64,000 bases of DNA from Haloplanus salinarum (lineage in GTDB: Archaea > Halobacteriota > Halobacteria > Halobacteriales > Haloferacaceae), in assembly GCF_024498175.1 (NCBI RefSeq), contig NZ_CP101823.1:2300987-2364986 (forward strand), in the 5' to 3' direction. A program made the position numbers and the translations under genes. The notes beneath the pieces are model-generated. The model was given only the letters and a program-made list of their open reading frames with translations. It had not been told where the DNA came from and did not search any database. Numbering within the stretch: position 1 is the stretch's first letter; every line of letters begins with the position of its first letter. Of this stretch, positions 1-64,000 are shown in pieces.

Positions 1-2
1 TC

Positions 3-200
3 GAAGGGCGGGTCTGTGACCGGGTGTACGACACCGGCCGCGACCTGCTCGACGCGGGGGTCGTCGAGGCCGGCGACACGCTTCCCGAGACGGCGACGGC
101 GAAGCTGATGTGGGTGCTGGAAAACCGGTCGGAGCCGGCCGCCGCGATGCGTGAGTCGCTCGCGGGCGAACTCCAGCCGCGGTCGACGCCGTGGCGTTGA
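3..200 (+). CDS. gatD: Glutamyl-tRNA(Gln) amidotransferase subunit D, 3' end only
   Basis: This is the last 65 codons of a gene that begins before the window. The visible protein reads GRVCDRVYDTGRDLLDAG, then LPETATAKLMWVLENR, and stops at TGA 198-200. That is the C-terminal part of the L-asparaginase-like subunit GatD of the archaeal GatDE amidotransferase. GatD releases ammonia from glutamine, and GatE uses it to convert Glu-tRNA(Gln) to Gln-tRNA(Gln). The catalytic threonines lie upstream and cannot be checked. The general asparaginase family shares this C-terminal helix region, but the KLMWVLEN segment favours GatD. The next gene converges on it from the other strand after 58 nt. Confidence 0.75.
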   Translation, partial: EGRVCDRVYDTGRDLLDAGVVEAGDTLPETATAKLMWVLENRSEPAAAMRESLAGELQPRSTPWR

Positions 201-258
201 GTGGCTGCCCCGACCCGAACGGGCGACGAGTGCTACGCCGGGACAAATCGGCGCTGGC

Positions 259-1581
259 TTACAGCTCCGTCTGGACGTCGAGTGCGTTCAGCTGATCGAC
301 TTCGGTACTGATCGCCTCGATCCGACTCGTCTGTTCTTCGTTGGCGGCGGCGATGGTTTCCGCCCGGTCGGCAACGTTCTCGAAGCCGTCCGTCGTCTCG
401 TCGACCATACTCGCGATCTCCTCCGTGCTGACGGCTTGGTCGTCGGTAGCCTCCGCGACTTCGGTGATACCGTCGGACACCTCCTCGACGACTTCCGCGA
501 TCTCCTGGAAGTTCTCCCCAGAGTCTCGAACCTTCTGCGCCCCGTCCTGTACGACCTCGTTAGTCTCTTCGAGGCTTTCGACCGTCTCCTCGGTATTGGT
601 GCGCACCTCGGCGACGATCCCCTCGATTTCGCCGGCACGGCGCTTCGACTCCTCCGCTAGTGACTTGACTTCGTCGGCGACGACAGCGAAGCCCTCGCCG
701 GCTTGGCCGGCGCGGGCGGCCTCGATCGAGGCGTTCAGCGCGAGCAGATTCGTCTGGTCGGCGATGTCGTTGATGACGTCGACCAGTTCGTCGATCTTTT
801 GAATGCTTTCGTGGAGGTCCTGTATCTCGCGGGTGGCGGTCTGTGCTTCCGTCTCGATCGTCTCCATCATCTCGATTGTCGCCTCGGCGTCGTCCTCGCC
901 CGCGCGAGCCTTGTCCCGGGCTCGATCGCTAATGGCGTTCACCTCGTCCGCCGTGGCGGCGATCTCCTCCACGGTCGCCGACAGGTTCGACACCTCGCTG
1001 TCGACCTCGGTGATCGAACGGAGCTGCTCGGAGGTGTCGGTACTGATCCCTTGGGAGGCGTCAGCGACCTCGCGTGCAGTCGCTTTCACCTCGTCGATTG
1101 CGGTTTTGATGCTGCCGGTCGCCTCTTTGCGGTCGCTGATGTCGTGGAACGTCTCGCTGATCGCGACGACGTCGCCGTCGTCGTTGCGGATCGGACGAAC
1201 CACGAGTTCCGTCGGGATGACACGGCCGTCGTAGCTTTCCTTCTCGACTTCGACGCGGATTTCCTCTTTTCCGTTGTCGACGATCTGTTTGAGGGTGCAA
1301 CTGTCCGTCCCGCAGACATCCGGGTGACAGAACTGGTCGTAGCAGTTGAGGAGTTCGCTTCCCTCCGCTTCGACTCCGCCCAGCTCCGTCATCAGATCAT
1401 TTTCGACGACGACATTGAACTCCGTGTCCAGAATACGCATTGCTGCCCCCGTCGAGTTCATTATCTCGCGTATGCTGTTCGAGAGGACATCGTGGAGTTC
1501 GTCGTGGTCGAGGGTCTTTCCGCCGGTGATCTCCTGTGAAAAGTCGACACCGCTCGTGGCACCGGACTCCTGTGTCGCCAT
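259..1581 (-). CDS. Soluble methyl-accepting chemotaxis protein with a cysteine-rich PAS domain
   Basis: A 440-residue cytoplasmic taxis transducer (Htr type) with no membrane segment and no HAMP domain. Residues about 35-150 form a PAS-like sensor ending in HDISDRKEA. It carries four cysteines at strictly five-residue spacing: C80, C85, C90 and C95. Residues 160-440 are a long coiled coil with methylation helices. The signalling tip at about 275-310 (DQTNLLALNASIEAARAG, then GEGFAVVADEVKSLAEES) is the part that contacts CheW and CheA in this family. I chose the ATG at 1581 rather than 1617 because a TATA box (1604-1610) lies 23-29 nt upstream and would give a leaderless transcript; the longer start would fall inside that promoter. 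The ligand is unknown. The cysteine pattern suggests a metal, Fe-S or redox sensor, which is inference. Confidence 0.9.
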   Translation of the reverse strand: MATQESGATSGVDFSQEITGGKTLDHDELHDVLSNSIREIMNSTGAAMRILDTEFNVVVENDLMTELGGVEAEGSELLNCYDQFCHPDVCGTDSCTLKQIVDNGKEEIRVEVEKESYDGRVIPTELVVRPIRNDDGDVVAISETFHDISDRKEATGSIKTAIDEVKATAREVADASQGISTDTSEQLRSITEVDSEVSNLSATVEEIAATADEVNAISDRARDKARAGEDDAEATIEMMETIETEAQTATREIQDLHESIQKIDELVDVINDIADQTNLLALNASIEAARAGQAGEGFAVVADEVKSLAEESKRRAGEIEGIVAEVRTNTEETVESLEETNEVVQDGAQKVRDSGENFQEIAEVVEEVSDGITEVAEATDDQAVSTEEIASMVDETTDGFENVADRAETIAAANEEQTSRIEAISTEVDQLNALDVQTEL

Positions 1582-1625
1582 ACCGCTAGCTGCGAGAGTC
1601 TTGTATAAATGTATCACCGCTAGCT
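1582..1625 (-). promoter_or_regulatory. Promoter of the chemotaxis gene with flanking 10-bp direct repeats
   Basis: On the minus strand a TATA element (ATTTATA, 1604-1610) sits about 25 nt before the ATG at 1581. The same 10-mer, AGCTAGCGGT, occurs on both sides of it, at 1616-1625 and at 1582-1591, directly before the start codon. The repeat contains the palindrome GCTAGC. The arrangement looks like a pair of operator half-sites bracketing the core promoter. The regulator is unknown. Confidence 0.5.
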
Positions 1626-1717
1626 ATTCACAATTGAGAATTTGATCCCGGTCGAACGGGCCACCGACCGCCGAACCGATCCACAATCCACTTATCGCTC
1701 CCCGGCGGAAGGTGGGT

Positions 1718-3025
1718 ATGATCCACGTGGTCGGCGGCGGCATCGCCGGACTGTCCGCCGCCTACCGGCTCCAGCAGCACGGCCACGAGGCGACGGTGCT
1801 GGAGGCGAGCGACGACCTCGGGGGGCTGGCGGCCACGTACTCGACCGCCGGCGACGACGTCGAGAAGTTCTACCACCACCTCTCGAAGTCCGAGGAGACC
1901 ATCGTCGAGTTGGCCGAGGAGCTGGGGCTCGGCGACCGGGTCGAGTGGCTGGTCGGGAAGAACGCCTACTACGTCGACGGCGTGGTCCACCCGCTCGACA
2001 CCCTGCCACAGATCGCCGCCTACCCCCATCTGAGCCTCTACGATACGTTCCGCCTCGGCCTCCTGACCCTCGAAATCGACGTGCGCGGCGGGCGTCCCCG
2101 GTTCGACACGTACGACGACCTGGAGGCCTTCGAGGACGTGCCGATCAAGGAGTTCCTGCTCGAACACACCACCCGTGGGGTCTACGAGAACTTCTTCGAA
2201 CCCCTGCTCGACGCGAAGTTCGGCGACCGGAAGGAGGACGTGAGCGCCGCGTGGCTGCTCGGCCGGATCAAGTTCCGCGGCGAACGCGACCTGCGCCGGG
2301 GGGAGATCCTCGGCTACTTCGAGGGTGGCTTCGCCGTCCTGATCGACGCGCTCGTCGACGCGGTGGGTCGGGACCACGTCGAGACGGGGACGCGAGCGGT
2401 CGACCTGTCGACGGCCGGGGGCGCCGTCGAGTCGATCACCGTCGAGACCGAGTCGGGCACGGAGACCCGGCCGACCGACGGGGTGGTCGTCGCGACGATG
2501 CCGAACGTCCTCGAATCGCTGACGGGGTACACCTGCGAGATCGACTTCCAGGGCGCCGTGTGCGCCGTGATGACGATGGACGAACCACTCACGGAGACGT
2601 ACTGGCTGAACGTCGCCCACGACGCCCCCTTCGGGGCGTTGATCGAACACACGAACTTCGTCCCGCCGGCGCGGTACGGCGGCGACCACCTGTGCTACAT
2701 CGCCAGCTACGTCCAGGACCGGGAGGAGGACGTCTGGCGGATGGACGACGACGAACTGGAGGCGACGTGGCTGGATCACGTCGGGGAGATGTTCCCGACG
2801 TTCGACCGGTCGACGGTCCGGGAGTTCCGGGTGGCGCGCAACCCGCGGGCGGCGCCGGTCTACGAGCGGGGATATCTCGATCTGGTCGTCCCCTACGACC
2901 TCGGCGACGCGGTGGCGGAAGGGGTCTACTACGCGGGAATGGCGAGCCGGGCGCAGTATCCGGAACGGAGCCTGAACGGCGGCGTCGTCGCTGGCTTTAC
3001 GTGTGCTGATCGGATCGCCGACTAG
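1718..3025 (+). CDS. FAD-dependent oxidoreductase, amine oxidase / HemY-like family
   Basis: A 435-residue flavoprotein. The N terminus MIHVVGGGIAGLSAAYRL is a dinucleotide-binding Rossmann fold (GxGxxG) followed by the acidic residue of LEAS. The rest has the layout of NAD(P)-binding Rossmann-like amine oxidases and protoporphyrinogen-oxidase relatives (COG1232). The C-terminal segment LNGGVVAGFTCADRI resembles the family's second FAD contact. The substrate cannot be named: haem, carotenoid and UDP-sugar enzymes share this fold. I start at ATG 1718 rather than GTG 1712, because CTTATC at 1691-1696 lies 27 nt upstream, as expected for a leaderless haloarchaeal gene. The next gene converges and overlaps its stop by 4 nt. 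Confidence 0.8.
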   Translation: MIHVVGGGIAGLSAAYRLQQHGHEATVLEASDDLGGLAATYSTAGDDVEKFYHHLSKSEETIVELAEELGLGDRVEWLVGKNAYYVDGVVHPLDTLPQIAAYPHLSLYDTFRLGLLTLEIDVRGGRPRFDTYDDLEAFEDVPIKEFLLEHTTRGVYENFFEPLLDAKFGDRKEDVSAAWLLGRIKFRGERDLRRGEILGYFEGGFAVLIDALVDAVGRDHVETGTRAVDLSTAGGAVESITVETESGTETRPTDGVVVATMPNVLESLTGYTCEIDFQGAVCAVMTMDEPLTETYWLNVAHDAPFGALIEHTNFVPPARYGGDHLCYIASYVQDREEDVWRMDDDELEATWLDHVGEMFPTFDRSTVREFRVARNPRAAPVYERGYLDLVVPYDLGDAVAEGVYYAGMASRAQYPERSLNGGVVAGFTCADRIAD

Positions 3026-3624
3026 GCGCCTTCGGACTCCCGGACGTCGTCGGGGGTGACGCCGGGGGCCTCGGTCGGGTCGACGTCCTCGGGTTCCTCG
3101 ATTCCGCCCGCGACGACCTCCTCGCCGGTGTCGACGTACACGTCGTCGGCGAACCCGCCCTCGGCGTGGGGATGTTCCGGATCGTCGAGTTGCTCGGGTG
3201 TCGAGGGGGCACTGGCGACCCCGCCGGCGGGCCGGAAGTCGCCGAGCGGGTCGTCGATGGTGATCCCGTGGCGCTCGAAGAAGTCGACGTAGCGCTCGTA
3301 GTGGTCCTCCAGTTCGTCAGTGGGGAACTCCATCATCTCCACCCAGCCGTGGTTGTAGAAGTCGAAGTTCGCCTGAATGTGGGTGATCTCACGGGCCTCG
3401 GCCTCGGTGTACCCCTCGTTGAGCGCCGCGAGGTAGGTGTCCATGGTCGCGTCGAAGAAGTCGTCGAGGTGGGCACGACGCGCCTCGCGGACGTCTTCGT
3501 CGGCCTTCTCCAGGAAAACGCGCGTGTGCAGGTCGACCAGTTTGTCGTTGACGATCGACCCCACCACCGGGAGGGTGAGCGCCTTCCGGGACGCGAAATG
3601 GCGGACGTTCTGGCTGATCTTCAT
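3022..3624 (-). CDS. Conserved haloarchaeal protein of unknown function (DUF6149-like)
   Basis: A 200-residue soluble protein starting MKISQNVRHFASRKALTL. The first half is basic and helical. The middle (ARRAHLDDFFDATMDTYL through ITHIQANFDFYNHGWVEM) is helical, and the C terminus is acidic, proline-rich and probably disordered. The text resembles a haloarchaeal family I recall as DUF6149, but I could not check that, and no catalytic motif is visible. An upstream in-frame ATG at 3708 would add 28 residues unlike the rest of the protein, so I prefer 3624. The stop codon overlaps that of the convergent flavoprotein gene by 4 nt. The divergent neighbour begins 110 nt upstream. Confidence 0.7.
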   Translation of the reverse strand: MKISQNVRHFASRKALTLPVVGSIVNDKLVDLHTRVFLEKADEDVREARRAHLDDFFDATMDTYLAALNEGYTEAEAREITHIQANFDFYNHGWVEMMEFPTDELEDHYERYVDFFERHGITIDDPLGDFRPAGGVASAPSTPEQLDDPEHPHAEGGFADDVYVDTGEEVVAGGIEEPEDVDPTEAPGVTPDDVRESEGA

Positions 3625-3734
3625 CGCCGTCGGTTGGGATCGTTCGCCCTTCAAGCCAACGGTGCCCCGTCCGGGTTCGAGGCGAATTTCGCGGATAGCA
3701 ATCGACATTAACCCGTACCTCCAAACGTCGGGGT

Positions 3735-4973
3735 ATGACCCAGTCGTATGTGATCATCGGCGACGGGATCGCGGGGAGCTCCGCGGCGGAAACGTTGCGC
3801 GAGGGGGCGCCGGACGCCGAGATCACCGTCATCACCGACGAGGGTGAGGCTCTCTACAATCGTATTCTCATCAAGGAGTTCGCCAAGGGCAAACTGCCGG
3901 AGATGCCCGTCTCGATCCACGAGCCCTCGTGGTACGAGGAGCGCGACATCGACCTCCGGCTCAACACGCTGGTCACGAACGTGGATCCGGAGGGGCACCG
4001 ACTGCGGACACACGAGGGGGAGCGCATCGAGTACGACAAGCTCCTGGTGGCCACGGGCGGGACGCCGGCCCAGCTTCCGGTCGAGAACAGCGACGCCGAG
4101 GGCGTCCACCACTTCTGGACGTTCCAGGACGCGCGGGCGATCCGCGAACACGTCGAGCGAGCGGAGACGGGCATCGTCGTCGGCGCGGGGCTGCTCGGCA
4201 TCGACCTCGCGGCCATCTGCGGCGAGCAGGACGTCGACGCCCACTACCTCATGCGTGGCGACTGCTGGTGGCGCTACGCGCTCTCGACGGAGGGCGCGGA
4301 GATCCTCCACGAGGCGATGCGCGAACGCGGCGTCGAGCCGGTCTTTGGGAGCGGCGTCGACCGCTTCGAGACCGACGACGACGGCCACGTCACGGCCGCG
4401 ATCGACCCCAACGGCGACCGCTACGAGGGTGACTTCGTCGGCATCGCCATCGGCCTGGACTTCAACACCGAGATCCTGCAGGGGACGGGCGTCGAGTGCG
4501 ACGACGGGATCCTCGTCGACGAGTACATGCGGACGAACGTCGACGACATCTACGCCGCGGGCGACATCACGCGCTATCACGATACGATCCTCGGCGAACG
4601 CGCCCAGAACGGGTCGTGGGACAGCGCCAAATCGCAGGGGACGGTCGCCGCGAAGAACATGCTCGACCCCGAGTCGGAACCGTTCCGCTTCGTCTCGTCG
4701 TACTCGATCACCCACTTCGACTTCCCCTTCCTCTCCTTTGGCCACCCGACCATCGGCGACGACGAGGCCGAACGCAAGTACTCCGACACGGAGTGGCGTC
4801 GCCTGGCGTTCAAGGACGGCAAGATCGTCGGCGGCGTCCTGATCGGCGACCTCTCGCCACAGAGCGCCTACAAGCAACTGATGGAGGAGGAACGCGTCGT
4901 CGCGGACCAGAAGGAGGTCCTCCTCGAGAAGTCCGTGGACCTGGAGAACCTCGCCCCGACCCAGGAGCAGTAA
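3735..4973 (+). CDS. NAD(P)/FAD-dependent oxidoreductase (pyridine nucleotide-disulfide oxidoreductase family)
   Basis: A 412-residue enzyme with two dinucleotide-binding folds. The FAD site is YVIIGDGIAGSSAAETL at residues 5-21. The NAD(P) site is GIVVGAGLLGIDLAAICGEQ, near residue 145. The typical FAD ATG motif is LLVATGG, and the second FAD contact is DIYAAGDITRYHD, near residue 280. No redox-active CxxC pair is present. That places it with nitrite-reductase-like, rubredoxin-reductase-like and ferredoxin-reductase-like flavoproteins rather than with disulfide reductases. The electron acceptor is unknown. ATTAACC at 3709-3715 lies about 25 nt upstream of the ATG, supporting a leaderless start. 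No partner ferredoxin or rubredoxin gene lies next to it. Confidence 0.85.
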   Translation: MTQSYVIIGDGIAGSSAAETLREGAPDAEITVITDEGEALYNRILIKEFAKGKLPEMPVSIHEPSWYEERDIDLRLNTLVTNVDPEGHRLRTHEGERIEYDKLLVATGGTPAQLPVENSDAEGVHHFWTFQDARAIREHVERAETGIVVGAGLLGIDLAAICGEQDVDAHYLMRGDCWWRYALSTEGAEILHEAMRERGVEPVFGSGVDRFETDDDGHVTAAIDPNGDRYEGDFVGIAIGLDFNTEILQGTGVECDDGILVDEYMRTNVDDIYAAGDITRYHDTILGERAQNGSWDSAKSQGTVAAKNMLDPESEPFRFVSSYSITHFDFPFLSFGHPTIGDDEAERKYSDTEWRRLAFKDGKIVGGVLIGDLSPQSAYKQLMEEERVVADQKEVLLEKSVDLENLAPTQEQ

Positions 4974-5159
4974 CGACCCACCCCGCCCTCTCCGTCGCCG
5001 CCCGTCCTCGCCGAACCTGAATCCGAGACGAAACGTCCCGAGAATTTATGTGAGGGGTCCGAAATTCGTACGTAGTGTGGCAACGAAACTCACGGAGCGT
5101 GTAAACGTGTGGCGAAGGGATCGACACCGGGACGGGCGGGTGGACCGGAGCGTCGCGTC
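4974..5159 (+). promoter_or_regulatory. Upstream region and promoter of the transhydrogenase operon
   Basis: This 186-nt gap holds a TATA-like element, AATTTATG, at 5043-5050, which predicts transcription from about 5072 and so an untranslated leader of roughly 90 nt if pntA starts at 5160. A GGAG at 5147-5150 sits 9 nt before that ATG. Leadered genes with a Shine-Dalgarno site are the minority in this window. Confidence 0.45.
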
Positions 5160-6332
5160 ATGATCGTCGGGGTGCCGTCGGAGACGGCCGAGGACGAGAC
5201 GCGGGTCTCGCTCATCCCCCCGGTGACGGAGAAACTGGTCGACCGGGACGTGGACGTCTGCATCGAGAGCGGCGCGGGCGTCGGGTCCGAGTGGTCGGAC
5301 GCGGCGTACCGCGAGGCAGGGTGTACGGTCGTCGACGACCGGGAGACGGTGTTCGAGCGGGCCGACGTCCTCTGCCAGGTCAGAGGGCTCGCGGCCAACG
5401 AGAGTGAACCGATGGACCCGTACCGCGAGGGCCAGGTGGTGATCGGGACGCTCGGCCCCTACGACCTCGAAGAGGGGACGTGGCAGGAACTGGGCGACCG
5501 GCGGCTGAGCTCGTTCGCCCTGGAGTTCATGCCCCGGATCAGCCGCGCACAGAGCATGGACGTGCTGTCGTCGATGGCGAGCGTCGGGGGGTACAAGGCG
5601 GCCCTGGTGGCGGCCGAGCGGCTCCCGAAGCTCTTTCCGCTGGAGATGACCGCCGCCGGTACCGTCCAGCCGGCGGAGGTGTTCGTGATCGGCGCGGGCG
5701 TCGCGGGACTGAAGGCCATCTCCACGGCGGAGCGTCTCGGCGCGTCGGTCCGCGGGTACGACATCCGGCTGGAGGTGAAACAGGAGGTCGAGAGCCTGGG
5801 TGCGGACTTCGTCGAACTCGACCTAGAGACGGAGGGATCGGGCGACGACGAGGGGTACGCCGTCGAGATGGGCGAGGAGTTCTACGAACAACAGCGCAAG
5901 GAGCTGGGACGGGTGGTCCCCGAGTCGGACGTCGTCATCACGACGGCGGCCATCCCCGGCGCGCCCGCGCCGGAACTCGTGAGCGAGGGGATGATCGCGG
6001 ACATGGACGACGGGTCGGTGGTCGTCGACCTCGCGGCGGCGGATGGCGGCAACTGCGACCCCACGGTCGCCGACGAGACGATCACCTACGAGGGCGTGAC
6101 GGTGTTCGGGCCGACGAACCTCCCGGCGACGGTGCCGAAGACGGCGAGCCAACTGTTCGCCAACAACCTGTACAACTTCCTGGATCACCTGCTCGCGGAC
6201 GGCGAGCTGGTCATCGACACCGAGGACGAGATCATCGACTCGACGCTACTGACACACGATGGCACGATACGACGACCCCACGAGGAGAACGACGAACCGG
6301 CCGACGAGGAGGCGGGGACGGATGAGGAGTGA
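5160..6332 (+). CDS. pntA: NAD(P) transhydrogenase, alpha subunit part 1 (NAD-binding domain I)
   Basis: A 390-residue soluble domain I of the proton-translocating transhydrogenase, which moves hydride between NADH and NADP+ using the proton gradient. The start MIVGVPSETAEDETRVSL matches the family N terminus. The alanine-dehydrogenase-like NAD fold is FVIGAGVAGLKAISTAERLG, near residue 180, followed by an aspartate in GYDIR. The C-terminal 40 residues are an acidic tail without membrane helices, as expected when the membrane part is encoded separately. ATG 5160 has a GGAG Shine-Dalgarno site 9 nt upstream. A GTG at 5109 in the same frame would add 17 residues and is the alternative. Only 3 nt separate it from the next gene, so the three genes form an operon. 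Confidence 0.92.
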   Translation: MIVGVPSETAEDETRVSLIPPVTEKLVDRDVDVCIESGAGVGSEWSDAAYREAGCTVVDDRETVFERADVLCQVRGLAANESEPMDPYREGQVVIGTLGPYDLEEGTWQELGDRRLSSFALEFMPRISRAQSMDVLSSMASVGGYKAALVAAERLPKLFPLEMTAAGTVQPAEVFVIGAGVAGLKAISTAERLGASVRGYDIRLEVKQEVESLGADFVELDLETEGSGDDEGYAVEMGEEFYEQQRKELGRVVPESDVVITTAAIPGAPAPELVSEGMIADMDDGSVVVDLAAADGGNCDPTVADETITYEGVTVFGPTNLPATVPKTASQLFANNLYNFLDHLLADGELVIDTEDEIIDSTLLTHDGTIRRPHEENDEPADEEAGTDEE

Positions 6333-6335
6333 GCC

Positions 6336-6617
6336 ATGACGTTCGTCCAGAACCTGACGCTGTTCGTGCTGGCGGCCTTCGTCGGCTACGAGATCATCAC
6401 GAAGATTCCGACGAACCTCCACACGCCGCTGATGTCGGGGGCCAACGCCATCTCGGGGATCACGCTCCTGGGATCGGTCGTCGTCGCCGGCTCCGGCTCC
6501 GACCTGCTCGCGACGGCGCTCGGCTTCGTCGCCGTCGTCATGGCGACGATCAACGTCGTCGGCGGGTATCTCGTGAGTCACTTCATGCTCGACCAGTTCA
6601 GCCAGCGGGGGAAGTGA
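6336..6617 (+). CDS. pntAB: NAD(P) transhydrogenase, alpha subunit part 2 (membrane)
   Basis: A 93-residue protein with three predicted membrane helices: about residues 5-22, 35-55 and 60-82. The signature FVGYEIITKIPTNLHTPLMSG is typical of the short membrane alpha subunit in three-gene transhydrogenases. With PntB it forms the proton channel (domain II). It begins 3 nt after the pntA stop and ends 1 nt before the pntB ATG, so translation is probably coupled. Confidence 0.92.
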   Translation: MTFVQNLTLFVLAAFVGYEIITKIPTNLHTPLMSGANAISGITLLGSVVVAGSGSDLLATALGFVAVVMATINVVGGYLVSHFMLDQFSQRGK

Positions 6618-6618
6618 G

Positions 6619-8046
6619 ATGGCGGGCGTACTCGGCGGGCTCCCGAACTCGGTGCTCCAGTTCGTATACCTGATCGCCAGCGTCCTCTTCATCCAGGGGT
6701 TGCGCGACATGACGCATCCGCGGACGGCGACCCGGGGCAACGGCATCTCCTCGCTCGGGATGCTCCTCGCGGTGGTCGTGACGGTGCTCTGGTTCGAAAT
6801 CGCCTCCCCGCTGGTCCTCGGCGCGGCGCTCCTGGTCGGCGGAGCGGTCGGCGCGTGGCTGGCGGTGACGGTCGAGACGACCGAGATGCCACAGCTCGTC
6901 GGTCTGTTCAACGGCTTCGGCGGCGGCGCCTCCGCGCTCGTCGCCGGGGCGGAACTGGTCGACCGCGTCGTCACCGGGAGCGGCCTGCCGGTCGGCGTGA
7001 CCGCGACGGCGGCCATCGCCGGTATCATCGGCGCGGTGACGTTCTGGGGGAGCCTCGTCGCCGCCGGCAAGCTCCACGGGGTGGTCGGCGACTCGCCCGT
7101 GAGCAGCACCGTCGGCCACGGGATCAAGGTCGTGACCCTGGCGGCCGCCGTCGCGAGCGGCGTCGTGCTCGTCGCCCAGCCCGGCTTCGTCGGCGGCGCA
7201 CCGGTGTCGTCCTACTGGGTCCTGGTCGCCGCCGCGTCCGTCCTCGGAATCTTCCTGGTCGTCCCCATCGGCGGGGCGGACATGCCCGTGGTGATCGCGC
7301 TGTTGAACTCCTACTCCGGGCTGGCCGCCGCCACCACGGGGTTCGTCCTCGGCAACACCGTCCTCATCGTCGCGGGGACGCTGGTCGGGGCGTCGGGACT
7401 GATCCTGACGGTCATCATGTGTGAGTCGATGAACCGCTCGCTGGTCAACGTCCTCTTCGGCGGCCTCGGCGGCGACGACGAGATGGAGGACATGCCGGAC
7501 ATCTACGAGGGATCGATCAGCGAGACGTCCGCCGAGGAAGTCGAGATGTTGCTGGACGTGGCCGACCGCGTCGTCATCGTTCCGGGGTACGGGATGGCCG
7601 TCGCACAGGCCCAACACGCCGTGGCCGAACTGGCCGAACTGCTGGAGGAAGACGGCGTCGACGTCGAGTTCGGCATCCACCCGGTCGCGGGCCGGATGCC
7701 GGGCCACATGAACGCGCTGCTGGCCGAGGCCGACGTGCCCTACGACAAGATGCGGGAACTGGAGGAGGTGAACCCGACGTTCTCGCAGACGGACGTGGTG
7801 ATCGTCACCGGCGCCAACGACGTGGTCAACCCGATGGCGAACACCGACGACTCCAGCCCCATCGCGGGCATGCCGGTCCTGGAAGTGGGCGAGGCCCGCT
7901 CGGTGGTCGTCAACAAGCGGAGCCTCAGCCCCGGGTTCTCCGGCATCCCCAACCCGCTGTTCGCCGAGGACAACACGAGTATGCTCTTCGGCGACGCCAA
8001 GGCGTCGATGCAGGAACTGGTGAACGTCTACAAGGAGAACCGCTGA
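6619..8046 (+). CDS. pntB: NAD(P) transhydrogenase, beta subunit
   Basis: A 475-residue membrane protein. The first roughly 280 residues contain about eight or nine hydrophobic helices. The C-terminal roughly 180 residues are the soluble NADP-binding domain III, marked by VVIVPGYGMAVAQAQHAV, HPVAGRMPGHMNALLAEA, VIVTGANDVVNP and VVNKRSLSPGFSGIPNPL. These match the NADP-site motifs of PntB. Together with the two upstream genes it makes a complete enzyme that can supply NADPH at the cost of proton motive force. No terminator-like hairpin is obvious after the stop. The next gene has its own promoter. Confidence 0.95.
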   Translation: MAGVLGGLPNSVLQFVYLIASVLFIQGLRDMTHPRTATRGNGISSLGMLLAVVVTVLWFEIASPLVLGAALLVGGAVGAWLAVTVETTEMPQLVGLFNGFGGGASALVAGAELVDRVVTGSGLPVGVTATAAIAGIIGAVTFWGSLVAAGKLHGVVGDSPVSSTVGHGIKVVTLAAAVASGVVLVAQPGFVGGAPVSSYWVLVAAASVLGIFLVVPIGGADMPVVIALLNSYSGLAAATTGFVLGNTVLIVAGTLVGASGLILTVIMCESMNRSLVNVLFGGLGGDDEMEDMPDIYEGSISETSAEEVEMLLDVADRVVIVPGYGMAVAQAQHAVAELAELLEEDGVDVEFGIHPVAGRMPGHMNALLAEADVPYDKMRELEEVNPTFSQTDVVIVTGANDVVNPMANTDDSSPIAGMPVLEVGEARSVVVNKRSLSPGFSGIPNPLFAEDNTSMLFGDAKASMQELVNVYKENR

Positions 8047-8108
8047 GCGACCGACGGGGGACGCCCCCCGACGAAACCTTTATCGTCCTAAATGTGTATT
8101 GTTGTCAC

Positions 8109-8321
8109 ATGTCACGCCCCGTCGACGCCGACTACGACGTGAACCGAACCGACACCGTGCCGGAGAGCGCACGAGTGCGTCACTTCGACGAACTCGACGA
8201 CTCGGCACAGCAGTATCTCGTTCACGTCGCGGAGGGCGTCTCTTCCCGGGACCCGACCAACCTCTCGGAGCTGAACGAGGGCGACGTGGTCGTGTTCACC
8301 GACTACTACCACGTTCAGTAG
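8109..8321 (+). CDS. Small conserved haloarchaeal protein, unknown function
   Basis: A 70-residue acidic protein starting MSRPVDADYDVNRTDTVP and ending GDVVVFTDYYHVQ. No cysteine motif, membrane segment or known domain is visible. I chose ATG 8109 rather than 8094 because TTTATCG near 8079-8085 is a TATA box about 27 nt upstream, giving a leaderless transcript. It lies between pntB and another small protein on the same strand, but the separate promoter argues that it is its own unit. Confidence 0.7.
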   Translation: MSRPVDADYDVNRTDTVPESARVRHFDELDDSAQQYLVHVAEGVSSRDPTNLSELNEGDVVVFTDYYHVQ

Positions 8322-8363
8322 CGGGATCGAAGCCGTTTTGCCCGGTGGTGTGGTAACTCGTCC

Positions 8364-8771
8364 ATGGACAGCGGCGGGACGATGACGCTCGCGTTCGAAC
8401 TCGGGGCGCTCGAAGCGCTCGCCGATCCGAACGCGGTCTTCGACGACGCTCGACAGTGGACCGAATACGTGGGCGTCCTCAGCGACCAGCCGACGTACGT
8501 CGTCACCAACTTCACGCGCAAGCGACGCATCCGTCAGGACTTCTTCTCGGGGCCGCGGGGCGTCCGCGAGAGCCTCGACAACGTGGCCGACCAGTTCGAC
8601 ACCGACCGTCACGTCTTCATCGGCACGACCGACGAGGACCGCGCCGCCGCCGAGGACCACGACTGGGAGTACCTCTCCGTCGAGGAGGCCGCGGAGTTCG
8701 CCGACTGGGAGCTCGGCGAGACGGACGAGGAGGACCCCTTCGAGGGGGAAAGCCGGGACGATTGGCCGTAG
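8364..8771 (+). CDS. Conserved haloarchaeal protein (DUF7124-like)
   Basis: A 135-residue acidic protein beginning MDSGGTMTLAFELGALEAL. The conserved-looking core is TYVVTNFTRKRRIRQDFFSG, followed by DTDRHVFIGTTDEDR. It resembles a family I recall as DUF7124, but this is unchecked. No catalytic residues, membrane helices or metal sites are recognisable. An internal ATG at residue 7 is an alternative start. It sits 42 nt after the preceding small gene, and both may be co-expressed. Confidence 0.7.
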   Translation: MDSGGTMTLAFELGALEALADPNAVFDDARQWTEYVGVLSDQPTYVVTNFTRKRRIRQDFFSGPRGVRESLDNVADQFDTDRHVFIGTTDEDRAAAEDHDWEYLSVEEAAEFADWELGETDEEDPFEGESRDDWP

Positions 8772-8853
8772 TCGCGGCGTAACGGTCGACGGACGTCACA
8801 CGGGACCGAGTGGATCGAAAGCCATAATCACGGCGGGTCCTTGCCGATAGTCG

Positions 8854-9789
8854 ATGAGTCACCAGTTGCCTGACGTACAGGCAAGCAAGCCCGACGTGAC
8901 CGTCGGGCTCAGTCAGGTCGGCGTCACCGGGGTCGAGAAGCTCGTCACGATCGACCGGAACGGCAAGCGACCGATCGTCTTGATGGCGGAGTTCGAAGTG
9001 TTCGTGGATCTGCCCAGCGGCCGCAAGGGGATCGACATGAGCCGAAACATGCAGGTGATCGACGAGATCCTGGAGGCGGCCGTCTCGGAGCCCTCCTACC
9101 GCGTCGAGGAGGTGTGTGGCGACGTCGCCGAGCGACTCCTCGAGAAACACGACTACACCTCGACGGCCGAGGTCCGGATGGAGGCCGACTACGTCACCCG
9201 GGAGCGGACGCCGGCCTCCGACTTAGCGACACAGAACACCGCGACGATCATCGCGGGCGCCGTCGCGACCGAGGAGGGGACCCGAGAGGAGATCGGTGCC
9301 CGGGTCACCGGGATGACGGTGTGTCCCTGCTCGCAGGGAATGTCCGAGTCGCGGGCCCGCGACACCCTGCGTGATCTCGGCGTCGACGAGGGAACGGTCG
9401 AGACGTTCCTCGATCGGGTCCCACAGCCGGGTCACTCACAGCGCGGCCACGCGACGCTCACGATCACGAGCGACGGCTCGCCCGACGTCGACCTGCGGGA
9501 CGTGATCGACGTCGCCCGGGACGCGATGAGCGCGCGGATCTACAACCTCGCGAAGCGGCCGGACGAGGATCACATGACCTACCACGCCCACGCGGACGCC
9601 AAGTTCGTCGAGGATTGCGTGCGCTCGCTGGCCGAATCCGTCGTCGAGGAGTTCGGTCACCTCGCCGACGACGCGGTGATCCACATGAAACAGTCGAACG
9701 ACGAGTCGATCCACCAGCACAACGCCCACGCGGAGCGGGAACTCACGCTGGAGGCACTCCGCGCGGAAGTCGACGGCGACGCCGCCTGA
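8854..9789 (+). CDS. mptA: GTP cyclohydrolase MptA (GTP cyclohydrolase IV)
   Basis: A 311-residue enzyme that converts GTP to 7,8-dihydroneopterin 2',3'-cyclic phosphate, the first step of archaeal pterin cofactor synthesis; in haloarchaea it serves folate and deazaguanosine pathways. The sequence follows the FolE2/MptA family over its full length: [16 protein letters not shown] near residue 18, a probable metal-binding [18 protein letters not shown] near 150, [16 protein letters not shown] near 190, and [15 protein letters not shown] near the end. FolE2 is the close relative; the archaeal context favours MptA. Its stop codon abuts the stop of the convergent TrmB gene with no intervening base. 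Confidence 0.93.
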
Positions 9790-10596
9790 TCACGGCCGCT
9801 GCACCGGGGTCGACTCCGCCCACTGTTCCTCGAAGACGGTCCGCACGTCGTCCGCGAAGGTGGCGTCTTTGAAGTCGATCATGGCGAACACCTCGCTCGA
9901 ATCGAGCGGGTTCGGCACCTCGATGCACACCTCCTCGCCGTCGATCAGCGTGAACGTCCCGTCGATGCTCGGCGACCCCCGGATCTCGTAGCGGTCGTAG
10001 TCGCCGAGTCGGGTCTCGAAGCGCTCGTTGAGTTCCTCGGGGACGGTCTCGATCAACTCCGGGTGGACGAGCACCTGCACGGTGACCCCGCGGTCGAGCG
10101 CCGCCTCGAACGCCTCGAGGACCTGCTGGCCGACCGTTCCGAGGTCGATCTGTGGGGAGGGGAGACCGACGACGTAGTGGATCTGCTCGTCGGCCGCCGA
10201 GAGGCGTTCGAGGAACAGTTCGACCGTCTCGTCGGCGCCGACCGCCGCGGTCCAGAACTGCCCCTGGACGGAGTCGGCCGCGTCGAGGTCGTCGATCAGG
10301 TCGTCGGCCACGGCCTCGTATCGCTCGGCCTGCTGGTCGAGTTCCCGCTTCCGGGCCTCGACCAGGCGGTCCAGTGCGGCGTCGGGTTCGACGGCGACGT
10401 ACTTCTTGGGCCGACTGGCCGCCTGACTGCGGACGAGGCCGTTACCCTCCAGATCGTTCAACACGTCGTAGATCCGGCCCATCGGCACGTCGCTGGAAGC
10501 CGACAACTCTTTTGCCGTTGTCGGCCCCTGATCGAGGAGTTCGCGATAGGTCCGCGATTCGTACTCGGAGAGGCCGAGATCTCGGAGCGTCGCCAT
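9790..10596 (-). CDS. TrmB-family transcriptional regulator
   Basis: A 268-residue regulator. The N-terminal winged helix-turn-helix is MATLRDLGLSEYESRTYREL, then TAKELSASSDVPMGRIYDVL (residues 1-70). A short linker coiled coil follows at 75-105. The C-terminal TrmB sensor-like domain covers 110-260, with YVVGLPSPQIDLGTVGQQVL. Members of this family repress or activate transport and sugar-metabolism genes; the target is unknown here. An 8+1+8 inverted repeat at 10623-10639, centred 35 nt upstream of the ATG over the expected promoter, is a candidate autoregulatory site. The stop codon abuts that of mptA. The DUF255 gene lies 41 nt upstream on the same strand. Confidence 0.88.
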   Translation of the reverse strand: MATLRDLGLSEYESRTYRELLDQGPTTAKELSASSDVPMGRIYDVLNDLEGNGLVRSQAASRPKKYVAVEPDAALDRLVEARKRELDQQAERYEAVADDLIDDLDAADSVQGQFWTAAVGADETVELFLERLSAADEQIHYVVGLPSPQIDLGTVGQQVLEAFEAALDRGVTVQVLVHPELIETVPEELNERFETRLGDYDRYEIRGSPSIDGTFTLIDGEEVCIEVPNPLDSSEVFAMIDFKDATFADDVRTVFEEQWAESTPVQRP

Positions 10597-10622
10597 ACGT
10601 CCGCGTGCGTGGCGAGAAGTAA

Positions 10623-10639
10623 AAACGAACCGTTCGTTT
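10623..10639. promoter_or_regulatory. 17-bp inverted repeat upstream of the TrmB gene
   Basis: AAACGAACCGTTCGTTT is a perfect 8-bp inverted repeat around one central base. On the minus strand it lies 27-43 nt before the TrmB start codon, just upstream of the TATA-like TTTTTACTT. It also overlaps the TAA stop of the preceding gene (10638-10640). Position and symmetry fit a binding site for a dimeric regulator, most simply the TrmB protein itself. Confidence 0.5.
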
Positions 10640-12233
10640 ACTCCGCGGCGAGGTCGGCAACGGCCGCGGCGAGGTCGGCCGGGGCTCGGACCGTCCGGGA
10701 GCGGTCGCCGACGGTCACGCGTGCCGTGCCGGGGTCCGGATCGGGCGCCCGCGGGCGGACGACCGCCTCGTGGTCGGCGACCCGCAGGGCCGCCCGGTGG
10801 AGGTCGCTGCCCGGGTCGGTCGCCACGCGGATCGACAGCCCCTCGCGCCCGAGGCGGGCGGCGACGGCGCCGTAGCCGGCGACCTGGACGCCCAGTCGGT
10901 CCCAGGCGCCCGCGAAGGCGCCGACGGCGTCGCGTGCCACCTCGCGGTATCGCTCCTCGCCGGTCAGGGTCGCCAGGTCCAGGAGCGCGTCGGCCATCTC
11001 GACGTTGCCGTCGAGGGGGTGGAAGGCCCGGTCGAGCAGTCCCGGCCCCTCGGCCGGCCCGTCGCGGAACACGCCGTCGTCGAACAGCGACTCGATGGCC
11101 CGGTCGGCGACCCGGCGGGCCAGATCGAGGGCGTCCTCGTCCCCGAGCACCTGAACCGCGCGGGTAGCCGCGGCGACGGTCCACGCCTGATCCGCGAGGA
11201 CGAGCGTCGGCGCGTCGGGGGCCGCGTAATGTCGCACGACGCCGTCGTCGACCAGCTCCGACCGGAGCGTCGAGAACGTCCGCCGCGCGTACTCCCGGGG
11301 ACGCTCGGCGTCGGTGTACGCGGCGAGGGTGAGCAGGGCGTCGACCGCGAGGGCGTTCGAGTCGGCGAAGGCGGTCAGATCCGTTCGCGGGCCGGTGTCG
11401 TCGCCCGCCTCGGTCGGGGCCTGACTCCCGCCGAACGCCGACCCGTTCCACAGAGCGTCGATCAGGTACTCGACGGTCCGGTCCGCGGGCCGTCGGTACG
11501 CGTCCTCGCCCGTGTAACAGTACGCGTGGGCGAACGCCCGCACCAGCGCGGCGTTGTCGGCGAGGAGTTTCGCCCGGTCGGGATCCCCCCAGTCCCGGGT
11601 CCGGGCGTAGCGGAAGAAGCCGCCCGCATCCTCGTCGAAGAGCCCGCGGGTGATGGCGTCGAGGGTCTGGCGGGCCTTCGCCCGGTCACGCTTGAGGGCG
11701 AACTCGACGGTCCGGGGCAGGGGGAACTTCGGGGCGTCGCCCCAGCCGCCGAACTCTTCGTCGAAGGCGCCGTCGACCTGGCCGGCGAGGTGTTCCTCGA
11801 TGCGGTCGGTCACGGGCCCCCGCGGTGGCCGGTCGTCGCGCAGGCTCCGGGGGATGCGCCCCGCGTCGGCACCGCTCGTGTCCCAGCGCTCGCGCACCCG
11901 GTCGAGGACGTCGCGCATCCCGTCCGGGCCGAGGAAGCCGGCGCTCGCGATCCGCTCGCCGTCGGGCGTACAGAACACCGTCGACGGGAAGCCGCCGACG
12001 TTGTAGCGCTCGCGGACCCGGGGCTGGCGGTCCACGTCGACGCGGACGGGCACGAACCCGTCGTTCAGGTTGGCCGCGATGCGCGGTTCGGCGTACGTCC
12101 GGGCGTCCATCTCGTGACACTCCCCACACCAGGTCGCCGTCAGCGCGAGCAACACGGGCGCACCGCGGCGGCGAGCTTCGTCGAAGGCGGCCTCGTCCCA
12201 CTCGCGCCACTCGACGCGTGTCCCGTCGGTCAT
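10638..12233 (-). CDS. Thioredoxin-domain (DUF255 / YyaL-type) protein
   Basis: A 531-residue soluble protein. Residues 1-115 form a thioredoxin-like DUF255 domain with the redox motif LTATWCGECHEM (CxxC at about residues 36-39) and a cis-proline region GGFPSTVFCTPDG. The remainder (roughly 140-500) is an all-helical six-hairpin region like that of N-acylglucosamine 2-epimerase-type proteins, as in the YyaL/spermatogenesis-associated-20 family. The function of that family is not established. It is shorter than bacterial YyaL proteins, as I recall haloarchaeal members to be. GTATTAGG, about 30 nt upstream on the minus strand, is a likely TATA box. The inverted repeat at 12282-12319 lies beyond it. 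Confidence 0.85.
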   Translation of the reverse strand: MTDGTRVEWREWDEAAFDEARRRGAPVLLALTATWCGECHEMDARTYAEPRIAANLNDGFVPVRVDVDRQPRVRERYNVGGFPSTVFCTPDGERIASAGFLGPDGMRDVLDRVRERWDTSGADAGRIPRSLRDDRPPRGPVTDRIEEHLAGQVDGAFDEEFGGWGDAPKFPLPRTVEFALKRDRAKARQTLDAITRGLFDEDAGGFFRYARTRDWGDPDRAKLLADNAALVRAFAHAYCYTGEDAYRRPADRTVEYLIDALWNGSAFGGSQAPTEAGDDTGPRTDLTAFADSNALAVDALLTLAAYTDAERPREYARRTFSTLRSELVDDGVVRHYAAPDAPTLVLADQAWTVAAATRAVQVLGDEDALDLARRVADRAIESLFDDGVFRDGPAEGPGLLDRAFHPLDGNVEMADALLDLATLTGEERYREVARDAVGAFAGAWDRLGVQVAGYGAVAARLGREGLSIRVATDPGSDLHRAALRVADHEAVVRPRAPDPDPGTARVTVGDRSRTVRAPADLAAAVADLAAE

Positions 12234-12281
12234 ACCGACACTCCGTGGCGGGCGGGCCTAATACTGTTCATTGTGAGTCAT

Positions 12282-12319
12282 ACCGGTGGTTCGCCAGGAC
12301 AGTCAGGCGAACCATCGGT
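12282..12319. repeat. 14-bp inverted repeat between divergent genes
   Basis: ACCGGTGGTTCGCC (12282-12295) and GGCGAACCATCGGT (12306-12319) pair over 14 positions with one mismatch and a 10-nt spacer. The repeat lies in the 174-nt gap between the DUF255 gene (leftward) and fxsA (rightward), about 49-86 nt before the DUF255 start. It could be an operator for a dimeric protein or a hairpin. No terminator role is expected between divergent genes. Confidence 0.45.
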
Positions 12320-12407
12320 GACCAGTCACGATGATCCGTACACTTCGTCACGGCCGCCGACGCGACGGCGTCAAAAGGGCTATGGGCGGGCGCCCGGTAG
12401 TGGACGT

Positions 12408-12884
12408 ATGCGCCTGCGCTGGGTGTTCGTGCTCCTGTTGCTCGTCCCCCTCACCGACGCCCTGTTGCTCGTCGTCGTCGCCGACGCCGTCGGCGCGCCG
12501 ACGACCGTCGCGCTGGTCGTTCTCACCGGTCTCGTCGGGATGTTGCTGGTGCGCGCCGAAGGGCGGCACACCGTCCGCCGCCTCCAAGAGCGGGTCGCTA
12601 CCGGCGAGGTGCCGACCACGGAACTCATGGACGGCGGCCTGCTGATCGCCGCGGGCGCGTTCCTGCTCACGCCGGGACTCGTCACCGACGCCATCGGCTT
12701 CCTGCTCGGCGTGCCGCTGACGCGGGCGCCGATCCGTGCCCTCCTCGAACGGGTCGTGGTACGGCCGTATCTGGAGCGCAAGAGCGGCGGGTTCGTCACC
12801 GGCGGCGTCTACACCGGCGGCTTCCCCGACGACGAGGACGTGTACGACGTCGACCGCGGGTCCTACCGCGTCGACGACGAGTGA
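12408..12884 (+). CDS. FxsA-family membrane protein
   Basis: A 158-residue membrane protein. Three or four hydrophobic segments lie at about residues 4-24, 27-46, 75-95 and possibly 97-115. The pattern LLLLVPLTDALLLVVVADAV, then the conserved GGLLIAAGAFLLTPGLVTDA followed by GFLLGVPLTRAPIR, is the FxsA (cytoplasmic membrane protein FxsA/YtzA) signature. The C terminus is acidic and soluble. Bacterial FxsA influences phage exclusion by F plasmids, but the general role is unknown. The ATG at 12408 begins the conserved region; upstream codons in the same frame are not protein-like. Confidence 0.88.
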   Translation: MRLRWVFVLLLLVPLTDALLLVVVADAVGAPTTVALVVLTGLVGMLLVRAEGRHTVRRLQERVATGEVPTTELMDGGLLIAAGAFLLTPGLVTDAIGFLLGVPLTRAPIRALLERVVVRPYLERKSGGFVTGGVYTGGFPDDEDVYDVDRGSYRVDDE

Positions 12885-12936
12885 CTGCCCCGAACGGAAA
12901 CGCTTAAACGAAAGACCGCGCAAGGGACTGATGCTT

Positions 12937-13010
12937 GGGCCAATAGCTCAGTCAGGTTGAGCGCTCGGCTGATAACCGGGAGGTCCGCGGTTCAAATCCG
13001 TGTTGGCCCA
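12937..13010 (+). tRNA. tRNA-Ile (anticodon GAT)
   Basis: A full cloverleaf can be folded. The acceptor GGGCCAA (12937-12943) pairs with TTGGCCC (13003-13009), with discriminator A at 13010. The D arm is GCTC...GAGC, the anticodon loop is CTGATAA on a CTCGG/CCGGG stem, and the T loop is TTCAAAT. There is no intron and no encoded CCA. CTTAAACG, about 34 nt upstream, is a likely TATA box. A strong hairpin follows 6 nt after the gene. Confidence 0.97.
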
Positions 13011-13015
13011 CCTCC

Positions 13016-13044
13016 TTCCCGGCCGGTCCTCGACCGGCCGGGAA
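13016..13044 (+). terminator. GC-rich hairpin after tRNA-Ile
   Basis: TTCCCGGCCGGTC (13016-13028) and GACCGGCCGGGAA (13032-13044) form a perfect 13-bp stem with a 3-nt loop, 6 nt after the tRNA. A second smaller hairpin, CTGGGG/CCCCAG, follows directly. No T-run comes after, so this is not a classic archaeal terminator. It may protect or define the tRNA 3' end. Confidence 0.5.
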
Positions 13045-13188
13045 CTGGGGCCGTAACTCCCCAGCCATTTCATCTCGGTTCACCCACCACCCAGACCCCT
13101 CTCCGCACGTGCACGCCAAGGTTCCGCCACACCCGGAGGAGGAGCATCGGGACGCATATTTGCATCGGCGACGAGGGAACACCCAACG

Positions 13189-14340
13189 ATGGCGAGCGAC
13201 GAGCGAATCCGCACGACACACATCGGAAGCCTGCCCCGTCCGCCGGAACTGCTCGACCTGCTCGAGAAGCGCCAGGACGGCGCGGCGGTCGACTCCGACG
13301 AGTGGGCGGCGACCGTCGAGTCGGCCACGCGCGACGTCGTCGAGCGCCAGGTCGCGGCCGGCCTCGACGTCGTCAACAACGGCGAACAGCCCCGCGTCTC
13401 GTTCAACTGGTACGTCGCGGACCGGCTCAGCGGCATCGAGGGCGAACGCGAACAGGAACTCTGGGCGGACCTCCAGGAGTTCCCGGACTACGCCGAGGAG
13501 ACGTTCGAGACCGACGTCATCGACCTGTCGATGCATCCGGTCGTGACGGGGGCAGTCGAGTACACCGGGCGCGAGGAAGCCGAGGCCGAACTCGCGGCGT
13601 TCCGCGACGCGCTGTCGGCCGTCGATGCCGACGTCGAGGGGACGTTCATGACCGCGGCGTCACCCAGCGTCGTCACGGCCACGCACGTCGACGAGTACTA
13701 CGACTCCTACGACGAGTTCCTCTTCGCCGTCGCGGACGCGATGGCCGAGGAGTACGAACTCGTCGCCGAGAGCGGCATGACACTCCAGATCGACGCCCCG
13801 GAACTCCTCACCGTCGGCCACACCGCGGCCTACGCCGACGAACCCCTCGAGACGGTCAAGGAGGCGACGCGTCTCCACGTCGAGGCGCTCAACGAGGCGC
13901 TGTCGAACGTCCCGAGCGACCAGGTTCGGCTCCACACCTGCTGGGGGAGTTACGAGGGACCCCACCACCTCGATACGGATCTGGCCGAGATGCTGCCGGA
14001 GCTCTACGAGGCCGACATCTCGGGGCTCAGCGTCGAACAGGCCAACCCGCGTCACCAACACGAGTACCGCGCGTTCGCCGAACACCCGCTGCCGGACGGC
14101 TGGACGCTCCTGCCGGGCGTCGTCGACGTGAAGACGAACATCGTCGATCACCCACGGACCGTCGCCGACCGCTTGGAGCGGGTCGCCGAAGCGGTCGACG
14201 ATTCGACGCCGCTGGTCGCCGCGCCGGACTGCGGGTTCGGCACGCAGGCCGGCCTCGGCATGGTCGATCCCGAAATCGCGTGGGCGAAACTGGAGGCACT
14301 CGTCGAGGGCGCCGAAATCGCGACCGAACGTCTCTACTGA
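13189..14340 (+). CDS. Cobalamin-independent methionine synthase (MetE C-terminal-type)
   Basis: A 383-residue protein equivalent to the catalytic C-terminal barrel of MetE, which transfers a methyl group to homocysteine. The N-terminal motif TTHIGSLPRPPELLDLLE is typical. The zinc ligands of MetE are all present in order: H249 and C251 in LHTCWGSYEG, E283 in LSVEQAN, and C348 in APDCGFGT. The length matches archaeal stand-alone core enzymes, which lack the folate-binding N-terminal half, so the methyl donor is probably not a free folate polyglutamate; this is inference. CATATTTG, about 30 nt upstream, is a TATA box. No partner gene lies beside it on the same strand. Confidence 0.9.
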   Translation: MASDERIRTTHIGSLPRPPELLDLLEKRQDGAAVDSDEWAATVESATRDVVERQVAAGLDVVNNGEQPRVSFNWYVADRLSGIEGEREQELWADLQEFPDYAEETFETDVIDLSMHPVVTGAVEYTGREEAEAELAAFRDALSAVDADVEGTFMTAASPSVVTATHVDEYYDSYDEFLFAVADAMAEEYELVAESGMTLQIDAPELLTVGHTAAYADEPLETVKEATRLHVEALNEALSNVPSDQVRLHTCWGSYEGPHHLDTDLAEMLPELYEADISGLSVEQANPRHQHEYRAFAEHPLPDGWTLLPGVVDVKTNIVDHPRTVADRLERVAEAVDDSTPLVAAPDCGFGTQAGLGMVDPEIAWAKLEALVEGAEIATERLY

Positions 14341-14608
14341 GGAACGGTCGACCCCCGAGCGTTCGCGCCCCGGCCGGGTGCGTTGGCCACAAAATTCATG
14401 TCATGGTACGACATACCACGGAGATAGCGAGGTGATGGTACAGTCCATCCGATCACTCCCTCCAGCGGCATGCCACCCGAGCATCGAGCGGTGATCACGT
14501 AGCCCGCCTCCGTTTTCACGGTCGGCTCCGTCCACATCACAGCCGTTCCTCCGGCACGTCGGAACGAACCCCGAACCGTTAACTCGGGCGGTGCGAACCG
14601 ACCTGACC
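14341..14608. other. Intergenic region, no gene supported
   Basis: The 268-nt gap holds the 5+5+5 inverted repeat TGGTACGACATACCA near 14404-14418 and a likely TATA box, GTTAACTC, near 14578 serving the next gene. A 67-codon reading frame on the minus strand (14334-14537) has a possible GGAGG site, but its protein is not acidic and resembles nothing I know. Confidence 0.4.
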
Positions 14609-15355
14609 ATGGGGACGCTACTGACGGACGTCGTTGCCGACGTGGCCTACGACCTCCGGCGTCTGCACGGACTCTGGATGGCGCTTGCCTTCCCACAGCT
14701 TCGCGAGTCCCATCCAGTCGTCAGCCGCTGGAGTCCGGAGACGACCCGGGAGCGCGTGAGCTACCGGGTCTGGGCGCTTCTTGGCGCCGTCGGGCTGCTC
14801 GTGGGCTACCCGCTCGCGGTCCTGGGGTTGCTGGTCCGATTTCACGTCGGACAGGTCGACCGGACGACCGCCCGCCTGGGCGCCGTCGGGACCGTCCTCC
14901 TCGCGACGCTCGTCTGGGGTGGGTTGACCGCGCTCGCCCGCGTTCGGTTCTCGGCGGAGGGGTTCCTCGCCGTCGCCGCCGCGGGCTCCGTCGCCGTCGT
15001 CTCGACGATCCTGGCGCTGCTCTTCCGGCGTTTCGGGGGACGCACGACGACGGTCGTGCTGGCCTACCCGTTCGCGGTGGTCGCGGTCTTTCTCCCGCCG
15101 GTGGTGGCGGCGCTCTACTCGCCGGCGCTCGCCGCGGCCGTCTTCCCCCGGAGCGAGACGCTCGCGGTGTGGGTGCTCGATACGCTCCTCGATTACCGCG
15201 GGCTGAACACCCTGATCCGCCGGCGGTTCGAACTCGTCGGGGTCGCGTACGTCGGCATGTGGGGTGCGCTCGCAGTGCCGGTGGGATGGGCCCTCGGCCT
15301 CCTGGTGACGCTCGCGAACCTCGTCCGGCCGACGGTCCCCGACGACGGGACCTGA
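14609..15355 (+). CDS. Multi-pass membrane protein of unknown function
   Basis: A 248-residue protein. The N-terminal 50 residues are soluble (MGTLLTDVVADVAYDLRRLH). About five or six hydrophobic helices then follow between residues 55 and 245. The sequence is not one I can assign to a family. The loop LLDYRGLNTLIRRRFELVG near residue 200 may be conserved. I start at ATG 14609 rather than 14591 because GTTAACT at about 14578 is 30 nt upstream. It may be a Yip1-like or similar integral membrane protein, but that is a guess. Confidence 0.7.
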   Translation: MGTLLTDVVADVAYDLRRLHGLWMALAFPQLRESHPVVSRWSPETTRERVSYRVWALLGAVGLLVGYPLAVLGLLVRFHVGQVDRTTARLGAVGTVLLATLVWGGLTALARVRFSAEGFLAVAAAGSVAVVSTILALLFRRFGGRTTTVVLAYPFAVVAVFLPPVVAALYSPALAAAVFPRSETLAVWVLDTLLDYRGLNTLIRRRFELVGVAYVGMWGALAVPVGWALGLLVTLANLVRPTVPDDGT

Positions 15356-15410
15356 CCGGGGACGCGTCGAAAATGGACACCTCCAAGGGCGCGCGGCGAC
15401 TCCCCCGTGT

Positions 15411-15557
15411 GTGGTCATCATCGTGACCTGCCAGGAGTGTGGTCGGGGGTACTCGCGCACCCGGTTTCTCGGCGAACCGGACCCACACGGCGCGCGGCCG
15501 TTCCAGTGCCCGAACTGTTATGCGTATCTCGGGCGCACCGAGCAAGGGTCGTCCTGA
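15411..15557 (+). CDS. Small zinc-ribbon protein
   Basis: A 48-residue reading frame starting with GTG. It has two knuckles, CQECGRGY and CPNCYAYLG, spaced 27 residues apart, with an arginine-rich linker. This is a single treble-clef or rubredoxin-like zinc ribbon, the commonest type of haloarchaeal microprotein. A second GTG four codons later (15423) would give a 44-residue form, MTCQECGRG. No clear TATA box is visible. It follows the membrane protein gene by 55 nt on the same strand and may be read through from it. The function is unknown, with nucleic-acid or protein binding typical for the fold. Confidence 0.55.
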   Translation: MVIIVTCQECGRGYSRTRFLGEPDPHGARPFQCPNCYAYLGRTEQGSS

Positions 15558-15661
15558 TACCCTCGGGTCGGCGTGTCGATCACGGCCAGTGGGGCGGGGC
15601 CCCTGACGCCGTGACCGGACGGACGTTTCTCCCCGGTCGGGTCGTCGTCGAACACGAGAGG

Positions 15662-15768
15662 GATCTGAACCACGGTCGCTTCGCTCCCTGGTTCAAATCG
15701 ACTGGGAAATTTCCGGCCGGCTGGCTCCCTCGTCACTCCGTTTCTCGGTCGCAGTTGCCGGCCGAAAA
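15662..15768. repeat. Two hairpins directly downstream of initiator tRNA-Met, one T-arm-like
   Basis: First, GATCTGAACCA (15662-15672) and TGGTTCAAATC (15689-15699) form an 11-bp stem with one mismatch around a 16-nt loop. Both arms resemble a tRNA T-arm (TTCAAATC and its complement). Second, TTTCCGGCCGGC (15710-15721) pairs with GCCGGCCGAAAA (15757-15768), with a 35-nt loop, and ends exactly at the base before the tRNA 3' end. A similar structure lies beside tRNA-Lys at 25404-25473. Confidence 0.5.
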
Positions 15769-15843
15769 TAGCGGGAGGTAGATTTGAACTACCGATCTCC
15801 GGGTTATGAGCCCGGCGGAATCTCCTGGCTATCCCATCCCGCT
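15769..15843 (-). tRNA. Initiator tRNA-Met (anticodon CAT)
   Basis: On the minus strand the acceptor AGCGGGA (15843-15837) pairs with TCCCGCT, discriminator A at 15769. The anticodon loop is CTCATAA. Two initiator hallmarks are present: an A1-U72 first base pair and three G-C pairs in the anticodon stem next to the loop (GGG/CCC). The T arm is GGTAG TTCAAAT CTACC. There is no intron and no encoded CCA. CCCTTAACG, about 25-30 nt upstream, is a plausible promoter. Confidence 0.95.
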
Positions 15844-15943
15844 ACCGAACCCTACCGGCGAGCCGGCGTTAAGGGTTTTGAAATCCGACCGGGGAACGGG
15901 GATCGCCGAACGTTTAATGTGACTCCGTGACACAGGGGCGGGC

Positions 15944-16123
15944 ATGGTCGAAGCGTTCGTGAGACTGCTCTGTCCGGAGTGCGGCAAGGACTGGGAGGAC
16001 GGCCCGACCGACCTGCCCGGCCATCGGAAGAACTTCAGCTGTCCGACGTGTCACGCGACGCGTCGGCTCGCGGAGTTCATGCGGACCGAACGCGACCTGG
16101 AACTCGTCAAACAGTTCGAGTGA
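15944..16123 (+). CDS. Small zinc-binding protein (DUF7836-like)
   Basis: A 59-residue protein, MVEAFVRLLCPECGKDWE followed by SCPTCHATRRLAEFMRTERD. Two CxxC knuckles (about residues 10-13 and 33-36) form one zinc ribbon, followed by a charged helix. It looks like a haloarchaeal family I recall as DUF7836, unverified. TTTAATG at about 15913 is a TATA box roughly 30 nt before the ATG, indicating a leaderless mRNA. Its stop codon directly abuts the stop of the convergent aIF2-beta-like gene. Confidence 0.8.
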   Translation: MVEAFVRLLCPECGKDWEDGPTDLPGHRKNFSCPTCHATRRLAEFMRTERDLELVKQFE

Positions 16124-16531
16124 TCAGATCTCCGAGACGGCGGAGAGCGCACCGCAGGCGTCACACTTCAGCACCGTCGCACCGCGTTCCTCGACCAGTC
16201 GCGTGTCGGGCGAGCCACACTCGGAACAGGTCACGAACGTCTCGACGTACTCGTCGAGGGCGTCGCTCACGCGGGACTGCTTGAAATCGCCGGTGAACCG
16301 GGCGCGACCCCGGTCGTCGATGCTGGCGCTCGTCCCCAGCTCCGACTGGAAGAACTTGAGCAGGTGGTCCCGCTCCCGGTTCAGCCGGTCGTGCGTCTCG
16401 GCGAAGTTCTCGTAGATGGTCACGTTCCCCTCCGGACGAACCTCCGGGTCGGGAACCTGAAACCGGTCGACGGAGTCGGTTATTTCCGGCGTCTCGGTCA
16501 GCGCCCGATCGAGACTGTCGTCGTAGTCCAT
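16124..16531 (-). CDS. Translation initiation factor aIF2-beta-like protein
   Basis: A 135-residue protein of the eIF2-beta/eIF5 family. The N-terminal helix is MDYDDSLDRALTETPE. The central alpha-beta domain runs from about 35 to 95 (RERDHLLKFFQSELGTSASI). The C-terminal zinc ribbon is CSECGSPDTRLV...LKCDACGA. In the aIF2 heterotrimer, beta helps deliver initiator tRNA to the small subunit. The window ends inside a second gene of the same family (63881 onward), so this copy may be a paralogue with a separate role; which one is the canonical factor cannot be settled here. Curiously, initiator tRNA-Met lies only 280 nt away. Confidence 0.9.
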   Translation of the reverse strand: MDYDDSLDRALTETPEITDSVDRFQVPDPEVRPEGNVTIYENFAETHDRLNRERDHLLKFFQSELGTSASIDDRGRARFTGDFKQSRVSDALDEYVETFVTCSECGSPDTRLVEERGATVLKCDACGALSAVSEI

Positions 16532-16555
16532 GGTTCGATGTGGCGGGGCCGACGA

Positions 16556-17059
16556 CTAAAACGTTTCAGGACCCACGCGGGAGGTCGGAACGTGGTGGCG
16601 GCGACGGGACGGCGCGTCGAGCGGGGCCCGGACGCGGTCGAGATAGGTGAGAAACACCGCGGTCTGTGGCGTCGACTCGACGGCCCCCCGATCCGAGTCG
16701 TAGACGAGCGCGCCGGCCTCGTCGAAGGTCGGGTGGTGCGACCGGTGGAGGGAGACGTACACACGCTTGCGCTGTGTGGTCGTCAGGTCCGCGACCGACA
16801 CGCCGTTCTCCAAGGCAGCGACGTGTTCGGCGAGGTCACTCCGCGTCGTCGCCGAGTTCGACGACAGATAGACGAGGACCCGTCGCCGCCGCTGGTTTCG
16901 GAGGACGTGCAGGATTCGATCGATCGAGACGGGTCGTCGCCCCGACTCCGCGTCCGTGTCGTCGTGTCTTCGAGCGCATGGTGTGGCGTGTACCCCCGAC
17001 CGTGGGTGACGGCGGCGGCCGCCGAGCGCCGCGGACCGGAGAACCCCGCCGAGACGCAT
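16556..17059 (-). CDS. DUF7344-type winged-helix protein
   Basis: A 167-residue protein. The first 45 residues are basic and of low complexity. The conserved part (about 50-130) reads SIDRILHVLRNQRRRRVLVY, then RSDLAEHVAALENGVSVADL and TTTQRKRVYVSLHRSHHPTF. This is the haloarchaeal winged helix-turn-helix architecture commonly annotated DUF7344, with an unusually basic surface here. It probably binds DNA; the target is unknown. I start at ATG 17059 because GGTTATATTATTA lies about 25-30 nt upstream on this strand. The region upstream is shared with the divergent UPF0058 gene. Confidence 0.75.
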   Translation of the reverse strand: MRLGGVLRSAALGGRRRHPRSGVHATPCARRHDDTDAESGRRPVSIDRILHVLRNQRRRRVLVYLSSNSATTRSDLAEHVAALENGVSVADLTTTQRKRVYVSLHRSHHPTFDEAGALVYDSDRGAVESTPQTAVFLTYLDRVRAPLDAPSRRRHHVPTSRVGPETF

Positions 17060-17113
17060 GTTAACTCCACTCAAGATAATAATATAACCTTCCACTCGCT
17101 ATGGATGGTTGTT
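17060..17113. promoter_or_regulatory. Divergent AT-rich promoter
   Basis: The 54 nt between two divergent start codons include an AT-rich stretch, AAGATAATAATATAACCTT (17073-17091). It provides a TATA box about 25 nt from the leftward ATG (17059) and about 27-30 nt from the rightward ATG (17114). One bound factor could therefore control both genes. Confidence 0.55.
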
Positions 17114-17347
17114 ATGAAAAAGCAGGAGCTCATTCACCTGCACGGCCTTCTGGCCGAGGTAGAGAAACAGTGTGCGGCGTGGCATGACGGCGAAATCGAC
17201 CTGACGGCGTACGAGGAGATGGGGGTACGACCCACATCCATCCACAAGTCGAAGACCGACCACAAGGCGGCCGTTTTCAAGCTGGCCAACGGCATCACTT
17301 CGTCCCTGGACACGTCCGAGGAGCGCGTCGCTCCGCACGCGGACTGA
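17114..17347 (+). CDS. UPF0058 family protein
   Basis: A 77-residue helical protein, MKKQELIHLHGLLAEVEKQC, then YEEMGVRPTSIHKSKTDHKA. It is a full-length match to the archaeal UPF0058 family, sometimes annotated as metal-binding because of its conserved histidines (HLH, H in IHKSK, DH). The biochemical function is unknown. It shares its promoter region with the divergent winged-helix gene. Confidence 0.85.
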   Translation: MKKQELIHLHGLLAEVEKQCAAWHDGEIDLTAYEEMGVRPTSIHKSKTDHKAAVFKLANGITSSLDTSEERVAPHAD

Positions 17348-17411
17348 ACACGTACGGCGCAGTCCCCGGTGTACCCGAACCGACCAGCGGCGGCGCTGAC
17401 GCCGCCGGCGG

Positions 17412-17855
17412 TCACTCGTCGACGAGTTCCTCGAACTCGGGGATGAGGTCCTCGTCGTCCTCGTCGGTCGACGCCTCGCTCTCGCTTTCGTCCCCGCCGC
17501 TCTCGCTTTCGTCCTCGTCGTCCGCCGTCGGCTCGACCGACAGGACCGACAGCGGGACGTTCTCCAGTCGCTGGCCGATCTCCTTGCGTGCGATGCGCGA
17601 GGCGTGTTCCTCCTGTTCGACGTTGAACACCATCATCTCGAGTTCGAGGGCGACGAGTGCCTCGTCGGCGGCGATGAACGCCGGGGGGAGTTCCTCGCCC
17701 GACGGCGAGGTCCGCGACCCCATCTCGATCTCCACGTAGTTGAGGTCCGGGTTCAGCATCTCGCCGGTCTTGGCGATGGCGATCCGGATCGCCTCGTCCG
17801 GGGTCTCTACGTCGTACACCGGGACCGCTGCCTCGACGACGACTCGACAGTCCAT
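17412..17855 (-). CDS. UPF0212 / DUF555 family protein
   Basis: A 147-residue protein. The core (residues 1-105) begins MDCRVVVEAAVPVYDVETPD and contains AKTGEMLNPDLNYVEIEMGS. It is followed by an extremely acidic tail of about 40 residues rich in Glu, Asp and Ser. The core matches the archaeal UPF0212 (DUF555) family, whose function is unknown. An in-frame ATG 18 codons upstream (17909) adds residues outside the family, so I use 17855. The tail is probably disordered, a typical halophilic extension. Confidence 0.82.
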   Translation of the reverse strand: MDCRVVVEAAVPVYDVETPDEAIRIAIAKTGEMLNPDLNYVEIEMGSRTSPSGEELPPAFIAADEALVALELEMMVFNVEQEEHASRIARKEIGQRLENVPLSVLSVEPTADDEDESESGGDESESEASTDEDDEDLIPEFEELVDE

Positions 17856-17967
17856 ACCACACCAAAGTTGTATTCCCACCGTCATGAAGCTTCGGCCGCA
17901 CGGCTTCATCGACCGTTCCCCTACCGACGGGAGGACCGCCGTCCGGGCGGGACTCGATTCGATATAC

Positions 17968-18087
17968 GTTCAACCATGTTTTCTCCGATATCGATCTAAT
18001 CGCTTTATATACCGCTCTATACTCTCTTCGATCTGATTTGGTTGAACACCAGTACAATTAACTTCGGCGAAGTCGATCGTCGACACG
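17968..18087 (+). promoter_or_regulatory. Promoter and candidate operator of the arsenic operon
   Basis: GTTCAACCA (17968-17976) and TGGTTGAAC (18039-18047) are perfect 9-bp inverted repeats 62 nt apart. Between them are the near-direct repeat CGATCTAAT (17992) / CGATCTGAT (18029) and a TATA-like TTTATATA (18004-18011). A second TATA-like CAATTAAC near 18055 is about 30 nt before the arsR ATG, followed by the small palindrome CTTCGGCGAAG. The layout fits a repressor-controlled promoter, most simply bound by the ArsR product. Confidence 0.5.
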
Positions 18088-18486
18088 ATGCCCCACGGGA
18101 CGGAACGGCTCCGACGATATCTGGCGGACGAACTCGGGGAGTGTCGCGACGAGGACGTGGAGCGACGGCTCGACGAACTGGGAACGCTCGAGGCGACGCT
18201 CGGGACGGCGCGGGTCGACGCCGAACTCGACGTGCTCTCGGCGCTCGCCAACGGGACGCGCTACACGCTCGTCCGGGTGCTCGTCGCCGCGGGCGAGGAG
18301 CTCTGTGTCTGTGAGTTACACGCCGTCGTCGACGTGAGCGAGAGCGGGCTCAGCCACGCCCTCTCGACGCTGGTCGACGCCGGCCTGGTCGAGGGTCGAA
18401 AGGACGGCCGCTGGAAGAAATACCGGGCGACCAACCGCGCCGTGGCGCTGGTGACGCTGCTCGACGGGAGCGTCGACGATGAGTAA
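18088..18486 (+). CDS. arsR: ArsR-family arsenic-responsive repressor
   Basis: A 132-residue winged-helix protein. The DNA-binding core starts at about residue 45 (DVLSALANGTRYTLVRVLVA). It contains the metalloid-sensing motif ELCVCEL with C73 and C75 in the recognition-helix region, then VSESGLSHALSTLVDAGLVE and RKDGRWKKYR for the wing. The N-terminal 40 residues are an acidic helical extension. In known ArsR proteins, arsenite binding to the CxC pair releases the operator. Its last 8 nt overlap the start of the arsenite pump gene, so the two are translationally coupled. Confidence 0.92.
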   Translation: MPHGTERLRRYLADELGECRDEDVERRLDELGTLEATLGTARVDAELDVLSALANGTRYTLVRVLVAAGEELCVCELHAVVDVSESGLSHALSTLVDAGLVEGRKDGRWKKYRATNRAVALVTLLDGSVDDE

Positions 18487-19627
18487 CGCACACGAACACG
18501 GGCCGAACTGCGGCTGTGAGAGCTGTGGCGATCCGCGTTCGATGGATTTCCTCGACAAATACCTCACCGTCTGGATCTTCGGCGCGATGGCCGTCGGCGT
18601 CGGCCTGGGTTTCGTCGCGCCGTCGGTGACGGGACCGATTCGGGACCTCCACCTCGTCGAGATCGGGCTCATCGTGATGATGTACCCGCCGCTGGCGAAG
18701 GCCGATTACTCGCAGCTCCGGACCGTCTTCGCCAACTGGCGCGTCCTCGGCTTGAGCCTCGTCCAGAACTGGCTGATCGGCCCGACCCTGATGTTCGGAC
18801 TGGCGGTGGTGTTCTTCGGCGGGGTCGTTCCCGGCCTCCCGGCCCGACCGGAGTATTTCCTCGGCCTCGTGTTCATCGGGATGGCCCGGTGTATCGCGAT
18901 GGTACTGGTCTGGAACGAACTCGCCGAGGGATCGACCGAGTACGTCACCGGCCTGGTGGCGTTCAACAGCCTGTTTCAGATCGTCACCTACGGCGTCTAC
19001 GTCTGGTTTTTCGGCCTCGTGGTTCCCCCGTTACTGGGCATGGAGTCGCTCGTCGCGGGAATCACGGCCTTCGACGTCTCGCCGGCCCAGGTGTTCGAGG
19101 CCATCGCCGTCTTCCTCGGCATCCCCTTCGCCGCCGGCGTCCTGACGCGCTACGTCGGCACCCGTCGGAAGGGCGACGAGTGGTACGACGAGGAGTTCGT
19201 CCCGCGGATCGATCCGCTGACGCTCGTCGCGCTCCTCTTTACCGTCGTCGTGATGTTCGCCACCCAGGGTGGAAACATCGTCGCCGCGCCGGGCGACGTC
19301 CTGTTGATCGCCGTTCCGCTGACGGTCTACTTCGTCGTGATGTTCCTCGTGAGCTTCGGGATGGGTCGGGGCATCGGCGCGGACTACTCGACGACGACCG
19401 CCATCGGCTTCACCGCCGCCTCCAACAACTTCGAACTCGCCATCGCCGTCGCCGTCGCCGTCTTCGGCGTCGGCTCCGGCGTCGCCTTCACCACCGTCGT
19501 CGGGCCGCTCATCGAGGTGCCCGTCCTCCTCGCGCTGGTGAACGTCGCACTGTACTTCCAGCGGCGGTTCGACTGGGGCGGGGACGTCGACGGAATGACG
19601 ACGGCGGACCCCACGCCCGACGATTAA
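18479..19627 (+). CDS. ACR3-type arsenite efflux permease
   Basis: A 382-residue membrane carrier with ten predicted helices, of the BASS superfamily. The N terminus (HEHGPNCGCESCGDP) adds three cysteines, C11, C13 and C16. The core carries the ACR3 hallmarks: the catalytic cysteine in GMARCIAMVLVWNELA (TM4) and the conserved glutamate in AASNNFELAIAVAVAVFG (TM9). It exports As(III) with the proton gradient. The Cys/His-rich N-terminal extension is not part of the core fold and may bind As(III). It sits between arsR and an arsenate reductase gene. Confidence 0.93.
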   Translation: MSNAHEHGPNCGCESCGDPRSMDFLDKYLTVWIFGAMAVGVGLGFVAPSVTGPIRDLHLVEIGLIVMMYPPLAKADYSQLRTVFANWRVLGLSLVQNWLIGPTLMFGLAVVFFGGVVPGLPARPEYFLGLVFIGMARCIAMVLVWNELAEGSTEYVTGLVAFNSLFQIVTYGVYVWFFGLVVPPLLGMESLVAGITAFDVSPAQVFEAIAVFLGIPFAAGVLTRYVGTRRKGDEWYDEEFVPRIDPLTLVALLFTVVVMFATQGGNIVAAPGDVLLIAVPLTVYFVVMFLVSFGMGRGIGADYSTTTAIGFTAASNNFELAIAVAVAVFGVGSGVAFTTVVGPLIEVPVLLALVNVALYFQRRFDWGGDVDGMTTADPTPDD

Positions 19628-19629
19628 CC

Positions 19630-20058
19630 ATGACCGACACCAACGCCGCCGAGCCGACCCGCATCGCCTTCGTCTGTGTCCGGAACGCCGGCCGCTCGCA
19701 GATGTCCGCCGCGTTCGCCGAACGGGAGCGCGACCGACGGGACCTGAACGTCGAGATACTGAGCGGCGGGACCCGTCCCGCCGAATCGGTCCACGAGGGA
19801 GTGATCGAGGCCATGGCCGAGGTGGGGCTCGACCTCACGGACCGGACACCGCGCGAGATCGGCACGGCCGAACTCCGGACCTGCGACTACGCCGCCACGA
19901 TGGGCTGTTCGACGCTCGACGTGGACGCGATCCGCGACGACGTCGACGTCCGCGATTGGGCGCTCGCCGACCCCGGCGGAGCCGACCTCGACCGGGTGCG
20001 CGAGATCCGTGACGAGATCGAGGGCCGCGTCGCCGCGCTGTTCGACGAGGTCGAGTAG
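19630..20058 (+). CDS. arsC: Low-molecular-weight phosphatase-type arsenate reductase
   Basis: A 142-residue protein with the P-loop CVRNAGRSQMS (C-x5-R-S) right after the first strand, typical of LMW protein tyrosine phosphatases and thioredoxin-coupled ArsC. The C-terminal DWALADPGGADLDRVREIRD carries the Asp-Pro acid. Context decides: it lies 2 nt after the ACR3 pump gene, so it probably reduces As(V) to As(III) for export. Later cysteines (in TCDYAATMGCS) could act in the disulfide relay. A phosphatase role cannot be excluded from sequence alone. Confidence 0.88.
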   Translation: MTDTNAAEPTRIAFVCVRNAGRSQMSAAFAERERDRRDLNVEILSGGTRPAESVHEGVIEAMAEVGLDLTDRTPREIGTAELRTCDYAATMGCSTLDVDAIRDDVDVRDWALADPGGADLDRVREIRDEIEGRVAALFDEVE

Positions 20059-20065
20059 CGGCCGA

Positions 20066-20980
20066 TTACTCCCCGCCGGCCCGGAGGTAGTAAAACAGGT
20101 ACGTCTGGGCGTAGCCGGCGTACTCGCCGCCGAGGCGCTCGCGGATCGCCCGGGAGGTCCCGGCGTAGGAGCCGCGGTCGCAGTCGGGGTAGTGATCGGC
20201 GATGGCCGAGCGGATCCACGTATCGAGCGGCACCGCCTCCAGATAGCCCAGCGAGAACAGTAACACGCAGTCGGCCACCTTCTCGCCGACGCCGACGAAG
20301 CGCGTGAGGTACTCGCGGGCCTCCTCGTAGGGGCGACCGCGGGCCTCCGCCGGCGCGGCCTCGCCGTCGTCGACCATCGCCGCCGTCCGCCGGACGTAGG
20401 GCGCTCGGTAGCCGAGTTTGAGCTCCCGAAGTTCCTCCTCGGTACGGGCGGCCAGCTGGGCCGGCGTCGGGAAGGCGTGGTACGTGCGGCCGTCGACGGC
20501 AAGCGTGTCGCCGTACTCGCGGGCGAGCGCCCGCTGCATACCGTGGATGCGCGAGACCCGCATCTGTGCCGAGCAGATGAAGGAGATCAGGCAGGGAAAG
20601 GGCGGGTCGCGAACCAGCCGCATTCCCCGATACCTCTCGTACGCGCGGGCGAGCAGTGGATCGTCCGGAGTGGCCCCGAGGATGGCGTCGAGGTCGTCGT
20701 CCAGGCGGAGCAGGTGGGTGAGGATCGGGACGGCGTCGGTCGTCGACTCCCACTCCAGTCGCCCGTCTGTCTGGCGGACCCGGACGACCGCCGGCTCGTT
20801 GCCGACGGCGTCGAGCCGCGGGACGACCGTCTCGTACCACGCGTCGCCGCCGTGGGCGTCGTCCCGCTCGTACATTCCCCCGTCCGGGCGGGTCCAGAGG
20901 TAGCTCTGGCCGCTCTCGACGGTCGCCTGCAGGTCGAAGGGACCGTCGAGGGAATCGAGCGGGATGGTGCCGCGTTCCAT
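20066..20980 (-). CDS. 8-oxoguanine / 3-methyladenine DNA glycosylase (HhH-GPD family)
   Basis: A 304-residue base-excision repair enzyme. The N-terminal OGG-type domain (residues 1-120, DGPFDLQATVESGQSYLWTR) is followed by the helical HhH-GPD region. The hairpin-helix and catalytic residues are clear in FVGVGEKVADCVLLFSLG and AVPLDTW: the lysine of GEK fits the Schiff-base lysine of bifunctional OGG1, and the aspartate of LDTW is the catalytic Asp. This favours an OGG1-like lyase over AlkA, which lacks the lysine. It converges with arsC, leaving only 7 nt between the stops. Confidence 0.88.
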   Translation of the reverse strand: MERGTIPLDSLDGPFDLQATVESGQSYLWTRPDGGMYERDDAHGGDAWYETVVPRLDAVGNEPAVVRVRQTDGRLEWESTTDAVPILTHLLRLDDDLDAILGATPDDPLLARAYERYRGMRLVRDPPFPCLISFICSAQMRVSRIHGMQRALAREYGDTLAVDGRTYHAFPTPAQLAARTEEELRELKLGYRAPYVRRTAAMVDDGEAAPAEARGRPYEEAREYLTRFVGVGEKVADCVLLFSLGYLEAVPLDTWIRSAIADHYPDCDRGSYAGTSRAIRERLGGEYAGYAQTYLFYYLRAGGE

Positions 20981-21019
20981 GCGAGCGGGTCGGGCCGCCG
21001 CCGTTTCCCGGTTTCGTTT

Positions 21020-21290
21020 CTACTCCTCGTAGACCGCATCGAGCGGCGGGGCCTCGATCCCGCGGTCGGCGCGGTAGTCGGCGGCGACGGCGAGGACGGC
21101 GACCCCGAGGGATTCCCACCACCACGGCTGGGTGCACCGTCGACAGCGGGTCGCGGACGAGGGCGGCGAGCGGCGTGGCCGGGCCGCCGAGGTTCTCGAC
21201 GCCGCTCGGGAGGGCGAACACGCCCGCGCCCAGCGGGAGCGCGAGGGCGCGAGCGGGCGGGTCGCGGACACGTCCTCCGTGGTGAGGGAA
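21020..21290 (-). pseudogene. Frameshifted remnant of a membrane protein
   Basis: On the minus strand two frames give halves of one plausible protein end. The upstream frame reads [20 protein letters not shown], then [14 protein letters not shown]. The other frame continues [20 protein letters not shown] and PPLDAVYEE to a TAG at 21022-21020. The switch falls at the slippery CCACCACCAC run near 21117-21126. Neither frame alone has a good start. It lies between the OGG gene and divergent thrS. The parent family is not recognised. A sequencing error in the triplet run could also explain it. Confidence 0.35.
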
Positions 21291-21365
21291 GCGAAAAATA
21301 ACTTGCGTGGCCGCCCGGAGCCGCGTGTTCGACAGTATTATTCCGCTCGTCCGACTTCGACCGGT

Positions 21366-23288
21366 ATGAGCGAAATCGTAGTGACGCTTCCCGACGGGTC
21401 GGAGCTCTCCGTCGCGGAGGGGTCGACGGTGGAGGACGTCGCCTACGAGATCGGGCCGGGCCTCGGACGCGACACGGTCGCGGGCGTCGTCGACGGGGAC
21501 CTCGTCGACAAGGCCACCCCACTCGAGGACGGCGCCGAGCTCGTCATCGTCACCGAGGACAGCGACGAGTATCTCCGAGTGTTGCGCCACTCGGCGGCGC
21601 ACGTCTTCGCACAGGCCCTGCAACGGCTCCACCCCGAGGCCAAACTCGCCATCGGGCCGCCGACCGACGACGGCTTCTACTACGACGTGACGAACGTCGA
21701 CCTCGACAGCGAGGACCTGGAGGCCATCGAGGCGGAGGCCGAGGAGATCATCGCCGAGGACCTGCCGATCGAACGGGAGGAGCGGCCGCGGGCGGACGTC
21801 CTCGAAACGTACGACGACAATCCGTACAAGCGGGATATCCTGGAGACCGAGGCCGCCGGCGAGGATCCCGTGAGCGTCTACCGACAGGGCGAGTTCGCGG
21901 ACCTCTGTCAGGGGCCACACGTCGAGTCGACCGGCGAGATCGGCGCGTTCAAACTCCTGAACATCTCCTCGGCGTACTGGCGGGGTGAGGAGGACAACGA
22001 CACGCTGACGCGGGTGTACGGGACGGCCTTCGCAGACGACGAGGAGATGGAGGCCTACCTCGAACGCCGCCGGGAGGCCGAGGAGCGCGACCACCGAAAG
22101 CTCGGCCGGGAGCTCGACATCTTCTCCATCGACGAGACGACGGGACCGGGACTGCCGCTCTATCATCCCAACGGCAAACGCATCCTCGACGAACTCGCGG
22201 CCTTCGCCCGCGACCTGAACCTCGATGCAGGGTACGAGCCCGTCGAGACGCCGCACCTCTTCCGGACGGAGCTCTGGAAGAAGTCGGGCCACTACGAGAA
22301 CTACGTCGACGACATGTTCCTGCTGGACGTGAACGACGAGGAGTACGGCCTGAAGCCGATGAACTGTCCGGGCCACGCCACCATCTTCGACCAGCAGTCC
22401 TGGAGCTACCGGGACCTCCCCGTCCGCTACTTCGAGGACGGAAAGGTGTATCGCAAGGAACAGCGCGGCGAACTCTCGGGGCTCTCCCGCGTGTGGGCGT
22501 TCACCATCGACGACGGCCACGAGTTCGTCCGCCCGGACCAGATCGAGGACGAGGTGACGCTGGTGATGGACAACATCGTCCGCGTCTTCGAGACGTTCGG
22601 CCTCGACGCCGAGGTGGCGCTTGCCACCCGCCCGGAGAAGTCCGTCGGGAGCGACGAGATCTGGGAACGCGCCGAGTCCCAGCTCCGTGCGGTGCTCGAA
22701 TCCCGCGACATCGAGTACGACGTCGAGGCGGGCGACGGGGCGTTCTACGGCCCGAAGATCGACTTCGCGTTCGAGGACGCCCTCGGTCGCGACTGGGACG
22801 GGCCGACCGTCCAACTCGACTTCAACATGCCCGAGCGCTTCGATCTCACCTACACCGGCGAGGACAACGAGGATCACCGCCCGGTGATGATCCACCGCGC
22901 GCTCTACGGCAGTTACGAGCGGTTCCTGATGGTGCTCATCGAACATTTCGACGGGAAGTTCCCCCTGTGGCTGGCACCCGAGCAGGTCCGCATCCTCCCC
23001 GTCAGCGACGACAACCTCGGCTACGCCCACCGACTCGCGAACGAACTCGACGACTTCCGGGTCGAGATCGAGGACCGGTCGTGGACGGTCGGCCGCAAGA
23101 TCCAGCAGGCCCACAGCGACCGTGTCCCCTACATGCTCATCGTCGGCGACGACGAGGAGTCCGCGGGAACCGTCTCGGTCCGGGACCGAAAGGAACGGGA
23201 GCGCAAGGACGTCGACCGCGAGGCCTTCGCCGCCCACCTCCGGGCGGAACGGGACGAGAAGCGGATCGGACCGGACTTCCTGGACTAA
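21366..23288 (+). CDS. thrS: Threonyl-tRNA synthetase, bacterial-type domain layout
   Basis: A 640-residue class II synthetase. Residues 1-60 are a TGS domain ([18 protein letters not shown]). The editing domain follows, with [11 protein letters not shown] and [11 protein letters not shown] supplying the HxxxH and CxxxH residues. The catalytic core shows zinc-ligand cysteine motif [13 protein letters not shown], motif 2 [20 protein letters not shown], and motif 3 [19 protein letters not shown]. The anticodon-binding domain starts near 540. This TGS plus N2 editing layout is the bacterial and eukaryotic type; many other archaea use a DTD-like editing domain instead. GTATTATT near 21334 lies 30 nt before the ATG, fixing the start at 21366 despite a long open frame upstream. 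Confidence 0.97.
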
Positions 23289-23473
23289 AACATCGCCCGG
23301 TTCTCGTCGTCGACGAGGTTCGGGAGTCGATAGCGGGCGCCGGTGTCGAACTGGCGCTGTGCGGTCCGGGCCCGTGGCGGCGTCGACGCCGCGGGCGTTC
23401 CGGCCGTCCATCGGCCGTCGGTGAGTGTGGGATCGGTGCGTCGGTCGGTCGTTGACTGCTGGTGTGTGCTCAT
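23285..23473 (-). CDS. Possible small protein convergent with thrS
   Basis: A 62-residue reading frame starting [20 protein letters not shown] and ending [15 protein letters not shown], overlapping the thrS stop by 4 nt. GC-rich third positions fit coding use, but the protein is not acidic and has no recognised motif. A TATA-like TTTTATG lies near 23586, too far for a leaderless start at 23473. The frame stays open upstream to 23764. It may be a real hypothetical gene or chance. Confidence 0.3.
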
Positions 23474-23634
23474 TCCGTGTCTGCGAGGCGGCGGCGGCGG
23501 TCGAACGTCGATACCCGTCGGTGGAGAACTCAGTTGCGTACGGGTACGACGTGCGGGGGCATCGATCCGAACGAGTTCCCGATCCTTCATAAAAGTTCCT
23601 GTTGGTCCATCGTACCGCTCGGCGGCCGACGGCT

Positions 23635-24387
23635 TCAGTCCGATTCGCGTGGCGATATCTCGGAGACGGCGATGAGGAGACGGCCGTCGTCGAGGGCGGT
23701 GACCAGTTTCGACTCGGTGAACGTGCTGCCGTCGGCCCGGAGTCCGGTGCTGCGACCGGTCCACTCGCCGCCCTCCTCGACGACCGGCAACACGTGCGTT
23801 CGGATGTGCTCGACTTCCGCCTCGGGGTGGAGTTCCGTCCAGTGTTTGCCCGTCACCTCCGCCGGCTCGTAGTCGTAGACGTCGGCGTAGCCGGGGTCGA
23901 CGCGGTCGAACCGTTCGTCCGGGCCGACGATACCGACCGCGTCGACCGCCGTCTCCGCCTCGGGGGCGAACCGGCCGTCCGCCCCGGCCGCGTGTTCCAC
24001 GCGCCGGATCAACAGCGTGTACTGGTCGGTGCCGACGCCCTTTCGGAGGTAGTCGGTCACGCCGGCACGGACGACTTCGGCGGCCACGTCGCCCGTCTCC
24101 TCGCCCGAGAAGAGGAGGAAGGGGATCTCGGGATGGGTCTCCCGAACCGCCCCGAGGAAGTCGATACCGTTCGTGCCGGGCATCCGGTAGTCGCTGACGA
24201 TACAGTCGAAGTCGTCGTCGCCGTCGCCGTCACGGAGTCGCTCCAGCGCCGCTTCCGGCGACGTGACCGTCGTAACCCGACAGTCGACCGACTCCTCGCG
24301 TTCGAGATAGAGTTTGACCAACTCGCCGAGCGCGGCGTCGTCGACATGGAGGATCGAGAGTCCCGAATCCGGATCGCCCGTCGTCAT
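23635..24387 (-). CDS. Response regulator with a PAS output domain
   Basis: A 250-residue two-component protein. The receiver domain is at residues 8-130: acidic pair in ILHVDDAALG, phospho-accepting aspartate in CIVSDYRMPGTNG, threonine/serine region LLFSGEET, lysine in DYLRKGVGTDQY. A single PAS-like domain follows, residues 140-245 (GIVGPDERFDRVDPGYADVY, then GKHWTELHP). There is no histidine kinase core, no HTH and no other output. Such receiver-PAS proteins are common in haloarchaea and probably act by protein contact. No kinase gene is adjacent. GATTTAAGC, about 25-30 nt upstream, is a TATA box. Confidence 0.88.
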   Translation of the reverse strand: MTTGDPDSGLSILHVDDAALGELVKLYLEREESVDCRVTTVTSPEAALERLRDGDGDDDFDCIVSDYRMPGTNGIDFLGAVRETHPEIPFLLFSGEETGDVAAEVVRAGVTDYLRKGVGTDQYTLLIRRVEHAAGADGRFAPEAETAVDAVGIVGPDERFDRVDPGYADVYDYEPAEVTGKHWTELHPEAEVEHIRTHVLPVVEEGGEWTGRSTGLRADGSTFTESKLVTALDDGRLLIAVSEISPRESD

Positions 24388-24526
24388 ACGTCGAATCGGG
24401 GCGATACGAGCTTAAATCTCCCGCGACACCCGCTGTCACCTCGCATCGGGAACGTCCGACGTCGTCGGCCGGTACCGAGCCGAACGGGCGCGAGTGACCG
24501 ACGTCCCACCCACCGTCGAGATTCGT

Positions 24527-24605
24527 TTGTTTACATATATCGTGAATATATTAGGCTTACTAGTACTAATATGTATATCTACGCCAGATTCTTATGTTTC
24601 TGTCG
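24527..24605 (+). promoter_or_regulatory. AT-rich island before a secreted-protein gene
   Basis: This roughly 80-nt stretch is strikingly AT-rich against its GC-rich surroundings. It holds several TATA-like elements: TTTACATATAT, AATATATTA, AATATGTATAT and TTCTTATG. The last (near 24590) is correctly placed, about 27 nt before the ATG at 24620. The extra AT content suggests a strong or multiply regulated promoter, or DNA of foreign origin. Confidence 0.45.
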
Positions 24606-24619
24606 TCGGACCTGGATGT

Positions 24620-25015
24620 ATGTTCGAACAATCGAGACGCGGGACGATGGCGGTACGGATCGGGGCGACGGTCGTGGCGGTCGGACTGTTGGTGTTGACG
24701 GCCGCCGGTGCGGGTGCGGCGGTCGGCGGCGACGACGTGGCCCCGAACCATTCGGCCGACAGCACGAGTCCGGTTCGGATCTACGACCACGAGACCGTCG
24801 ACGGCGAGACGCTGCATACGATCGAACTCGCCCCGGCGACGGTCGATCCGTCGAGTGACGACGTCCTCGGCGTCGTCGTCCTCCCGGAGCGGGATCGGAT
24901 CTGCCAGTCGGTCGCCGGCGACGGCGCCGGGTGCATGGAGGACGGATCGACGGTGGAGTCGTACTTGGACGCGGCCGGCGTCGAACGGGACGAGAGCGGG
25001 GAGTACGTGGTCTGA
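24620..25015 (+). CDS. Secreted or membrane-anchored hypothetical protein
   Basis: A 131-residue protein. MFEQSRRGTMAVRIGATVVA leads into a hydrophobic signal segment (about residues 10-34) ending AGAGAAVGG. The mature part is about 95 acidic residues with two cysteines (RICQSVAGDGAGCMEDG) that could form a disulfide outside the cell. There is no Tat motif and no lipobox. ATG 24620 is chosen for its promoter spacing; the ATG at 24647 (MAVRIG) is an alternative and still leaves a full signal peptide. The function is unknown. Confidence 0.6.
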   Translation: MFEQSRRGTMAVRIGATVVAVGLLVLTAAGAGAAVGGDDVAPNHSADSTSPVRIYDHETVDGETLHTIELAPATVDPSSDDVLGVVVLPERDRICQSVAGDGAGCMEDGSTVESYLDAAGVERDESGEYVV

Positions 25016-25518
25016 GGCGCCGGTCGAGTCCCGATAGGCGTCGGCCGACGGCGGGACGCCGTCCGCCTACCCGATCGGCGCCATGAGGAACCCGCCGGCC
25101 ATCACGAGGATAGACGCTGGCCATCGACCCGACCGGATCCGCGAAGAGGCTGGCGGCGACGATTATCAGGCGTCCACGGTCGACGACTGCCTCGTTTTTC
25201 GACGCGGGGGACGTTCGCGGCCGCCGCCACTTCGTCGGTCCGTCGGCACGACCTCGCCCCGACCGAACGGGCGCTGCGGTATCGTCGTGTGTCCGGGTCG
25301 ACGTCGAACACTGCCGGCGAGAGAACCGGGTCACGACCGAGCCATCGGCGACGGGGCGGGCCTCCGTAGCCGCTTCGCTCCTCACTTTCGTTCGGAGCGG
25401 AAGCGGGCCGGGAGGGAGTTGAACCACGCGAACGCCTCGCTACCGCTCGGCGTTCTCCAGTTCAACTCCTTCCTGCCGGTTCCCTCACCGCCTCGCCGTC
25501 GCTCGGCGGTTCGGTGCA
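25016..25518. other. 503-nt gap without a supported gene
   Basis: I see no convincing gene. On the minus strand near 25175-25070 two frames together spell a hydrophobic tail, GRLIIVAASLFADPVGSMAS then ILVMAGGFLMAPIG, suggesting a frameshifted relic of a small membrane protein. The right part holds the tRNA-Lys-derived repeat described separately. Open frames on the plus strand cross the tRNA gene and are not protein-like. Confidence 0.4.
25404..25473. repeat. Partial copy of the tRNA-Lys 3' end plus hairpin
   Basis: Bases 25404-25425 are identical, over 22 nt and in the same orientation, to 25519-25540, the discriminator, acceptor strand and T-stem of the adjacent tRNA-Lys gene. To its right an imperfect hairpin forms: GGAGTTGAAC (25415-25424) with GTTCAACTCC (25460-25469), and inside it GAACGCC (25430-25436) with GGCGTTC (25449-25455), loop TCGCTACCGCTC. 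Direct repeats of a tRNA 3' end are typical of integrase attachment sites. Here the copies are only 115 nt apart and enclose no gene. Confidence 0.6.
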
Positions 25519-25592
25519 CGGGCCGGGAGGGAGTTGAACCCCCGACCGACGGATTAAGAGTCCGTCGCTCTACCTGACTGAGCTACCGGCCC
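25519..25592 (-). tRNA. tRNA-Lys (anticodon CTT)
   Basis: On the minus strand the acceptor GGGCCGG (25592-25586) pairs with CCGGCCC, discriminator G at 25519. The D arm is GCTC...GAGC, the anticodon loop is CTCTTAA on a GACGGA/TCCGTC stem, and the T loop is TTCAACT on a GGGGG/CCCTC stem. There is no intron and no encoded CCA. A 22-nt copy of its 3' end lies 115 nt downstream (25404-25425). Confidence 0.96.
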
Positions 25593-25691
25593 TACGCCAA
25601 CCGCTATCCGTGGGCCACTAAAAGGCGTTTCCCTTCGAGACGGTGGGAAGAAGGGACGAGGTTAAGTGAAACGCCGGGATACGTCGGTCAC

Positions 25692-27152
25692 ATGAGCAAC
25701 GCGGCCCCGGTGTCGACGATGTCTTCGTACGCGATCCTCGGCTGTGGGAGCGTCGGTCACGCGGTCGCGGAAGACCTCGCGGAGGAGGGCAAGAGCGTGC
25801 TGATCCTCGACCGGGACGAGAGCCGCGTCGAAGCGCTTCGCGACCAGGACCTCAACGCACGGCAGACCGACATCCGTGACGAAGAGGTGGCGGAGTTGGT
25901 CGCCGACCGCGACATCCTCCTGATCCTCGCCTCGGACGTCGAGGCGAACAAGGCCGCGGTGTCGACGATCCGCGACCGTGGCGGCGACCAGTTCATCATC
26001 GTGCGAGCCTCCGATCCGATCTCGGAGGACGAACTCACCGAGGCGGGCGCGGACGTGGTGATCAACCCCTCGCAGGTGATCGCCGAATCGGCGCTGCGGG
26101 CGCTGGAGACGGGCGAACTGGAGTACAAGGCCAAACAGTTGGCGGACATCCTCCGCTCGGGGGCGGGCGACCTCGCCATCCTCACCCACGACAACCCCGA
26201 TCCGGACTCCATCGCCAGCGCCGTGGCGCTCCAGGCCATCGCCGACGCCCACGACGTCGAGGCCGACATCCTCTATCACGGCGACATCGGCCACCAGGAG
26301 AACCGGGCCTTCGTCAACCTGCTCGGGATCGAACTCCTGCCGCTCTCGGAGGCGGAGTCGCTCGACGACTACGACCTGGTCGCGCTCGTCGACCACATGA
26401 AGTCGGGTGACATCGGCCTCGACACCGGCGTCGATATCTTCATCGACCACTACGAGCCCGAATCGGAGTACGGCGCCGAGTTCATGGACGTACGGCCGAA
26501 CGTCTCCTCGACGTCGACCATCCTCACGAAGTATATCCAGGAGTTCGACCTCTCGCCGAGCGAGGCGGTGGCGACGGCGCTCCTGTACGGCATTCGCGCG
26601 GAGACGCTGGATTTCAAACGCGACACCACACCCGCGGACCTGACGGCTGCGGCGTATCTCTATCCCTTCGCCAACCACGACACGCTCGAACAGGTCGAAT
26701 CGCCGTCGATGTCGCCCGAGACGCTCGACGTGCTGGCGGAGGCCATCCAGAACCGGCAGGTCCAGGGGAGTCACCTCGTCTCGAACGCGGGGTTCATCCG
26801 CGACCGGGACGCCCTCTCGCAGGCCGCCCAGCACCTCCTCAACTTGGAGGGGATCACGACGACGGCCGTCTTCGGCATCGCGGACGACACCATCTACCTC
26901 GCCGCCCGCTCGAAGGACATCCGCATCAACATCGGGAACGTCCTCGACGACGCCTACGGCAACGTCGGGGAGGCGGGGGGCCACTCGACACAGGGGAGCG
27001 TCGAAATCCCGCTCGGCCTGTTTACGGGCATCGAGGCCAGCGAGGACAACCGCGACACGCTCCTGTCGCTCGCCGAGGAGGCGGTCCGCAAGAAACTGTT
27101 CGACGCGATGGGCGTCGAGAGCACCGCGGGCGAGGCGACGAACGGCAGTTAA
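25692..27152 (+). CDS. DHH-family phosphoesterase fused to an RCK/TrkA-N domain
   Basis: A 486-residue soluble protein. Residues 10-130 are a Rossmann TrkA-N/RCK_N fold (YAILGCGSVGHAVAEDLAEE, then DRDE). Residues about 155-330 form the DHH domain: THDNPDPDSIASAVAL, the catalytic VDHMKSG, and IDHYEPESEY. The DHHA1 domain follows, with the glycine-rich GEAGGHSTQGSVEIPLG near 435. DHH proteins cleave phosphodiesters such as cyclic dinucleotides, nanoRNA or pApA. The RCK part suggests nucleotide sensing. The same fusion is known in archaea; the substrate is not established. The PRC-barrel gene converges and overlaps its stop by 4 nt. Confidence 0.9.
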   Translation: MSNAAPVSTMSSYAILGCGSVGHAVAEDLAEEGKSVLILDRDESRVEALRDQDLNARQTDIRDEEVAELVADRDILLILASDVEANKAAVSTIRDRGGDQFIIVRASDPISEDELTEAGADVVINPSQVIAESALRALETGELEYKAKQLADILRSGAGDLAILTHDNPDPDSIASAVALQAIADAHDVEADILYHGDIGHQENRAFVNLLGIELLPLSEAESLDDYDLVALVDHMKSGDIGLDTGVDIFIDHYEPESEYGAEFMDVRPNVSSTSTILTKYIQEFDLSPSEAVATALLYGIRAETLDFKRDTTPADLTAAAYLYPFANHDTLEQVESPSMSPETLDVLAEAIQNRQVQGSHLVSNAGFIRDRDALSQAAQHLLNLEGITTTAVFGIADDTIYLAARSKDIRINIGNVLDDAYGNVGEAGGHSTQGSVEIPLGLFTGIEASEDNRDTLLSLAEEAVRKKLFDAMGVESTAGEATNGS

Positions 27153-27439
27153 GCGACGACTTCCTCGTCCTCGTCTTCCTCGTCGAGGCGTTCGACCACG
27201 TCGTTGATCAGGATCACGTCGCCGACCGCACGGACCCAGCGGTAGGGGATCATCACGCCCTTGCCGGCCTCGATCCGCCCGGCGAACAGTTCCTGGCTCA
27301 ACTCACCGAGCGCGAGCCCCGTGACCGACTCCTGTCCCAAGTCGAGGCGGACGTCCTCGACCTCCCCGACGAAGACTCCGTTGTTCGAGTACACCTCGCG
27401 CCCGACGAGTGTCGTGATCTCCTGTGGCGTGCCGTCCAT
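27149..27439 (-). CDS. PRC-barrel domain protein
   Basis: A 96-residue protein made of a single PRC barrel (residues 8-85): TTLVGREVYSNNGVFVGEVE, then KGVMIPYRWVRAVGDVILIN, with an acidic C-terminal tail. Stand-alone PRC-barrel proteins in archaea are thought to serve in RNA processing or, for CdpB proteins, in cell division. This one carries no extra signature to decide. The start ATG 27439 precedes the conserved region directly; longer frames upstream are not protein-like. Confidence 0.85.
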   Translation of the reverse strand: MDGTPQEITTLVGREVYSNNGVFVGEVEDVRLDLGQESVTGLALGELSQELFAGRIEAGKGVMIPYRWVRAVGDVILINDVVERLDEEDEDEEVVA

Positions 27440-27509
27440 ATGCACTTCCTGTTCGTGGCGGGTCTTAATAGTTCGCGGACCGCCCGCGACGGCCGGACGG
27501 CGACGCGAG

Positions 27510-27893
27510 TCACTCCCGAAGGAGGAGCGCGAGAACGACGAGCAAGACCACCTGTGCGACCTTGTCGACGGCGCCGAGCGTCCCGACGTCGGCGGGGAAG
27601 GCCTTCGTGCCGGCGGCGAAGTTGACGTAGTACCACAGGACGATCTGTCCGGCGGTGAAGGGGATTCCGAGGCGATAGAGGAGCCCACGGCGGTAGTTCG
27701 CGACGACGGCGGCGCCCGCGGCCAGGAACACGACTCCGGCGAACAGAAAGGAGAGGCCGAGCGGACTCGGGGCGAACCCGACGCCGAGTCGCAGGTGGAT
27801 CAGTCCGGTGACGACCGCCAGCAACACGCCGGCGTAGTGTAGCGGTCCCAACTCGCCCGAGTCGACGAATCCGGTGTCCGTCGCCGTGCTCAT
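27510..27893 (-). CDS. Four-helix membrane protein (DUF7475-like)
   Basis: A 127-residue integral membrane protein with four hydrophobic helices at about residues 17-35, 45-64, 72-92 and 104-125. It contains GVLLAVVTGLIHLRLGVGFA and LYRLGIPFTAGQIVLWYYVN. A haloarchaeal family of this size and pattern is, as I recall, DUF7475. No functional residues stand out beyond a possible histidine in helix 1. It begins 88 nt from the divergent arylsulfotransferase-like gene and ends 70 nt before the PRC-barrel gene on the same strand. Confidence 0.75.
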   Translation of the reverse strand: MSTATDTGFVDSGELGPLHYAGVLLAVVTGLIHLRLGVGFAPSPLGLSFLFAGVVFLAAGAAVVANYRRGLLYRLGIPFTAGQIVLWYYVNFAAGTKAFPADVGTLGAVDKVAQVVLLVVLALLLRE

Positions 27894-27981
27894 ACCACGT
27901 CTCGGGGCGGCGCGCGCATAAAATCACGTGCTGCCCCCCGTGGGTACGAGGGATTATGCGTCTCCAGCCCCCCGAACGGGC

Positions 27982-29301
27982 ATGGCCGACGGAACCCGGC
28001 AGTGGGTCGTCCGTGCCCTCGTCGCGGTGCTGGTGCTGTCGGCCGGCGTGGTCGCGGTGGAGTTCGTCGCACACGCACGCGACCCGGCGGCCGGCGACGC
28101 CGCGGCGTCGCAGGCCCGACAGCCCTACGCGGAGCGGCGAGCCGTCGCCCCACCGGCGAACGGGACGACGGTGATCACGGTCCAGAAGTTCCGACGAAAC
28201 TTCGTCGTCGCGTTCGCCCCCGACGGCCGGGTCCGCTACTTCGATAACTCGCTGGATCGATACCACGACGTCGACCCGGTTCCGGAGGGGACCCACACCG
28301 TCGAGTTCGTCGGTGCCGAATACGACGGGGATACGACCCACCTGCTCGTCCGGCGGGTGAACCTCACGACGGGCGCCACGCGGGACGTCTACCGCCACGC
28401 CGTCCCCCGCACCGACCGCCCACACCGGTGGCACGACGTCGACCGACTCGACGCCCACCGGCTCCTGGTGGCGGACATCCGTGACGACGCCGTCTTCGTC
28501 GTGAACACGACGACGGGGGAGCGGACCTACGAGTGGCCGGCACAGGCCCACTTCGACACGGAATCCGGGGGCCAGTTCCCGCGGGACTGGACGCATCTCA
28601 ACGACGTCGAACGGCTCCCGGACGGACGATACATGGCGAGCCTCCGCAACCAGGACGCCGTGGTGTTCGTCGAGCCGGGTCGGGGCGTCGACGCGTCGTG
28701 GACGCTCGGGCGCGACGACGCCCACGGGATCCTGTACGAGCAACACAACCCGGATTACCTTCCGGGAGCGGAGCCGTCGGTACTCGTCGCCGACTCGCAG
28801 AACCGGCGGATCGTCGAGTACCGACGCGAGAACGGGTCGTGGGTGCGGACCTGGTCGTGGCGCGACGAGGGGATGGCCTGGCCACGCGACGCCGACCGGT
28901 TGCCGAACGGCCACACCCTGATCGGCGATACGAACAGCGGCCGTGTCCTCGAAATCGACGAGACGGGGACGGTGGTCTGGCGGGTCGACGGGCTCCCGAG
29001 TTACGACGTGGAGCGACTGGGGACGGGCGACGAGAGCGCGGGCGGCCGCTCGGCCGAACGGCTGGGCCTCGCGAACCGGAGCCCGGCGGCCGGCTCGCCG
29101 TCGACGACCCGCCCGGGACGGACGGTCATCCCCACCCGGGTCAGCAACACGGTGGCCTTCGTCTCCCCCCTATGGCTGTCGGCGACGGGGCGGGCGGCGG
29201 CGGTCGTCGGCCTCGTCGCCGCCCTAGCGCTCGCTCTGCCCGTGGTGGGGGGGCGACTGCGCCGCGTCCTCGCCGCGGCGGCGCGAAGAGGTAAACCGTA
29301 G
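27982..29301 (+). CDS. Arylsulfotransferase-like beta-propeller membrane protein
   Basis: A 439-residue protein anchored at both ends: an N-terminal helix (about 12-32, VVRALVAVLVLSAGVVAVEF) and a C-terminal helix (about 400-422). The exposed middle (80-350) has repeated propeller blades with the arylsulfotransferase (ASST) family signatures WTHLNDVERLPDGRYMASLR, ILYEQHNPDYLPGAEPSVLV and LPNGHTLIGDTNSGRVLEID. Family members transfer sulfate between phenols, but many archaeal members are uncharacterised and may have other roles. GATTATG near 27952 supports the start at 27982. It is followed by two more membrane-protein genes on the same strand. Confidence 0.82.
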   Translation: MADGTRQWVVRALVAVLVLSAGVVAVEFVAHARDPAAGDAAASQARQPYAERRAVAPPANGTTVITVQKFRRNFVVAFAPDGRVRYFDNSLDRYHDVDPVPEGTHTVEFVGAEYDGDTTHLLVRRVNLTTGATRDVYRHAVPRTDRPHRWHDVDRLDAHRLLVADIRDDAVFVVNTTTGERTYEWPAQAHFDTESGGQFPRDWTHLNDVERLPDGRYMASLRNQDAVVFVEPGRGVDASWTLGRDDAHGILYEQHNPDYLPGAEPSVLVADSQNRRIVEYRRENGSWVRTWSWRDEGMAWPRDADRLPNGHTLIGDTNSGRVLEIDETGTVVWRVDGLPSYDVERLGTGDESAGGRSAERLGLANRSPAAGSPSTTRPGRTVIPTRVSNTVAFVSPLWLSATGRAAAVVGLVAALALALPVVGGRLRRVLAAAARRGKP

Positions 29302-29394
29302 CGGTCCCAGGGTGAGGTGAATGGCGGAACGCAGTCAGGACGGACGGGTGCGTGGGCCACAGGGCCGGATCCAGGGGTCGACGGGAGGGGGTCG

Positions 29395-30042
29395 ATGACG
29401 CCGGGCGTCCCGACGCAGTCGGCGTGGGTCGGCCAGGCCGTCCGGCTCTCGGTCGAGTCGGCCGCCGGAACGGCGGCACGGACCGGGCCTGGCGCGCGGC
29501 GGCTACTGGACTGGATCGTCGGTATCGACGCGTGGGCGGTGGGGGTGATCCTCGAACTCAGACACCCGCTGCTGACGAAGCTCATGGCGTCGGTGACGGG
29601 GCTCGGGTCGGCGTCGGCCGCGGTCGTGTTGCTCGGCCTCTGCTATCTGGCGGGGTGGCGACGGGACGTCGCGGTCGCCACCGTCTCGCTTGCGGTCGCC
29701 GGCGTCGTCGTCGCCGCGCTGATGGCGCTGGTCCAGCGGCCGTTCCCGCCACAGCCGGTGTGCGTGACCGACGGATCGGGGGTGCCACACTCGTTCCCGT
29801 CCGGACACGCGGCGGCCGTGACCGTCTACGCGCTGGTGTCGCGACGCTCCGAGGCGCTCCCGTTCGGGGTCGTGACGGCCGTCGCCGCCCTCGTCGCGTT
29901 CTCGCGGATCTACCTCGGGACCCACTTCCTGAGCGATACGGTGGTCGGGGTGGCCATCGGCGGCGCCGCGGTGGTGCTTGGTCGGCGGGTGATCGACCGC
30001 CGGGACGGGCGACCCCTCGGCGGGGTGCTGGCGGACGAATGA
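29395..30042 (+). CDS. PAP2-family membrane phosphatase
   Basis: A 215-residue integral membrane enzyme with about five helices. The PAP2 motifs are present: RPFPPQP near residue 119 (end of motif 1), PHSFPSGHAAAVTVYAL near 138, and SRIYLGTHFLSDTVVG near 173. The leading lysine of motif 1 is not obvious. The family dephosphorylates lipid phosphates such as phosphatidate or polyprenyl diphosphate outside the membrane. I start at ATG 29395 because GGAGGGGG lies 5-10 nt upstream. A GTG at 29317 would add 26 non-conserved residues. The next gene follows after 40 nt. Confidence 0.85.
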   Translation: MTPGVPTQSAWVGQAVRLSVESAAGTAARTGPGARRLLDWIVGIDAWAVGVILELRHPLLTKLMASVTGLGSASAAVVLLGLCYLAGWRRDVAVATVSLAVAGVVVAALMALVQRPFPPQPVCVTDGSGVPHSFPSGHAAAVTVYALVSRRSEALPFGVVTAVAALVAFSRIYLGTHFLSDTVVGVAIGGAAVVLGRRVIDRRDGRPLGGVLADE

Positions 30043-30082
30043 CTCCCGTCGCGCCGATCCACCCCGCACCGGGAGGGCGGTG

Positions 30083-30538
30083 ATGCTCTTCGCGACCCAT
30101 CTCGTCGCGGCCGTCCTCCTCGGCCGACGGTGGACGCTGTCCCCGGCGTGGCTCGTCGCCGGCGCGGCGCTCCCGGACGTCGTCGACAAACCCTTGGCGA
30201 TGGTCGGACTCGTCGACCTCTATCACACCGTCGGCCACTCCGCGCTGCTCGTCGTCCTCGCGGTGCCCGCTGCGGTCGCCGGGCGACGGGGGCTGGCTGT
30301 CGCGGTCGGGTGGGCATCACACCTGGCGCTCGACGCGTTCCACGTCGCGATCAACGGCCGCCCCGAGGACGCCGTCTTTCTCGTCTGGCCGCTCGTGACC
30401 CCGGCGACGCCGCTGAAACTGCCGCCCGGGGACTTCTTCGTCTACTACCTCTGGACGCCCTCGTTTTTCGTCGAAATCGGAATCTGGGTGGCCGTCGGGG
30501 CGGCGGCGGTGCGCGCGTGGCGCCGCGGCCGGGAGTGA
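30083..30538 (+). CDS. YdjM/DUF457-type membrane-bound metal-dependent hydrolase
   Basis: A 151-residue membrane protein with four hydrophobic segments. Histidine and aspartate motifs typical of the DUF457 inner-membrane hydrolase group are visible: FATHLVAAVLLG, AALPDVVDKPLAM, LYHTVGHSALLVVL and ASHLALDAFHVAIN. These would bind a metal near the membrane surface. The substrate is unknown. It probably belongs with the preceding PAP2 gene, 40 nt upstream. It ends 4 nt before the stop of the convergent lactate-oxidation gene. Confidence 0.8.
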   Translation: MLFATHLVAAVLLGRRWTLSPAWLVAGAALPDVVDKPLAMVGLVDLYHTVGHSALLVVLAVPAAVAGRRGLAVAVGWASHLALDAFHVAINGRPEDAVFLVWPLVTPATPLKLPPGDFFVYYLWTPSFFVEIGIWVAVGAAAVRAWRRGRE

Positions 30539-30542
30539 GGGT

Positions 30543-32744
30543 CTACCGTGGCGCGATCAGTTCGACCGGATGCCGCGAGGGCCGGGAGAGCAGGGCGTCG
30601 AGTTGCTCCAGACAGGAGGTGCCACTCGCGACGACCGTCCGGTCGCGCGTCTCGGGGGTCGAGAACTGCTCGGCCAGGTCCTCGCCCACGTCCATGCTCA
30701 GCTCGTAGTAGGTGTCCTTGTACCCGAAGGAGCCGGCCATGCCACAGCACTCCACGTCCGAGGTGGCGACGTCGTAGCCCAAGTCCTCGAGGACGGTCGT
30801 CGTGTGGGCTTCGAGGCCGAGCGTGCGCTGCTGACAGTGGGCGTGGTACGCGACGTCGTGGCCGTCGCCCGGGCGGAGCGCCCCGGCGTCGGCCCCGTTC
30901 TCCAGCAGGCCATAGACGTACTCCATGATCTCGTAGCTGTGCTCCTGGAGCCGTTCGGCGGACGCCTCGGGGAGGAACCGCTCGTACTCCCGCTCGAATA
31001 TCGCGAGGTCCGAGGGTTCGATGACGACCACGTCGCGCCCGGCGTCGAGGTGTTCGGCGAGGGCGCCGTAGACGTCGTGGGCGTGGTTCTCGGCGGTGGC
31101 GATCATCCCCTGGGAGAGGGGCGCGCGGCCGCTGGAGCGCATCGAGGGCACCCGGACGGAGACGCCGAGGGCCTCCAGGGCCCGGACCGCGGCCTTGCCG
31201 CGTTCGACCTGGACGTGGTTGGTGTAGACGTCGGGGTAGAGCACGACCTCCCGGGAGGGATCGGGCACCGTCGAGGAGCGTCGCTCGAACCAGTCGACGA
31301 GGGTCTCCCGCTGGAACTCGGGGAGGTCACGGCGGGCGTCGACGCCCGCGACACGTTCGAGCGCCCACCGGGCGGGTGCGGTGTCGGCGAGCCAGTTCGA
31401 GACGGGGGCGGTCGCGCTCCCGAGTTTCGCGAGCGTCTCGAAGTTGCCGAAGAGGCGCTTATCGAGTTCCAGCCCGCCGGGCTCCTCGTCGGGGGTGAGC
31501 CCCTCGACGAGGAAGTCGGCACCCTCGGGCTCCTCGCCGCGGTTGATTCGGTCGCGGACGACCGTGTTGATCCACGGGATATCGATTTTGGTGGGACAGC
31601 CGTTGACACACCGCGAACAACCGGTACAGAAGTCGTTGAACTCGGCGGCGGTGTCCAGTCCCTCGATGCCCGCCTCCCAGCCGGTACCGATGCCGCCGGA
31701 GTACGTCTCGCCGCCGAAGGCGTGGCCGCCGACGTGCTGGAAGTTGGCACAGGAGTTCGAACACTGGCCACAGCGGATGCAGTACAGCGTCTCGCGGAGC
31801 TGCTCGTCCTCGCGCATCGCCATCCGGCCGTTATCGATGAGGACGAGGTGGAAGTCGCGGTTCGAATCCCGCTCGGAGAGGGGCGTCTCGTCGTCGTCGA
31901 AATCGAGGGTCGGCGAGTCGACCGGTGGGGTGAAAAGCGAGACGTAGGCGGTGAGGTCCTGGCCCGTACCCGAGCGGGCGAGGAGTTCGAGAAACGGCGA
32001 GAGGTCGTCCGTGGAGGGGACGATTTTCTCGATGCCGGTGACGGCGACGTGTGTGTCGGGCGCGACGGCACACTTCCGGGCGTTGCCCTCGCTGGTGACG
32101 ATGGCCATCGTCCCGGAGTCGGCGGCGACGAAGTTGGCGCCGGTCATGCCCACGTCGGCGTCGCGGATGAGTTCACCCAGGCGCTCCCGGGCGAAGCTGG
32201 TGAGTTCGTCGGCCGTCTCCGGCGGGTCCTCGGGGTCGAACACCTCCCGGAACAGGTCGGCGATGCTCTCCTGGGAGCGGTGGATGGCGGGGGCGATGAG
32301 GTGGGAAGGCGTCTCGTCGGCGACCTGGACGACCCACTCGCCGAGGTCCGTCTCCACCACCTCGACGCCGTCGGCCCCCAGGGCGTCGTTGACGTCGAGT
32401 TCCTCGGTGGTCATCGACTTGCTCTTGACGACGCGCTCGGCGTCCGCGTCGGCGGCCACGTCGCGGATGTAGCGGTTGGCGTCCGCGGCGTCGTCGGCGA
32501 CGTAGAGGTGACCCCCGTTGTCCTCGACGGACTCCCGCAACTCCTCGATCAGTTCGGGGAGGCGCTCGATGGCGTCCTCCTTGATCTCGCGGGCGCGGGT
32601 CCGGAGTTCCTCGTAGTTCTCCAACCCGGCGACCGCCTCCTGGCGCTTCCGGTTGAACCCCTTGGTGTTCTCCTCGATGGCGGGGCCCTCGGTCGCCATC
32701 AGCCGCCTGATCTCGGCGGCCTTGTCGCCGCTACCCTTACTCAT
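30543..32744 (-). CDS. Fused LutB/LutA-like iron-sulfur lactate oxidation protein
   Basis: A 733-residue protein joining two subunits of the LutABC (LldEFG) L-lactate dehydrogenase. Residues about 1-300 are the LUD domain of LutB (MTGANFVAADSGTMAIVTSE). Two 4Fe-4S clusters follow at about 320-395 (CIRCGQCSNSCANF, and CTGCSRCVNGCPTK). The rest (about 460-733) is a LutA-like double CCG domain, with AYHAHCQQRTLG and ECCGMAGSFGYKDTYYE. LutA and LutB are normally separate proteins. The 8-nt overlap with the LutC-like gene upstream shows one operon. The product probably oxidises L-lactate to pyruvate at the membrane. Confidence 0.88.
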   Translation of the reverse strand: MSKGSGDKAAEIRRLMATEGPAIEENTKGFNRKRQEAVAGLENYEELRTRAREIKEDAIERLPELIEELRESVEDNGGHLYVADDAADANRYIRDVAADADAERVVKSKSMTTEELDVNDALGADGVEVVETDLGEWVVQVADETPSHLIAPAIHRSQESIADLFREVFDPEDPPETADELTSFARERLGELIRDADVGMTGANFVAADSGTMAIVTSEGNARKCAVAPDTHVAVTGIEKIVPSTDDLSPFLELLARSGTGQDLTAYVSLFTPPVDSPTLDFDDDETPLSERDSNRDFHLVLIDNGRMAMREDEQLRETLYCIRCGQCSNSCANFQHVGGHAFGGETYSGGIGTGWEAGIEGLDTAAEFNDFCTGCSRCVNGCPTKIDIPWINTVVRDRINRGEEPEGADFLVEGLTPDEEPGGLELDKRLFGNFETLAKLGSATAPVSNWLADTAPARWALERVAGVDARRDLPEFQRETLVDWFERRSSTVPDPSREVVLYPDVYTNHVQVERGKAAVRALEALGVSVRVPSMRSSGRAPLSQGMIATAENHAHDVYGALAEHLDAGRDVVVIEPSDLAIFEREYERFLPEASAERLQEHSYEIMEYVYGLLENGADAGALRPGDGHDVAYHAHCQQRTLGLEAHTTTVLEDLGYDVATSDVECCGMAGSFGYKDTYYELSMDVGEDLAEQFSTPETRDRTVVASGTSCLEQLDALLSRPSRHPVELIAPR

Positions 32745-33246
32745 CGAGCATCACCACGTGGACGGCCTCGGGGCCGTGCGCGCCGAGGACGAGTTTGCCC
32801 ATGTCGGCGGTGGCGCTCGGACCGGTGGCGACGACGGCGCTCGCGGCGTCCTCGCGGGCCATGTCGCCGAAGCGGTCGAGCGCCTCGGGCAGGTCGGGGA
32901 GGACCTCGTCCGCACGGACCACGGGGACGTGGAGTTCGGGATAGAGGGAGACGGGTTCGGCGCCGTCGGCGGTCGAGGGGAGGAAGACGCTCCCGTAGTT
33001 GGCCACGCCGAACGAGGCGGGGGTGACGCCGGTCGCCGCCCGCTCTACGGCCGCCGGCGTCGGGTCGACGGTCACGGCGTCGGGGTACTCGACGTCGAAA
33101 GGGAGGGGGACGCCGACGGCGGGGTCGCGGACGATGTCGGCGAGCGTCGATGCGAACGCATCGGCCGTCGTCCGGGTGAGGTCGACCCCGAGTTCGTCGA
33201 GGGCGTCCTCGAACGTCGATAGCGGGTTGGTGGTCGTGGTAGCCAT
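32737..33246 (-). CDS. LUD-domain protein, LutC/LldG-like
   Basis: A 169-residue protein, essentially one LUD domain: ATGVTPASFGVANYGSVFLP, then ELHVPVVRADEVLPDLPEAL and VATGPSATADMGKLVLGAHG. It corresponds to LutC, the third component of the LutABC lactate oxidation system. It overlaps the fused LutB/LutA gene by 8 nt and lies 51 nt downstream of the NRAMP-like gene. An ATG two codons upstream (33252) is an equal alternative start. Confidence 0.87.
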   Translation of the reverse strand: MATTTTNPLSTFEDALDELGVDLTRTTADAFASTLADIVRDPAVGVPLPFDVEYPDAVTVDPTPAAVERAATGVTPASFGVANYGSVFLPSTADGAEPVSLYPELHVPVVRADEVLPDLPEALDRFGDMAREDAASAVVATGPSATADMGKLVLGAHGPEAVHVVMLDE

Positions 33247-33297
33247 GTGCACGCGTTTGGCGTCCGGCCGTTTTGTAGCTTCGGTCCGGCGCCGACG

Positions 33298-35043
33298 TCA
33301 CCGAAACGCCCGCCGACTGTCGAGGGCCGCGACGGTGCCCGCCGCGGCACGCTTCGCACGGATCGACCGGATCACCGCGGACGCCTGCACGAGCGCGTAG
33401 CCGAGCCAGAGGGCGTAGCCGCCGGGGGCGCTCCCGACGACGCCGACGGTCGTCCCGAAGGCGTCGACCCCGGCCGTAACCGCCGTCTCGCCGAGCAGGA
33501 GGACCGAGAAGTAGCCGTAAAAGCCCGAGGCCCACCAGAGCACGGCCACCCGTCCCCAACCGGGTTGGAGGTGTTCGGGCAGTCGCCCGGTGTTGACGAG
33601 AAGCGTCAGGAGCGTGTAGGGCCACATCATCAGCCCGGAGAGGGCGGCGCCGACGACGAGCAGGAAGAAGGGGCCGCGGTCGCCGAGCGGCGCCGAGAAG
33701 AGGAGGATGACGACCACCCCCCACACGGTGAAGGCGGTGAGCAGCCACCAGAACAGACGGGAGAGGTCCCACCCCGCCTCGCGGGCGAAGGCCTCGTAGA
33801 CGGCGTCCGCGGAGTTGCGGACGAACGACTCGACGATGGCGTACTCGGTGGTAAAGAGCGCGAGAAAGAGCAGGACGAAGACGAGTGCGGCCCCGACCCC
33901 GCCGAGGGCGGGGGCGATCCGCCCGAGCCACATATCGAGGGCGTTCGCCCCGGCGCCGGGGGCGTGGCGGTGGGCGACGGCCATCAGGACCGTCGCCACG
34001 AGCAGGAGGCCGAGGACGAACGTGAGCAGGTGTTCGACCTGGATCACCCGCCACCAGCCGCGCCAGCGACGGAGGTTCAGGTCGGTGGGGCGGAAGGTGA
34101 AGCCGTTCCGGTGGATCGCTTCCGGGTCGTCGCCGCTGAACGGGTTGTGGACCCGGCCCTGGTAGTTGCCCATGGCGTACCCCTTCTCGCGGGCCCAGAG
34201 GCTCTGTGAGAGGTTGAGGTAGCCGCCGGCGCCGGCGAAGGCGAGGCCGCCGAGGAAGACGGCCACGTCCATGTTCGGGGGGAGGGTGCCCACGCTCCCG
34301 AGCGACGCGGGCAGGGCCACGAGTTCGCCGACTGCGCCGCCGACGGCGGCGAGGGCGAGCGCCGTCGCGATGGCGAGCGCGAGGAGTCCGATCTGGAACG
34401 CCTCGACGGCGTTGTACATCACCGACGACGCCTGGTAGGAGCCCCAGACGAGGAGCATGAGCGCGACGGCCAGGGGCTTCCAGGCGGGGAGGCCGAGGAG
34501 TGTGGACCCGGCGAGGCCGGTCGCGGTGGCAGCGACCTGTGCGGCCCCTGCGGCCCAGCCGGGCCACCCGAGGCTGAGGAGACCGGCGACCAGGAAGACC
34601 CACGGCCACGCGCGGTGGACGCGTACGTACGACCGAAAGACGCTCTCGCCGGTGGCGAGCGTCCACCGCTGGAGCTCCGTGTTGACGAAAAACTGCGTGA
34701 GGACGCCAACCCAGAACGCCCAGTAGAGCCCCCAGCCGTGGCGAGCGATCAGCCCCGGCCAGAACAGCGTCTCGCCGCTCCCGAGCGACGCGCCGAGCAT
34801 GATGGCGCTCGGCCCGACGACGTGGCGGACGCGGGGCACGCGGGGCAGTTCGGCCAAGCGGAAGGCACCGCCGGTCCCGCGGTCGGGGTAGTCGACCGTC
34901 TCGGGCGCTCGATCCAGGTCGTCGTAGGGGAGCGGGCAGTACCACGTTCCCCGGTACTGGCGGCCCTCGACCGCGGAGGCGTACACCGGAGCCTCGGCGT
35001 CGTCGTCGCTCGGCTCCGTCGCCCCCGCGTCGTCGTCAACCAC
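33298..35043 (-). CDS. NRAMP-related membrane transporter lacking the DPGN motif
   Basis: A 581-residue membrane protein with about 11-12 helices and an acidic N-terminal extension of about 75 residues. Helix 1 reads GPSAIMLGASLGSGETLFWP, and the following region (TELQRWTLATGESVFRSYVR) is characteristic of NRAMP-like proteins. The metal-binding DPGN of helix 1 in true NRAMP carriers is replaced by SLGSGE. The MPH motif of helix 6 is replaced by an AGAGGYLNLSQS sequence. Metal transport is therefore doubtful. Sitting between a regulator and the LUD genes, it may move a lactate-related substrate or support this pathway in another way. The start is GTG 35043; no ATG precedes helix 1. Confidence 0.75.
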   Translation of the reverse strand: MVDDDAGATEPSDDDAEAPVYASAVEGRQYRGTWYCPLPYDDLDRAPETVDYPDRGTGGAFRLAELPRVPRVRHVVGPSAIMLGASLGSGETLFWPGLIARHGWGLYWAFWVGVLTQFFVNTELQRWTLATGESVFRSYVRVHRAWPWVFLVAGLLSLGWPGWAAGAAQVAATATGLAGSTLLGLPAWKPLAVALMLLVWGSYQASSVMYNAVEAFQIGLLALAIATALALAAVGGAVGELVALPASLGSVGTLPPNMDVAVFLGGLAFAGAGGYLNLSQSLWAREKGYAMGNYQGRVHNPFSGDDPEAIHRNGFTFRPTDLNLRRWRGWWRVIQVEHLLTFVLGLLLVATVLMAVAHRHAPGAGANALDMWLGRIAPALGGVGAALVFVLLFLALFTTEYAIVESFVRNSADAVYEAFAREAGWDLSRLFWWLLTAFTVWGVVVILLFSAPLGDRGPFFLLVVGAALSGLMMWPYTLLTLLVNTGRLPEHLQPGWGRVAVLWWASGFYGYFSVLLLGETAVTAGVDAFGTTVGVVGSAPGGYALWLGYALVQASAVIRSIRAKRAAAGTVAALDSRRAFR

Positions 35044-35104
35044 GGCGACCCCCGCCGCGTGACGTCCGGCGGTCGCTGGGCGTCGGTGTTCCCATCGGTG
35101 GCGA

Positions 35105-35121
35105 CTCGGGAATCCCCCGAG
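35105..35121 (-). terminator. Small hairpin between the HTH gene and the NRAMP-like gene
   Basis: On the minus strand CTCGGG-GGATT-CCCGAG forms a 6-bp stem 14 nt after the HTH stop, preceded by a run of five T. It may attenuate or end transcription from the regulator gene. The archaeal terminator signal would be the T-run itself. Confidence 0.35.
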
Positions 35122-35134
35122 AAAAACGAACCGA

Positions 35135-35704
35135 TCAGTCGCCGCCGAGGAAATGCCAGAGGTGGCCCCGCTCCGCGGGCGGATCGACCCCCGGCAACCC
35201 CTTCAGCGCCGGCTGGATGGCGTTCCACCACGACTCCGGGGATTCGTAGCCTGCGGGGTGGTCGTGATAGACGTCCCGGAGGAAGTCGGCCTTCTTCGCC
35301 TCGGGGTGGGCCGCCAGGTAGTCGTAGGCGGCCGACAGCGCCTCGCGGCGGGCCTCCAGGGTCGGCCCGCTCCCCGGCAGGTTCGCCTCGCGAATGGCGT
35401 TGGCGACGGCGAGCGGTCGGTCGTCGGTGTCGGCGGACGGGTGGGACGACTCCCGCGCCATCGGCACCCACCACACGCGACTCCGCGCGCCGACCTTCCG
35501 GGTCTTCAGCCGCCCCCGGTCGACGAGCGCCTCGAGTTTGTTGTGGGCCGTCCGTCGCGAGCAGTCGACCGCCTCCATCACGTCGCTGGCGGTGAGCGGC
35601 CGCGCCAAGTCGTCGCGCTCGTCGAACACCTCCAGGACCGCCTCCGGCGGGATGCGGTCGGCGTACTGGCCGTCGTCGTTCCGCGGGCGTTCCTCCCCGG
35701 CCAT
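35135..35704 (-). CDS. HTH transcriptional regulator of the lactate island
   Basis: A 189-residue protein. A winged helix-turn-helix lies at residues 18-80 (PLTASDVMEAVDCSRRTAHN, then KLEALVDRGRLKTRKVGARS). An unfamiliar C-terminal domain follows, with conserved-looking AKKADFLRDVYHDHPAGYES and ESWWNAIQPALKGLPGVD. It starts at ATG 35704, facing lctP across a 320-nt regulatory region packed with CACACGA-type repeats, the first of which sits 10 nt upstream of its own ATG. That makes it the best candidate for the protein that reads those sites and controls lactate use. The effector is unknown. Confidence 0.8.
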   Translation of the reverse strand: MAGEERPRNDDGQYADRIPPEAVLEVFDERDDLARPLTASDVMEAVDCSRRTAHNKLEALVDRGRLKTRKVGARSRVWWVPMARESSHPSADTDDRPLAVANAIREANLPGSGPTLEARREALSAAYDYLAAHPEAKKADFLRDVYHDHPAGYESPESWWNAIQPALKGLPGVDPPAERGHLWHFLGGD

Positions 35705-35714
35705 GGTCGAACCC

Positions 35715-35884
35715 TGTGCACACGAAAACAAAAGCCTTCGCACTCGTGTGAACGACAGCACACACGAATGAACAGGTGGTACACACGTGTGTCGTGGCTC
35801 GGGTGCGGGACGGCGGATCGCCGCCGACAGCCCCCGAAACCGCCTTCTTTCCGGTGCAGTCGAACGGACTGGCGCGTGTGAACC
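35715..35884. promoter_or_regulatory. Cluster of CACACGA / TCGTGTG operator-like repeats
   Basis: Five related sites occur between the divergent regulator and lctP: TGTGCACACGAA (35715-35726), TCGTGTGAACG (35744-35754), CACACACGAATG (35759-35770), the 12-bp palindrome ACACACGTGTGT (35781-35792) and GCGTGTGAACCG (35873-35884). TCGTGTG and CACACGA at 35744/35761 form a 7-bp inverted repeat with a 10-nt spacer. The first lies within the expected core promoter of the leftward regulator gene. Confidence 0.65.
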
Positions 35885-35929
35885 GCTCCCGAGCCACGCC
35901 GCATCCATCACGAAAAGCGAGGAACGATG

Positions 35930-36020
35930 GATATATATCGGGGGGAACGATGGCAGGGAACGATGCCAGAACGATCTGCGAACGGTTGTGGAACGGATCG
36001 GCGAGTCGACGGCGGAGGTG
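35930..36020 (+). promoter_or_regulatory. TATA box, leader and Shine-Dalgarno site of lctP
   Basis: GATATATAT at 35930-35938 is a strong TATA box predicting transcription from about 35960. The mRNA would carry a leader of about 65 nt ending in GGAGGTG (36014-36020), 4 nt before the ATG at 36025. This excludes the longer start at 35950, which would lie upstream of the transcript. It is one of the few clearly leadered genes here. Confidence 0.65.
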
Positions 36021-36024
36021 TGCG

Positions 36025-37734
36025 ATGGCGCTGACCGACATCGCCGTCGCCATCACGCCGCTGGCGATCATCGCCTACCTGATGGTCGGGCGGTTCTGGC
36101 CCGCGACGCGGGCGATGCCGGTCGCGTGGCTCGTTGCCATCGTCGCCGGCTACGCCGGGTGGAACATGTCGCCGACCTGGATCGGCGCCGCCACCGTCAA
36201 CGGCTTCATCACCGCCGCGAGCATCCTCTGGATCGTCTTCGGGGCGATCCTGTTGCTCTATACGCTCAAACGGACCGGCGCGTTCGACGCCATCAACCAG
36301 GGGTTCGCCTCGATCAGCGACGACCGCCGCGTCCAGGTGGTCCTGCTCGTGTTCCTGATGGGATCGTTCATCGAGGGCGCGGCCGGCTTCGGGACGCCCG
36401 CGGCCATCGTGGGCCCCCTGCTCGTCGGCCTCGGCTTCCCGCCGCTCGCGGCCGTCGTGGTCGCCCTCACCGGGAACCTGATGGCCATCACCTTCGGCGC
36501 CGTCGGGACGCCGCTCATCATCGGGATGATCGACATCTTCGGCGACGTGGAGGTCATCTCCTCGGCCGTCGCCGCACAGGGGATGACCGTCGAGGGTTGG
36601 GTGGCCGACATCGCGGTGTGGGCGGCCTCGTTCCACGTGGTCGTCGGCGCCGTCCTGCCCTTCATCGGTGTGGCGATGATGACCCGGTTCTTCGGCGAGG
36701 AGCGTTCGATCAAGCCCGCGCTGGAGGTGTTGCCGCTCACCCTCTTCGCGTGGGCCTCCTTCGCCGTGCCCTACTGGGCGACGGCGTACTTCCTGGGACC
36801 GGAGTTCCCCGGCCTGATGGGTGCGATGGTCGGCCTGTTCGTCACGGTCGGCGCGCTCAAGGCCGGCTTCTTCCACCCCGACGACGAGTGGGACTTCGGC
36901 GACCAGTCCTCGTGGCCCGACCACTGGGTCGGCGAGATCCAGCCCGGCGAGTCCGCCGACCGCGAGGCGGGCGTCGCCGCCGACGGCGGCGTCGTCCGGA
37001 CGATGTCCCTCTGGAAGGCGTGGACGCCCTACGCCCTCGTCGCGGCGCTGCTCGTCGTCACGCGCGTCGTCGACCCGGTGACGGCGTTCCTCCAGTCGAC
37101 GCTCGTCCTGCAGTGGGGGTCGATCTTCGGCACCTCGCTGTCGGGGTCGCTCGCGGTGCTGTACCTGCCGGGGGCGGTGTTCGTCGCCGTCCACCTGCTG
37201 ACGATCCCCATCCACGGGATGTCGAAGGCGGAGGTCGTCGGCGCCTGGAGCGAGACGATCGAGAAGGTGACCCCCGCGGTCGTCGCCCTGCTGTTCGCGG
37301 TGGCGACGGTCCAGATCATGCTCCAGTCCGGCACCGCCACCGGCACCGACGGGATGTTGATCGTCCTCTCGGACGCGATGGCGAACCTCGCCGGCGGGGT
37401 CTACCCCTTCTTCGCGTCGCTCGTCGGTGCCCTCGGGGCCTTCCTCGCGGGGTCGAACACCGTCTCCGACATCCTCTTTGGCACCTTCCAGTACGGCGTC
37501 GCCGACCAGATCGGCTTCCCGCGTACCATCATCCTCGGTGCGCAGGCCGTCGGCGGGGCCATCGGCAACCTCATCGCCGTCCACAACGTCGTCGCGGCGC
37601 TCGCGGTCGTCGGCCTCGTCGGCGAGGAGGGCCGCGTCATCCGCTACGAGCTCATCCCGCTCGCGTACTACGCGACGGCCACGGGGGTCCTGACGCTGCT
37701 GTTCGGGTACGTGCTGTTCCCCGGGACGTTCTAG
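36025..37734 (+). CDS. lctP: L-lactate permease (LctP family)
   Basis: A 569-residue transporter with about 13-14 helices. Family signatures include [20 protein letters not shown] near residue 117, [20 protein letters not shown] near 150, and [20 protein letters not shown] near 472, followed by [20 protein letters not shown]. These are diagnostic of the LctP/GlcA lactate and glycolate permeases. A soluble loop at about 290-330 ([17 protein letters not shown]) is halophile-like. The start is fixed by the TATA box and Shine-Dalgarno site upstream. It is followed after 39 nt by the D-lactate dehydrogenase gene, which has its own TATA box. Confidence 0.95.
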
Positions 37735-37773
37735 TACCCGGAATTTAAGCGGCCGTACGCCAAGTGGCCGCCG

Positions 37774-40700
37774 ATGGCAACGACAGGCGACTCCGCCGAC
37801 GATCCCGCGGCGTCGGGGGAGTACGACTACCGGAGCGACGACGTCGATCGCCCGGGGATGGTCGACGACCTCGAGGAACTGATCGAGGGCGACGTGCGGT
37901 TCGACGACTACTCCCGACAGCTCTACGCCACGGACGCGAGCGCCTACGAGATGACCCCCGTGGGGGTCGTCTTCCCCACGTCGACCGCGGACGTGGCCGC
38001 TATCGTCGAGTACTGCGCCGAGCGCGAGGTGCCGATCCTGCCCCGCGGCGGCGGGACGAGCCTCGCCGGCCAGACGGTCAACGAGGCGGTCGTCCTCGAT
38101 TTCTCGCGGCACATGACCGACGTGGTCGAGGCCGAGCCCGACGAGCGGCGGGTGCGCGCACAGCCGGGCGTCACGCTCGGCGAACTCAACGCGGAACTGG
38201 CGCCCCACAGCCTCAAGTTCGCCCCCGACCCCGCGTGGGGCGACAAGAGCGTCCTCGGAGGCGCCATCGGCAACAACTCCACCGGCGCCCACTCGCTGAA
38301 GTACGGCAAGACCGACGCCTACGTCGAGGAACTGGAGGTGGTGCTGTCCGACGGGACCGTGACCACCTTCGGCGAGGTGTCGCTGGCGGAACTCCGGGCC
38401 GGGGCCGATCCCGAGGGAACCGTCGAGGAACGAATCTACGCCGCGGTCGAACGGATCGTCGACGAGGAGGCCGACGAGGTGCGCGAGCGGTACCCCGACA
38501 TGAAGCGCAACGTCTCGGGGTACAACCTGGACATGCTGGTCGACGAGGCCGAATCGGGGGCGATCAACCTCGGCCGCCTGCTCGCCGGCAGCGAGGGGAC
38601 GCTCGCGATCATCACCGAGGCGACCGTCTCGCTCGAACCCGTCCCGGAAACGAAGTCCGTCGCCCTGCTGACCTACGACGACCTGCTCGACGCGATGGCG
38701 GACGTGGCGCCCATCCTCGAACACGACCCGGCGGCCGTCGAGGTGATGGACGACGTGTTGCTCGACCTGGCGCGGGACACCGCGGAGTTCGCGGACGTGG
38801 TCGGGATGCTCCCCGAGGGGACGAGCTCCGTGCTGCTCGTCGAGTTCTACGCCGCGGGCGACGACGACGGTCGCCGGAAGGTCGCGGACCTCGTCGCCGA
38901 CCGCGTCCCCGACGCCGACCCCGAGGCGACCCCGGGCGAGGGGGCGGCCGACCGCACGGACGCTCCACGGGTCGCGCGGGCGGCGATGGAGGCCCACGAC
39001 GAGGAGACGCGGGCGAAGTTCTGGAAGATGCGCAAGTCCGGGCTGCCGATCCTGCTGGGGCGGACCACCGACGAGAAACACATCGCGTTCATCGAGGACA
39101 CGGCCATCCCGGCCGAGAACCTGCCGGACTACGTCGCCGACTTCCAGGCGATACTCGACGAACACGACACCCTCACCACCTACTACGCCCACGCGGGGCC
39201 GGGCGTCCTCCACATCCGGCCGCTGGTCAACACCAAGACCGTCGAGGGCGTCCACGAGATGGAGGCCATCGCCGACGCCGCGACCGACCTCGTCGTGAAA
39301 TACGACGGCTCCGTCTCGGGCGAACACGGCGACGGCCGCGCCCGCACCCAGTGGAACCGGAAGCTGTACGGCGACCGGCTCTGGGGGGTCTTCCGCGACC
39401 TGAAGGGTGCCTTCGACCCCGACTGGCTGCTGAACCCAGGAACGGTCTGTGGCTACGCCGACGATGAGCCGATCCCCGACGGGCTGTCCGACCGAGCGGC
39501 CGCCGCCGACATGACCGAGAACCTCCGCTTCGACCCCGACTACGAGTTCGACGCCGGCTTCTCGTCGGCCCTCGAGTGGGACAACGAGAACGGCATGCAG
39601 GGCATGGTCGAACTCTGTCACGGCTGTGGCGGCTGTCGGGGCCCCCAGGAGACCACCGGCGGCGTGATGTGTCCGACCTACCGCGCCAGCCAGGAGGAGA
39701 TCACCGCCACGCGCGGACGGGCGAACCTGCTCCGGCAGGCGATGAGCGGCGACCTGGACGCCGACGCGACCGACGTGGAGTTCATGCACGAGGTGCTCGA
39801 CCTCTGTATCGGCTGCAAGGGCTGCTCGAAGGACTGCCCGAGCGAGGTGGACCTCGCGAAGCTGAAAGCGGAGGTGACCCACGAACACCACCGGCGACAC
39901 GGTGCCAGCCTGCGCGATAAGCTGTTCGCGAACGTCGACCGCCTGAACGAACTCGGGTCGGCGCTGGCGCCGCTCTCGAACTGGGCGGCGAAGGTGCCCG
40001 GCGCCCGCACGGTGATGGAGAAGACCCTCGGCATCGCGAAGGACCGCACCCTGCCGACCTTCCACCGCGAGTCGCTCGTCGACTGGTTCGACGACCGTGG
40101 CGGCTGCCGGGTTTCGGCGGCCGAGGCCGACCGGCGCGCCCTGCTCTTCCCCGACGCGTACACCACGTACAACCACCCCGAGTCGGGGAAGGCCGCCGTC
40201 CGGACTCTGGAGGCGGCGAACGTCCACGTCCGTATCCCACGGGACGTGAGCGGGAGCGGCCGTCCGCCGTTCTCGAAGGGCTTCCTCGACCGGGCCCGCG
40301 AGCAGGCGGCGACGAACGTCGACGCCCTCGCGCCCCGCGTCCGCGACGGCTGGGACGTGGTGTTGGTCGAACCCTCCGACGCCGTGATGTTCCAGTCCGA
40401 CTACCGCGACCTACTAGCCGGCGAGGACGTCGATACCCTCGCGGACAACGCCTACGGGATCATGGAGTATCTCGACACGTTCCGCCTCGACGAGGCGCTG
40501 GAGGCGGACGCGGACGGCTCGCTGACCTACCACGGCCACTGTCACCAGAAGTCGACACGGAAGGACCACCACGCGGTCGGCGTGTTGCGGCGGGCGGGCT
40601 ACGCGGTCGACCCGCTGGACTCCGGGTGCTGTGGCATGGCCGGGTCCTTCGGCTACGAAGCCGAACACTTCTCGATGAGCAAGGCCATCGGGTCCATCCT

Positions 40701-40833
40701 CTTCGACCAGGTGGACGACAGTCCCGGCGAGGAACTCGTCGCCCCGGGGGCCTCCTGCCGGACGCAACTCGGCGACCACTACGACGCGGAGCCGCCGACG
40801 CCGGTGGAGAAACTCGACGCCGCGCTCAGGTAG
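37774..40833 (+). CDS. dld: D-lactate dehydrogenase, FAD / iron-sulfur / CCG fusion
   Basis: A 1019-residue fusion. Residues about 40-560 form the FAD-binding PCMH plus C-terminal domain of GlcD/Dld enzymes (PRGGGTSLAGQTVNEAVVLD, DKSVLGGAIGNNSTGAHS, and the C-terminal GSVSGEHGDGRAR). A ferredoxin-like region at about 615-700 holds two 4Fe-4S cysteine sets (CHGCGGCRG...CPTY and CIGCKGCSKDCP). The last 300 residues are paired CCG domains (YHGHCHQKSTRK, SGCCGMAGSFGYEAEHFSMS). It oxidises D-lactate, or a similar 2-hydroxyacid, to the keto acid and passes electrons through the clusters. AATTTAAGC, 30 nt upstream, is its TATA box. The stop overlaps the next, convergent gene by 8 nt. Confidence 0.92.
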   Translation: MATTGDSADDPAASGEYDYRSDDVDRPGMVDDLEELIEGDVRFDDYSRQLYATDASAYEMTPVGVVFPTSTADVAAIVEYCAEREVPILPRGGGTSLAGQTVNEAVVLDFSRHMTDVVEAEPDERRVRAQPGVTLGELNAELAPHSLKFAPDPAWGDKSVLGGAIGNNSTGAHSLKYGKTDAYVEELEVVLSDGTVTTFGEVSLAELRAGADPEGTVEERIYAAVERIVDEEADEVRERYPDMKRNVSGYNLDMLVDEAESGAINLGRLLAGSEGTLAIITEATVSLEPVPETKSVALLTYDDLLDAMADVAPILEHDPAAVEVMDDVLLDLARDTAEFADVVGMLPEGTSSVLLVEFYAAGDDDGRRKVADLVADRVPDADPEATPGEGAADRTDAPRVARAAMEAHDEETRAKFWKMRKSGLPILLGRTTDEKHIAFIEDTAIPAENLPDYVADFQAILDEHDTLTTYYAHAGPGVLHIRPLVNTKTVEGVHEMEAIADAATDLVVKYDGSVSGEHGDGRARTQWNRKLYGDRLWGVFRDLKGAFDPDWLLNPGTVCGYADDEPIPDGLSDRAAAADMTENLRFDPDYEFDAGFSSALEWDNENGMQGMVELCHGCGGCRGPQETTGGVMCPTYRASQEEITATRGRANLLRQAMSGDLDADATDVEFMHEVLDLCIGCKGCSKDCPSEVDLAKLKAEVTHEHHRRHGASLRDKLFANVDRLNELGSALAPLSNWAAKVPGARTVMEKTLGIAKDRTLPTFHRESLVDWFDDRGGCRVSAAEADRRALLFPDAYTTYNHPESGKAAVRTLEAANVHVRIPRDVSGSGRPPFSKGFLDRAREQAATNVDALAPRVRDGWDVVLVEPSDAVMFQSDYRDLLAGEDVDTLADNAYGIMEYLDTFRLDEALEADADGSLTYHGHCHQKSTRKDHHAVGVLRRAGYAVDPLDSGCCGMAGSFGYEAEHFSMSKAIGSILFDQVDDSPGEELVAPGASCRTQLGDHYDAEPPTPVEKLDAALR

Positions 40834-41596
40834 GATCGAAGGGCGTCGCCGACGTCCACAGGCGCTCGTGGAGCGCCCGTGCCCACCGCGTCGCCGCCGG
40901 CGTGTCGTTGCCGAGGAACCCGCGTGGGGCCCCGTCGTCGTAGACGACCAGCCCCATCTCGGGGCCCGACGGCGTCTCCGCGAGGACGAGCGTCACGGGG
41001 TCGTCCCGGTCGACGTGACGGATCGCGACGCGGCCGCTCGCGACCGCCTCGCGCATGTCACCGGGACGGGTCGCCGCCTGCCGCTCGATCACCCGCTCGG
41101 TCGTGACGAAGGAGACGGTCATCCCCGCCTCCATGACCCGGTCGTGATAGAGTCGCGCGTGGCGGGAGAGATACCGCCCGGTGTACACCGACACGTGCGT
41201 CGCCGCCTCGACGATGTCCGCGACCGCCGCGACGGGACGACTCGGCGCGTGTGGCGCCGTCTCGATCAGCGTCGCCCCGTCGACGACCGCCGGGTCGAGA
41301 TCGAAGACCACCTCGACGCCGGCGAACAGGGGGGCGGCCTCGCCGAGAGTCTCGATCCGCCGGGTGTACCGATCGTGGACCTCGGCGGCCAACCGTCCGG
41401 ACGCCGTGGTGCGGTAGCCCGACGGAGTCGACGTCACGAACCCCACCGTCGACAGCTCGCGGACGGCCCGATCGACCGTCGACCGGGAGACCCCGAGCCG
41501 GTCGACGAGCGTCGCCTTCGAAACCGCCCCCTCGTCGAGCGCGCGGAGCGTCTCGGACCGGCGAACGACGACCGCGGCCGGGGACGGATCGGTCAT
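40826..41596 (-). CDS. Winged-helix regulator with a C-terminal sensor domain
   Basis: A 256-residue protein. The N-terminal winged helix is at residues 10-75 (SKATLVDRLGVSRSTVDRAV, then RELSTVGFVTSTPSGYR). The remaining 170 residues (APLFAGVEVVFDLDPAVVDG, DIVEAATHVSVYTGRYLSRH) resemble the C-terminal domain of archaeal regulators often annotated methanogenesis-regulator-like or DUF1724. GATATATAAATG at 41651-41662 is a strong TATA box. ATG 41596 then follows a leader of about 35 nt, whereas the ATG at 41653 lies inside the TATA region. Being convergent and overlapping with dld, it may be a second regulator of the lactate island, but this is inference. Confidence 0.8.
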   Translation of the reverse strand: MTDPSPAAVVVRRSETLRALDEGAVSKATLVDRLGVSRSTVDRAVRELSTVGFVTSTPSGYRTTASGRLAAEVHDRYTRRIETLGEAAPLFAGVEVVFDLDPAVVDGATLIETAPHAPSRPVAAVADIVEAATHVSVYTGRYLSRHARLYHDRVMEAGMTVSFVTTERVIERQAATRPGDMREAVASGRVAIRHVDRDDPVTLVLAETPSGPEMGLVVYDDGAPRGFLGNDTPAATRWARALHERLWTSATPFDPT

Positions 41597-41650
41597 CGCG
41601 TCACGCCCGGCTGCGGCCCGAACCGTCGGGTCCGTCCCCAACCGGCACAG

Positions 41651-41662
41651 CATTTATATATC
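41651..41662 (-). promoter_or_regulatory. TATA box of the winged-helix regulator
   Basis: On the minus strand GATATATAAATG is a near-ideal haloarchaeal TATA element about 55-65 nt upstream of the ATG at 41596. The remaining gap to 41861 and beyond shows no gene or obvious repeat. Confidence 0.6.
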
Positions 41663-41861
41663 ACGTTTCAGCGGTTGACGTGTTCGCCGCACGACAACAT
41701 CAAGTCGTCGATCGGTGTACATCGGTACGCCGGGGTGCCTCTGACACGCGGGGTCGTGGCGGGTTGCCCGGCCCGCCGTTCGATCCGGCGCCGGACCGCG
41801 ACGGATGCGCCCGGATCCGTCGACGGTCGGGTGCTCCCGGTCGCCCGACAGCGGTCGGGAT

Positions 41862-42287
41862 TCACCCTCTCGTCGCGTCGCGATGTGCCGACCTGACGGA
41901 TTCGGTCAACGCCGACAGCGACGGGGCCGCCGCGAGGTGGGACCGGCAGTCGCAGTCCGAGGCGCCGAAGCCGTCGATCGGCCCGTCGGGCAAGCGCCCG
42001 GCGACGGCACACTCGACGTCCGCGCCCGCCGACGTGACGACGGTGATCAGATCCGTCGCCGGGTGGCCGGTGAGGTAATCCACGTGCCAGTGGCGGGTGT
42101 CGCTCTCGCCGGCCGCCAGCCGGCGGTGGCGGTCCACGCGGGCGAACCCCCCGCTCCCGAGAGCGCTGCCGGTGTAGGCGTAGGCGCCGGCGGGGAGGCG
42201 GTGGATTCCCAGCGCACCGACCTCCAGCTCCGCGTCACGGGACAGTTCGAGAAGCAGGGTGTAGGTGCCGCCGTCCGCGTCGGTCAT
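41862..42287 (-). CDS. DUF123 (GIY-YIG-like) protein
   Basis: A 141-residue protein that spans one DUF123 domain: TYTLLLELSRDAELEVGALG, PAGAYAYTGSALGSGGFARV, DRHRRLAAGESDTRHWHVDY, and near the end GFGASDCDCRSHLAAAP. The YTGSALG, R and HWHVDYL elements fit the domain, which is related to GIY-YIG nucleases and is sometimes found with endonuclease III. Activity is unproven. It is divergent from the Hrq1-like helicase gene, 71 nt away, hinting at a shared DNA-repair theme. Confidence 0.85.
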   Translation of the reverse strand: MTDADGGTYTLLLELSRDAELEVGALGIHRLPAGAYAYTGSALGSGGFARVDRHRRLAAGESDTRHWHVDYLTGHPATDLITVVTSAGADVECAVAGRLPDGPIDGFGASDCDCRSHLAAAPSLSALTESVRSAHRDATRG

Positions 42288-42358
42288 GGTCACATCCGGG
42301 CGGTCGAGGGGCAAAGGTCGACCGGAACCGGTTTGTTCGCGTCGGCCCGAGCGGGGGC

Positions 42359-44662
42359 GTGGACGACGTCGTCGACCGACTGCGGGAGCGGGACGGCACG
42401 GTCGCGGACTACCGAGTGGTGTCGGGACGCGACCCGACCTACGCCGACTGCGATCTGGAGTCGCGGCTCGCGGGGGCGCTCGACGAGCGCGGGGTCGACC
42501 GCCTGTACCGCCACCAGGTCGACGCCGTCGAGGCCGTCCGCGACGGCCGCGACGTCGTGTTGGCGACGCCGACCGCGAGCGGGAAGAGCCTCGCGTACAC
42601 GGTGCCGGCGTTCGAGCGGGCGATGGCCGAGGGGGAGCGAACGCTGTATCTCGGCCCACAGAACGCCCTGATCGCGGACCAGGCCGCGAGTCTGGAGGGC
42701 CTCGCGAGGGACCTGGGGTTCGGGAGCCGGGTGTCGGTCGCCACCTACACCGGTCGGCTCTCGCGGACCGAGAAGCGCGACGTCCGGGACCGCCGACCGA
42801 CGGTCCTGCTGTCGAACCCGGACATGCTCCACTACGGCCTGCTCCCGCACGGCCACCGGCTGTGGGAGTGGCTGTATTCGTCGCTCTCGCTCGTCGTGAT
42901 CGACGAGATCCACGGCTACCGCGGCGTGTTCGGGAGCCACGTCTCGCTCGTGCTCCGACGGCTCGCCCGCCTCTGTGAGCGGTTCGGGAGCGACCCCCAG
43001 TTCGTCTGCTGTTCGGCCACCATCGGCAACCCCGTCGAACACGCCGCGCGCCTGACGGGCCGCGAGGCGTCGTCGTTCGCCCTCGTCGACGAGGACACGA
43101 GCGGCCGGGGGCCACGGCACTGGCTGCTCTGGAACCCCCCCGAGTACGAGGGCACGGGCGGCTCGGGGCGCCGCCGGTCGAGTCACGTCGAGACGAAGCG
43201 GCTGTTCGCCGACCTGGTGGCGGCGGGCCACCAGACGCTCGCCTTCACCCGCGCGCGACAGACCGCCGAACGCTACGCGACCGAGAGCGCCGACGCCCTG
43301 CACGACCGGGGCGAACACGGCCTCGCGGGACGGATCGAGGCCTACCAGGCCTCGTTGCGCGACGAGCGCCGCCGCGAGGTCGAGGACGGCCTCCACGACG
43401 GCCGAGTGGCGGGCGTCTGGTCGACCAGCGCGCTCGAACTCGGCGTCGACGTGGGCGGACTGGACGCCGTCCTCCTCGACGGCTACCCCGGGACGCGGAT
43501 GTCGACGTTCCAGCGGGCGGGGCGCGCGGGGCGGGGGTCGGATCCCGCGCTCGTCGCCCTCGTCGCCGGCGAGGACCAGCTCGATCAGTACCTGATGGAC
43601 CACCCCGACACGCTCTTCGACGGCGATCCGGAGCGGGCGACGGTCGATCCCGGGAACGACCACCTGCTGCCGGACCACGTCGCCGCCGCGGCGACGGAGA
43701 ACTGGCTGTCCCGGGAGGACGAGTCACACTTCGGCGACGGCTTCCCCGACGTGGTGGCGGACCTGGAGGCCGCCGGGCGACTGGAGCGCCGGGAGACCGA
43801 CGCGGGCGTCCGCTGGACCCACGCCGGCGGGGGAAGCCCACAGCAGGCGACGAGTCTCCGGAGCGTGGACGACCGCGAGGTGGACCTGCTGGCCGACGGC
43901 GACGTGATCGCCACCCTGGGACTCGACGACGCCCTCCGGGACGCCCATCCGGGCGCCATCTACCACCACCAGGGACAGTCCTACGAGGTGACGGACCTCG
44001 ACCTGGACCGGGACGTCGCGACCCTCCAGGCGACGTGGGCGGACTACTACACTCGGGTGCTGACCGAGAAGTCGGTCGCGGTCGAGCGCGAGCGCGAGTC
44101 GACGGCGCTGTCGGCCCGCCCGGACACCGCGGTCCACCTCGCGGACGTGACCGTCACCGAACGGGTGACGGGGTTCGAGCGCCGGGATGCGGGCCGGGGC
44201 GAGACGCTCGGCCGCGAGACGCTCGACCTGCCGGAGACGACGCTGCGGACGACGGCGCTGTATTTCACCGTTCCGGGCGACGTGGAGGCGGAGATGCGGG
44301 CGCTCGGCGACTTCCCCGGCGGCATCCACGCCGCCGAACACGGCCTCATCTCGCTGTTTCCCCTCCATCTCCTCTGTGACCGGGCGGACGTGGGCGGCCT
44401 CTCGACGCCACACCACCCCCACACCGGCGCGAGCACCGTCTTCGTCTACGACGGCTACCCCGGCGGCGTCGGCCTCGCCCGCGGCGGCTACGAGCGGATC
44501 GAACCCCTGCTCTCGCGGACCGAACGGCTGATCGACGGCTGTGACTGCGCCGGCGGCTGCCCGGCCTGCGTCCAGTCGCCACACTGCGGGAACGCCAACG
44601 AGCCGCTGGCGCCGGCACCCGCGGTCCACCTGCTCGAATCGCTGACCGGGGCGACCGACTAG
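42359..44662 (+). CDS. DEAD/H-box helicase of the Hrq1 type with DUF1998 zinc domain
   Basis: A 767-residue superfamily 2 helicase. The motor has motif I TPTASGKSLAYTVP, motif II VVIDEIHGYRG, motif III CCSATIGNP and motif VI QRAGRAGRGSD. A winged-helix region follows at about 430-500. The C-terminal DUF1998 zinc site is CDCAGGCPACVQSPHCG (four cysteines) near residue 725. This layout matches Hrq1, a RecQ4-like 3'-5' helicase of fungi, bacteria and archaea linked to repair of crosslinks. The start is GTG 42359, because the conserved N-terminal region (YRHQVDAVEAVRDGRDVVLA) begins soon after and no ATG is available. Confidence 0.92.
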   Translation: MDDVVDRLRERDGTVADYRVVSGRDPTYADCDLESRLAGALDERGVDRLYRHQVDAVEAVRDGRDVVLATPTASGKSLAYTVPAFERAMAEGERTLYLGPQNALIADQAASLEGLARDLGFGSRVSVATYTGRLSRTEKRDVRDRRPTVLLSNPDMLHYGLLPHGHRLWEWLYSSLSLVVIDEIHGYRGVFGSHVSLVLRRLARLCERFGSDPQFVCCSATIGNPVEHAARLTGREASSFALVDEDTSGRGPRHWLLWNPPEYEGTGGSGRRRSSHVETKRLFADLVAAGHQTLAFTRARQTAERYATESADALHDRGEHGLAGRIEAYQASLRDERRREVEDGLHDGRVAGVWSTSALELGVDVGGLDAVLLDGYPGTRMSTFQRAGRAGRGSDPALVALVAGEDQLDQYLMDHPDTLFDGDPERATVDPGNDHLLPDHVAAAATENWLSREDESHFGDGFPDVVADLEAAGRLERRETDAGVRWTHAGGGSPQQATSLRSVDDREVDLLADGDVIATLGLDDALRDAHPGAIYHHQGQSYEVTDLDLDRDVATLQATWADYYTRVLTEKSVAVERERESTALSARPDTAVHLADVTVTERVTGFERRDAGRGETLGRETLDLPETTLRTTALYFTVPGDVEAEMRALGDFPGGIHAAEHGLISLFPLHLLCDRADVGGLSTPHHPHTGASTVFVYDGYPGGVGLARGGYERIEPLLSRTERLIDGCDCAGGCPACVQSPHCGNANEPLAPAPAVHLLESLTGATD

Positions 44663-44695
44663 CCGGACGATCACGAGTGTCGCGTCTGCGACGGT

Positions 44696-44735
44696 TTAGG
44701 GAGACCTAATCGACAGGTATTTTAGGTGGCCCTAA
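44696..44735 (+). promoter_or_regulatory. Two tandem DtxR-type palindromes over the RGP-like gene promoter
   Basis: TTAGGGAGACCTAA (44696-44709) and TTAGGTGGCCCTAA (44722-44735) are both TTAGG-N4-CCTAA, centred 26 bp apart. The second covers the TATA-like GGTATTTTA (44717-44725) and ends 12 nt before ATG 44748. The same palindrome precedes the iron transporter at 45945. DtxR/IdeR-family metal regulators bind TTAGG...CCTAA-type sites, so iron-dependent repression is likely. Confidence 0.75.
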
Positions 44736-44747
44736 AGAATGGCGGGC

Positions 44748-45914
44748 ATGGAAACGGACGTCTGCGTCATCGTACCGACCATCAGGGAGTACGAATGCGT
44801 GCGGTCCTACGTCGCGAACGCCGAGCGTCACGGCTTCGACACCGACCGACTGGAGTTCGTGCTGGTGACCGAGGACTTCTGCCCGGCGGGGGAGATGGAG
44901 GCGATGCTCGACGACCTCGGGGTCGCGGGCGAGGTGTTCGACGGGAGCCGGCGCGAGGAGTGGTTCGAGGCCCAGGACGTCGGCGAGTACAGCCACCTGA
45001 TCCCGGCGGCGAGCCACGCCCAGACGAGTTTCGGCCTGCTGTACCTGTGGGCCAACGACCATCCCTACGCCGTCTTCATCGACGACGACACACGGCCCCA
45101 CGAGACCGTCGATTTCTTCGGCACCCACCTCGACAACCTGACCGAGGAGCGGACCGTCGAGTCGGTGCGGTCGGACACGAACTGGGTGAACGTGCTGTAC
45201 CACGCAGCCGACGAACACGGCCTCTACCCCCGTGGCTACCCCTACTCGGCGATGGACGAGACGGTCGAGACTGGCGAGGCCGAACTCACGGACGTCGTCG
45301 CCTCGCAGGGCCTGTGGACGAACGTCCCCGACCTCGACGCGGTGCGCATCCTGATGGACGGCGACCTGCAGGGGCAGGCCGAGACGCGCCTCACCGCCGA
45401 CGACTTCGGCCCGGACTTCGTCGCCGAACCCGGTCAGTATCTCACCGTCTGCTCGATGAACCTCGCCTTCCGCCGCGAGGTCGTTCCCGCGTTCTACCAG
45501 TTGCCCATGGACGACAACGAGTGGTCGGTGGGACGGTTCGACGACATCTGGAGCGGCGTGTTCCTCAAACGCGCTGCGGACCTGCTGGACAAACGGATCG
45601 TCAGCGGCGACCCGCTCTGTCGCCACGACAAGGCGCCCCGGTCGACGTTCGACGACCTGCACAACGAGGTGGCGGGGCTGGAACTGAACGAACACCTCTG
45701 GGAACTGGTCGACGACGTCGACCCGGCCGTCGAGAGTCGGGGCGCCGAGGCGTACGCCACCATCTTCGCCTCGATGGCCGACGCGCTGATCGAGGCGGAG
45801 GCCGACTACCGCAACGGCGAGTTCCTCGCACACGTCGGCGAACACATGCACGACTGGCTGGACTGCCTCGACGAACTCCAGTCCGTCGAGCGCGCGGTGC
45901 CGGCCGACGACTGA
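44748..45914 (+). CDS. Reversibly-glycosylated-polypeptide-like (alpha-1,4-glucan-protein synthase family) protein
   Basis: A 388-residue soluble protein resembling plant reversibly glycosylated polypeptides / UDP-arabinopyranose mutases. It begins METDVCVIVPTIREYECVRS. A DDD metal/nucleotide motif lies in PYAVFIDDDTRPHETVDFFG near residue 110, and EPGQYLTVCSMNLAFRREVV near 230 is a typical family block. Archaeal members are annotated from similarity only; their substrate is unknown. The two palindromes at 44696-44735 put it under probable iron control. ATG 44748 is preferred over 44739 for TATA spacing. A further promoter separates it from the iron transporter genes downstream. Confidence 0.8.
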   Translation: METDVCVIVPTIREYECVRSYVANAERHGFDTDRLEFVLVTEDFCPAGEMEAMLDDLGVAGEVFDGSRREEWFEAQDVGEYSHLIPAASHAQTSFGLLYLWANDHPYAVFIDDDTRPHETVDFFGTHLDNLTEERTVESVRSDTNWVNVLYHAADEHGLYPRGYPYSAMDETVETGEAELTDVVASQGLWTNVPDLDAVRILMDGDLQGQAETRLTADDFGPDFVAEPGQYLTVCSMNLAFRREVVPAFYQLPMDDNEWSVGRFDDIWSGVFLKRAADLLDKRIVSGDPLCRHDKAPRSTFDDLHNEVAGLELNEHLWELVDDVDPAVESRGAEAYATIFASMADALIEAEADYRNGEFLAHVGEHMHDWLDCLDELQSVERAVPADD

Positions 45915-45933
45915 CCGCTCGCCGAATCGGCAA

Positions 45934-45958
45934 GTATAAGTGTTTTAGGGCGGCCTAA
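45934..45958 (+). promoter_or_regulatory. Promoter and DtxR-type operator of the iron transporter
   Basis: GTATAAG at 45934-45940 is a TATA box about 29 nt before the ATG at 45966. Immediately downstream, TTTAGGGCGGCCTAAA (45944-45959) is a perfect 6+4+6 palindrome lying between the TATA box and the start codon, a classical repression position. Its half-sites are identical to those at 44722-44735. Confidence 0.75.
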
Positions 45959-45965
45959 ACGAACT

Positions 45966-47123
45966 ATGGAAGACGATACTTCGCGATCCCTCCGACGGCG
46001 TCGGTTCCTCGCGACTGGCGCGGCCGCGACGGTCGGTGCGCTGGCTGGGTGTAACGGACTGCCTGGCGGAGGTGGCGACGGCGGCGACGGCGGCGACGGA
46101 ACGGTCAGCCTGAGTTCGTTCCGCGGATCCGGACCGCTCATCGAGAACCGGGCGTCGCTGAGCGGGACCCGGATCGCCGACCTCCCCGACCTCTCGGGGG
46201 AGCTCACCATCTACCTCGGTGGCGGCGAGGGAGGGCTGTACCGCGACCTGCTGGCGACGTTCTCGCAGATCTACCCCGACTTCACCGCCCGTCCCCGTGA
46301 GGGCGGGACCGCACAGCTCGCCAACACCATCATCGAAGAGGGCGAGAACACCCCCGCCGACGTGTTCTGGGCGGTCGACGCCGGCTCGCTCGGCGCGGTC
46401 GACGAAGCGGACATGGCGGCGGACCTCTCGAGCGACGTCGTCGAGTCGGTGCCCGAGGAGTTCCACCCCACGGACCGGTGGGTCGGGACCGCGGGCCGCG
46501 CCCGGAGCGTCCCGTACAACACGAACGCGCTCTCGGCCGACGACATCCCGGACACGGTGATGGACTTCCCCGAGACGGAGGCGCTGACGGAGGCGATGGG
46601 GTGGGCGCCGACCTACGGGGCGTTCCAGGCGTTCGTCACGGCGATGCGGCTCATCGAGGGCGAGTCCGCGACCCGCGAGTGGCTCCAGGCCATGCTCGAC
46701 AGCGGCGTCACGGAGTACCCCGACGAGTTCCTGACCTCCAACGCCGTCGCTGACGGCGAGATCGGCGCCGGCTTCGCCAACCACTACTACGCGCTGCGGG
46801 TGCGTTCGGCACGCTCGGACGCGCCGCTCGATCTGGCCTTTACCAGCGGCGACGCGGGCGCGCTGATCAACATCGCCGGCGCGGCGGTCGTCCAGGGCAC
46901 CGAGCAGTCGGACCTCGCCGAGAACTTCGTCCGACACCTCCTCACGGTCGAGGCCCAGGAGTTCTTCGCCACCCGGACGTTCGCCTACCCGATGATCCCC
47001 GGCGTGCCGCCGGTCGGCGGCCTCCCCACCATCGACGAGCTGAACCCGCCGTCGATCGACCTCCAGGAACTCGCGAACGTCGAACCGACCCTCCAGCTCA
47101 TGCGGGACGTGGGCGTGCTCTAG
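45966..47123 (+). CDS. Iron(III) ABC transporter substrate-binding lipoprotein
   Basis: A 385-residue FbpA-type binding protein. The N terminus has a twin-arginine signal (SLRRRRFLATGAAATVGALA) and a lipobox cysteine in LAGCNGLPG, then a Gly/Asp-rich linker. The folded part begins LSGELTIYLGGGEGGLYRDL and contains ADVFWAVDAGSLGAVDEADM, ARSVPYNTNAL and FANHYYALRVRS. The tyrosine pair in NHYYALR fits the iron-coordinating tyrosines of FbpA proteins. It is the first gene of the operon with permease and ATPase, under a DtxR-like site. Iron is the likely cargo. Confidence 0.9.
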   Translation: MEDDTSRSLRRRRFLATGAAATVGALAGCNGLPGGGGDGGDGGDGTVSLSSFRGSGPLIENRASLSGTRIADLPDLSGELTIYLGGGEGGLYRDLLATFSQIYPDFTARPREGGTAQLANTIIEEGENTPADVFWAVDAGSLGAVDEADMAADLSSDVVESVPEEFHPTDRWVGTAGRARSVPYNTNALSADDIPDTVMDFPETEALTEAMGWAPTYGAFQAFVTAMRLIEGESATREWLQAMLDSGVTEYPDEFLTSNAVADGEIGAGFANHYYALRVRSARSDAPLDLAFTSGDAGALINIAGAAVVQGTEQSDLAENFVRHLLTVEAQEFFATRTFAYPMIPGVPPVGGLPTIDELNPPSIDLQELANVEPTLQLMRDVGVL

Positions 47124-47126
47124 GGG

Positions 47127-48764
47127 ATGAGTCGCGAGGATACCGGCGTTCGGCGGGCGGTCGACTGGCTCCGTGACGCCGCCGTCTCGCCGACGCGCGA
47201 GGGCTCCAACCCGCTCGTCGCGGGCGTGGCCGTCTTGGTCGCGGTGACGGTTATCTCGCCGCTCCTCTGGCTGTTCCTCCGGGCGGCCGCGGTCGGGCCA
47301 CGGGAGGCGCTGTCGATCCTCGTGACACCATCGACGGTCGACGTGTTCGTCAACAGCGTCGCGCTCGTGGCGTCGGTCACCGGCCTCTCGGTCGCGCTCG
47401 GCGTCCCGCTGGCGGTGTTGACGGTGTTGAGCGACCTGCCCTTCCGCCGGTTCTGGACCGTGGCGCTGTCGCTCCCGCTGGTGGTGCCGAGCTACCTCGG
47501 CGCGTTCGCGTTCGTCTCGGCGTTCGGCCCGCGGGGCGAACTCGCCGAACTCCTGTCGCCGCTTGGGGTCACGGTGCCGACCGTCTACGGCTTCGAGGGC
47601 GCGACCCTCGTCCTCGGCCTGTTCGTCTATCCGTACGTCTTCCTGACGACCCGGGCGTCCCTGCTCTCGTTCGACACCGAGCAGTTGGAGGCGGCCCAGA
47701 CGCTCAACCACGGCTTCCGATCGGCGTTCCGTCGCGTCGTCCTCCCACAGATCGCTCCGGGGATGACCGCCGGCGCGCTCCTCGTCGCCTTCTACGCGCT
47801 GTCGGACTTCGGGACGCCCGCGATCATGCATTTCGACACGTTCACGCGGGTCATCTACGTCCAGTACAACAACTTCGGCCGCGGGACCGCGTCGCTGCTC
47901 TCGATCCAGCTGCTGGCGGTGACCGCGCTGGTCCTGTTTCTCGAATCCCGGCTCGGCGACGCCGGCGGCGACGGGTACGGCGGCGGCGTCGTCGGCACGG
48001 ACTCGCCCGTCGCCTCGCTCGGGTGGGCCAAGGTCCCGGCGCTCGCGTTCTGTGCGCTCGTCGCCGCGCTGACGCTCGTGGTGCCCGTCGCCATCTTCGG
48101 CATGTGGCTGTTGCGGACCGGGCCCGGCTACGCGTCCGCCGGCATCGGCTTCCAGTGGGACTTCGCCATCAACTCCGTCTACGTGTCCGTCCTCGCCGCG
48201 GCGGGGACGGTGCTCGCGGCGCTCCCCATCGCCTACGTCTCGGCGCGGTCGGACTCGCGGCTCGCACGGCTCCTGGAACGGTCGACGTACGTCGGCTACG
48301 CCGTGCCGGGCATCGTCCTCGCGCTCGCGCTGGTGTTCCTCGGGGCGAACTACCTCCCCTGGCTCTACCAGACGCTCCCCCTGCTGGTGTTCGCGTACGT
48401 CGTTCGCTTCCTGCCACAGGCGGTCGGGTCCACCCGGTCGTCGGTGATGCAGGTGGACGCGAAACTACTCGGCGCGGCCCGCACCCTCGGGGAGACGCCC
48501 CGGGGTGCGTTCCGGCGCGTGACCCTGCCGCTGATCGCCCCTGGACTCGTCGCCGGCGCCGCGCTCGTCTTCCTGACGACGATGAAGGAGCTCCCGGCGA
48601 CGCTCATCCTGCATCCGACGGGCTTTACAACCCTAGTGACCTACATCTGGCGTGTGCAAGAAGCGGGCTACTACGGACGGGCCGCGCTCCCGGCGCTGGT
48701 ACTGGTCGCCGTCTCCGCGCTCTCGATGATCCTGCTCTTGCGACAGGAGGGAGACGATGGCTGA
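47127..48764 (+). CDS. Iron ABC transporter permease (fused FbpB type)
   Basis: A 545-residue permease with about 12 helices in two homologous halves. Each half carries the EAA loop that contacts the ATPase: LEAAQTLNHGFRSAFRRVVL near residue 190 and LGAARTLGETPRGAFRRVTL near 450. The double-length permease is typical of Fe(III)/FbpB and thiamine ThiP-like systems. Neighbours point to iron. It starts 3 nt after the binding-protein stop and overlaps the ATPase gene by 8 nt. Confidence 0.92.
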   Translation: MSREDTGVRRAVDWLRDAAVSPTREGSNPLVAGVAVLVAVTVISPLLWLFLRAAAVGPREALSILVTPSTVDVFVNSVALVASVTGLSVALGVPLAVLTVLSDLPFRRFWTVALSLPLVVPSYLGAFAFVSAFGPRGELAELLSPLGVTVPTVYGFEGATLVLGLFVYPYVFLTTRASLLSFDTEQLEAAQTLNHGFRSAFRRVVLPQIAPGMTAGALLVAFYALSDFGTPAIMHFDTFTRVIYVQYNNFGRGTASLLSIQLLAVTALVLFLESRLGDAGGDGYGGGVVGTDSPVASLGWAKVPALAFCALVAALTLVVPVAIFGMWLLRTGPGYASAGIGFQWDFAINSVYVSVLAAAGTVLAALPIAYVSARSDSRLARLLERSTYVGYAVPGIVLALALVFLGANYLPWLYQTLPLLVFAYVVRFLPQAVGSTRSSVMQVDAKLLGAARTLGETPRGAFRRVTLPLIAPGLVAGAALVFLTTMKELPATLILHPTGFTTLVTYIWRVQEAGYYGRAALPALVLVAVSALSMILLLRQEGDDG

Positions 48765-49887
48765 AGATACACTGGGGATGACCCGTCGGTCGACGACGGA
48801 GACGGGGGATCCGGCGGACGCACCGTCGATGCTGACGCTCGACGGCGTGACGAAACGCTACGGTCCCGAGACGGCGGTCAACGGCATCGACCTGACGGTC
48901 CGCGACGGTGAACTGCTCACGCTCCTCGGGCCGTCGGGGTGTGGCAAGACGACGACGCTCCGCATGATCGCCGGCCTGGCGATGCCGACGAGCGGGCAGG
49001 TCCGCGTCGACGGCGAGGCGGTCGCCGCCGACGGCGACGGCGTCCCCCCCGAACAGCGGGACGTGGGCATGGTGTTTCAGGAGTTCGCCCTGTTCCCGCA
49101 CCTGACCGTGGCCGAGAACGTCGGCTTCGGCCTCGACGACTGGGACGCCGACGAGCGCGAACGCCGAGTGGCCGACCTGCTCGATCTGGTCGGCCTCTCG
49201 GAGTTCGCGGACCGCTCGCCCGAGAACCTCTCGGGCGGGCAACGACAGCGCGTCGCGCTCGCCCGGTCGCTCGCGCCCGAACCCGAGGTCCTCCTGCTCG
49301 ACGAGCCCTTCGCCAACCTCGACATCCGACTCCGCGAGCGCATGCGCGAGGAGGTCCGCCGCATCATCAAGGAGACGAACGTCACCGCCGTCTCCGTCAC
49401 CCACGACCAGGAGGAGGCGCTCTCCATCTCCGACCGGGTGGCGGTGATGAACGACGGTCAGATCGAGCAGGTGGGCCGACCGGAGTCCGTGTTCGAGCAT
49501 CCGAAATCCCGGTTCGTCGCGGACTTCCTCGGGCAGGCGAGTTTCCTAACCGGCCGGCTGGCCGAGAACCACATCGACACCGGTCTCGGGACGCTCTCGG
49601 CCGACCTGCTCCAGGGGTTGAGCTCCGAGTACGACGGCGCCAGGATCGACGTGCTCGTCCGCCCGGACGACCTGCGGGCGACGCCGTGTGACGGCGACCG
49701 CCGGACCGGCAACGGCACGCTCGTCGGTCGCCAGTACACCGGCCCCTCGTTCGTGTACGCCGTCGAACTCGACACGGGCGACGTCGTCCACTGCGAGCAC
49801 AACCACTCGACCGACCACGAACTCGGCGAACGGGTCACGGTCGACCTCGTCGCCGACCACACGCTGGCGTGGTACCCCGCGGAGTGA
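48757..49887 (+). CDS. Iron ABC transporter ATP-binding protein (FbpC type)
   Basis: A 376-residue ATPase. Walker A is LLGPSGCGKTTTLRM near residue 60, the Q-loop is MVFQEFALFPHLTV, the signature is NLSGGQRQRVALARSLA, and Walker B is VLLLDEPFANLD. The switch histidine is in VTHDQEEALSISD. A C-terminal TOBE-like regulatory domain covers about 265-370. It energises the preceding permease. Its stop codon overlaps the GTG start of the next gene by 4 nt (GTGA), so the glycosyltransferase may be co-translated with the iron operon. Confidence 0.92.
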   Translation: MAEDTLGMTRRSTTETGDPADAPSMLTLDGVTKRYGPETAVNGIDLTVRDGELLTLLGPSGCGKTTTLRMIAGLAMPTSGQVRVDGEAVAADGDGVPPEQRDVGMVFQEFALFPHLTVAENVGFGLDDWDADERERRVADLLDLVGLSEFADRSPENLSGGQRQRVALARSLAPEPEVLLLDEPFANLDIRLRERMREEVRRIIKETNVTAVSVTHDQEEALSISDRVAVMNDGQIEQVGRPESVFEHPKSRFVADFLGQASFLTGRLAENHIDTGLGTLSADLLQGLSSEYDGARIDVLVRPDDLRATPCDGDRRTGNGTLVGRQYTGPSFVYAVELDTGDVVHCEHNHSTDHELGERVTVDLVADHTLAWYPAE

Positions 49888-51983
49888 CCGACGGATCGGG
49901 GCGGCTCACCCCCCGAACCTACCGCCTGCTCGCCGCCGCCCTCGCCGTCGGCGGGGGGTTGCTCGTCCTGCTGGTGGCCACGCGCCTGTTTCCGTATCAC
50001 TCGCTCAACCACGACGAGGGCGTCTACCTCCAGCAGGCGGCGATGCTCCTCGACGGCCGGGTGTTCCTGCGACCGCCCGTCGCGGAGGCCTACCGGCCGT
50101 GGTTCTTCGTCGAGACGCCCGACGGGGCGCTGTACTCGAAGTACGCCCCCGTCCCGGCGGTGATGTTCGCCGTCGGCGAACTCCTCGGGGGCTACCGCCT
50201 CGCGCTGGCGGGAATCGCGGCGGCCAACCTCGCGCTCACCTACACCCTCGTCGCCGGGGTGTTCGACCGGCGCCGAGGCCTGCTCGCGGCCGTCTTCCTG
50301 CTTACCTCTCCGCTTTTCCTGATCGAGTCGTCGGTCTTCCTCCCGTACGCGCCGACGACGCTCCTCAACCTCGCGTTCGCGGTGGCGTACTTCCACGCCC
50401 GGCGGACCGGGAGCCCCCGGGCCGCCGCCGTCGCCGGCCTCGCGGTGGGGATGGCCTTCTTCGCCCGCCCCTACACGGCCGTCCTCTTCGCGACGCCCTT
50501 CATCGTCCACGCGCTGTGGACGCTTCGCGGCCTGGATCGCGCGGTCGTCGCCCGGCAGGCCGCGACGGCCGCGCTCGGCCTCGTCGGGGTCGGCGTGGCG
50601 CTCGGGTACAACGCCCTCACGACCGGCGACCCGCTCGTGTTCCCCTACGAGGCGTTCGCCCCGCGGGACGGCCTCGGCTTCGGCCACCGCGAGATCCTCG
50701 CGTACTCGCGGCAGTACACCCCCGAACTGGCCCTCCGGGTCAACGGCCGGGTGCTCGCGATCCTGTTCGGCGAGTGGGTCGCCGCCGGCCCCGTCGGAAC
50801 GCTTCTGGCGGCCGTCGGCGTCGCCGGCCTCCTCCGGCGCCTGTACCGCGACCGGTCGGCCGACCCGCGGCGACTCGTCCTCGCCGGCCTGTTCGTCTCG
50901 GTGGCCGTCGGCAACGTCTACTTCTGGGGGAACCTGAACGTCCTCGGCGACCTCGGGCAGGCGAACGACGGACTGGTGGCGAACCTCGGGCCGTACTACC
51001 ACTTCGACCTGCTGGTGCCGACGGCGGCCTTCGCCGCCCACGGCGCCGTGACCGGCGGCGAGCGGGTCCGGGCGACGCTCGCGGCGCGGGTCCCCGGCGC
51101 CGCGCGGCGACGCCGGATCGGGGTCGCCGTCGCGGTGCTCTGTCTCCTCGCGTTCGCGGTGCCGGCGGCGACGGCGCTCGCCGACCCCGTCGAGCGCAAC
51201 GCCGAGGTGACCGAGACGTACCGGAGCGCGTACGCCCCTGTGGACGGGATCGAGGACGGATCGCTCGTCTTCCTCCCGACGCCGTACGGCGACTGGATGA
51301 ACCACCCGTTCCAGGCGCTTCGCAACGATCCCGACTTCGACGGCGACGTCGTGTACGCGCTCCGGGAACGACAGTTCGACGTCGTCGACGCCCACCCCGG
51401 GCGGACGCTGTACCGCTACACCTACCGCGGGACGTGGGCGCCGACCGCCGGCCAGACGGTGCGCCCGCGGATCCAGCCCGTCGACCACGTCGCCGGCGAG
51501 CGGGTCGTCCTCGACCTGCGACTCGGCGTGCCGCCGGGCGTCGAACGCGTCTCCATCCGCCTCGAATCGGAGGAGGGGCAGGCCTACTACGTCACGAACG
51601 GCACGCCGACGCTCGCCACCCCGTCGCTGGTCGTCGGCGACGGCCGCGCCCGCCTCCGCGGCGTGACGGCGGTGGACGGGAACGCGACGGTCCCGGTCGA
51701 CGACCGCGACGAACTGCGGGTGACGGCCTTCGCCGACTACGGCGCGGGCAACGGGTTCAGCTACCGACTCGAACTGCCGACGGCGACCGAGGGCGACCGG
51801 ACCCGCGCCCTGACGCCCTACGTCGAGGTCTGCCGGCGGGCGCTGCGGTGTGGCGGCGAGGCGGCATACGTCCCCGAGACGGCGCGCGACGGTGTCGTCG
51901 TGGAACACGACCTCCGAGCGACGAACGCCACGGTGTCGGCCGACCGCGACCCCGCGCTCACAGCAGCGTCAACCGGGTCGTGA
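49884..51983 (+). CDS. GT39-like membrane glycosyltransferase
   Basis: A 699-residue membrane protein. The first roughly 425 residues hold about ten to eleven helices. An acidic pair in the first outside loop, LNHDEGVYLQQAAMLLDG, is in the place of the catalytic DE of GT-C enzymes (ArnT/PMT, GT39). The C-terminal 270 residues are a soluble beta-rich domain outside the membrane. Such enzymes use polyprenyl-phosphate sugars. The start GTG 49884 overlaps the iron ATPase stop by 4 nt. The last 26 nt overlap the convergent Vms1-like gene. A link with the RGP-like sugar protein upstream is possible but unproven. Confidence 0.8.
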   Translation: MTDGSGRLTPRTYRLLAAALAVGGGLLVLLVATRLFPYHSLNHDEGVYLQQAAMLLDGRVFLRPPVAEAYRPWFFVETPDGALYSKYAPVPAVMFAVGELLGGYRLALAGIAAANLALTYTLVAGVFDRRRGLLAAVFLLTSPLFLIESSVFLPYAPTTLLNLAFAVAYFHARRTGSPRAAAVAGLAVGMAFFARPYTAVLFATPFIVHALWTLRGLDRAVVARQAATAALGLVGVGVALGYNALTTGDPLVFPYEAFAPRDGLGFGHREILAYSRQYTPELALRVNGRVLAILFGEWVAAGPVGTLLAAVGVAGLLRRLYRDRSADPRRLVLAGLFVSVAVGNVYFWGNLNVLGDLGQANDGLVANLGPYYHFDLLVPTAAFAAHGAVTGGERVRATLAARVPGAARRRRIGVAVAVLCLLAFAVPAATALADPVERNAEVTETYRSAYAPVDGIEDGSLVFLPTPYGDWMNHPFQALRNDPDFDGDVVYALRERQFDVVDAHPGRTLYRYTYRGTWAPTAGQTVRPRIQPVDHVAGERVVLDLRLGVPPGVERVSIRLESEEGQAYYVTNGTPTLATPSLVVGDGRARLRGVTAVDGNATVPVDDRDELRVTAFADYGAGNGFSYRLELPTATEGDRTRALTPYVEVCRRALRCGGEAAYVPETARDGVVVEHDLRATNATVSADRDPALTAASTGS

Positions 51984-52920
51984 AAAAGGAGTCGGCGGCA
52001 TCCGCGAGGGCCGCCTCGGGGTCGCCGCTCGCGTCCACGGCGGCGCGGGCGACGGCCTCGCGGTCCAGGTCGTCGAGGACGGTTCGCTCCCCGAGGAGGA
52101 CGAGCCGATCCGGATCGCGCGCGTCGAGGACCGCCCGGCAGTCGTCGAGGTGGTCGGCGACCTGTTCCTCGCGGCGACGCTCGAACCGGGCCTGCGAGAA
52201 CCCGCCCTTCGAGTGGCGACCCTTGACGTCCGTCTCGACCGTCTCGACGTCGACGAGCGACCCGCCGTCGTAGCGGCCGACGGCGAACAGATCCGAGCGC
52301 ACCAGCGCGACGGAGAGCCCGTCGGGCGGACGGAACCAGTCGGGGTCGAGACGGAAGCTATCGCCCCACTCGACGAAGGGGTCGGGCGCGAGCGGCGGGG
52401 CGAGGGCGACGCTTACGAGGCCGGCGTCGTCGACGCAGACGAGCGCGGGTGCGACGTCGTCGAGGATCGCCGCCCGGTCGCCGAGGGCGTCGGCGACGGC
52501 GTCGGTAGCGGGATCGTGATCGGAGGACGCCGCGCTGTCGGGCGATCGTCGCGCCGCGTTCCCACCGTCGTCGCGGGGCTCGGTCGGGTCGACCATCGCG
52601 GTCAGCGCCCCTTCGGATTCGGTCGAGAGGCTCCGGAGGCGGGCGAGCACCTCGTCGAGTCGGTCGCCCCGCAGGTCGTCGGTGCCGCGTGGGGCGAGCG
52701 ACACCTCGCGGTCGTCGCGTTCGGCGTCGAGGCGACCCTCCAGGTCGGCGATCCGGTCTTCGAGGCGGTTGACCCGCTCCTCGGCCTCCTGACGGGCGGT
52801 CACGGCCTCGGCGCGGCGGTCACTCTCGGCGTCGAGCCGACGCTCGAGGTGCCGCTTTTCCTCTTCGAGTTCCTCGATGCGTGCCTTCAGTTCGGCCCGC
52901 CCGAGCAACGAGTCGAGCAT
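51958..52920 (-). CDS. Vms1/Ankzf1-family peptidyl-tRNA hydrolase-like protein
   Basis: A 320-residue protein. Residues 1-80 form a coiled coil (RIEELEEEKRHLERRLDAES). A linker rich in Ser/Asp follows. Residues 135-310 are an eRF1-like VLRF1 domain, with the release-loop motif KGRHSKGGFSQARFERRREE near residue 235, including the conserved GGFSQ glutamine. Vms1 cleaves peptidyl-tRNA on stalled 60S subunits in eukaryotes. The archaeal relatives are thought to act in ribosome rescue. The acidic, coiled-coil N terminus may mediate contacts. It overlaps the convergent glycosyltransferase gene by 26 nt. Confidence 0.85.
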   Translation of the reverse strand: MLDSLLGRAELKARIEELEEEKRHLERRLDAESDRRAEAVTARQEAEERVNRLEDRIADLEGRLDAERDDREVSLAPRGTDDLRGDRLDEVLARLRSLSTESEGALTAMVDPTEPRDDGGNAARRSPDSAASSDHDPATDAVADALGDRAAILDDVAPALVCVDDAGLVSVALAPPLAPDPFVEWGDSFRLDPDWFRPPDGLSVALVRSDLFAVGRYDGGSLVDVETVETDVKGRHSKGGFSQARFERRREEQVADHLDDCRAVLDARDPDRLVLLGERTVLDDLDREAVARAAVDASGDPEAALADAADSFFTTRLTLL

Positions 52921-52969
52921 GGATAGAGGGGCGAGCGCGGGGGCCTTCTACCCTGCGGCCGCGCCCGGC

Positions 52970-53326
52970 CTACACGGCCTCGTCCGTGACGCCGCCGGGG
53001 TCGTACCCCGAATACCGGAGGAGTTCGGCGGCGCGGTCGGGTTTGGCGAGGAACACCTCACACCGGTCGGGGAGGTCGGTCTCGGTGACCGTCGGCGGGA
53101 GTCCGAGCGTCCCCGACGGGACGCCCTCCTCGCCGAGCACCGGGAAGTGACGCCCGTCGAGTTTCATCACGAGCGGCGCGTCGAGGCGTTCGACCCCCTC
53201 GCCCGTGGCGTAGAGGCGTTCGTTCATCCGTTCGTGGTCCGTCCGGTGGATGACGGCGTGGTCGCCGTCGCGGGGCTGGACGTACAGCCGTCCGAGGTAG
53301 TAGCCGGAGGAGAACTCTTCGAACAT
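52970..53326 (-). CDS. Conserved haloarchaeal protein (DUF5802-like)
   Basis: A 118-residue soluble protein, starting MFEEFSSGYYLGRLYVQPRD, then MNERLYATGEGVERLDAPLV and MKLDGRHFPVLGEEGVPSGT. It resembles a haloarchaeal family I recall as DUF5802; the function is unknown. The C-terminal CEVFLAKPDRAAELLRYSGY may be a short helix. CTTATATCG, about 33-40 nt upstream on the minus strand, is a TATA box. The Vms1-like gene follows on the same strand 49 nt downstream. Confidence 0.78.
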   Translation of the reverse strand: MFEEFSSGYYLGRLYVQPRDGDHAVIHRTDHERMNERLYATGEGVERLDAPLVMKLDGRHFPVLGEEGVPSGTLGLPPTVTETDLPDRCEVFLAKPDRAAELLRYSGYDPGGVTDEAV

Positions 53327-53394
53327 GCGATTCGGTACACGTTACCATACGTCACGATATAAGTCTTGTCGGGAGGATTTATCACGAACCGCCC

Positions 53395-53673
53395 TCAGCG
53401 TCGGTTCTTCATGGACCAGACGGCGACGACGCCGAGGAGGACGGCCGGAACCATCGGGAGGACGAGCATGGCCGTCCGGTAGTGGGCACCGAGGACGGTC
53501 CCGCCGGCGGGCCAGAGGTAGATGGCACCGGGAATGACGAGGACGGCGACGACGACGGCCGCGACGAGCACCCACCCGACCCAGCCGAGGTCCGCGTCGT
53601 CGTCGGGCGCCGGATCGCCGCCGCGCGGCGGGTCCCCACCGGGGCGGACGACGGGGGGGTCGTCGGCGCTCAC
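53395..53673 (-). CDS. Small two-helix membrane protein
   Basis: A 92-residue protein starting with GTG (MSADDPPVVRPGGDPPRGGD). A disordered acidic, proline-rich N-terminal 30 residues is followed by two membrane helices, about 33-55 (GWVLVAAVVVAVLVIPGAIY) and 68-88, and a short positive end, WSMKNRR. No family is recognised. The positive C terminus suggests both ends face the cytoplasm. The frame stays open far upstream, so the start is inferred only from the protein-like part. Confidence 0.6.
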   Translation of the reverse strand: MSADDPPVVRPGGDPPRGGDPAPDDDADLGWVGWVLVAAVVVAVLVIPGAIYLWPAGGTVLGAHYRTAMLVLPMVPAVLLGVVAVWSMKNRR

Positions 53674-53825
53674 CGTCGGTGACGGGCGTCGGACCGACTG
53701 CCGTGCGGTTCGCCAGGGTCGTCGTGAGTCACGAAAGAACGGGGTTGCATACCCGTGAGAACCATCGCGACGGACAAAACGCTGTGGTTCGGCACGGGCG
53801 AGGGCCTGGCCGTCGCCGCGGACCG

Positions 53826-53981
53826 CTAGCCGCTCGTCGTATCCGTGCTCCCGCAGTCGGGACACCGCTGGAGCGTCCCGAGCGACGGGTGAGTCGCGGT
53901 GTCCCAGTCGTCGCTGCCGGCCGGCGCCTCGAATCCACACTTGAAACACGTTACCTCCGTCGTCGTGGATTCGTCGACCAT
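53826..53981 (-). CDS. Small zinc-ribbon protein
   Basis: A 51-residue protein, MVDESTTTEVTCFKCGFEAP, with a second knuckle in LQRCPDCGSTDTTSG. The two CxxC pairs (about residues 12-15 and 42-45) make one zinc ribbon. The linker carries an acidic GSDDWDTATHPSLGT. The function is unknown. It is divergent from the MogA-like gene, 100 nt away. The frame is open upstream to 54083, but residues before the ATG at 53981 are not ribbon-like. Confidence 0.7.
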   Translation of the reverse strand: MVDESTTTEVTCFKCGFEAPAGSDDWDTATHPSLGTLQRCPDCGSTDTTSG

Positions 53982-54081
53982 ACGCGCGGTTACGGGGGGA
54001 GAGGTCAAAGGTGTTTCTCGTCCGACGGGCGGTCGCGGCGCTCCCGCCACGGCTTTTGTGGCGGCCCCCGAATCCACGCCC

Positions 54082-54666
54082 ATGACCGACGACCACGCAC
54101 ACGACGGCGACCACGCACACGACGACGACCACGCACACGATCACGGCCACGGCGACGATCACGAACACGACCACCACCACCACGACGTCGAGACCCTCGG
54201 CGCCGCGGTGGTGACGGTGACCTCCACGCGGGGACTGGACGACGATCCGGCGGGCGACGCCATCGCGGCGGCGTTCACGGACGCGGGCCACGGGATCGTC
54301 ACCCGTGAGTTGATCCCGGACGACTACGACCGCGTGCAGGCGACGCTGAAGAACCTCGCCGGGCGGGACGACGTGGACGCCGTCGTAAGCACCGGGGGAA
54401 CGGGCGTGACCCCCGACGACGTGACCGTCGAGGCGGCCCAACCGTTGTTCGAGAAGACCCTGCCCGGCTTCGGCGAACTCTTTCGCCGGCTCTCGTACGA
54501 GGAGATCGGGACGAAGGTGGTCGGGACGCGGGCGGTCGCGGGGGTCGTCGAGGGGACGCCCGTCTTCTGCCTGCCGGGGAGCGAGAACGCGGCACGGCTC
54601 GGGGCCGGGGAGATCATCGTGCCCGAGGCCGGCCACCTCTCGGGGTTGGCGAGCCGCGAGAGCTGA
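54082..54666 (+). CDS. MogA/MoaB-family molybdenum cofactor protein with a His-rich N terminus
   Basis: A 194-residue protein. Residues about 37-190 are a MoaB/MogA-like fold: LGAAVVTVTSTRGLDDDPAG, AVVSTGGTGVTPDDVTVEA (the GGTG molybdopterin-binding loop and D..TxEA), then KTLPGFGELFRRLSYEEIGT and VFCLPGSENAARLG. These enzymes adenylylate molybdopterin or insert molybdate. The first 35 residues are unusual: 14 histidines and many aspartates in a near six-residue repeat (DHAHD...). Such tails bind metals, as in some Ni or Zn proteins. The ATG at 54082 is the natural start of the tail. Confidence 0.88.
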   Translation: MTDDHAHDGDHAHDDDHAHDHGHGDDHEHDHHHHDVETLGAAVVTVTSTRGLDDDPAGDAIAAAFTDAGHGIVTRELIPDDYDRVQATLKNLAGRDDVDAVVSTGGTGVTPDDVTVEAAQPLFEKTLPGFGELFRRLSYEEIGTKVVGTRAVAGVVEGTPVFCLPGSENAARLGAGEIIVPEAGHLSGLASRES

Positions 54667-54715
54667 GGGCGACGAGGCCTCATGCTTTAAGCCCCCGGAC
54701 GAGTAGGGTCGGAAC

Positions 54716-56476
54716 ATGAGCCAGCAGGAACCAGAGCGAGAATCCGAAGCGGAGTCCGAGTCGGCGCCCTACCCCGGAGGCAAGGACCCGGACCTCCGGA
54801 GTACCGACGTCACCGAGGGCCGTGACCGCGCGCCCCACCGGTCGATGTTCCGCGCGATGGGGTTCGACGACGAGGACCTCTCGTCGCCGATGGTCGGCGT
54901 CCCCAACCCCGCCGCGGACATCACGCCGTGTAACGTCCACCTCGACGAACTGGCCGAATCGGCCATCGAGGGCATCGACGAGGCGGGCGGGATGCCGATC
55001 GAGTTCGGCACGATCACCATCTCCGACGCCATCTCGATGGGGACCGAGGGGATGAAGTCGTCGCTGATCTCACGGGAGGTCATCGCCGACTCCGTCGAAC
55101 TCGTCTCCTTCGGCGAGCGCATGGACGCCCTCGTCACCATCGGCGGCTGTGACAAGAACATGCCCGGGATGATGATGGCCTCCATCCGGACCGACCTCCC
55201 CTCCGTGTTCCTCTACGGCGGGTCGATCATGCCCGGCGAGCACGACGGCCGCGAGGTCACCATCCAGAACGTCTTCGAGGGCGTCGGCGCCGTCGCCGAG
55301 GGCGAGATGTCCGACGAGGAACTCGACGACCTCGAACGGAACGCCTGTCCCGGCGCGGGCTCCTGTGGCGGCATGTTCACGGCCAACACCATGGCCTCGA
55401 TCAGCGAGGCCATCGGCTTCGCGCCGCTCGGATCGGCCTCGCCGCCCGCCGAGGACGAGGCCCGCTACGAGGTGGCCCGCGAGACCGGCGAACTCGTCGT
55501 CGACGTCGTCGAGTCGCGGCGCAAACCGTCCGATTTCCTCTCGCGGGAGTCCTTCGAGAACGCCATCGCGCTCCAGGTCGCCATCGGCGGGTCGACCAAC
55601 GCCGTCCTCCACCTGCTGGCGATGGCCGCCGAGGCCGGCATCGAACTCGACATCGAGGACTTCAACCGCATCAGCGAACGGACGCCGAAGATCGCCAACC
55701 TCCAGCCCGGCGGCGAGCGGGTGATGAACGACCTCCACGAGGTCGGGGGCGTGCCGGTCGTCCTGCGCGAACTCCTCGACGCCGACCTGCTCCACGGCGA
55801 CGGGCTCACGGTCACGGGCGAGACGATGGCCGAGGCCCTCGACCGCTACGACCCGCCAGCCGTCGCGGACCTCGACGCCGACTTCCTGCACACGGTCGAC
55901 GACCCGATCCACGAGCGCGGCGCCATCCGCATCCTCTCGGGCAACCTCGCCCCCGAAGGCGCGGTCATCAAGATCACCGGCGAGGACCACCTCCACCACG
56001 AGGGGCCCGTCCGGATCTTCGACGACGAGGAGAACGCCATGGAGTACGTCCAGGAGGGCCACGTCGACTCCGGCGACGTGATCGGCATCCGCAACGAGGG
56101 GCCCCGCGGCGGCCCCGGGATGCGCGAGATGCTCGGCGTCACGAGCGCCGTCGCCGGCCAGGGCCACGCCGAGGACGTCGCGCTGTTCACCGACGGCCGC
56201 TTCTCCGGCGCGACCCGTGGCTTCTCCATCGGCCACGTCGCCCCCGAGGCGTTCGTCGGCGGCCCCATCGCCGCCCTGGAGGACGGCGACGTGATCACCA
56301 TCGACATCGACAGCCACGAGCTCTCGGTCGACCTCAGCGACGAGGAGATCGAGGAACGGCTCGACGGCTACGACCCCGAACCGAACTACACGTCCGGCGT
56401 GCTGGCGAAGTACGGCCGGATGTTCGGCTCGGCGGCCAACGGCGCGGTGACGGATCCGGGCGCGAAGGACGAGTGA
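54716..56476 (+). CDS. ilvD: Dihydroxy-acid dehydratase
   Basis: A 586-residue enzyme of valine, isoleucine and pantothenate synthesis. It dehydrates 2,3-dihydroxy-isovalerate and -methylvalerate. The Fe-S ligand cysteines appear in [16 protein letters not shown] near residue 145 and [20 protein letters not shown] near 215; a third, PCNVHL, is near 75. The C-terminal [20 protein letters not shown] matches the family. An acidic N-terminal tail of about 20 residues is halophile-specific. GCTTTAAG, about 30 nt upstream, is a TATA box. The final codons are part of a 26-bp repeat found again at 56572-56597. Confidence 0.96.
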
Positions 56477-56597
56477 CGGCCTAGCGGGGGCCGGCGGATC
56501 GTTTTGCTCCAGCTTTTGCGACGAGCGGTCGCGACCGGCGGGAGCGACCCGAGGACGTAAAAGGTGGAACTGGCGCGGTGACGGATCCGGGCGCGAA
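56441..56597. repeat. 26-bp direct repeat of the ilvD 3' end
   Basis: Bases 56441-56466, coding for the last residues of ilvD ([10 protein letters not shown]), recur exactly at 56572-56597, just before the stop of the convergent znuB gene. The 105 nt between them contain the palindrome CGGTCGCGACCG and two runs of four A/T-rich bases (GTTTTGC, CTTTTGC). A local duplication, or insertion of a small repeat unit between two copies of its target, would explain this. Confidence 0.6.
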
Positions 56598-56611
56598 AGG
56601 AGGGGAATCGC

Positions 56612-57688
56612 TCAGTCGCCGGTGCCGGCGTCGACGCCGTCGGCCTCGATGTGTCCCGTCTCGGGCGCCGCCCGTTCGCCGCGTGCGGACTGGAGTTTTC
56701 CGAGCACGACGGCACAGACGTAGATGGCCACGGCGAAGAGGACGATGATCCCGCCGGCCGTGACGCCGCCGTAGTAGGCGGCGGCGATGCCGAGCAACAC
56801 CGCGAGTTCCGCGAGGACGACCGAGACGACGAGCGACTCGGAGAAGCTCCGGGACACCTGCGTCGCGCCCGCGACCGGAACGACGAGCATCGCCGCGACG
56901 AGGATGACGCCCATGATCTGCATCGCACCGACGACGACCATCGCCGTCAGCATCACCATCACCCGGTTGTACCAGTTGACGGGGATGCCGGAGACGGCGG
57001 CCGCCGTCTCGTCGAAGGTGACGTACAGCAGCTGGTTGCGCGTCACGGCCACCGTGCTCACGATGACGGCAAAGAGCACCAGGAGGATTGCCGCGCTCCC
57101 CGGCGAGACGGTAGAGAGGTTGCCGAAGAGGAACTGGTTGACCCCCACCGCGAGCCCGCCCGCGTTGAGGCTGATGAGCGTCGTCCCCAGCGCGAACCCA
57201 GTCGACAGGACGATGGCCATCGACACGTCGTTGTAGGCGTCCGTCACTTCGGAGATGAGCTCGATGCACAGCGCGGCGATCATCGCCACGACGACGGCGG
57301 TGAGATACGGCGAGACGCCGAGGTCGATGACGGCGTTCAGGAACAGGCCGACGGCCACCCCGGCGAAGCCGGTGTGGGCCAGCGCGTCGCCGATGAGCGC
57401 GAGCTGTCGGTGGACGAGGAAGGTGCCGATGAGCGGCGCCATCACGCCCACGCAGAGCCCGACGAGTATCGCCCGGTGCATGAACCGGTAACGGGGGTTC
57501 AGCATCTCCAGCCCCGTGGCGTAGTACACCCAGTCCATGAGCCAGTACCACTGCTCCAGGACCCACAGAGGGGCATCGAAGACGGCCTCGCCGACGGCCT
57601 CCAGCACGCTCCCCAGCGCGAGCACGGCCGACGGATCCAGGGTCACGAGGGGGCTCGCGACGAGCGTGGCCGCCGCGTCCGCGCTCAT
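56612..57688 (-). CDS. znuB: Zinc/manganese ABC transporter permease
   Basis: A 358-residue permease with about nine helices, of the ABC-3 family. Core motifs are VGVMAPLIGTFLVHRQLALI, GDALAHTGFAGVAVGLFLNA and GILVAAMLVVPVAGATQVSR-like text (MGVILVAAMLVVPVAGATQV). The N-terminal 60 residues before the first core helix are longer than usual. It overlaps the ATPase gene by 4 nt and completes a znuA-znuC-znuB operon. Sequence alone does not separate zinc from manganese; the binding protein's His-rich loop suggests zinc. Confidence 0.9.
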   Translation of the reverse strand: MSADAAATLVASPLVTLDPSAVLALGSVLEAVGEAVFDAPLWVLEQWYWLMDWVYYATGLEMLNPRYRFMHRAILVGLCVGVMAPLIGTFLVHRQLALIGDALAHTGFAGVAVGLFLNAVIDLGVSPYLTAVVVAMIAALCIELISEVTDAYNDVSMAIVLSTGFALGTTLISLNAGGLAVGVNQFLFGNLSTVSPGSAAILLVLFAVIVSTVAVTRNQLLYVTFDETAAAVSGIPVNWYNRVMVMLTAMVVVGAMQIMGVILVAAMLVVPVAGATQVSRSFSESLVVSVVLAELAVLLGIAAAYYGGVTAGGIIVLFAVAIYVCAVVLGKLQSARGERAAPETGHIEADGVDAGTGD

Positions 57689-58443
57689 CCGTCCACCTCA
57701 GCGAGGAACCGCGCTTCGGTTCCGAACGCCCGGGCCAGCGCGTCGCTGTCGACGAACTCGTCGGTCGGCCCGTCGAAGTAGACTTCGCGGTTCAGGCAGA
57801 CGACGCGGTCGGCGTGCTCGACGACCGCCCCGAGGTCGTGCTCGATGAGGAGGACGGTGATGCCCCGCCCGTTGAGCGCCGCCAGCAGGCCGTAGAAGGC
57901 GTCGACCGACTCGGCGTCGACGCCGACGGTCGGCTCGTCGAGCACGAGCAGGTCGGCCTCGCCCGCCAGCGCCCGTGCGATGAACGCGCGCTGGCGCTGT
58001 CCACCCGAGAGCTGCGTGACGCGTCGGTCGGCGAAGGCGCTCATGCCGACGGTCGAGAGGGCGTCGTCGACGATGGCCCAGTCCTCGCTCGACAGCCGGC
58101 CGACCCCGACGTGCGGGAAGCGGCCCATCTTCACCACTTCGCGGACGGTGATCGGCATCCCCTCGGCGGCGTTGGCCTGCTGGGCGACGTAGCCGATCCG
58201 TTCGCCGTCGTCGAAACGGTCGGCGCGCTCGCCGAACAGGTGGGCCGTGCCCGTGTCCGGTTCGAGCAGTCCGACCATCAGCTGCATCAGCGTCGACTTC
58301 CCCGAGCCGTTCGGCCCCACGATGGCGACGTACTCGCCCGGGTCGACGGTCAGCGACACGGCCTCGACGACTGGCGTCGCCGTGTAGCCGAAGGTGACGC
58401 CCGCGAGGTCGATCACCGGCACGGCGTCGGCGTCCCGGGTCAT
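57685..58443 (-). CDS. znuC: Zinc/manganese ABC transporter ATP-binding protein
   Basis: A 252-residue ATPase. Walker A is AIVGPNGSGKSTLMQLM near residue 42, the Q-loop is IGYVAQQANAAEGMPITVRE, the signature is TQLSGGQRQRAFIARALA, and Walker B is LLVLDEPTVGVD. The switch histidine is in LLIEHDLGAVVEHAD. It is of the ZnuC/MntB group. ATG 58443 is chosen because the frame upstream is the shadow of znuA; the start overlaps the znuA stop by 4 nt. Confidence 0.93.
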   Translation of the reverse strand: MTRDADAVPVIDLAGVTFGYTATPVVEAVSLTVDPGEYVAIVGPNGSGKSTLMQLMVGLLEPDTGTAHLFGERADRFDDGERIGYVAQQANAAEGMPITVREVVKMGRFPHVGVGRLSSEDWAIVDDALSTVGMSAFADRRVTQLSGGQRQRAFIARALAGEADLLVLDEPTVGVDAESVDAFYGLLAALNGRGITVLLIEHDLGAVVEHADRVVCLNREVYFDGPTDEFVDSDALARAFGTEARFLAEVDG

Positions 58444-59522
58444 ACCGGCTCGAAGTTCCGCCACCGTTCGACCCAGCCCGCCGACGGGGCCGCGTCCTCG
58501 GGACGCTCGTTGCCGAGGACGATGTCGAACGTGGGCATGTTGATGTTGTACGCGATCTCCTCGTATCCCCAGTCCTCCGCGACCCACTCCTCGCGAACGC
58601 CGGCGTACGGCGTCACGGGGAAGTACGACTCCACGGCCGTCTCGCGGACGAGTTGCTGGGCCGGGCGCTGGGATTCGAAGACGCCGTTGGCGATGTAGCG
58701 GATGTCGTTCTCGCGGATGACGCGCGCCGCCTCGCGAATGTCGGCGGGCTTGACGTCACCGCTCGCCGCGAGGTTCGTCACGAGCGGCCGCATCCGCACC
58801 CCGTAGCGCACGCCGACGTACTGGAAGGCGTTGTGCGCGGCCAGCTGGACGATGTCGCGGTCGGCGCGGTCGAAGATGGCCTCGTAGTCCGCGTCGATGC
58901 GGTCGAGGACGTCGGCGGTGTACGCCCCGGCGTTGTCGCGGAAGGTGTCGGCGTACTCCGGCACCAGTTCGGCGAACCCCTCGGCGATGTTGTCGACGGA
59001 GCGCTTCGCGCGCTGGGGATCCAGCCAGAAGTGCGGGTCCTTCCCCCGCTGGGAACCGACGCCCTCCTCGTCGCGGTCGAGCGTCGCGGCGAGGTCGACC
59101 AGTTCGACGCCCTCCCGGGCGTTGATGAGTGCCGTCTCGACGTCGTCGCCCTCGATCGTTTCGATTGCTCGGTCGGCCCAAGGTTGGAAGTCCGCCCCGA
59201 CGTGGACGAACGCGTCCGCTTCGATGATCCGCTGGGTGATACTGGCGTTCGGCTCCCAGCCGTGCCCGTGCAGTCCCGTCGGGACGAGGTTCTCCACCGT
59301 CAGCGGGGTCCCGTCGGCGACCTGCCGGCCGAAATCGAAGAACGTGAAAAACGAGGCCACCGCGACCGGGCCGTCGCTCCCGGCGTCGCCGTCTCCCCCC
59401 GACGGGTCCGGAGCGCTCGGCAGCGCCGTACACCCGGCTATCCCCGCAAGCGCCGCCGCACCGCCGGCACGAAGCGCGTCCCGTCGCGTCACCGCTCGCT
59501 CGCTACGTGTATCGAGTGACAT
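58440..59522 (-). CDS. znuA: Zinc ABC transporter substrate-binding lipoprotein
   Basis: A 360-residue cluster A-I binding protein. The signal has a twin-arginine motif (AVTRRDALRAGGAAALAGIA) and lipobox cysteine in GIAGCTALPS. Metal ligands of the family are visible: histidines in VPTGLHGHGWEPNAS, the DPHFWLDPQRAK segment, and LAAHNAFQYVGVRY. It lacks the long His-rich loop of proteobacterial ZnuA. It heads the znuA-znuC-znuB operon and is preceded by a 16-bp palindrome at 59544-59559, a probable metal-dependent operator. Confidence 0.92.
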   Translation of the reverse strand: MSLDTRSERAVTRRDALRAGGAAALAGIAGCTALPSAPDPSGGDGDAGSDGPVAVASFFTFFDFGRQVADGTPLTVENLVPTGLHGHGWEPNASITQRIIEADAFVHVGADFQPWADRAIETIEGDDVETALINAREGVELVDLAATLDRDEEGVGSQRGKDPHFWLDPQRAKRSVDNIAEGFAELVPEYADTFRDNAGAYTADVLDRIDADYEAIFDRADRDIVQLAAHNAFQYVGVRYGVRMRPLVTNLAASGDVKPADIREAARVIRENDIRYIANGVFESQRPAQQLVRETAVESYFPVTPYAGVREEWVAEDWGYEEIAYNINMPTFDIVLGNERPEDAAPSAGWVERWRNFEPV

Positions 59523-59535
59523 AGGTTATCATCGA

Positions 59536-59559
59536 ATCCATGGATTAGATGTGTCTAAT
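59536..59559 (-). promoter_or_regulatory. Palindromes in the znuA promoter
   Basis: ATTAGATGTGTCTAAT (59544-59559) is a perfect 6+4+6 palindrome 22-37 nt upstream of the znuA start, overlapping the expected TATA box (GAATTAGAC on the minus strand). Next to it, ATCCATGGAT (59536-59545) is a perfect 10-bp palindrome. Size and placement resemble the iron boxes at 44.7 and 45.9 kb, but the half-site (ATTAGA) differs, pointing to another metal regulator. Confidence 0.6.
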
Positions 59560-59678
59560 TCTATGGTTGGCCCACTCGTATTTGTAGGTTGTGGTGCCAG
59601 CCCCCTGGTGGGACGCCTCGCGGCTCCGCTCCGGCGCGTCGGCGGCGGCTCCCGGCGTTCCGTCGCCGTTCGCGAGGG

Positions 59679-60842
59679 TTAGTCGTCGAACGCGTCTGCG
59701 AGCGTCTCGTGGACCCCGACGACCATCGTCGGCACGATCAGCATGAACAGGTGTTCCTCCAGCGGGATGCCGAGCAGATCGATCCCCGTCCGCATCGGGA
59801 TGGCGAAGACGCCGACGGTGAGGGTGTACCAGTCCCAGACGTAGGCGACGGGGTAGAGCACGGCGACGGTCCGCGCGGCGGCACGGACCGCGTCGGCGCG
59901 AACCACCAGCGCGACGGCGACGACCCCCCACAGCACCTCCGTCGCGAGGTAGGTGTAGGGGCCGAGCGCCGTGACGTCGGGCCCCGCGAGGCCGGCGAGG
60001 GGACGGAGCCAGACGGCGACGACGAGGAGGGCGAAAAAGAGGTAGGAGGCCCGCACGAGCAGCATGGTCGCGGTTTCGGGGTCGGCCCGGCGGGCGAACA
60101 GCGCGACGGCGACGAAGGGGACGACGGCGAACGCGGAGCCACGCGGGACGACGCCGGTCGCCGAGAGCGCGAGGACGGCGACCATCCCCGCACCCATGAG
60201 CGTGCCGGCGACGGTCCGCGCCCCGTCGCGGCCGAGGACGACCGCCACGGTTCGCTTGTCGACCGAGCGGTCGTAGTCGTAGTCGGTCGCGTCGTCGACG
60301 ACCTTGATCCCGGCGAGGACGACGACGAAGACGGCGGCGAAGGCGACGACGGCCGTCGAGAGGGTGCGGGTCTGGACGTAGTACCCGCCGAGGAGGGCGA
60401 AGCCGATGCCGACCGGGTAGCCGAGGGTCGCACCGAGGGGGCTGGTGTCGAGTTGCGGCGCGTGGAGGACGGCGACCAGCCACCCGGGCAGGGCGAGGGC
60501 GGCGGCGACGGGGTCGACGCGGACGACGAGGGCGGCGACGCCGGCGAAGAAGGCGGCGCTCGACCCGAGGATCGCGAGGTGACAGCCGCGTCGGGTCAGC
60601 GGGTGGTCGTCGTCCTCGCCGCGGCGGTGGAAGTCGACGAGGCCGTCCTTGACGTGGGCGGTGTAGAGCGCGGTGAAGGCGACGGCGAGGTGGAGGAGGG
60701 CGAGTCGGGGGAGTTCGAATCCACCGAAGACGGCGCCGAACCCGGAGGCGGCGAGCGGCGGGGCCATGAACACGGGGTGGACCTGCGAGGCGACGGCGCC
60801 GACGGCCGCTCGCGGGCCGGAACCGTGTCGGGAGATGGACAT
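59679..60842 (-). CDS. UbiA prenyltransferase fused to a lycopene cyclase domain
   Basis: A 387-residue membrane protein. Residues about 30-275 are UbiA-like, with the first acidic segment HVKDGLVDFHRRGEDDDHP and the second KVVDDATDYDYDRSVDKRTV followed by GRDGARTVAG. The C-terminal 105 residues form a single CarR-type lycopene cyclase domain: ATEVLWGVVAVALVVRADAV, YPVAYVWDWYTLTVGVFAIP, IPLEEHLFMLIVPTMVVGVHE-like text. UbiA homologues in haloarchaea elongate lycopene in bacterioruberin synthesis, and the cyclase fold makes beta-ionone rings for carotene and retinal. A half-size cyclase normally works as a pair, so a partner is expected elsewhere. It is divergent from the next gene. Confidence 0.78.
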   Translation of the reverse strand: MSISRHGSGPRAAVGAVASQVHPVFMAPPLAASGFGAVFGGFELPRLALLHLAVAFTALYTAHVKDGLVDFHRRGEDDDHPLTRRGCHLAILGSSAAFFAGVAALVVRVDPVAAALALPGWLVAVLHAPQLDTSPLGATLGYPVGIGFALLGGYYVQTRTLSTAVVAFAAVFVVVLAGIKVVDDATDYDYDRSVDKRTVAVVLGRDGARTVAGTLMGAGMVAVLALSATGVVPRGSAFAVVPFVAVALFARRADPETATMLLVRASYLFFALLVVAVWLRPLAGLAGPDVTALGPYTYLATEVLWGVVAVALVVRADAVRAAARTVAVLYPVAYVWDWYTLTVGVFAIPMRTGIDLLGIPLEEHLFMLIVPTMVVGVHETLADAFDD

Positions 60843-60919
60843 GATACGCTCGTACGTACCACACCCACATATACTGCCGGCCGCGACGTTTTACGTGACA
60901 GCGGCGACGACGTCCGGGC

Positions 60920-61438
60920 GTGGCCGGAACCCCCCATCACGCGCTCGGCGATCCGCTCCTGACGGGAGCGGTCGCGACGGCGGTGGCCACCGTCGTCACC
61001 GGCGTGGCCTGCCGGTCGCGTCGGGCGGACGCCCGGGCGGCCGCGCTCCGCGGCGGGGTAGCGTACGGGGTCGGGTTCCTGCTCCTGTGGGCGGGGGTCC
61101 GCCTCCTGTTCTGGCGGTTCGCGGTCGACCCGCGCGACTCGCCGCTCGTCGCGGTCCTGATCGTCGGGGGCGCGACGCTCGCGCTCGCGGTCCAGGGTGG
61201 CCTGCCCCTGTTCCTCCACGCGAGCCGGGGGTTGTGGACGCCCGTCGCCTGGCTGTTCGGGGCGAGCTGGGTCTGTGCGTACACCTTCCTGCGGGTCGGG
61301 GGCGAGGCCGGGGCCTTCTTCCTGCTCGCGCTCTGGACGCTCGCCGTCGTTCCGGGCGCGCTTTTGGGCCTCGCGGCCCTCTGTGGCCTGGAACTCGGCG
61401 GCCGACGGGTCCGACGGGGCGGGTGGCCGTGGTCGTGA
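60920..61438 (+). CDS. Membrane protein of unknown function
   Basis: A 172-residue protein starting at GTG 60920 (MAGTPHHALGDPLLTGAVAT). About five hydrophobic helices follow, at 12-32, 44-66, 76-98, 102-122 and 132-158. No family is recognised and no conserved polar motif stands out. CGTTTTACG near 60888-60896 lies about 28 nt upstream and supports the GTG start. It is divergent from the prenyltransferase gene and 51 nt before the CoA-transferase gene, which has its own TATA box. Confidence 0.65.
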   Translation: MAGTPHHALGDPLLTGAVATAVATVVTGVACRSRRADARAAALRGGVAYGVGFLLLWAGVRLLFWRFAVDPRDSPLVAVLIVGGATLALAVQGGLPLFLHASRGLWTPVAWLFGASWVCAYTFLRVGGEAGAFFLLALWTLAVVPGALLGLAALCGLELGGRRVRRGGWPWS

Positions 61439-61489
61439 GCGGTGACGAGGAGCGCACCGCTTATGCCGACCGGCGAGCACCGACCGTTC

Positions 61490-62710
61490 ATGACGACCGC
61501 ACGGGAACGGCAGGGGCCGCTCGACGGGCTACGGGTGGTCGACTGCTCGGGCATGATCGCCGGCGGGTTCGCCACGACACAGCTCGCGGACTTCGGCGCC
61601 GACGTCATCAAGGTGGAACATCCGGAAGGGAACGATCCGCTTCGGGAGTGGCCACCTTACGACGAGGGCGTGTCGCTCTGGTGGAAGTCGATCGGCCGGA
61701 ACAAACGCTGCGTGACGCTGGATCTGAGCACCGCCGAGGGGAGCGCCCTCCTGCTCGACTTGCTCGCCGACGCCGACGTGCTCTTCGAGAACTTCCGGCC
61801 GGGGACGATGGAGAAGTGGGGGCTCGGTCCCGAGCGACTGCACGAGGAGAACCCGGGACTGATCGTCGTCCGGCAGTCGGGGTACGGACAGACGGGACCG
61901 AAGTCGGACAAGCCCGGGTTCGGGACCGTCGCCGAGGGCATCTCGAACTGGGCGCACGTCAACGGCTTCCCGGACAGCAAGCCACTCTTGCCGCCGATCA
62001 GTCTCGCGGACCTCACCGCCGCGAACTGCGCCGTCCAAGGCGTCATGTTCGCGGTCTTCGAGCGTGACGTGGGTCGATCGGGGGGTAGCGGCGAGGGGCA
62101 GGTGATCGACATGAGCCTCTACGAGCCCCTCTTCAGGCTCTTCCTCTCGGAGGTGGAGGCGTACGACCGGCTGGGCGAGGTCCGGGAACGGATCGGGAAC
62201 CACCACGAGAGCGCGGCGCCGCGAAACGTCTACGAGACGGCCGACGGCTACATGACCCTCTCGGCGTCGGCGCAGTCCATCTTCGAGAACGTTGCCGCGG
62301 CCATCGACCGGCCGGACCTCGTCGACGACCCGCGCTTTGCCGACAACGAGGCCCGCGTCGAGCACGCGGACGAACTCGACGAGGTGATCGAGTCCTGGAC
62401 CCGGGAGCGCTCGACCGAGGCGGCCATCGCGGAGATGGAGGCCGCGGACGCCATCGTGGGGCCCGTCTACGACATGGCCGACATCTTCGAGGACGAGCAG
62501 TACGCGGCTAGGGGGAACATCGTGGAGGTCGAGGACGAGGATCTGGGATCGCTGAAGACCGCGGCACCCGTCCCACGGTTCACCCGGACGCCCGGCACGG
62601 TCGAACACGCCGGACCGAGACACGGGCAGCACAACGACGAGGTGTACCTGTCCGAACTCGGGCTCGACGAGTCGGAGTACGACCGCCTCCGCGACGCGGG
62701 CGTGATCTGA
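61490..62710 (+). CDS. CaiB/BaiF (class III) CoA-transferase
   Basis: A 406-residue enzyme that moves CoA between organic acids. Family motifs are GLRVVDCSGMIAGGFATTQL, DFGADVIKVEHPEGNDPLRE, then NKRCVTLDLSTAEG and FENFRPGTMEKWGLG. The catalytic aspartate fits PPISLADLTAANCAVQ near residue 180. The substrate cannot be read from sequence: in haloarchaea, members act in the methylaspartate cycle and in carnitine- or mesaconate-type steps. GCTTATGC near 61459 is 27-30 nt upstream of ATG 61490. Its stop overlaps the next start by one base (TGATG), so the DRE-TIM enzyme probably works on the same pathway. Confidence 0.9.
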   Translation: MTTARERQGPLDGLRVVDCSGMIAGGFATTQLADFGADVIKVEHPEGNDPLREWPPYDEGVSLWWKSIGRNKRCVTLDLSTAEGSALLLDLLADADVLFENFRPGTMEKWGLGPERLHEENPGLIVVRQSGYGQTGPKSDKPGFGTVAEGISNWAHVNGFPDSKPLLPPISLADLTAANCAVQGVMFAVFERDVGRSGGSGEGQVIDMSLYEPLFRLFLSEVEAYDRLGEVRERIGNHHESAAPRNVYETADGYMTLSASAQSIFENVAAAIDRPDLVDDPRFADNEARVEHADELDEVIESWTRERSTEAAIAEMEAADAIVGPVYDMADIFEDEQYAARGNIVEVEDEDLGSLKTAAPVPRFTRTPGTVEHAGPRHGQHNDEVYLSELGLDESEYDRLRDAGVI

Positions 62711-63822
62711 TGCCGGTCTCGCTCCGCGACGTGACGATCAGGGAGGGCGCACAGATGCCCGGCCGGGAGTACGCCGTCGACGACCGGGTGACCGCCGGGC
62801 GGGCGCTCGACCGGCTGGGCGTCGACGCCGTCCAGGCCGGCTTCCCCGCCGTCGGCGAGACGGATCGGGCGGCGATCCGCCGACTCGCCGCCGCGGGCGA
62901 CGTGACGGCCGACGTCGTCGGTATCGCCCGCGCGAGGGTCGCCGACGTCGAGGCCGCCCTCGACGCCGAGGCCGACGTGATCGAGGTGTTCGTCCCCACG
63001 TCCGAACGTCAACTCGAACACGTCCTCGGGACGTCCCGCGCCGAGGCGATGGAGATGGCGAGCGAGGCGCTCGACCGGGCCCGCGAGGGCGGGGCCGCGG
63101 TCCACCTCACGCTCGTCGACGGCTTCCGGACCGATCCCGAACACCTCGCGGCGACCGTCGACGCCGTCCCGTCGGTGCCGACGGTCACCGTCGCGGACAC
63201 GGTGGGCGCGCGGACGCCGGACCGGGTGCGGGCGGTGGTGACCGACCTCCTGGACCGCGGGGTCGACGGGGACCGTCTGGGCGTCCACTTCCACGACGAC
63301 CTCGGGGTGGCGACGGCGAACACGCTCGCGGCCGTCGACGCGGGCGCGACGACGGCCGACGTGAGCGTCGCGTCGCTGGGCGAGCGGGCGGGCAACGCGG
63401 CGCTGGAACAGGTGGTTATCGCCGACGAGGTGGACGGCACCGGCGACTGCGCGGCCGCCGTCGACGGGGCCGAACTCGTCCCCGCGTGTGAGGCGGTGCT
63501 CGACGCGCTCGGCGAGTCGGTCGACCCGCGGACGCCCGTCCTCGGCGCGGACGTGACGACCCACGAGTCGGGTATCCACACGGCGGCGATGCTGCGGGAT
63601 CCGGGGACCTTCGAGCCGTTCGATCCCGCCGACTTCGGCGGCGAGCGACGCCTCGTCTTCGGCCCGGGGAGCGGCCGCGGGAGCGCCCGCGCGCTCTTAA
63701 CGGAGGCGGGGATCGATCCGACCGACGAGCGGGTCGAGCGGCTGCTCGGCCTGCTGGCCGACCGCGGGCCGATGAACGCCGACGCGGCCGCGACGCTCGT
63801 CGCGGAGGCGTTCGATCCGTGA
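62710..63822 (+). CDS. DRE-TIM metallolyase family enzyme (homocitrate/isopropylmalate synthase-like or HMG-CoA lyase-like)
   Basis: A 370-residue TIM-barrel enzyme. The catalytic N terminus is SLRDVTIREGAQMPGREYAV (D-x-x-x-R-E-G-x-Q). The metal-binding HFHDDLGVATANTLAAVDAG supplies the HxH pair near residue 197. Downstream come SLGERAGNAALEQV and THESGIHTAAMLRDPGTFEP. There is no LeuA-type allosteric domain; the length fits homocitrate synthase or HMG-CoA lyase groups. It begins on the last base of the CoA-transferase stop codon. The pair could form and cleave, or condense, a CoA ester; the direction and substrate are not determined. Confidence 0.85.
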   Translation: MPVSLRDVTIREGAQMPGREYAVDDRVTAGRALDRLGVDAVQAGFPAVGETDRAAIRRLAAAGDVTADVVGIARARVADVEAALDAEADVIEVFVPTSERQLEHVLGTSRAEAMEMASEALDRAREGGAAVHLTLVDGFRTDPEHLAATVDAVPSVPTVTVADTVGARTPDRVRAVVTDLLDRGVDGDRLGVHFHDDLGVATANTLAAVDAGATTADVSVASLGERAGNAALEQVVIADEVDGTGDCAAAVDGAELVPACEAVLDALGESVDPRTPVLGADVTTHESGIHTAAMLRDPGTFEPFDPADFGGERRLVFGPGSGRGSARALLTEAGIDPTDERVERLLGLLADRGPMNADAAATLVAEAFDP

Positions 63823-63880
63823 CGTGACGTGTGAGCGCGGCTCACGGAACGGATTTAGGACGCCGGACCCTTTCGAGTCC

Positions 63881-64000
63881 ATGAACTACGATACCGCCCT
63901 CGACCGGGCCTACGACACGTTGCCGGAGCGGACACGCGAGGCGGGCGACCGCCTACAGGTGCCGGATCCGGAGGGCCAGACCGACGGCGCCTTCACCCGG
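63881..64000 (+). CDS. Translation initiation factor aIF2-beta family, 5' end only
   Basis: The first 40 codons, MNYDTALDRAYDTLPERTRE followed by VPDPEGQTDGAFTR, run off the window. The pattern parallels the gene at 16124-16531 (MDYDDSLDRALTETPE, then QVPDPEVRPEG), and haloarchaea have two such genes. The zinc ribbon, and any extra domain that would mark the canonical subunit, lie outside. GATTTAGG, about 28 nt upstream of the ATG, is a TATA box. Confidence 0.85.
   Translation, partial: MNYDTALDRAYDTLPERTREAGDRLQVPDPEGQTDGAFTR

Follow-up and report, generated by a model that had tools for sequence, protein, structure and literature searches.

A conserved iron-type palindrome precedes ferric-iron uptake and glycan genes of haloarchaea and probably marks one regulon

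Genes for ferric-iron uptake and genes for glycan synthesis carry the same palindromic promoter box in many haloarchaea, and there is a good case that they form one iron-type regulon across the group. The starting point is a cluster in Haloplanus salinarum, found in a 64-kb window (the whole stretch of DNA analysed, 64,000 nucleotides), that holds a GT75/RGP-family gene, an Fe(III) ABC operon and a gene for a DUF7846 membrane protein (Table 1). The regulon would tie iron uptake to a lipid-linked, possibly furanosyl, glycosylation route. The strongest evidence for unity is that the box follows genes of the set when they are rearranged. The box itself is a known type of signal; as far as the accessible literature goes, a regulon content that includes glycan genes is new. 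One conserved switch would thus join an orphan archaeal GT75, a DolP-hexose transferase family whose glycan is unassigned, DUF7846 and a Gluconate_2-dh3/GMC pair to ferric-iron uptake, and the shared function of these orphan genes is thereby open to genetic test in Haloferax.

Table 1. Features of the Haloplanus salinarum cluster (window positions) and members of a small protein family (locus positions)
Feature	Position	Strand	Evidence
Distal iron-type box TTTAGGGAGACCTAAT, upstream of RGP gene	44695..44710	.	exact match
Proximal iron-type box TTTAGGTGGCCCTAAA, upstream of RGP gene	44721..44736	.	exact match
GT75/RGP-family gene, probable NDP-pyranose mutase	44751..45914	+	Pfam RGP E=1.5e-17; MtdL structures E=2.4e-20; catalytic residues invariant 81/81
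Iron-type box TTTAGGGCGGCCTAAA, upstream of SBP gene, ATG 6 nt away	45944..45959	.	exact match
FbpA-type Fe(III)-binding lipoprotein (SBP), putative; Tat signal and lipobox	45966..47123	+	best PDB match 7w3w E=4e-57
Fe(III) ABC transporter permease, two BPD_transp_1 domains	47127..48764	+	
Fe(III) ABC transporter ATPase, ABC_tran and TOBE_2	48757..49887	+	
DUF7846 membrane glycosyltransferase (predicted), GT-C fold, conserved last core-cluster gene	49869..51983	+	Pfam DUF7846 E=4.4e-52
Members of the ~55-residue family	L147:3964-4125, L149:3322-3498 (Haloplanus salinarum); L125 near 3769; L141:5040-5204		

The palindrome and its conservation

The palindrome searched was TTTAGG-N4-CCTAA(A/T). 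As the initial annotation had claimed, three exact copies are present, starting at 44695, 44721 and 45944, and 100 dinucleotide shuffles of the window yielded zero matches. A genome-wide search, which had also been suggested, was made with the 14-mer TTAGGN4CCTAA and found 13 exact sites across the whole 3.45-Mb Haloplanus salinarum genome. Four other haloarchaeal genomes contain 9 to 16 exact copies each of TTTAGGN4CCTAAA, and 0 copies of the reversed control pattern. The spacer is taken as four bases because the five-base variant, TTAGGN5CCTAA, has 0 sites in the Haloplanus salinarum genome.

How well is the box kept elsewhere? The comparison covered 80 loci from many haloarchaeal genera, with the box of the SBP gene counted in 78. 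Upstream of the RGP gene it is exact in 73/80 loci and has at most one mismatch in 79/80; the corresponding figures for the SBP gene are 64/78 and 68/78. About 300 shuffled palindromes gave 0 matches on the same loci, and within the 80-locus set the permease, ATPase and DUF7846 genes inside the operon are never preceded by a box. In the box of the RGP gene the half-sites hold ~1.95 bits per position, and the spacer and flanks ~0.3, a distribution that marks a putative protein-binding site. The box lies 3' of an AT-rich, TATA-like stretch and mostly ~4 to 20 bases before the start codon, which is the position expected if a bound protein were to block initiation.

Tandem boxes had been described over the RGP promoter. 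Both exist, and the proximal one, deeply conserved across the loci, is found in all 11 Haloplanus RGP promoters that could be read; the tandem arrangement breaks down within the genus itself, the distal box (44695) occurring in 5 of these 11. Loss of boxes from orthologous loci, proposed as grounds for rejecting the first reading, is therefore a property of the distal box and not of the proximal one. A further box is situated ~1.1 to 1.4 kb 5' of the RGP gene in 34 loci, and in Halorubrum sodomense such a box precedes an LPG_synthase_TM flippase-like gene. LPG_synthase_TM was considered as a constant member of the regulon and set aside: its best match in Haloplanus salinarum is a GT2-flippase fusion with no box nearby. 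In Halocatena marina (L068) the RGP, DUF7846 and GT2 genes are kept, the SBP gene is absent from the locus, and no good box is present at RGP or GT2, an exception that weighs against a joint regulon.

Genes of the cluster

The RGP/glucan-protein-synthase-like identity first given to the leading gene holds (Table 1); its Pfam RGP score is 64.2 bits against a gathering threshold of 23.8. The longest ATG open reading frame begins at 44739, but the conserved start is probably the ATG at 44751 (METD...), since that ATG is common to the Haloplanus genus. Catalytic positions were mapped by MtdL numbering from PMC9937993. D115-117 (the DXD Mn site), R165, D198, R266, D269 and H296 are invariant in 81/81 haloarchaeal RGP sequences, and equivalents of MtdL Arg159 (acceptor), Asp195, Arg257, Asp260 and His287 (Mn ligand) are all present; Gln229 is replaced by Met, Arg289 by Lys and His292 by Arg. 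The gene product is a GT75 enzyme with key catalytic residues intact and a probable NDP-pyranose mutase. The positions that set the base are mixed, with Pro at MtdL Thr13 (plant-like) and Ser at Ser86 (MtdL-like), so that no nucleotide sugar substrate is predicted. Directly 5' of the RGP gene, at 42359-44662, is an HRQ1/MrfA-like DEAH helicase with a Zn-binding domain; such a helicase gene also precedes the RGP gene in Haloferax, Salinigranum, Halogranum and Halobium.

The identification of the following genes as an Fe(III) ABC operon is borne out. The best solved relatives of the SBP are ferric-binding proteins, 7w3w being an iron-utilization protein, and the NHYY ligand motif with its adjacent Tyr pair is found in 78/78 SBP relatives; by sequence the SBP is a putative FbpA-type Fe(III) binder, and the permease and ATPase follow it. 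The 80 haloarchaeal loci retain the gene order RGP - SBP - (permease - ATPase) - DUF7846; in most of the Halorubrum and Natrinema relatives the locus lacks the permease and ATPase. The proposed association of iron transport with a glycan enzyme stands.

DUF7846 models as a predicted GT-C glycosyltransferase. Its AlphaFold model (pLDDT 83.9) matches the folds of OST, PMT, ArnT and ALG9 with Z of 20-26. In the NHDEGVY segment (an N-x-D-E motif) N47, D49 and E50 are invariant, and D49 and E50 supply the acidic side chain close to the first outer loop that, together with the fold, characterizes GT-C enzymes. A search of the PDB by sequence gave no match for DUF7846, the similarity being one of fold only, and a Pfam PMT_2 assignment was rejected at 25.3 bits, below the gathering threshold of 26.1.

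Further members and the fate of the box on relocation

The box is found on additional glycan and oxidoreductase genes. A GT2 gene adjoins the cluster in Halorubrum, and a search of 19 further genomes found its ortholog as a single copy in every one; it falls within family NF041391, the haloarchaeal dolichyl-phosphate hexose transferases (397 bits, cut-off 375), and its promoter has a box in 56/57 genomes counted. The box at GT2 promoters (e.g. L144:4873) also keeps the sequence of its 4-base spacer, in most cases as YAAA or CGAA, unlike the RGP box. The Gluconate_2-dh3 protein has a twin-arginine N-terminus.

What happens when genes of the set move? The Gluconate_2-dh3 gene has its own box in 12/12 genomes when detached and in 0/8 when directly 3' of DUF7846; the GMC oxidoreductase gene has one in 7/7 genomes when split from Gluconate_2-dh3 and in 0/12 when joined to it; and for the permease and ATPase genes the figures are 4/4 when detached and 0/62 inside the operon, counts that represent few, phylogenetically non-independent moves among related genomes, so that Fisher values overstate their significance, and that leave out two partial boxes with two mismatches each (L035, L087). 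A box that follows genes through rearrangement points to one functional unit. A detached DUF7846 gene with its own box was also sought among the haloarchaeal genomes, with no clear case.

The iron signal and its regulator

Many of the boxes in Haloplanus salinarum and the four other genomes precede genes for Peripla_BP_2 siderophore-binding proteins; other boxed genes encode a FecCD permease, detached FbpC-like ATPases and a DUF5059-plastocyanin protein (three boxes). Haloplanus salinarum encodes two Fe_dep_repr_C genes and a small boxed Fe_dep_repress (DtxR-like) gene. The latter (L146:2999-3433, 145 aa) carries two boxes, has only its N-terminal Pfam domain above the cut-off and is apparently self-regulated. 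The initial reading of the palindrome as DtxR-like is upheld in that the boxes mark iron-uptake genes beyond chance and the genome has DtxR-family genes.

Siderophore transporter genes of Haloferax carry a DtxR-type signal (PMC11349517), and that paper cites Leyn and Rodionov 2015 for a 'ferR' signal. The box is very probably this known haloarchaeal DtxR-type iron signal, because siderophore transporters and a DtxR-like regulator gene carry it; identity with the published motif and iron control of the box are suggested by regulon content and literature together.

Other boxed genes are of separate interest. The DUF5059 lipoprotein (L143:1276-3759) has a C-terminal plastocyanin-like domain and may be an EfeO-like iron protein. 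A family of ~55-residue proteins with the motif CES.PG..VFLE..NTDGWI.SD and no Pfam match has two paralogs in Haloplanus salinarum; a box lies ~24 bases before the start in three genomes, also at the second paralog. An RND permease is induced 44-fold by iron starvation (PMC11349517); the CARDB protein of Haloferax L133 was considered as a partner of this permease and discarded, as no such gene follows.

A proposed mechanism and its alternatives

We infer an iron response, a regulator, a pathway order and a product along the following lines. The palindrome would serve as operator for an iron-dependent regulator of the DtxR family; the Fe(II)-bound regulator would block initiation at the box, and iron limitation would relieve the block, so that cells short of iron would express a ferric importer of FbpABC type together with a route of lipid-linked glycosylation. 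In that route GT75/RGP might supply an NDP-furanose and the GT2 enzyme place a hexose on dolichyl phosphate; the flippase-like protein, whose gene has a box in Halorubrum among others, might flip the lipid-linked sugar outward, where DUF7846 as the GT-C enzyme would pass it to a surface acceptor and the Tat-exported Gluconate_2-dh3/GMC pair would oxidize sugar outside the cell. The idea of a glycan made under iron limitation, offered at the outset for the RGP-like protein, is strengthened, because more glycan genes share the box. The likeliest outcome, to which we give somewhat less than an even chance, is a change in cell-surface glycan or glycoprotein that aids the capture of ferric iron, or shields the envelope when iron is scarce. 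The fullest version, a near-universal low-iron envelope pathway running from GT75 mutase through DolP-linked furanose and GT-C transfer, with an exported sugar oxidase producing a ferric-binding surface glycan that feeds FbpABC, is speculative and, taken whole, unlikely.

Could the glycan genes instead serve the transporter? DUF7846 might O-link a DolP-sugar to the exported SBP lipoproteins, whose linkers would require glycosylation at high salinity; control by iron would then amount to co-expression with the client. The core of RGP, SBP and DUF7846 does stay together even where the permease and ATPase have moved away, and protein O-mannosyltransferases are among the enzymes that the GT-C model resembles. 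Decoration of the SBP leaves the Gluconate_2-dh3/GMC oxidoreductase in the regulon unexplained, however, and is in our view rather unlikely. The oxidoreductase pair is the centre of another possibility, whereby it makes sugar acids that bind Fe(III) and are imported by FbpABC, the surface not being the point. Family likeness to the gluconate 2-dehydrogenase small subunit, the twin-arginine signal and close co-regulation fit such chelators, but the GMC and Gluconate_2-dh3 families accept many substrates and sugar acids alone do not require GT75, GT2 or GT-C, which makes this a distinctly improbable explanation.

It can also be asked whether the metal is iron at all. The regulator might be of DtxR/MntR type and respond to manganese, with GT75 controlled because it requires Mn2+; GT75 enzymes bind Mn2+ (PMC9937993) and the small boxed regulator scores weakly with MntR models. 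The boxed transporter genes of the five genomes are nevertheless of ferric or siderophore type, with no recognised Mn transporter among them, and manganese control appears highly unlikely. Even with iron as the signal, the GT-C enzyme and the DolP-hexose transferase could serve ordinary glycosylation that is incidentally iron-controlled.

Comparison with known systems

The joint regulon of iron uptake and glycan genes shares with the haloarchaeal DtxR-family iron regulon (Idr1/Idr2, SirR, TroR) a palindromic promoter box ahead of transporter genes for siderophores and Fe(III), as well as DtxR-family proteins. It differs from that regulon as described in having glycan and sugar-oxidizing genes as constant members, a membership that is undescribed in the accessible literature, which excludes the regulon papers themselves. 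The haloarchaeal GT75 resembles MtdL, Hyg20 and plant UAM/RGP by homology, with the DDD motif and the position of the glycosylated Arg kept, but the characterized members named in PMC9937993 are bacterial and plant only, whereas the haloarchaeal gene is tied to iron transport. HVO_1613 is a DolP glycosyltransferase reported outside N-glycosylation (PMC9943897); the boxed GT2 is of the same general type, a member of the dolichyl-phosphate hexose transferase family, and from its family and its spacing to the RGP locus it appears to be the HVO_1613 ortholog.

The ArnC/ArnT modification of lipid A has a similar outline, in which a GT2 enzyme loads polyprenyl phosphate, a GT-C enzyme transfers the sugar outside, and control is by metal. 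ArnC is among the PDB matches of the boxed GT2, and ArnT has a Z of 22 to the DUF7846 model. PmrAB, an Fe3+-sensing system, controls the ArnC/ArnT modification. The haloarchaeal regulon is compared with it by analogy and with no claim of homology, and its iron logic is expected to be the opposite.
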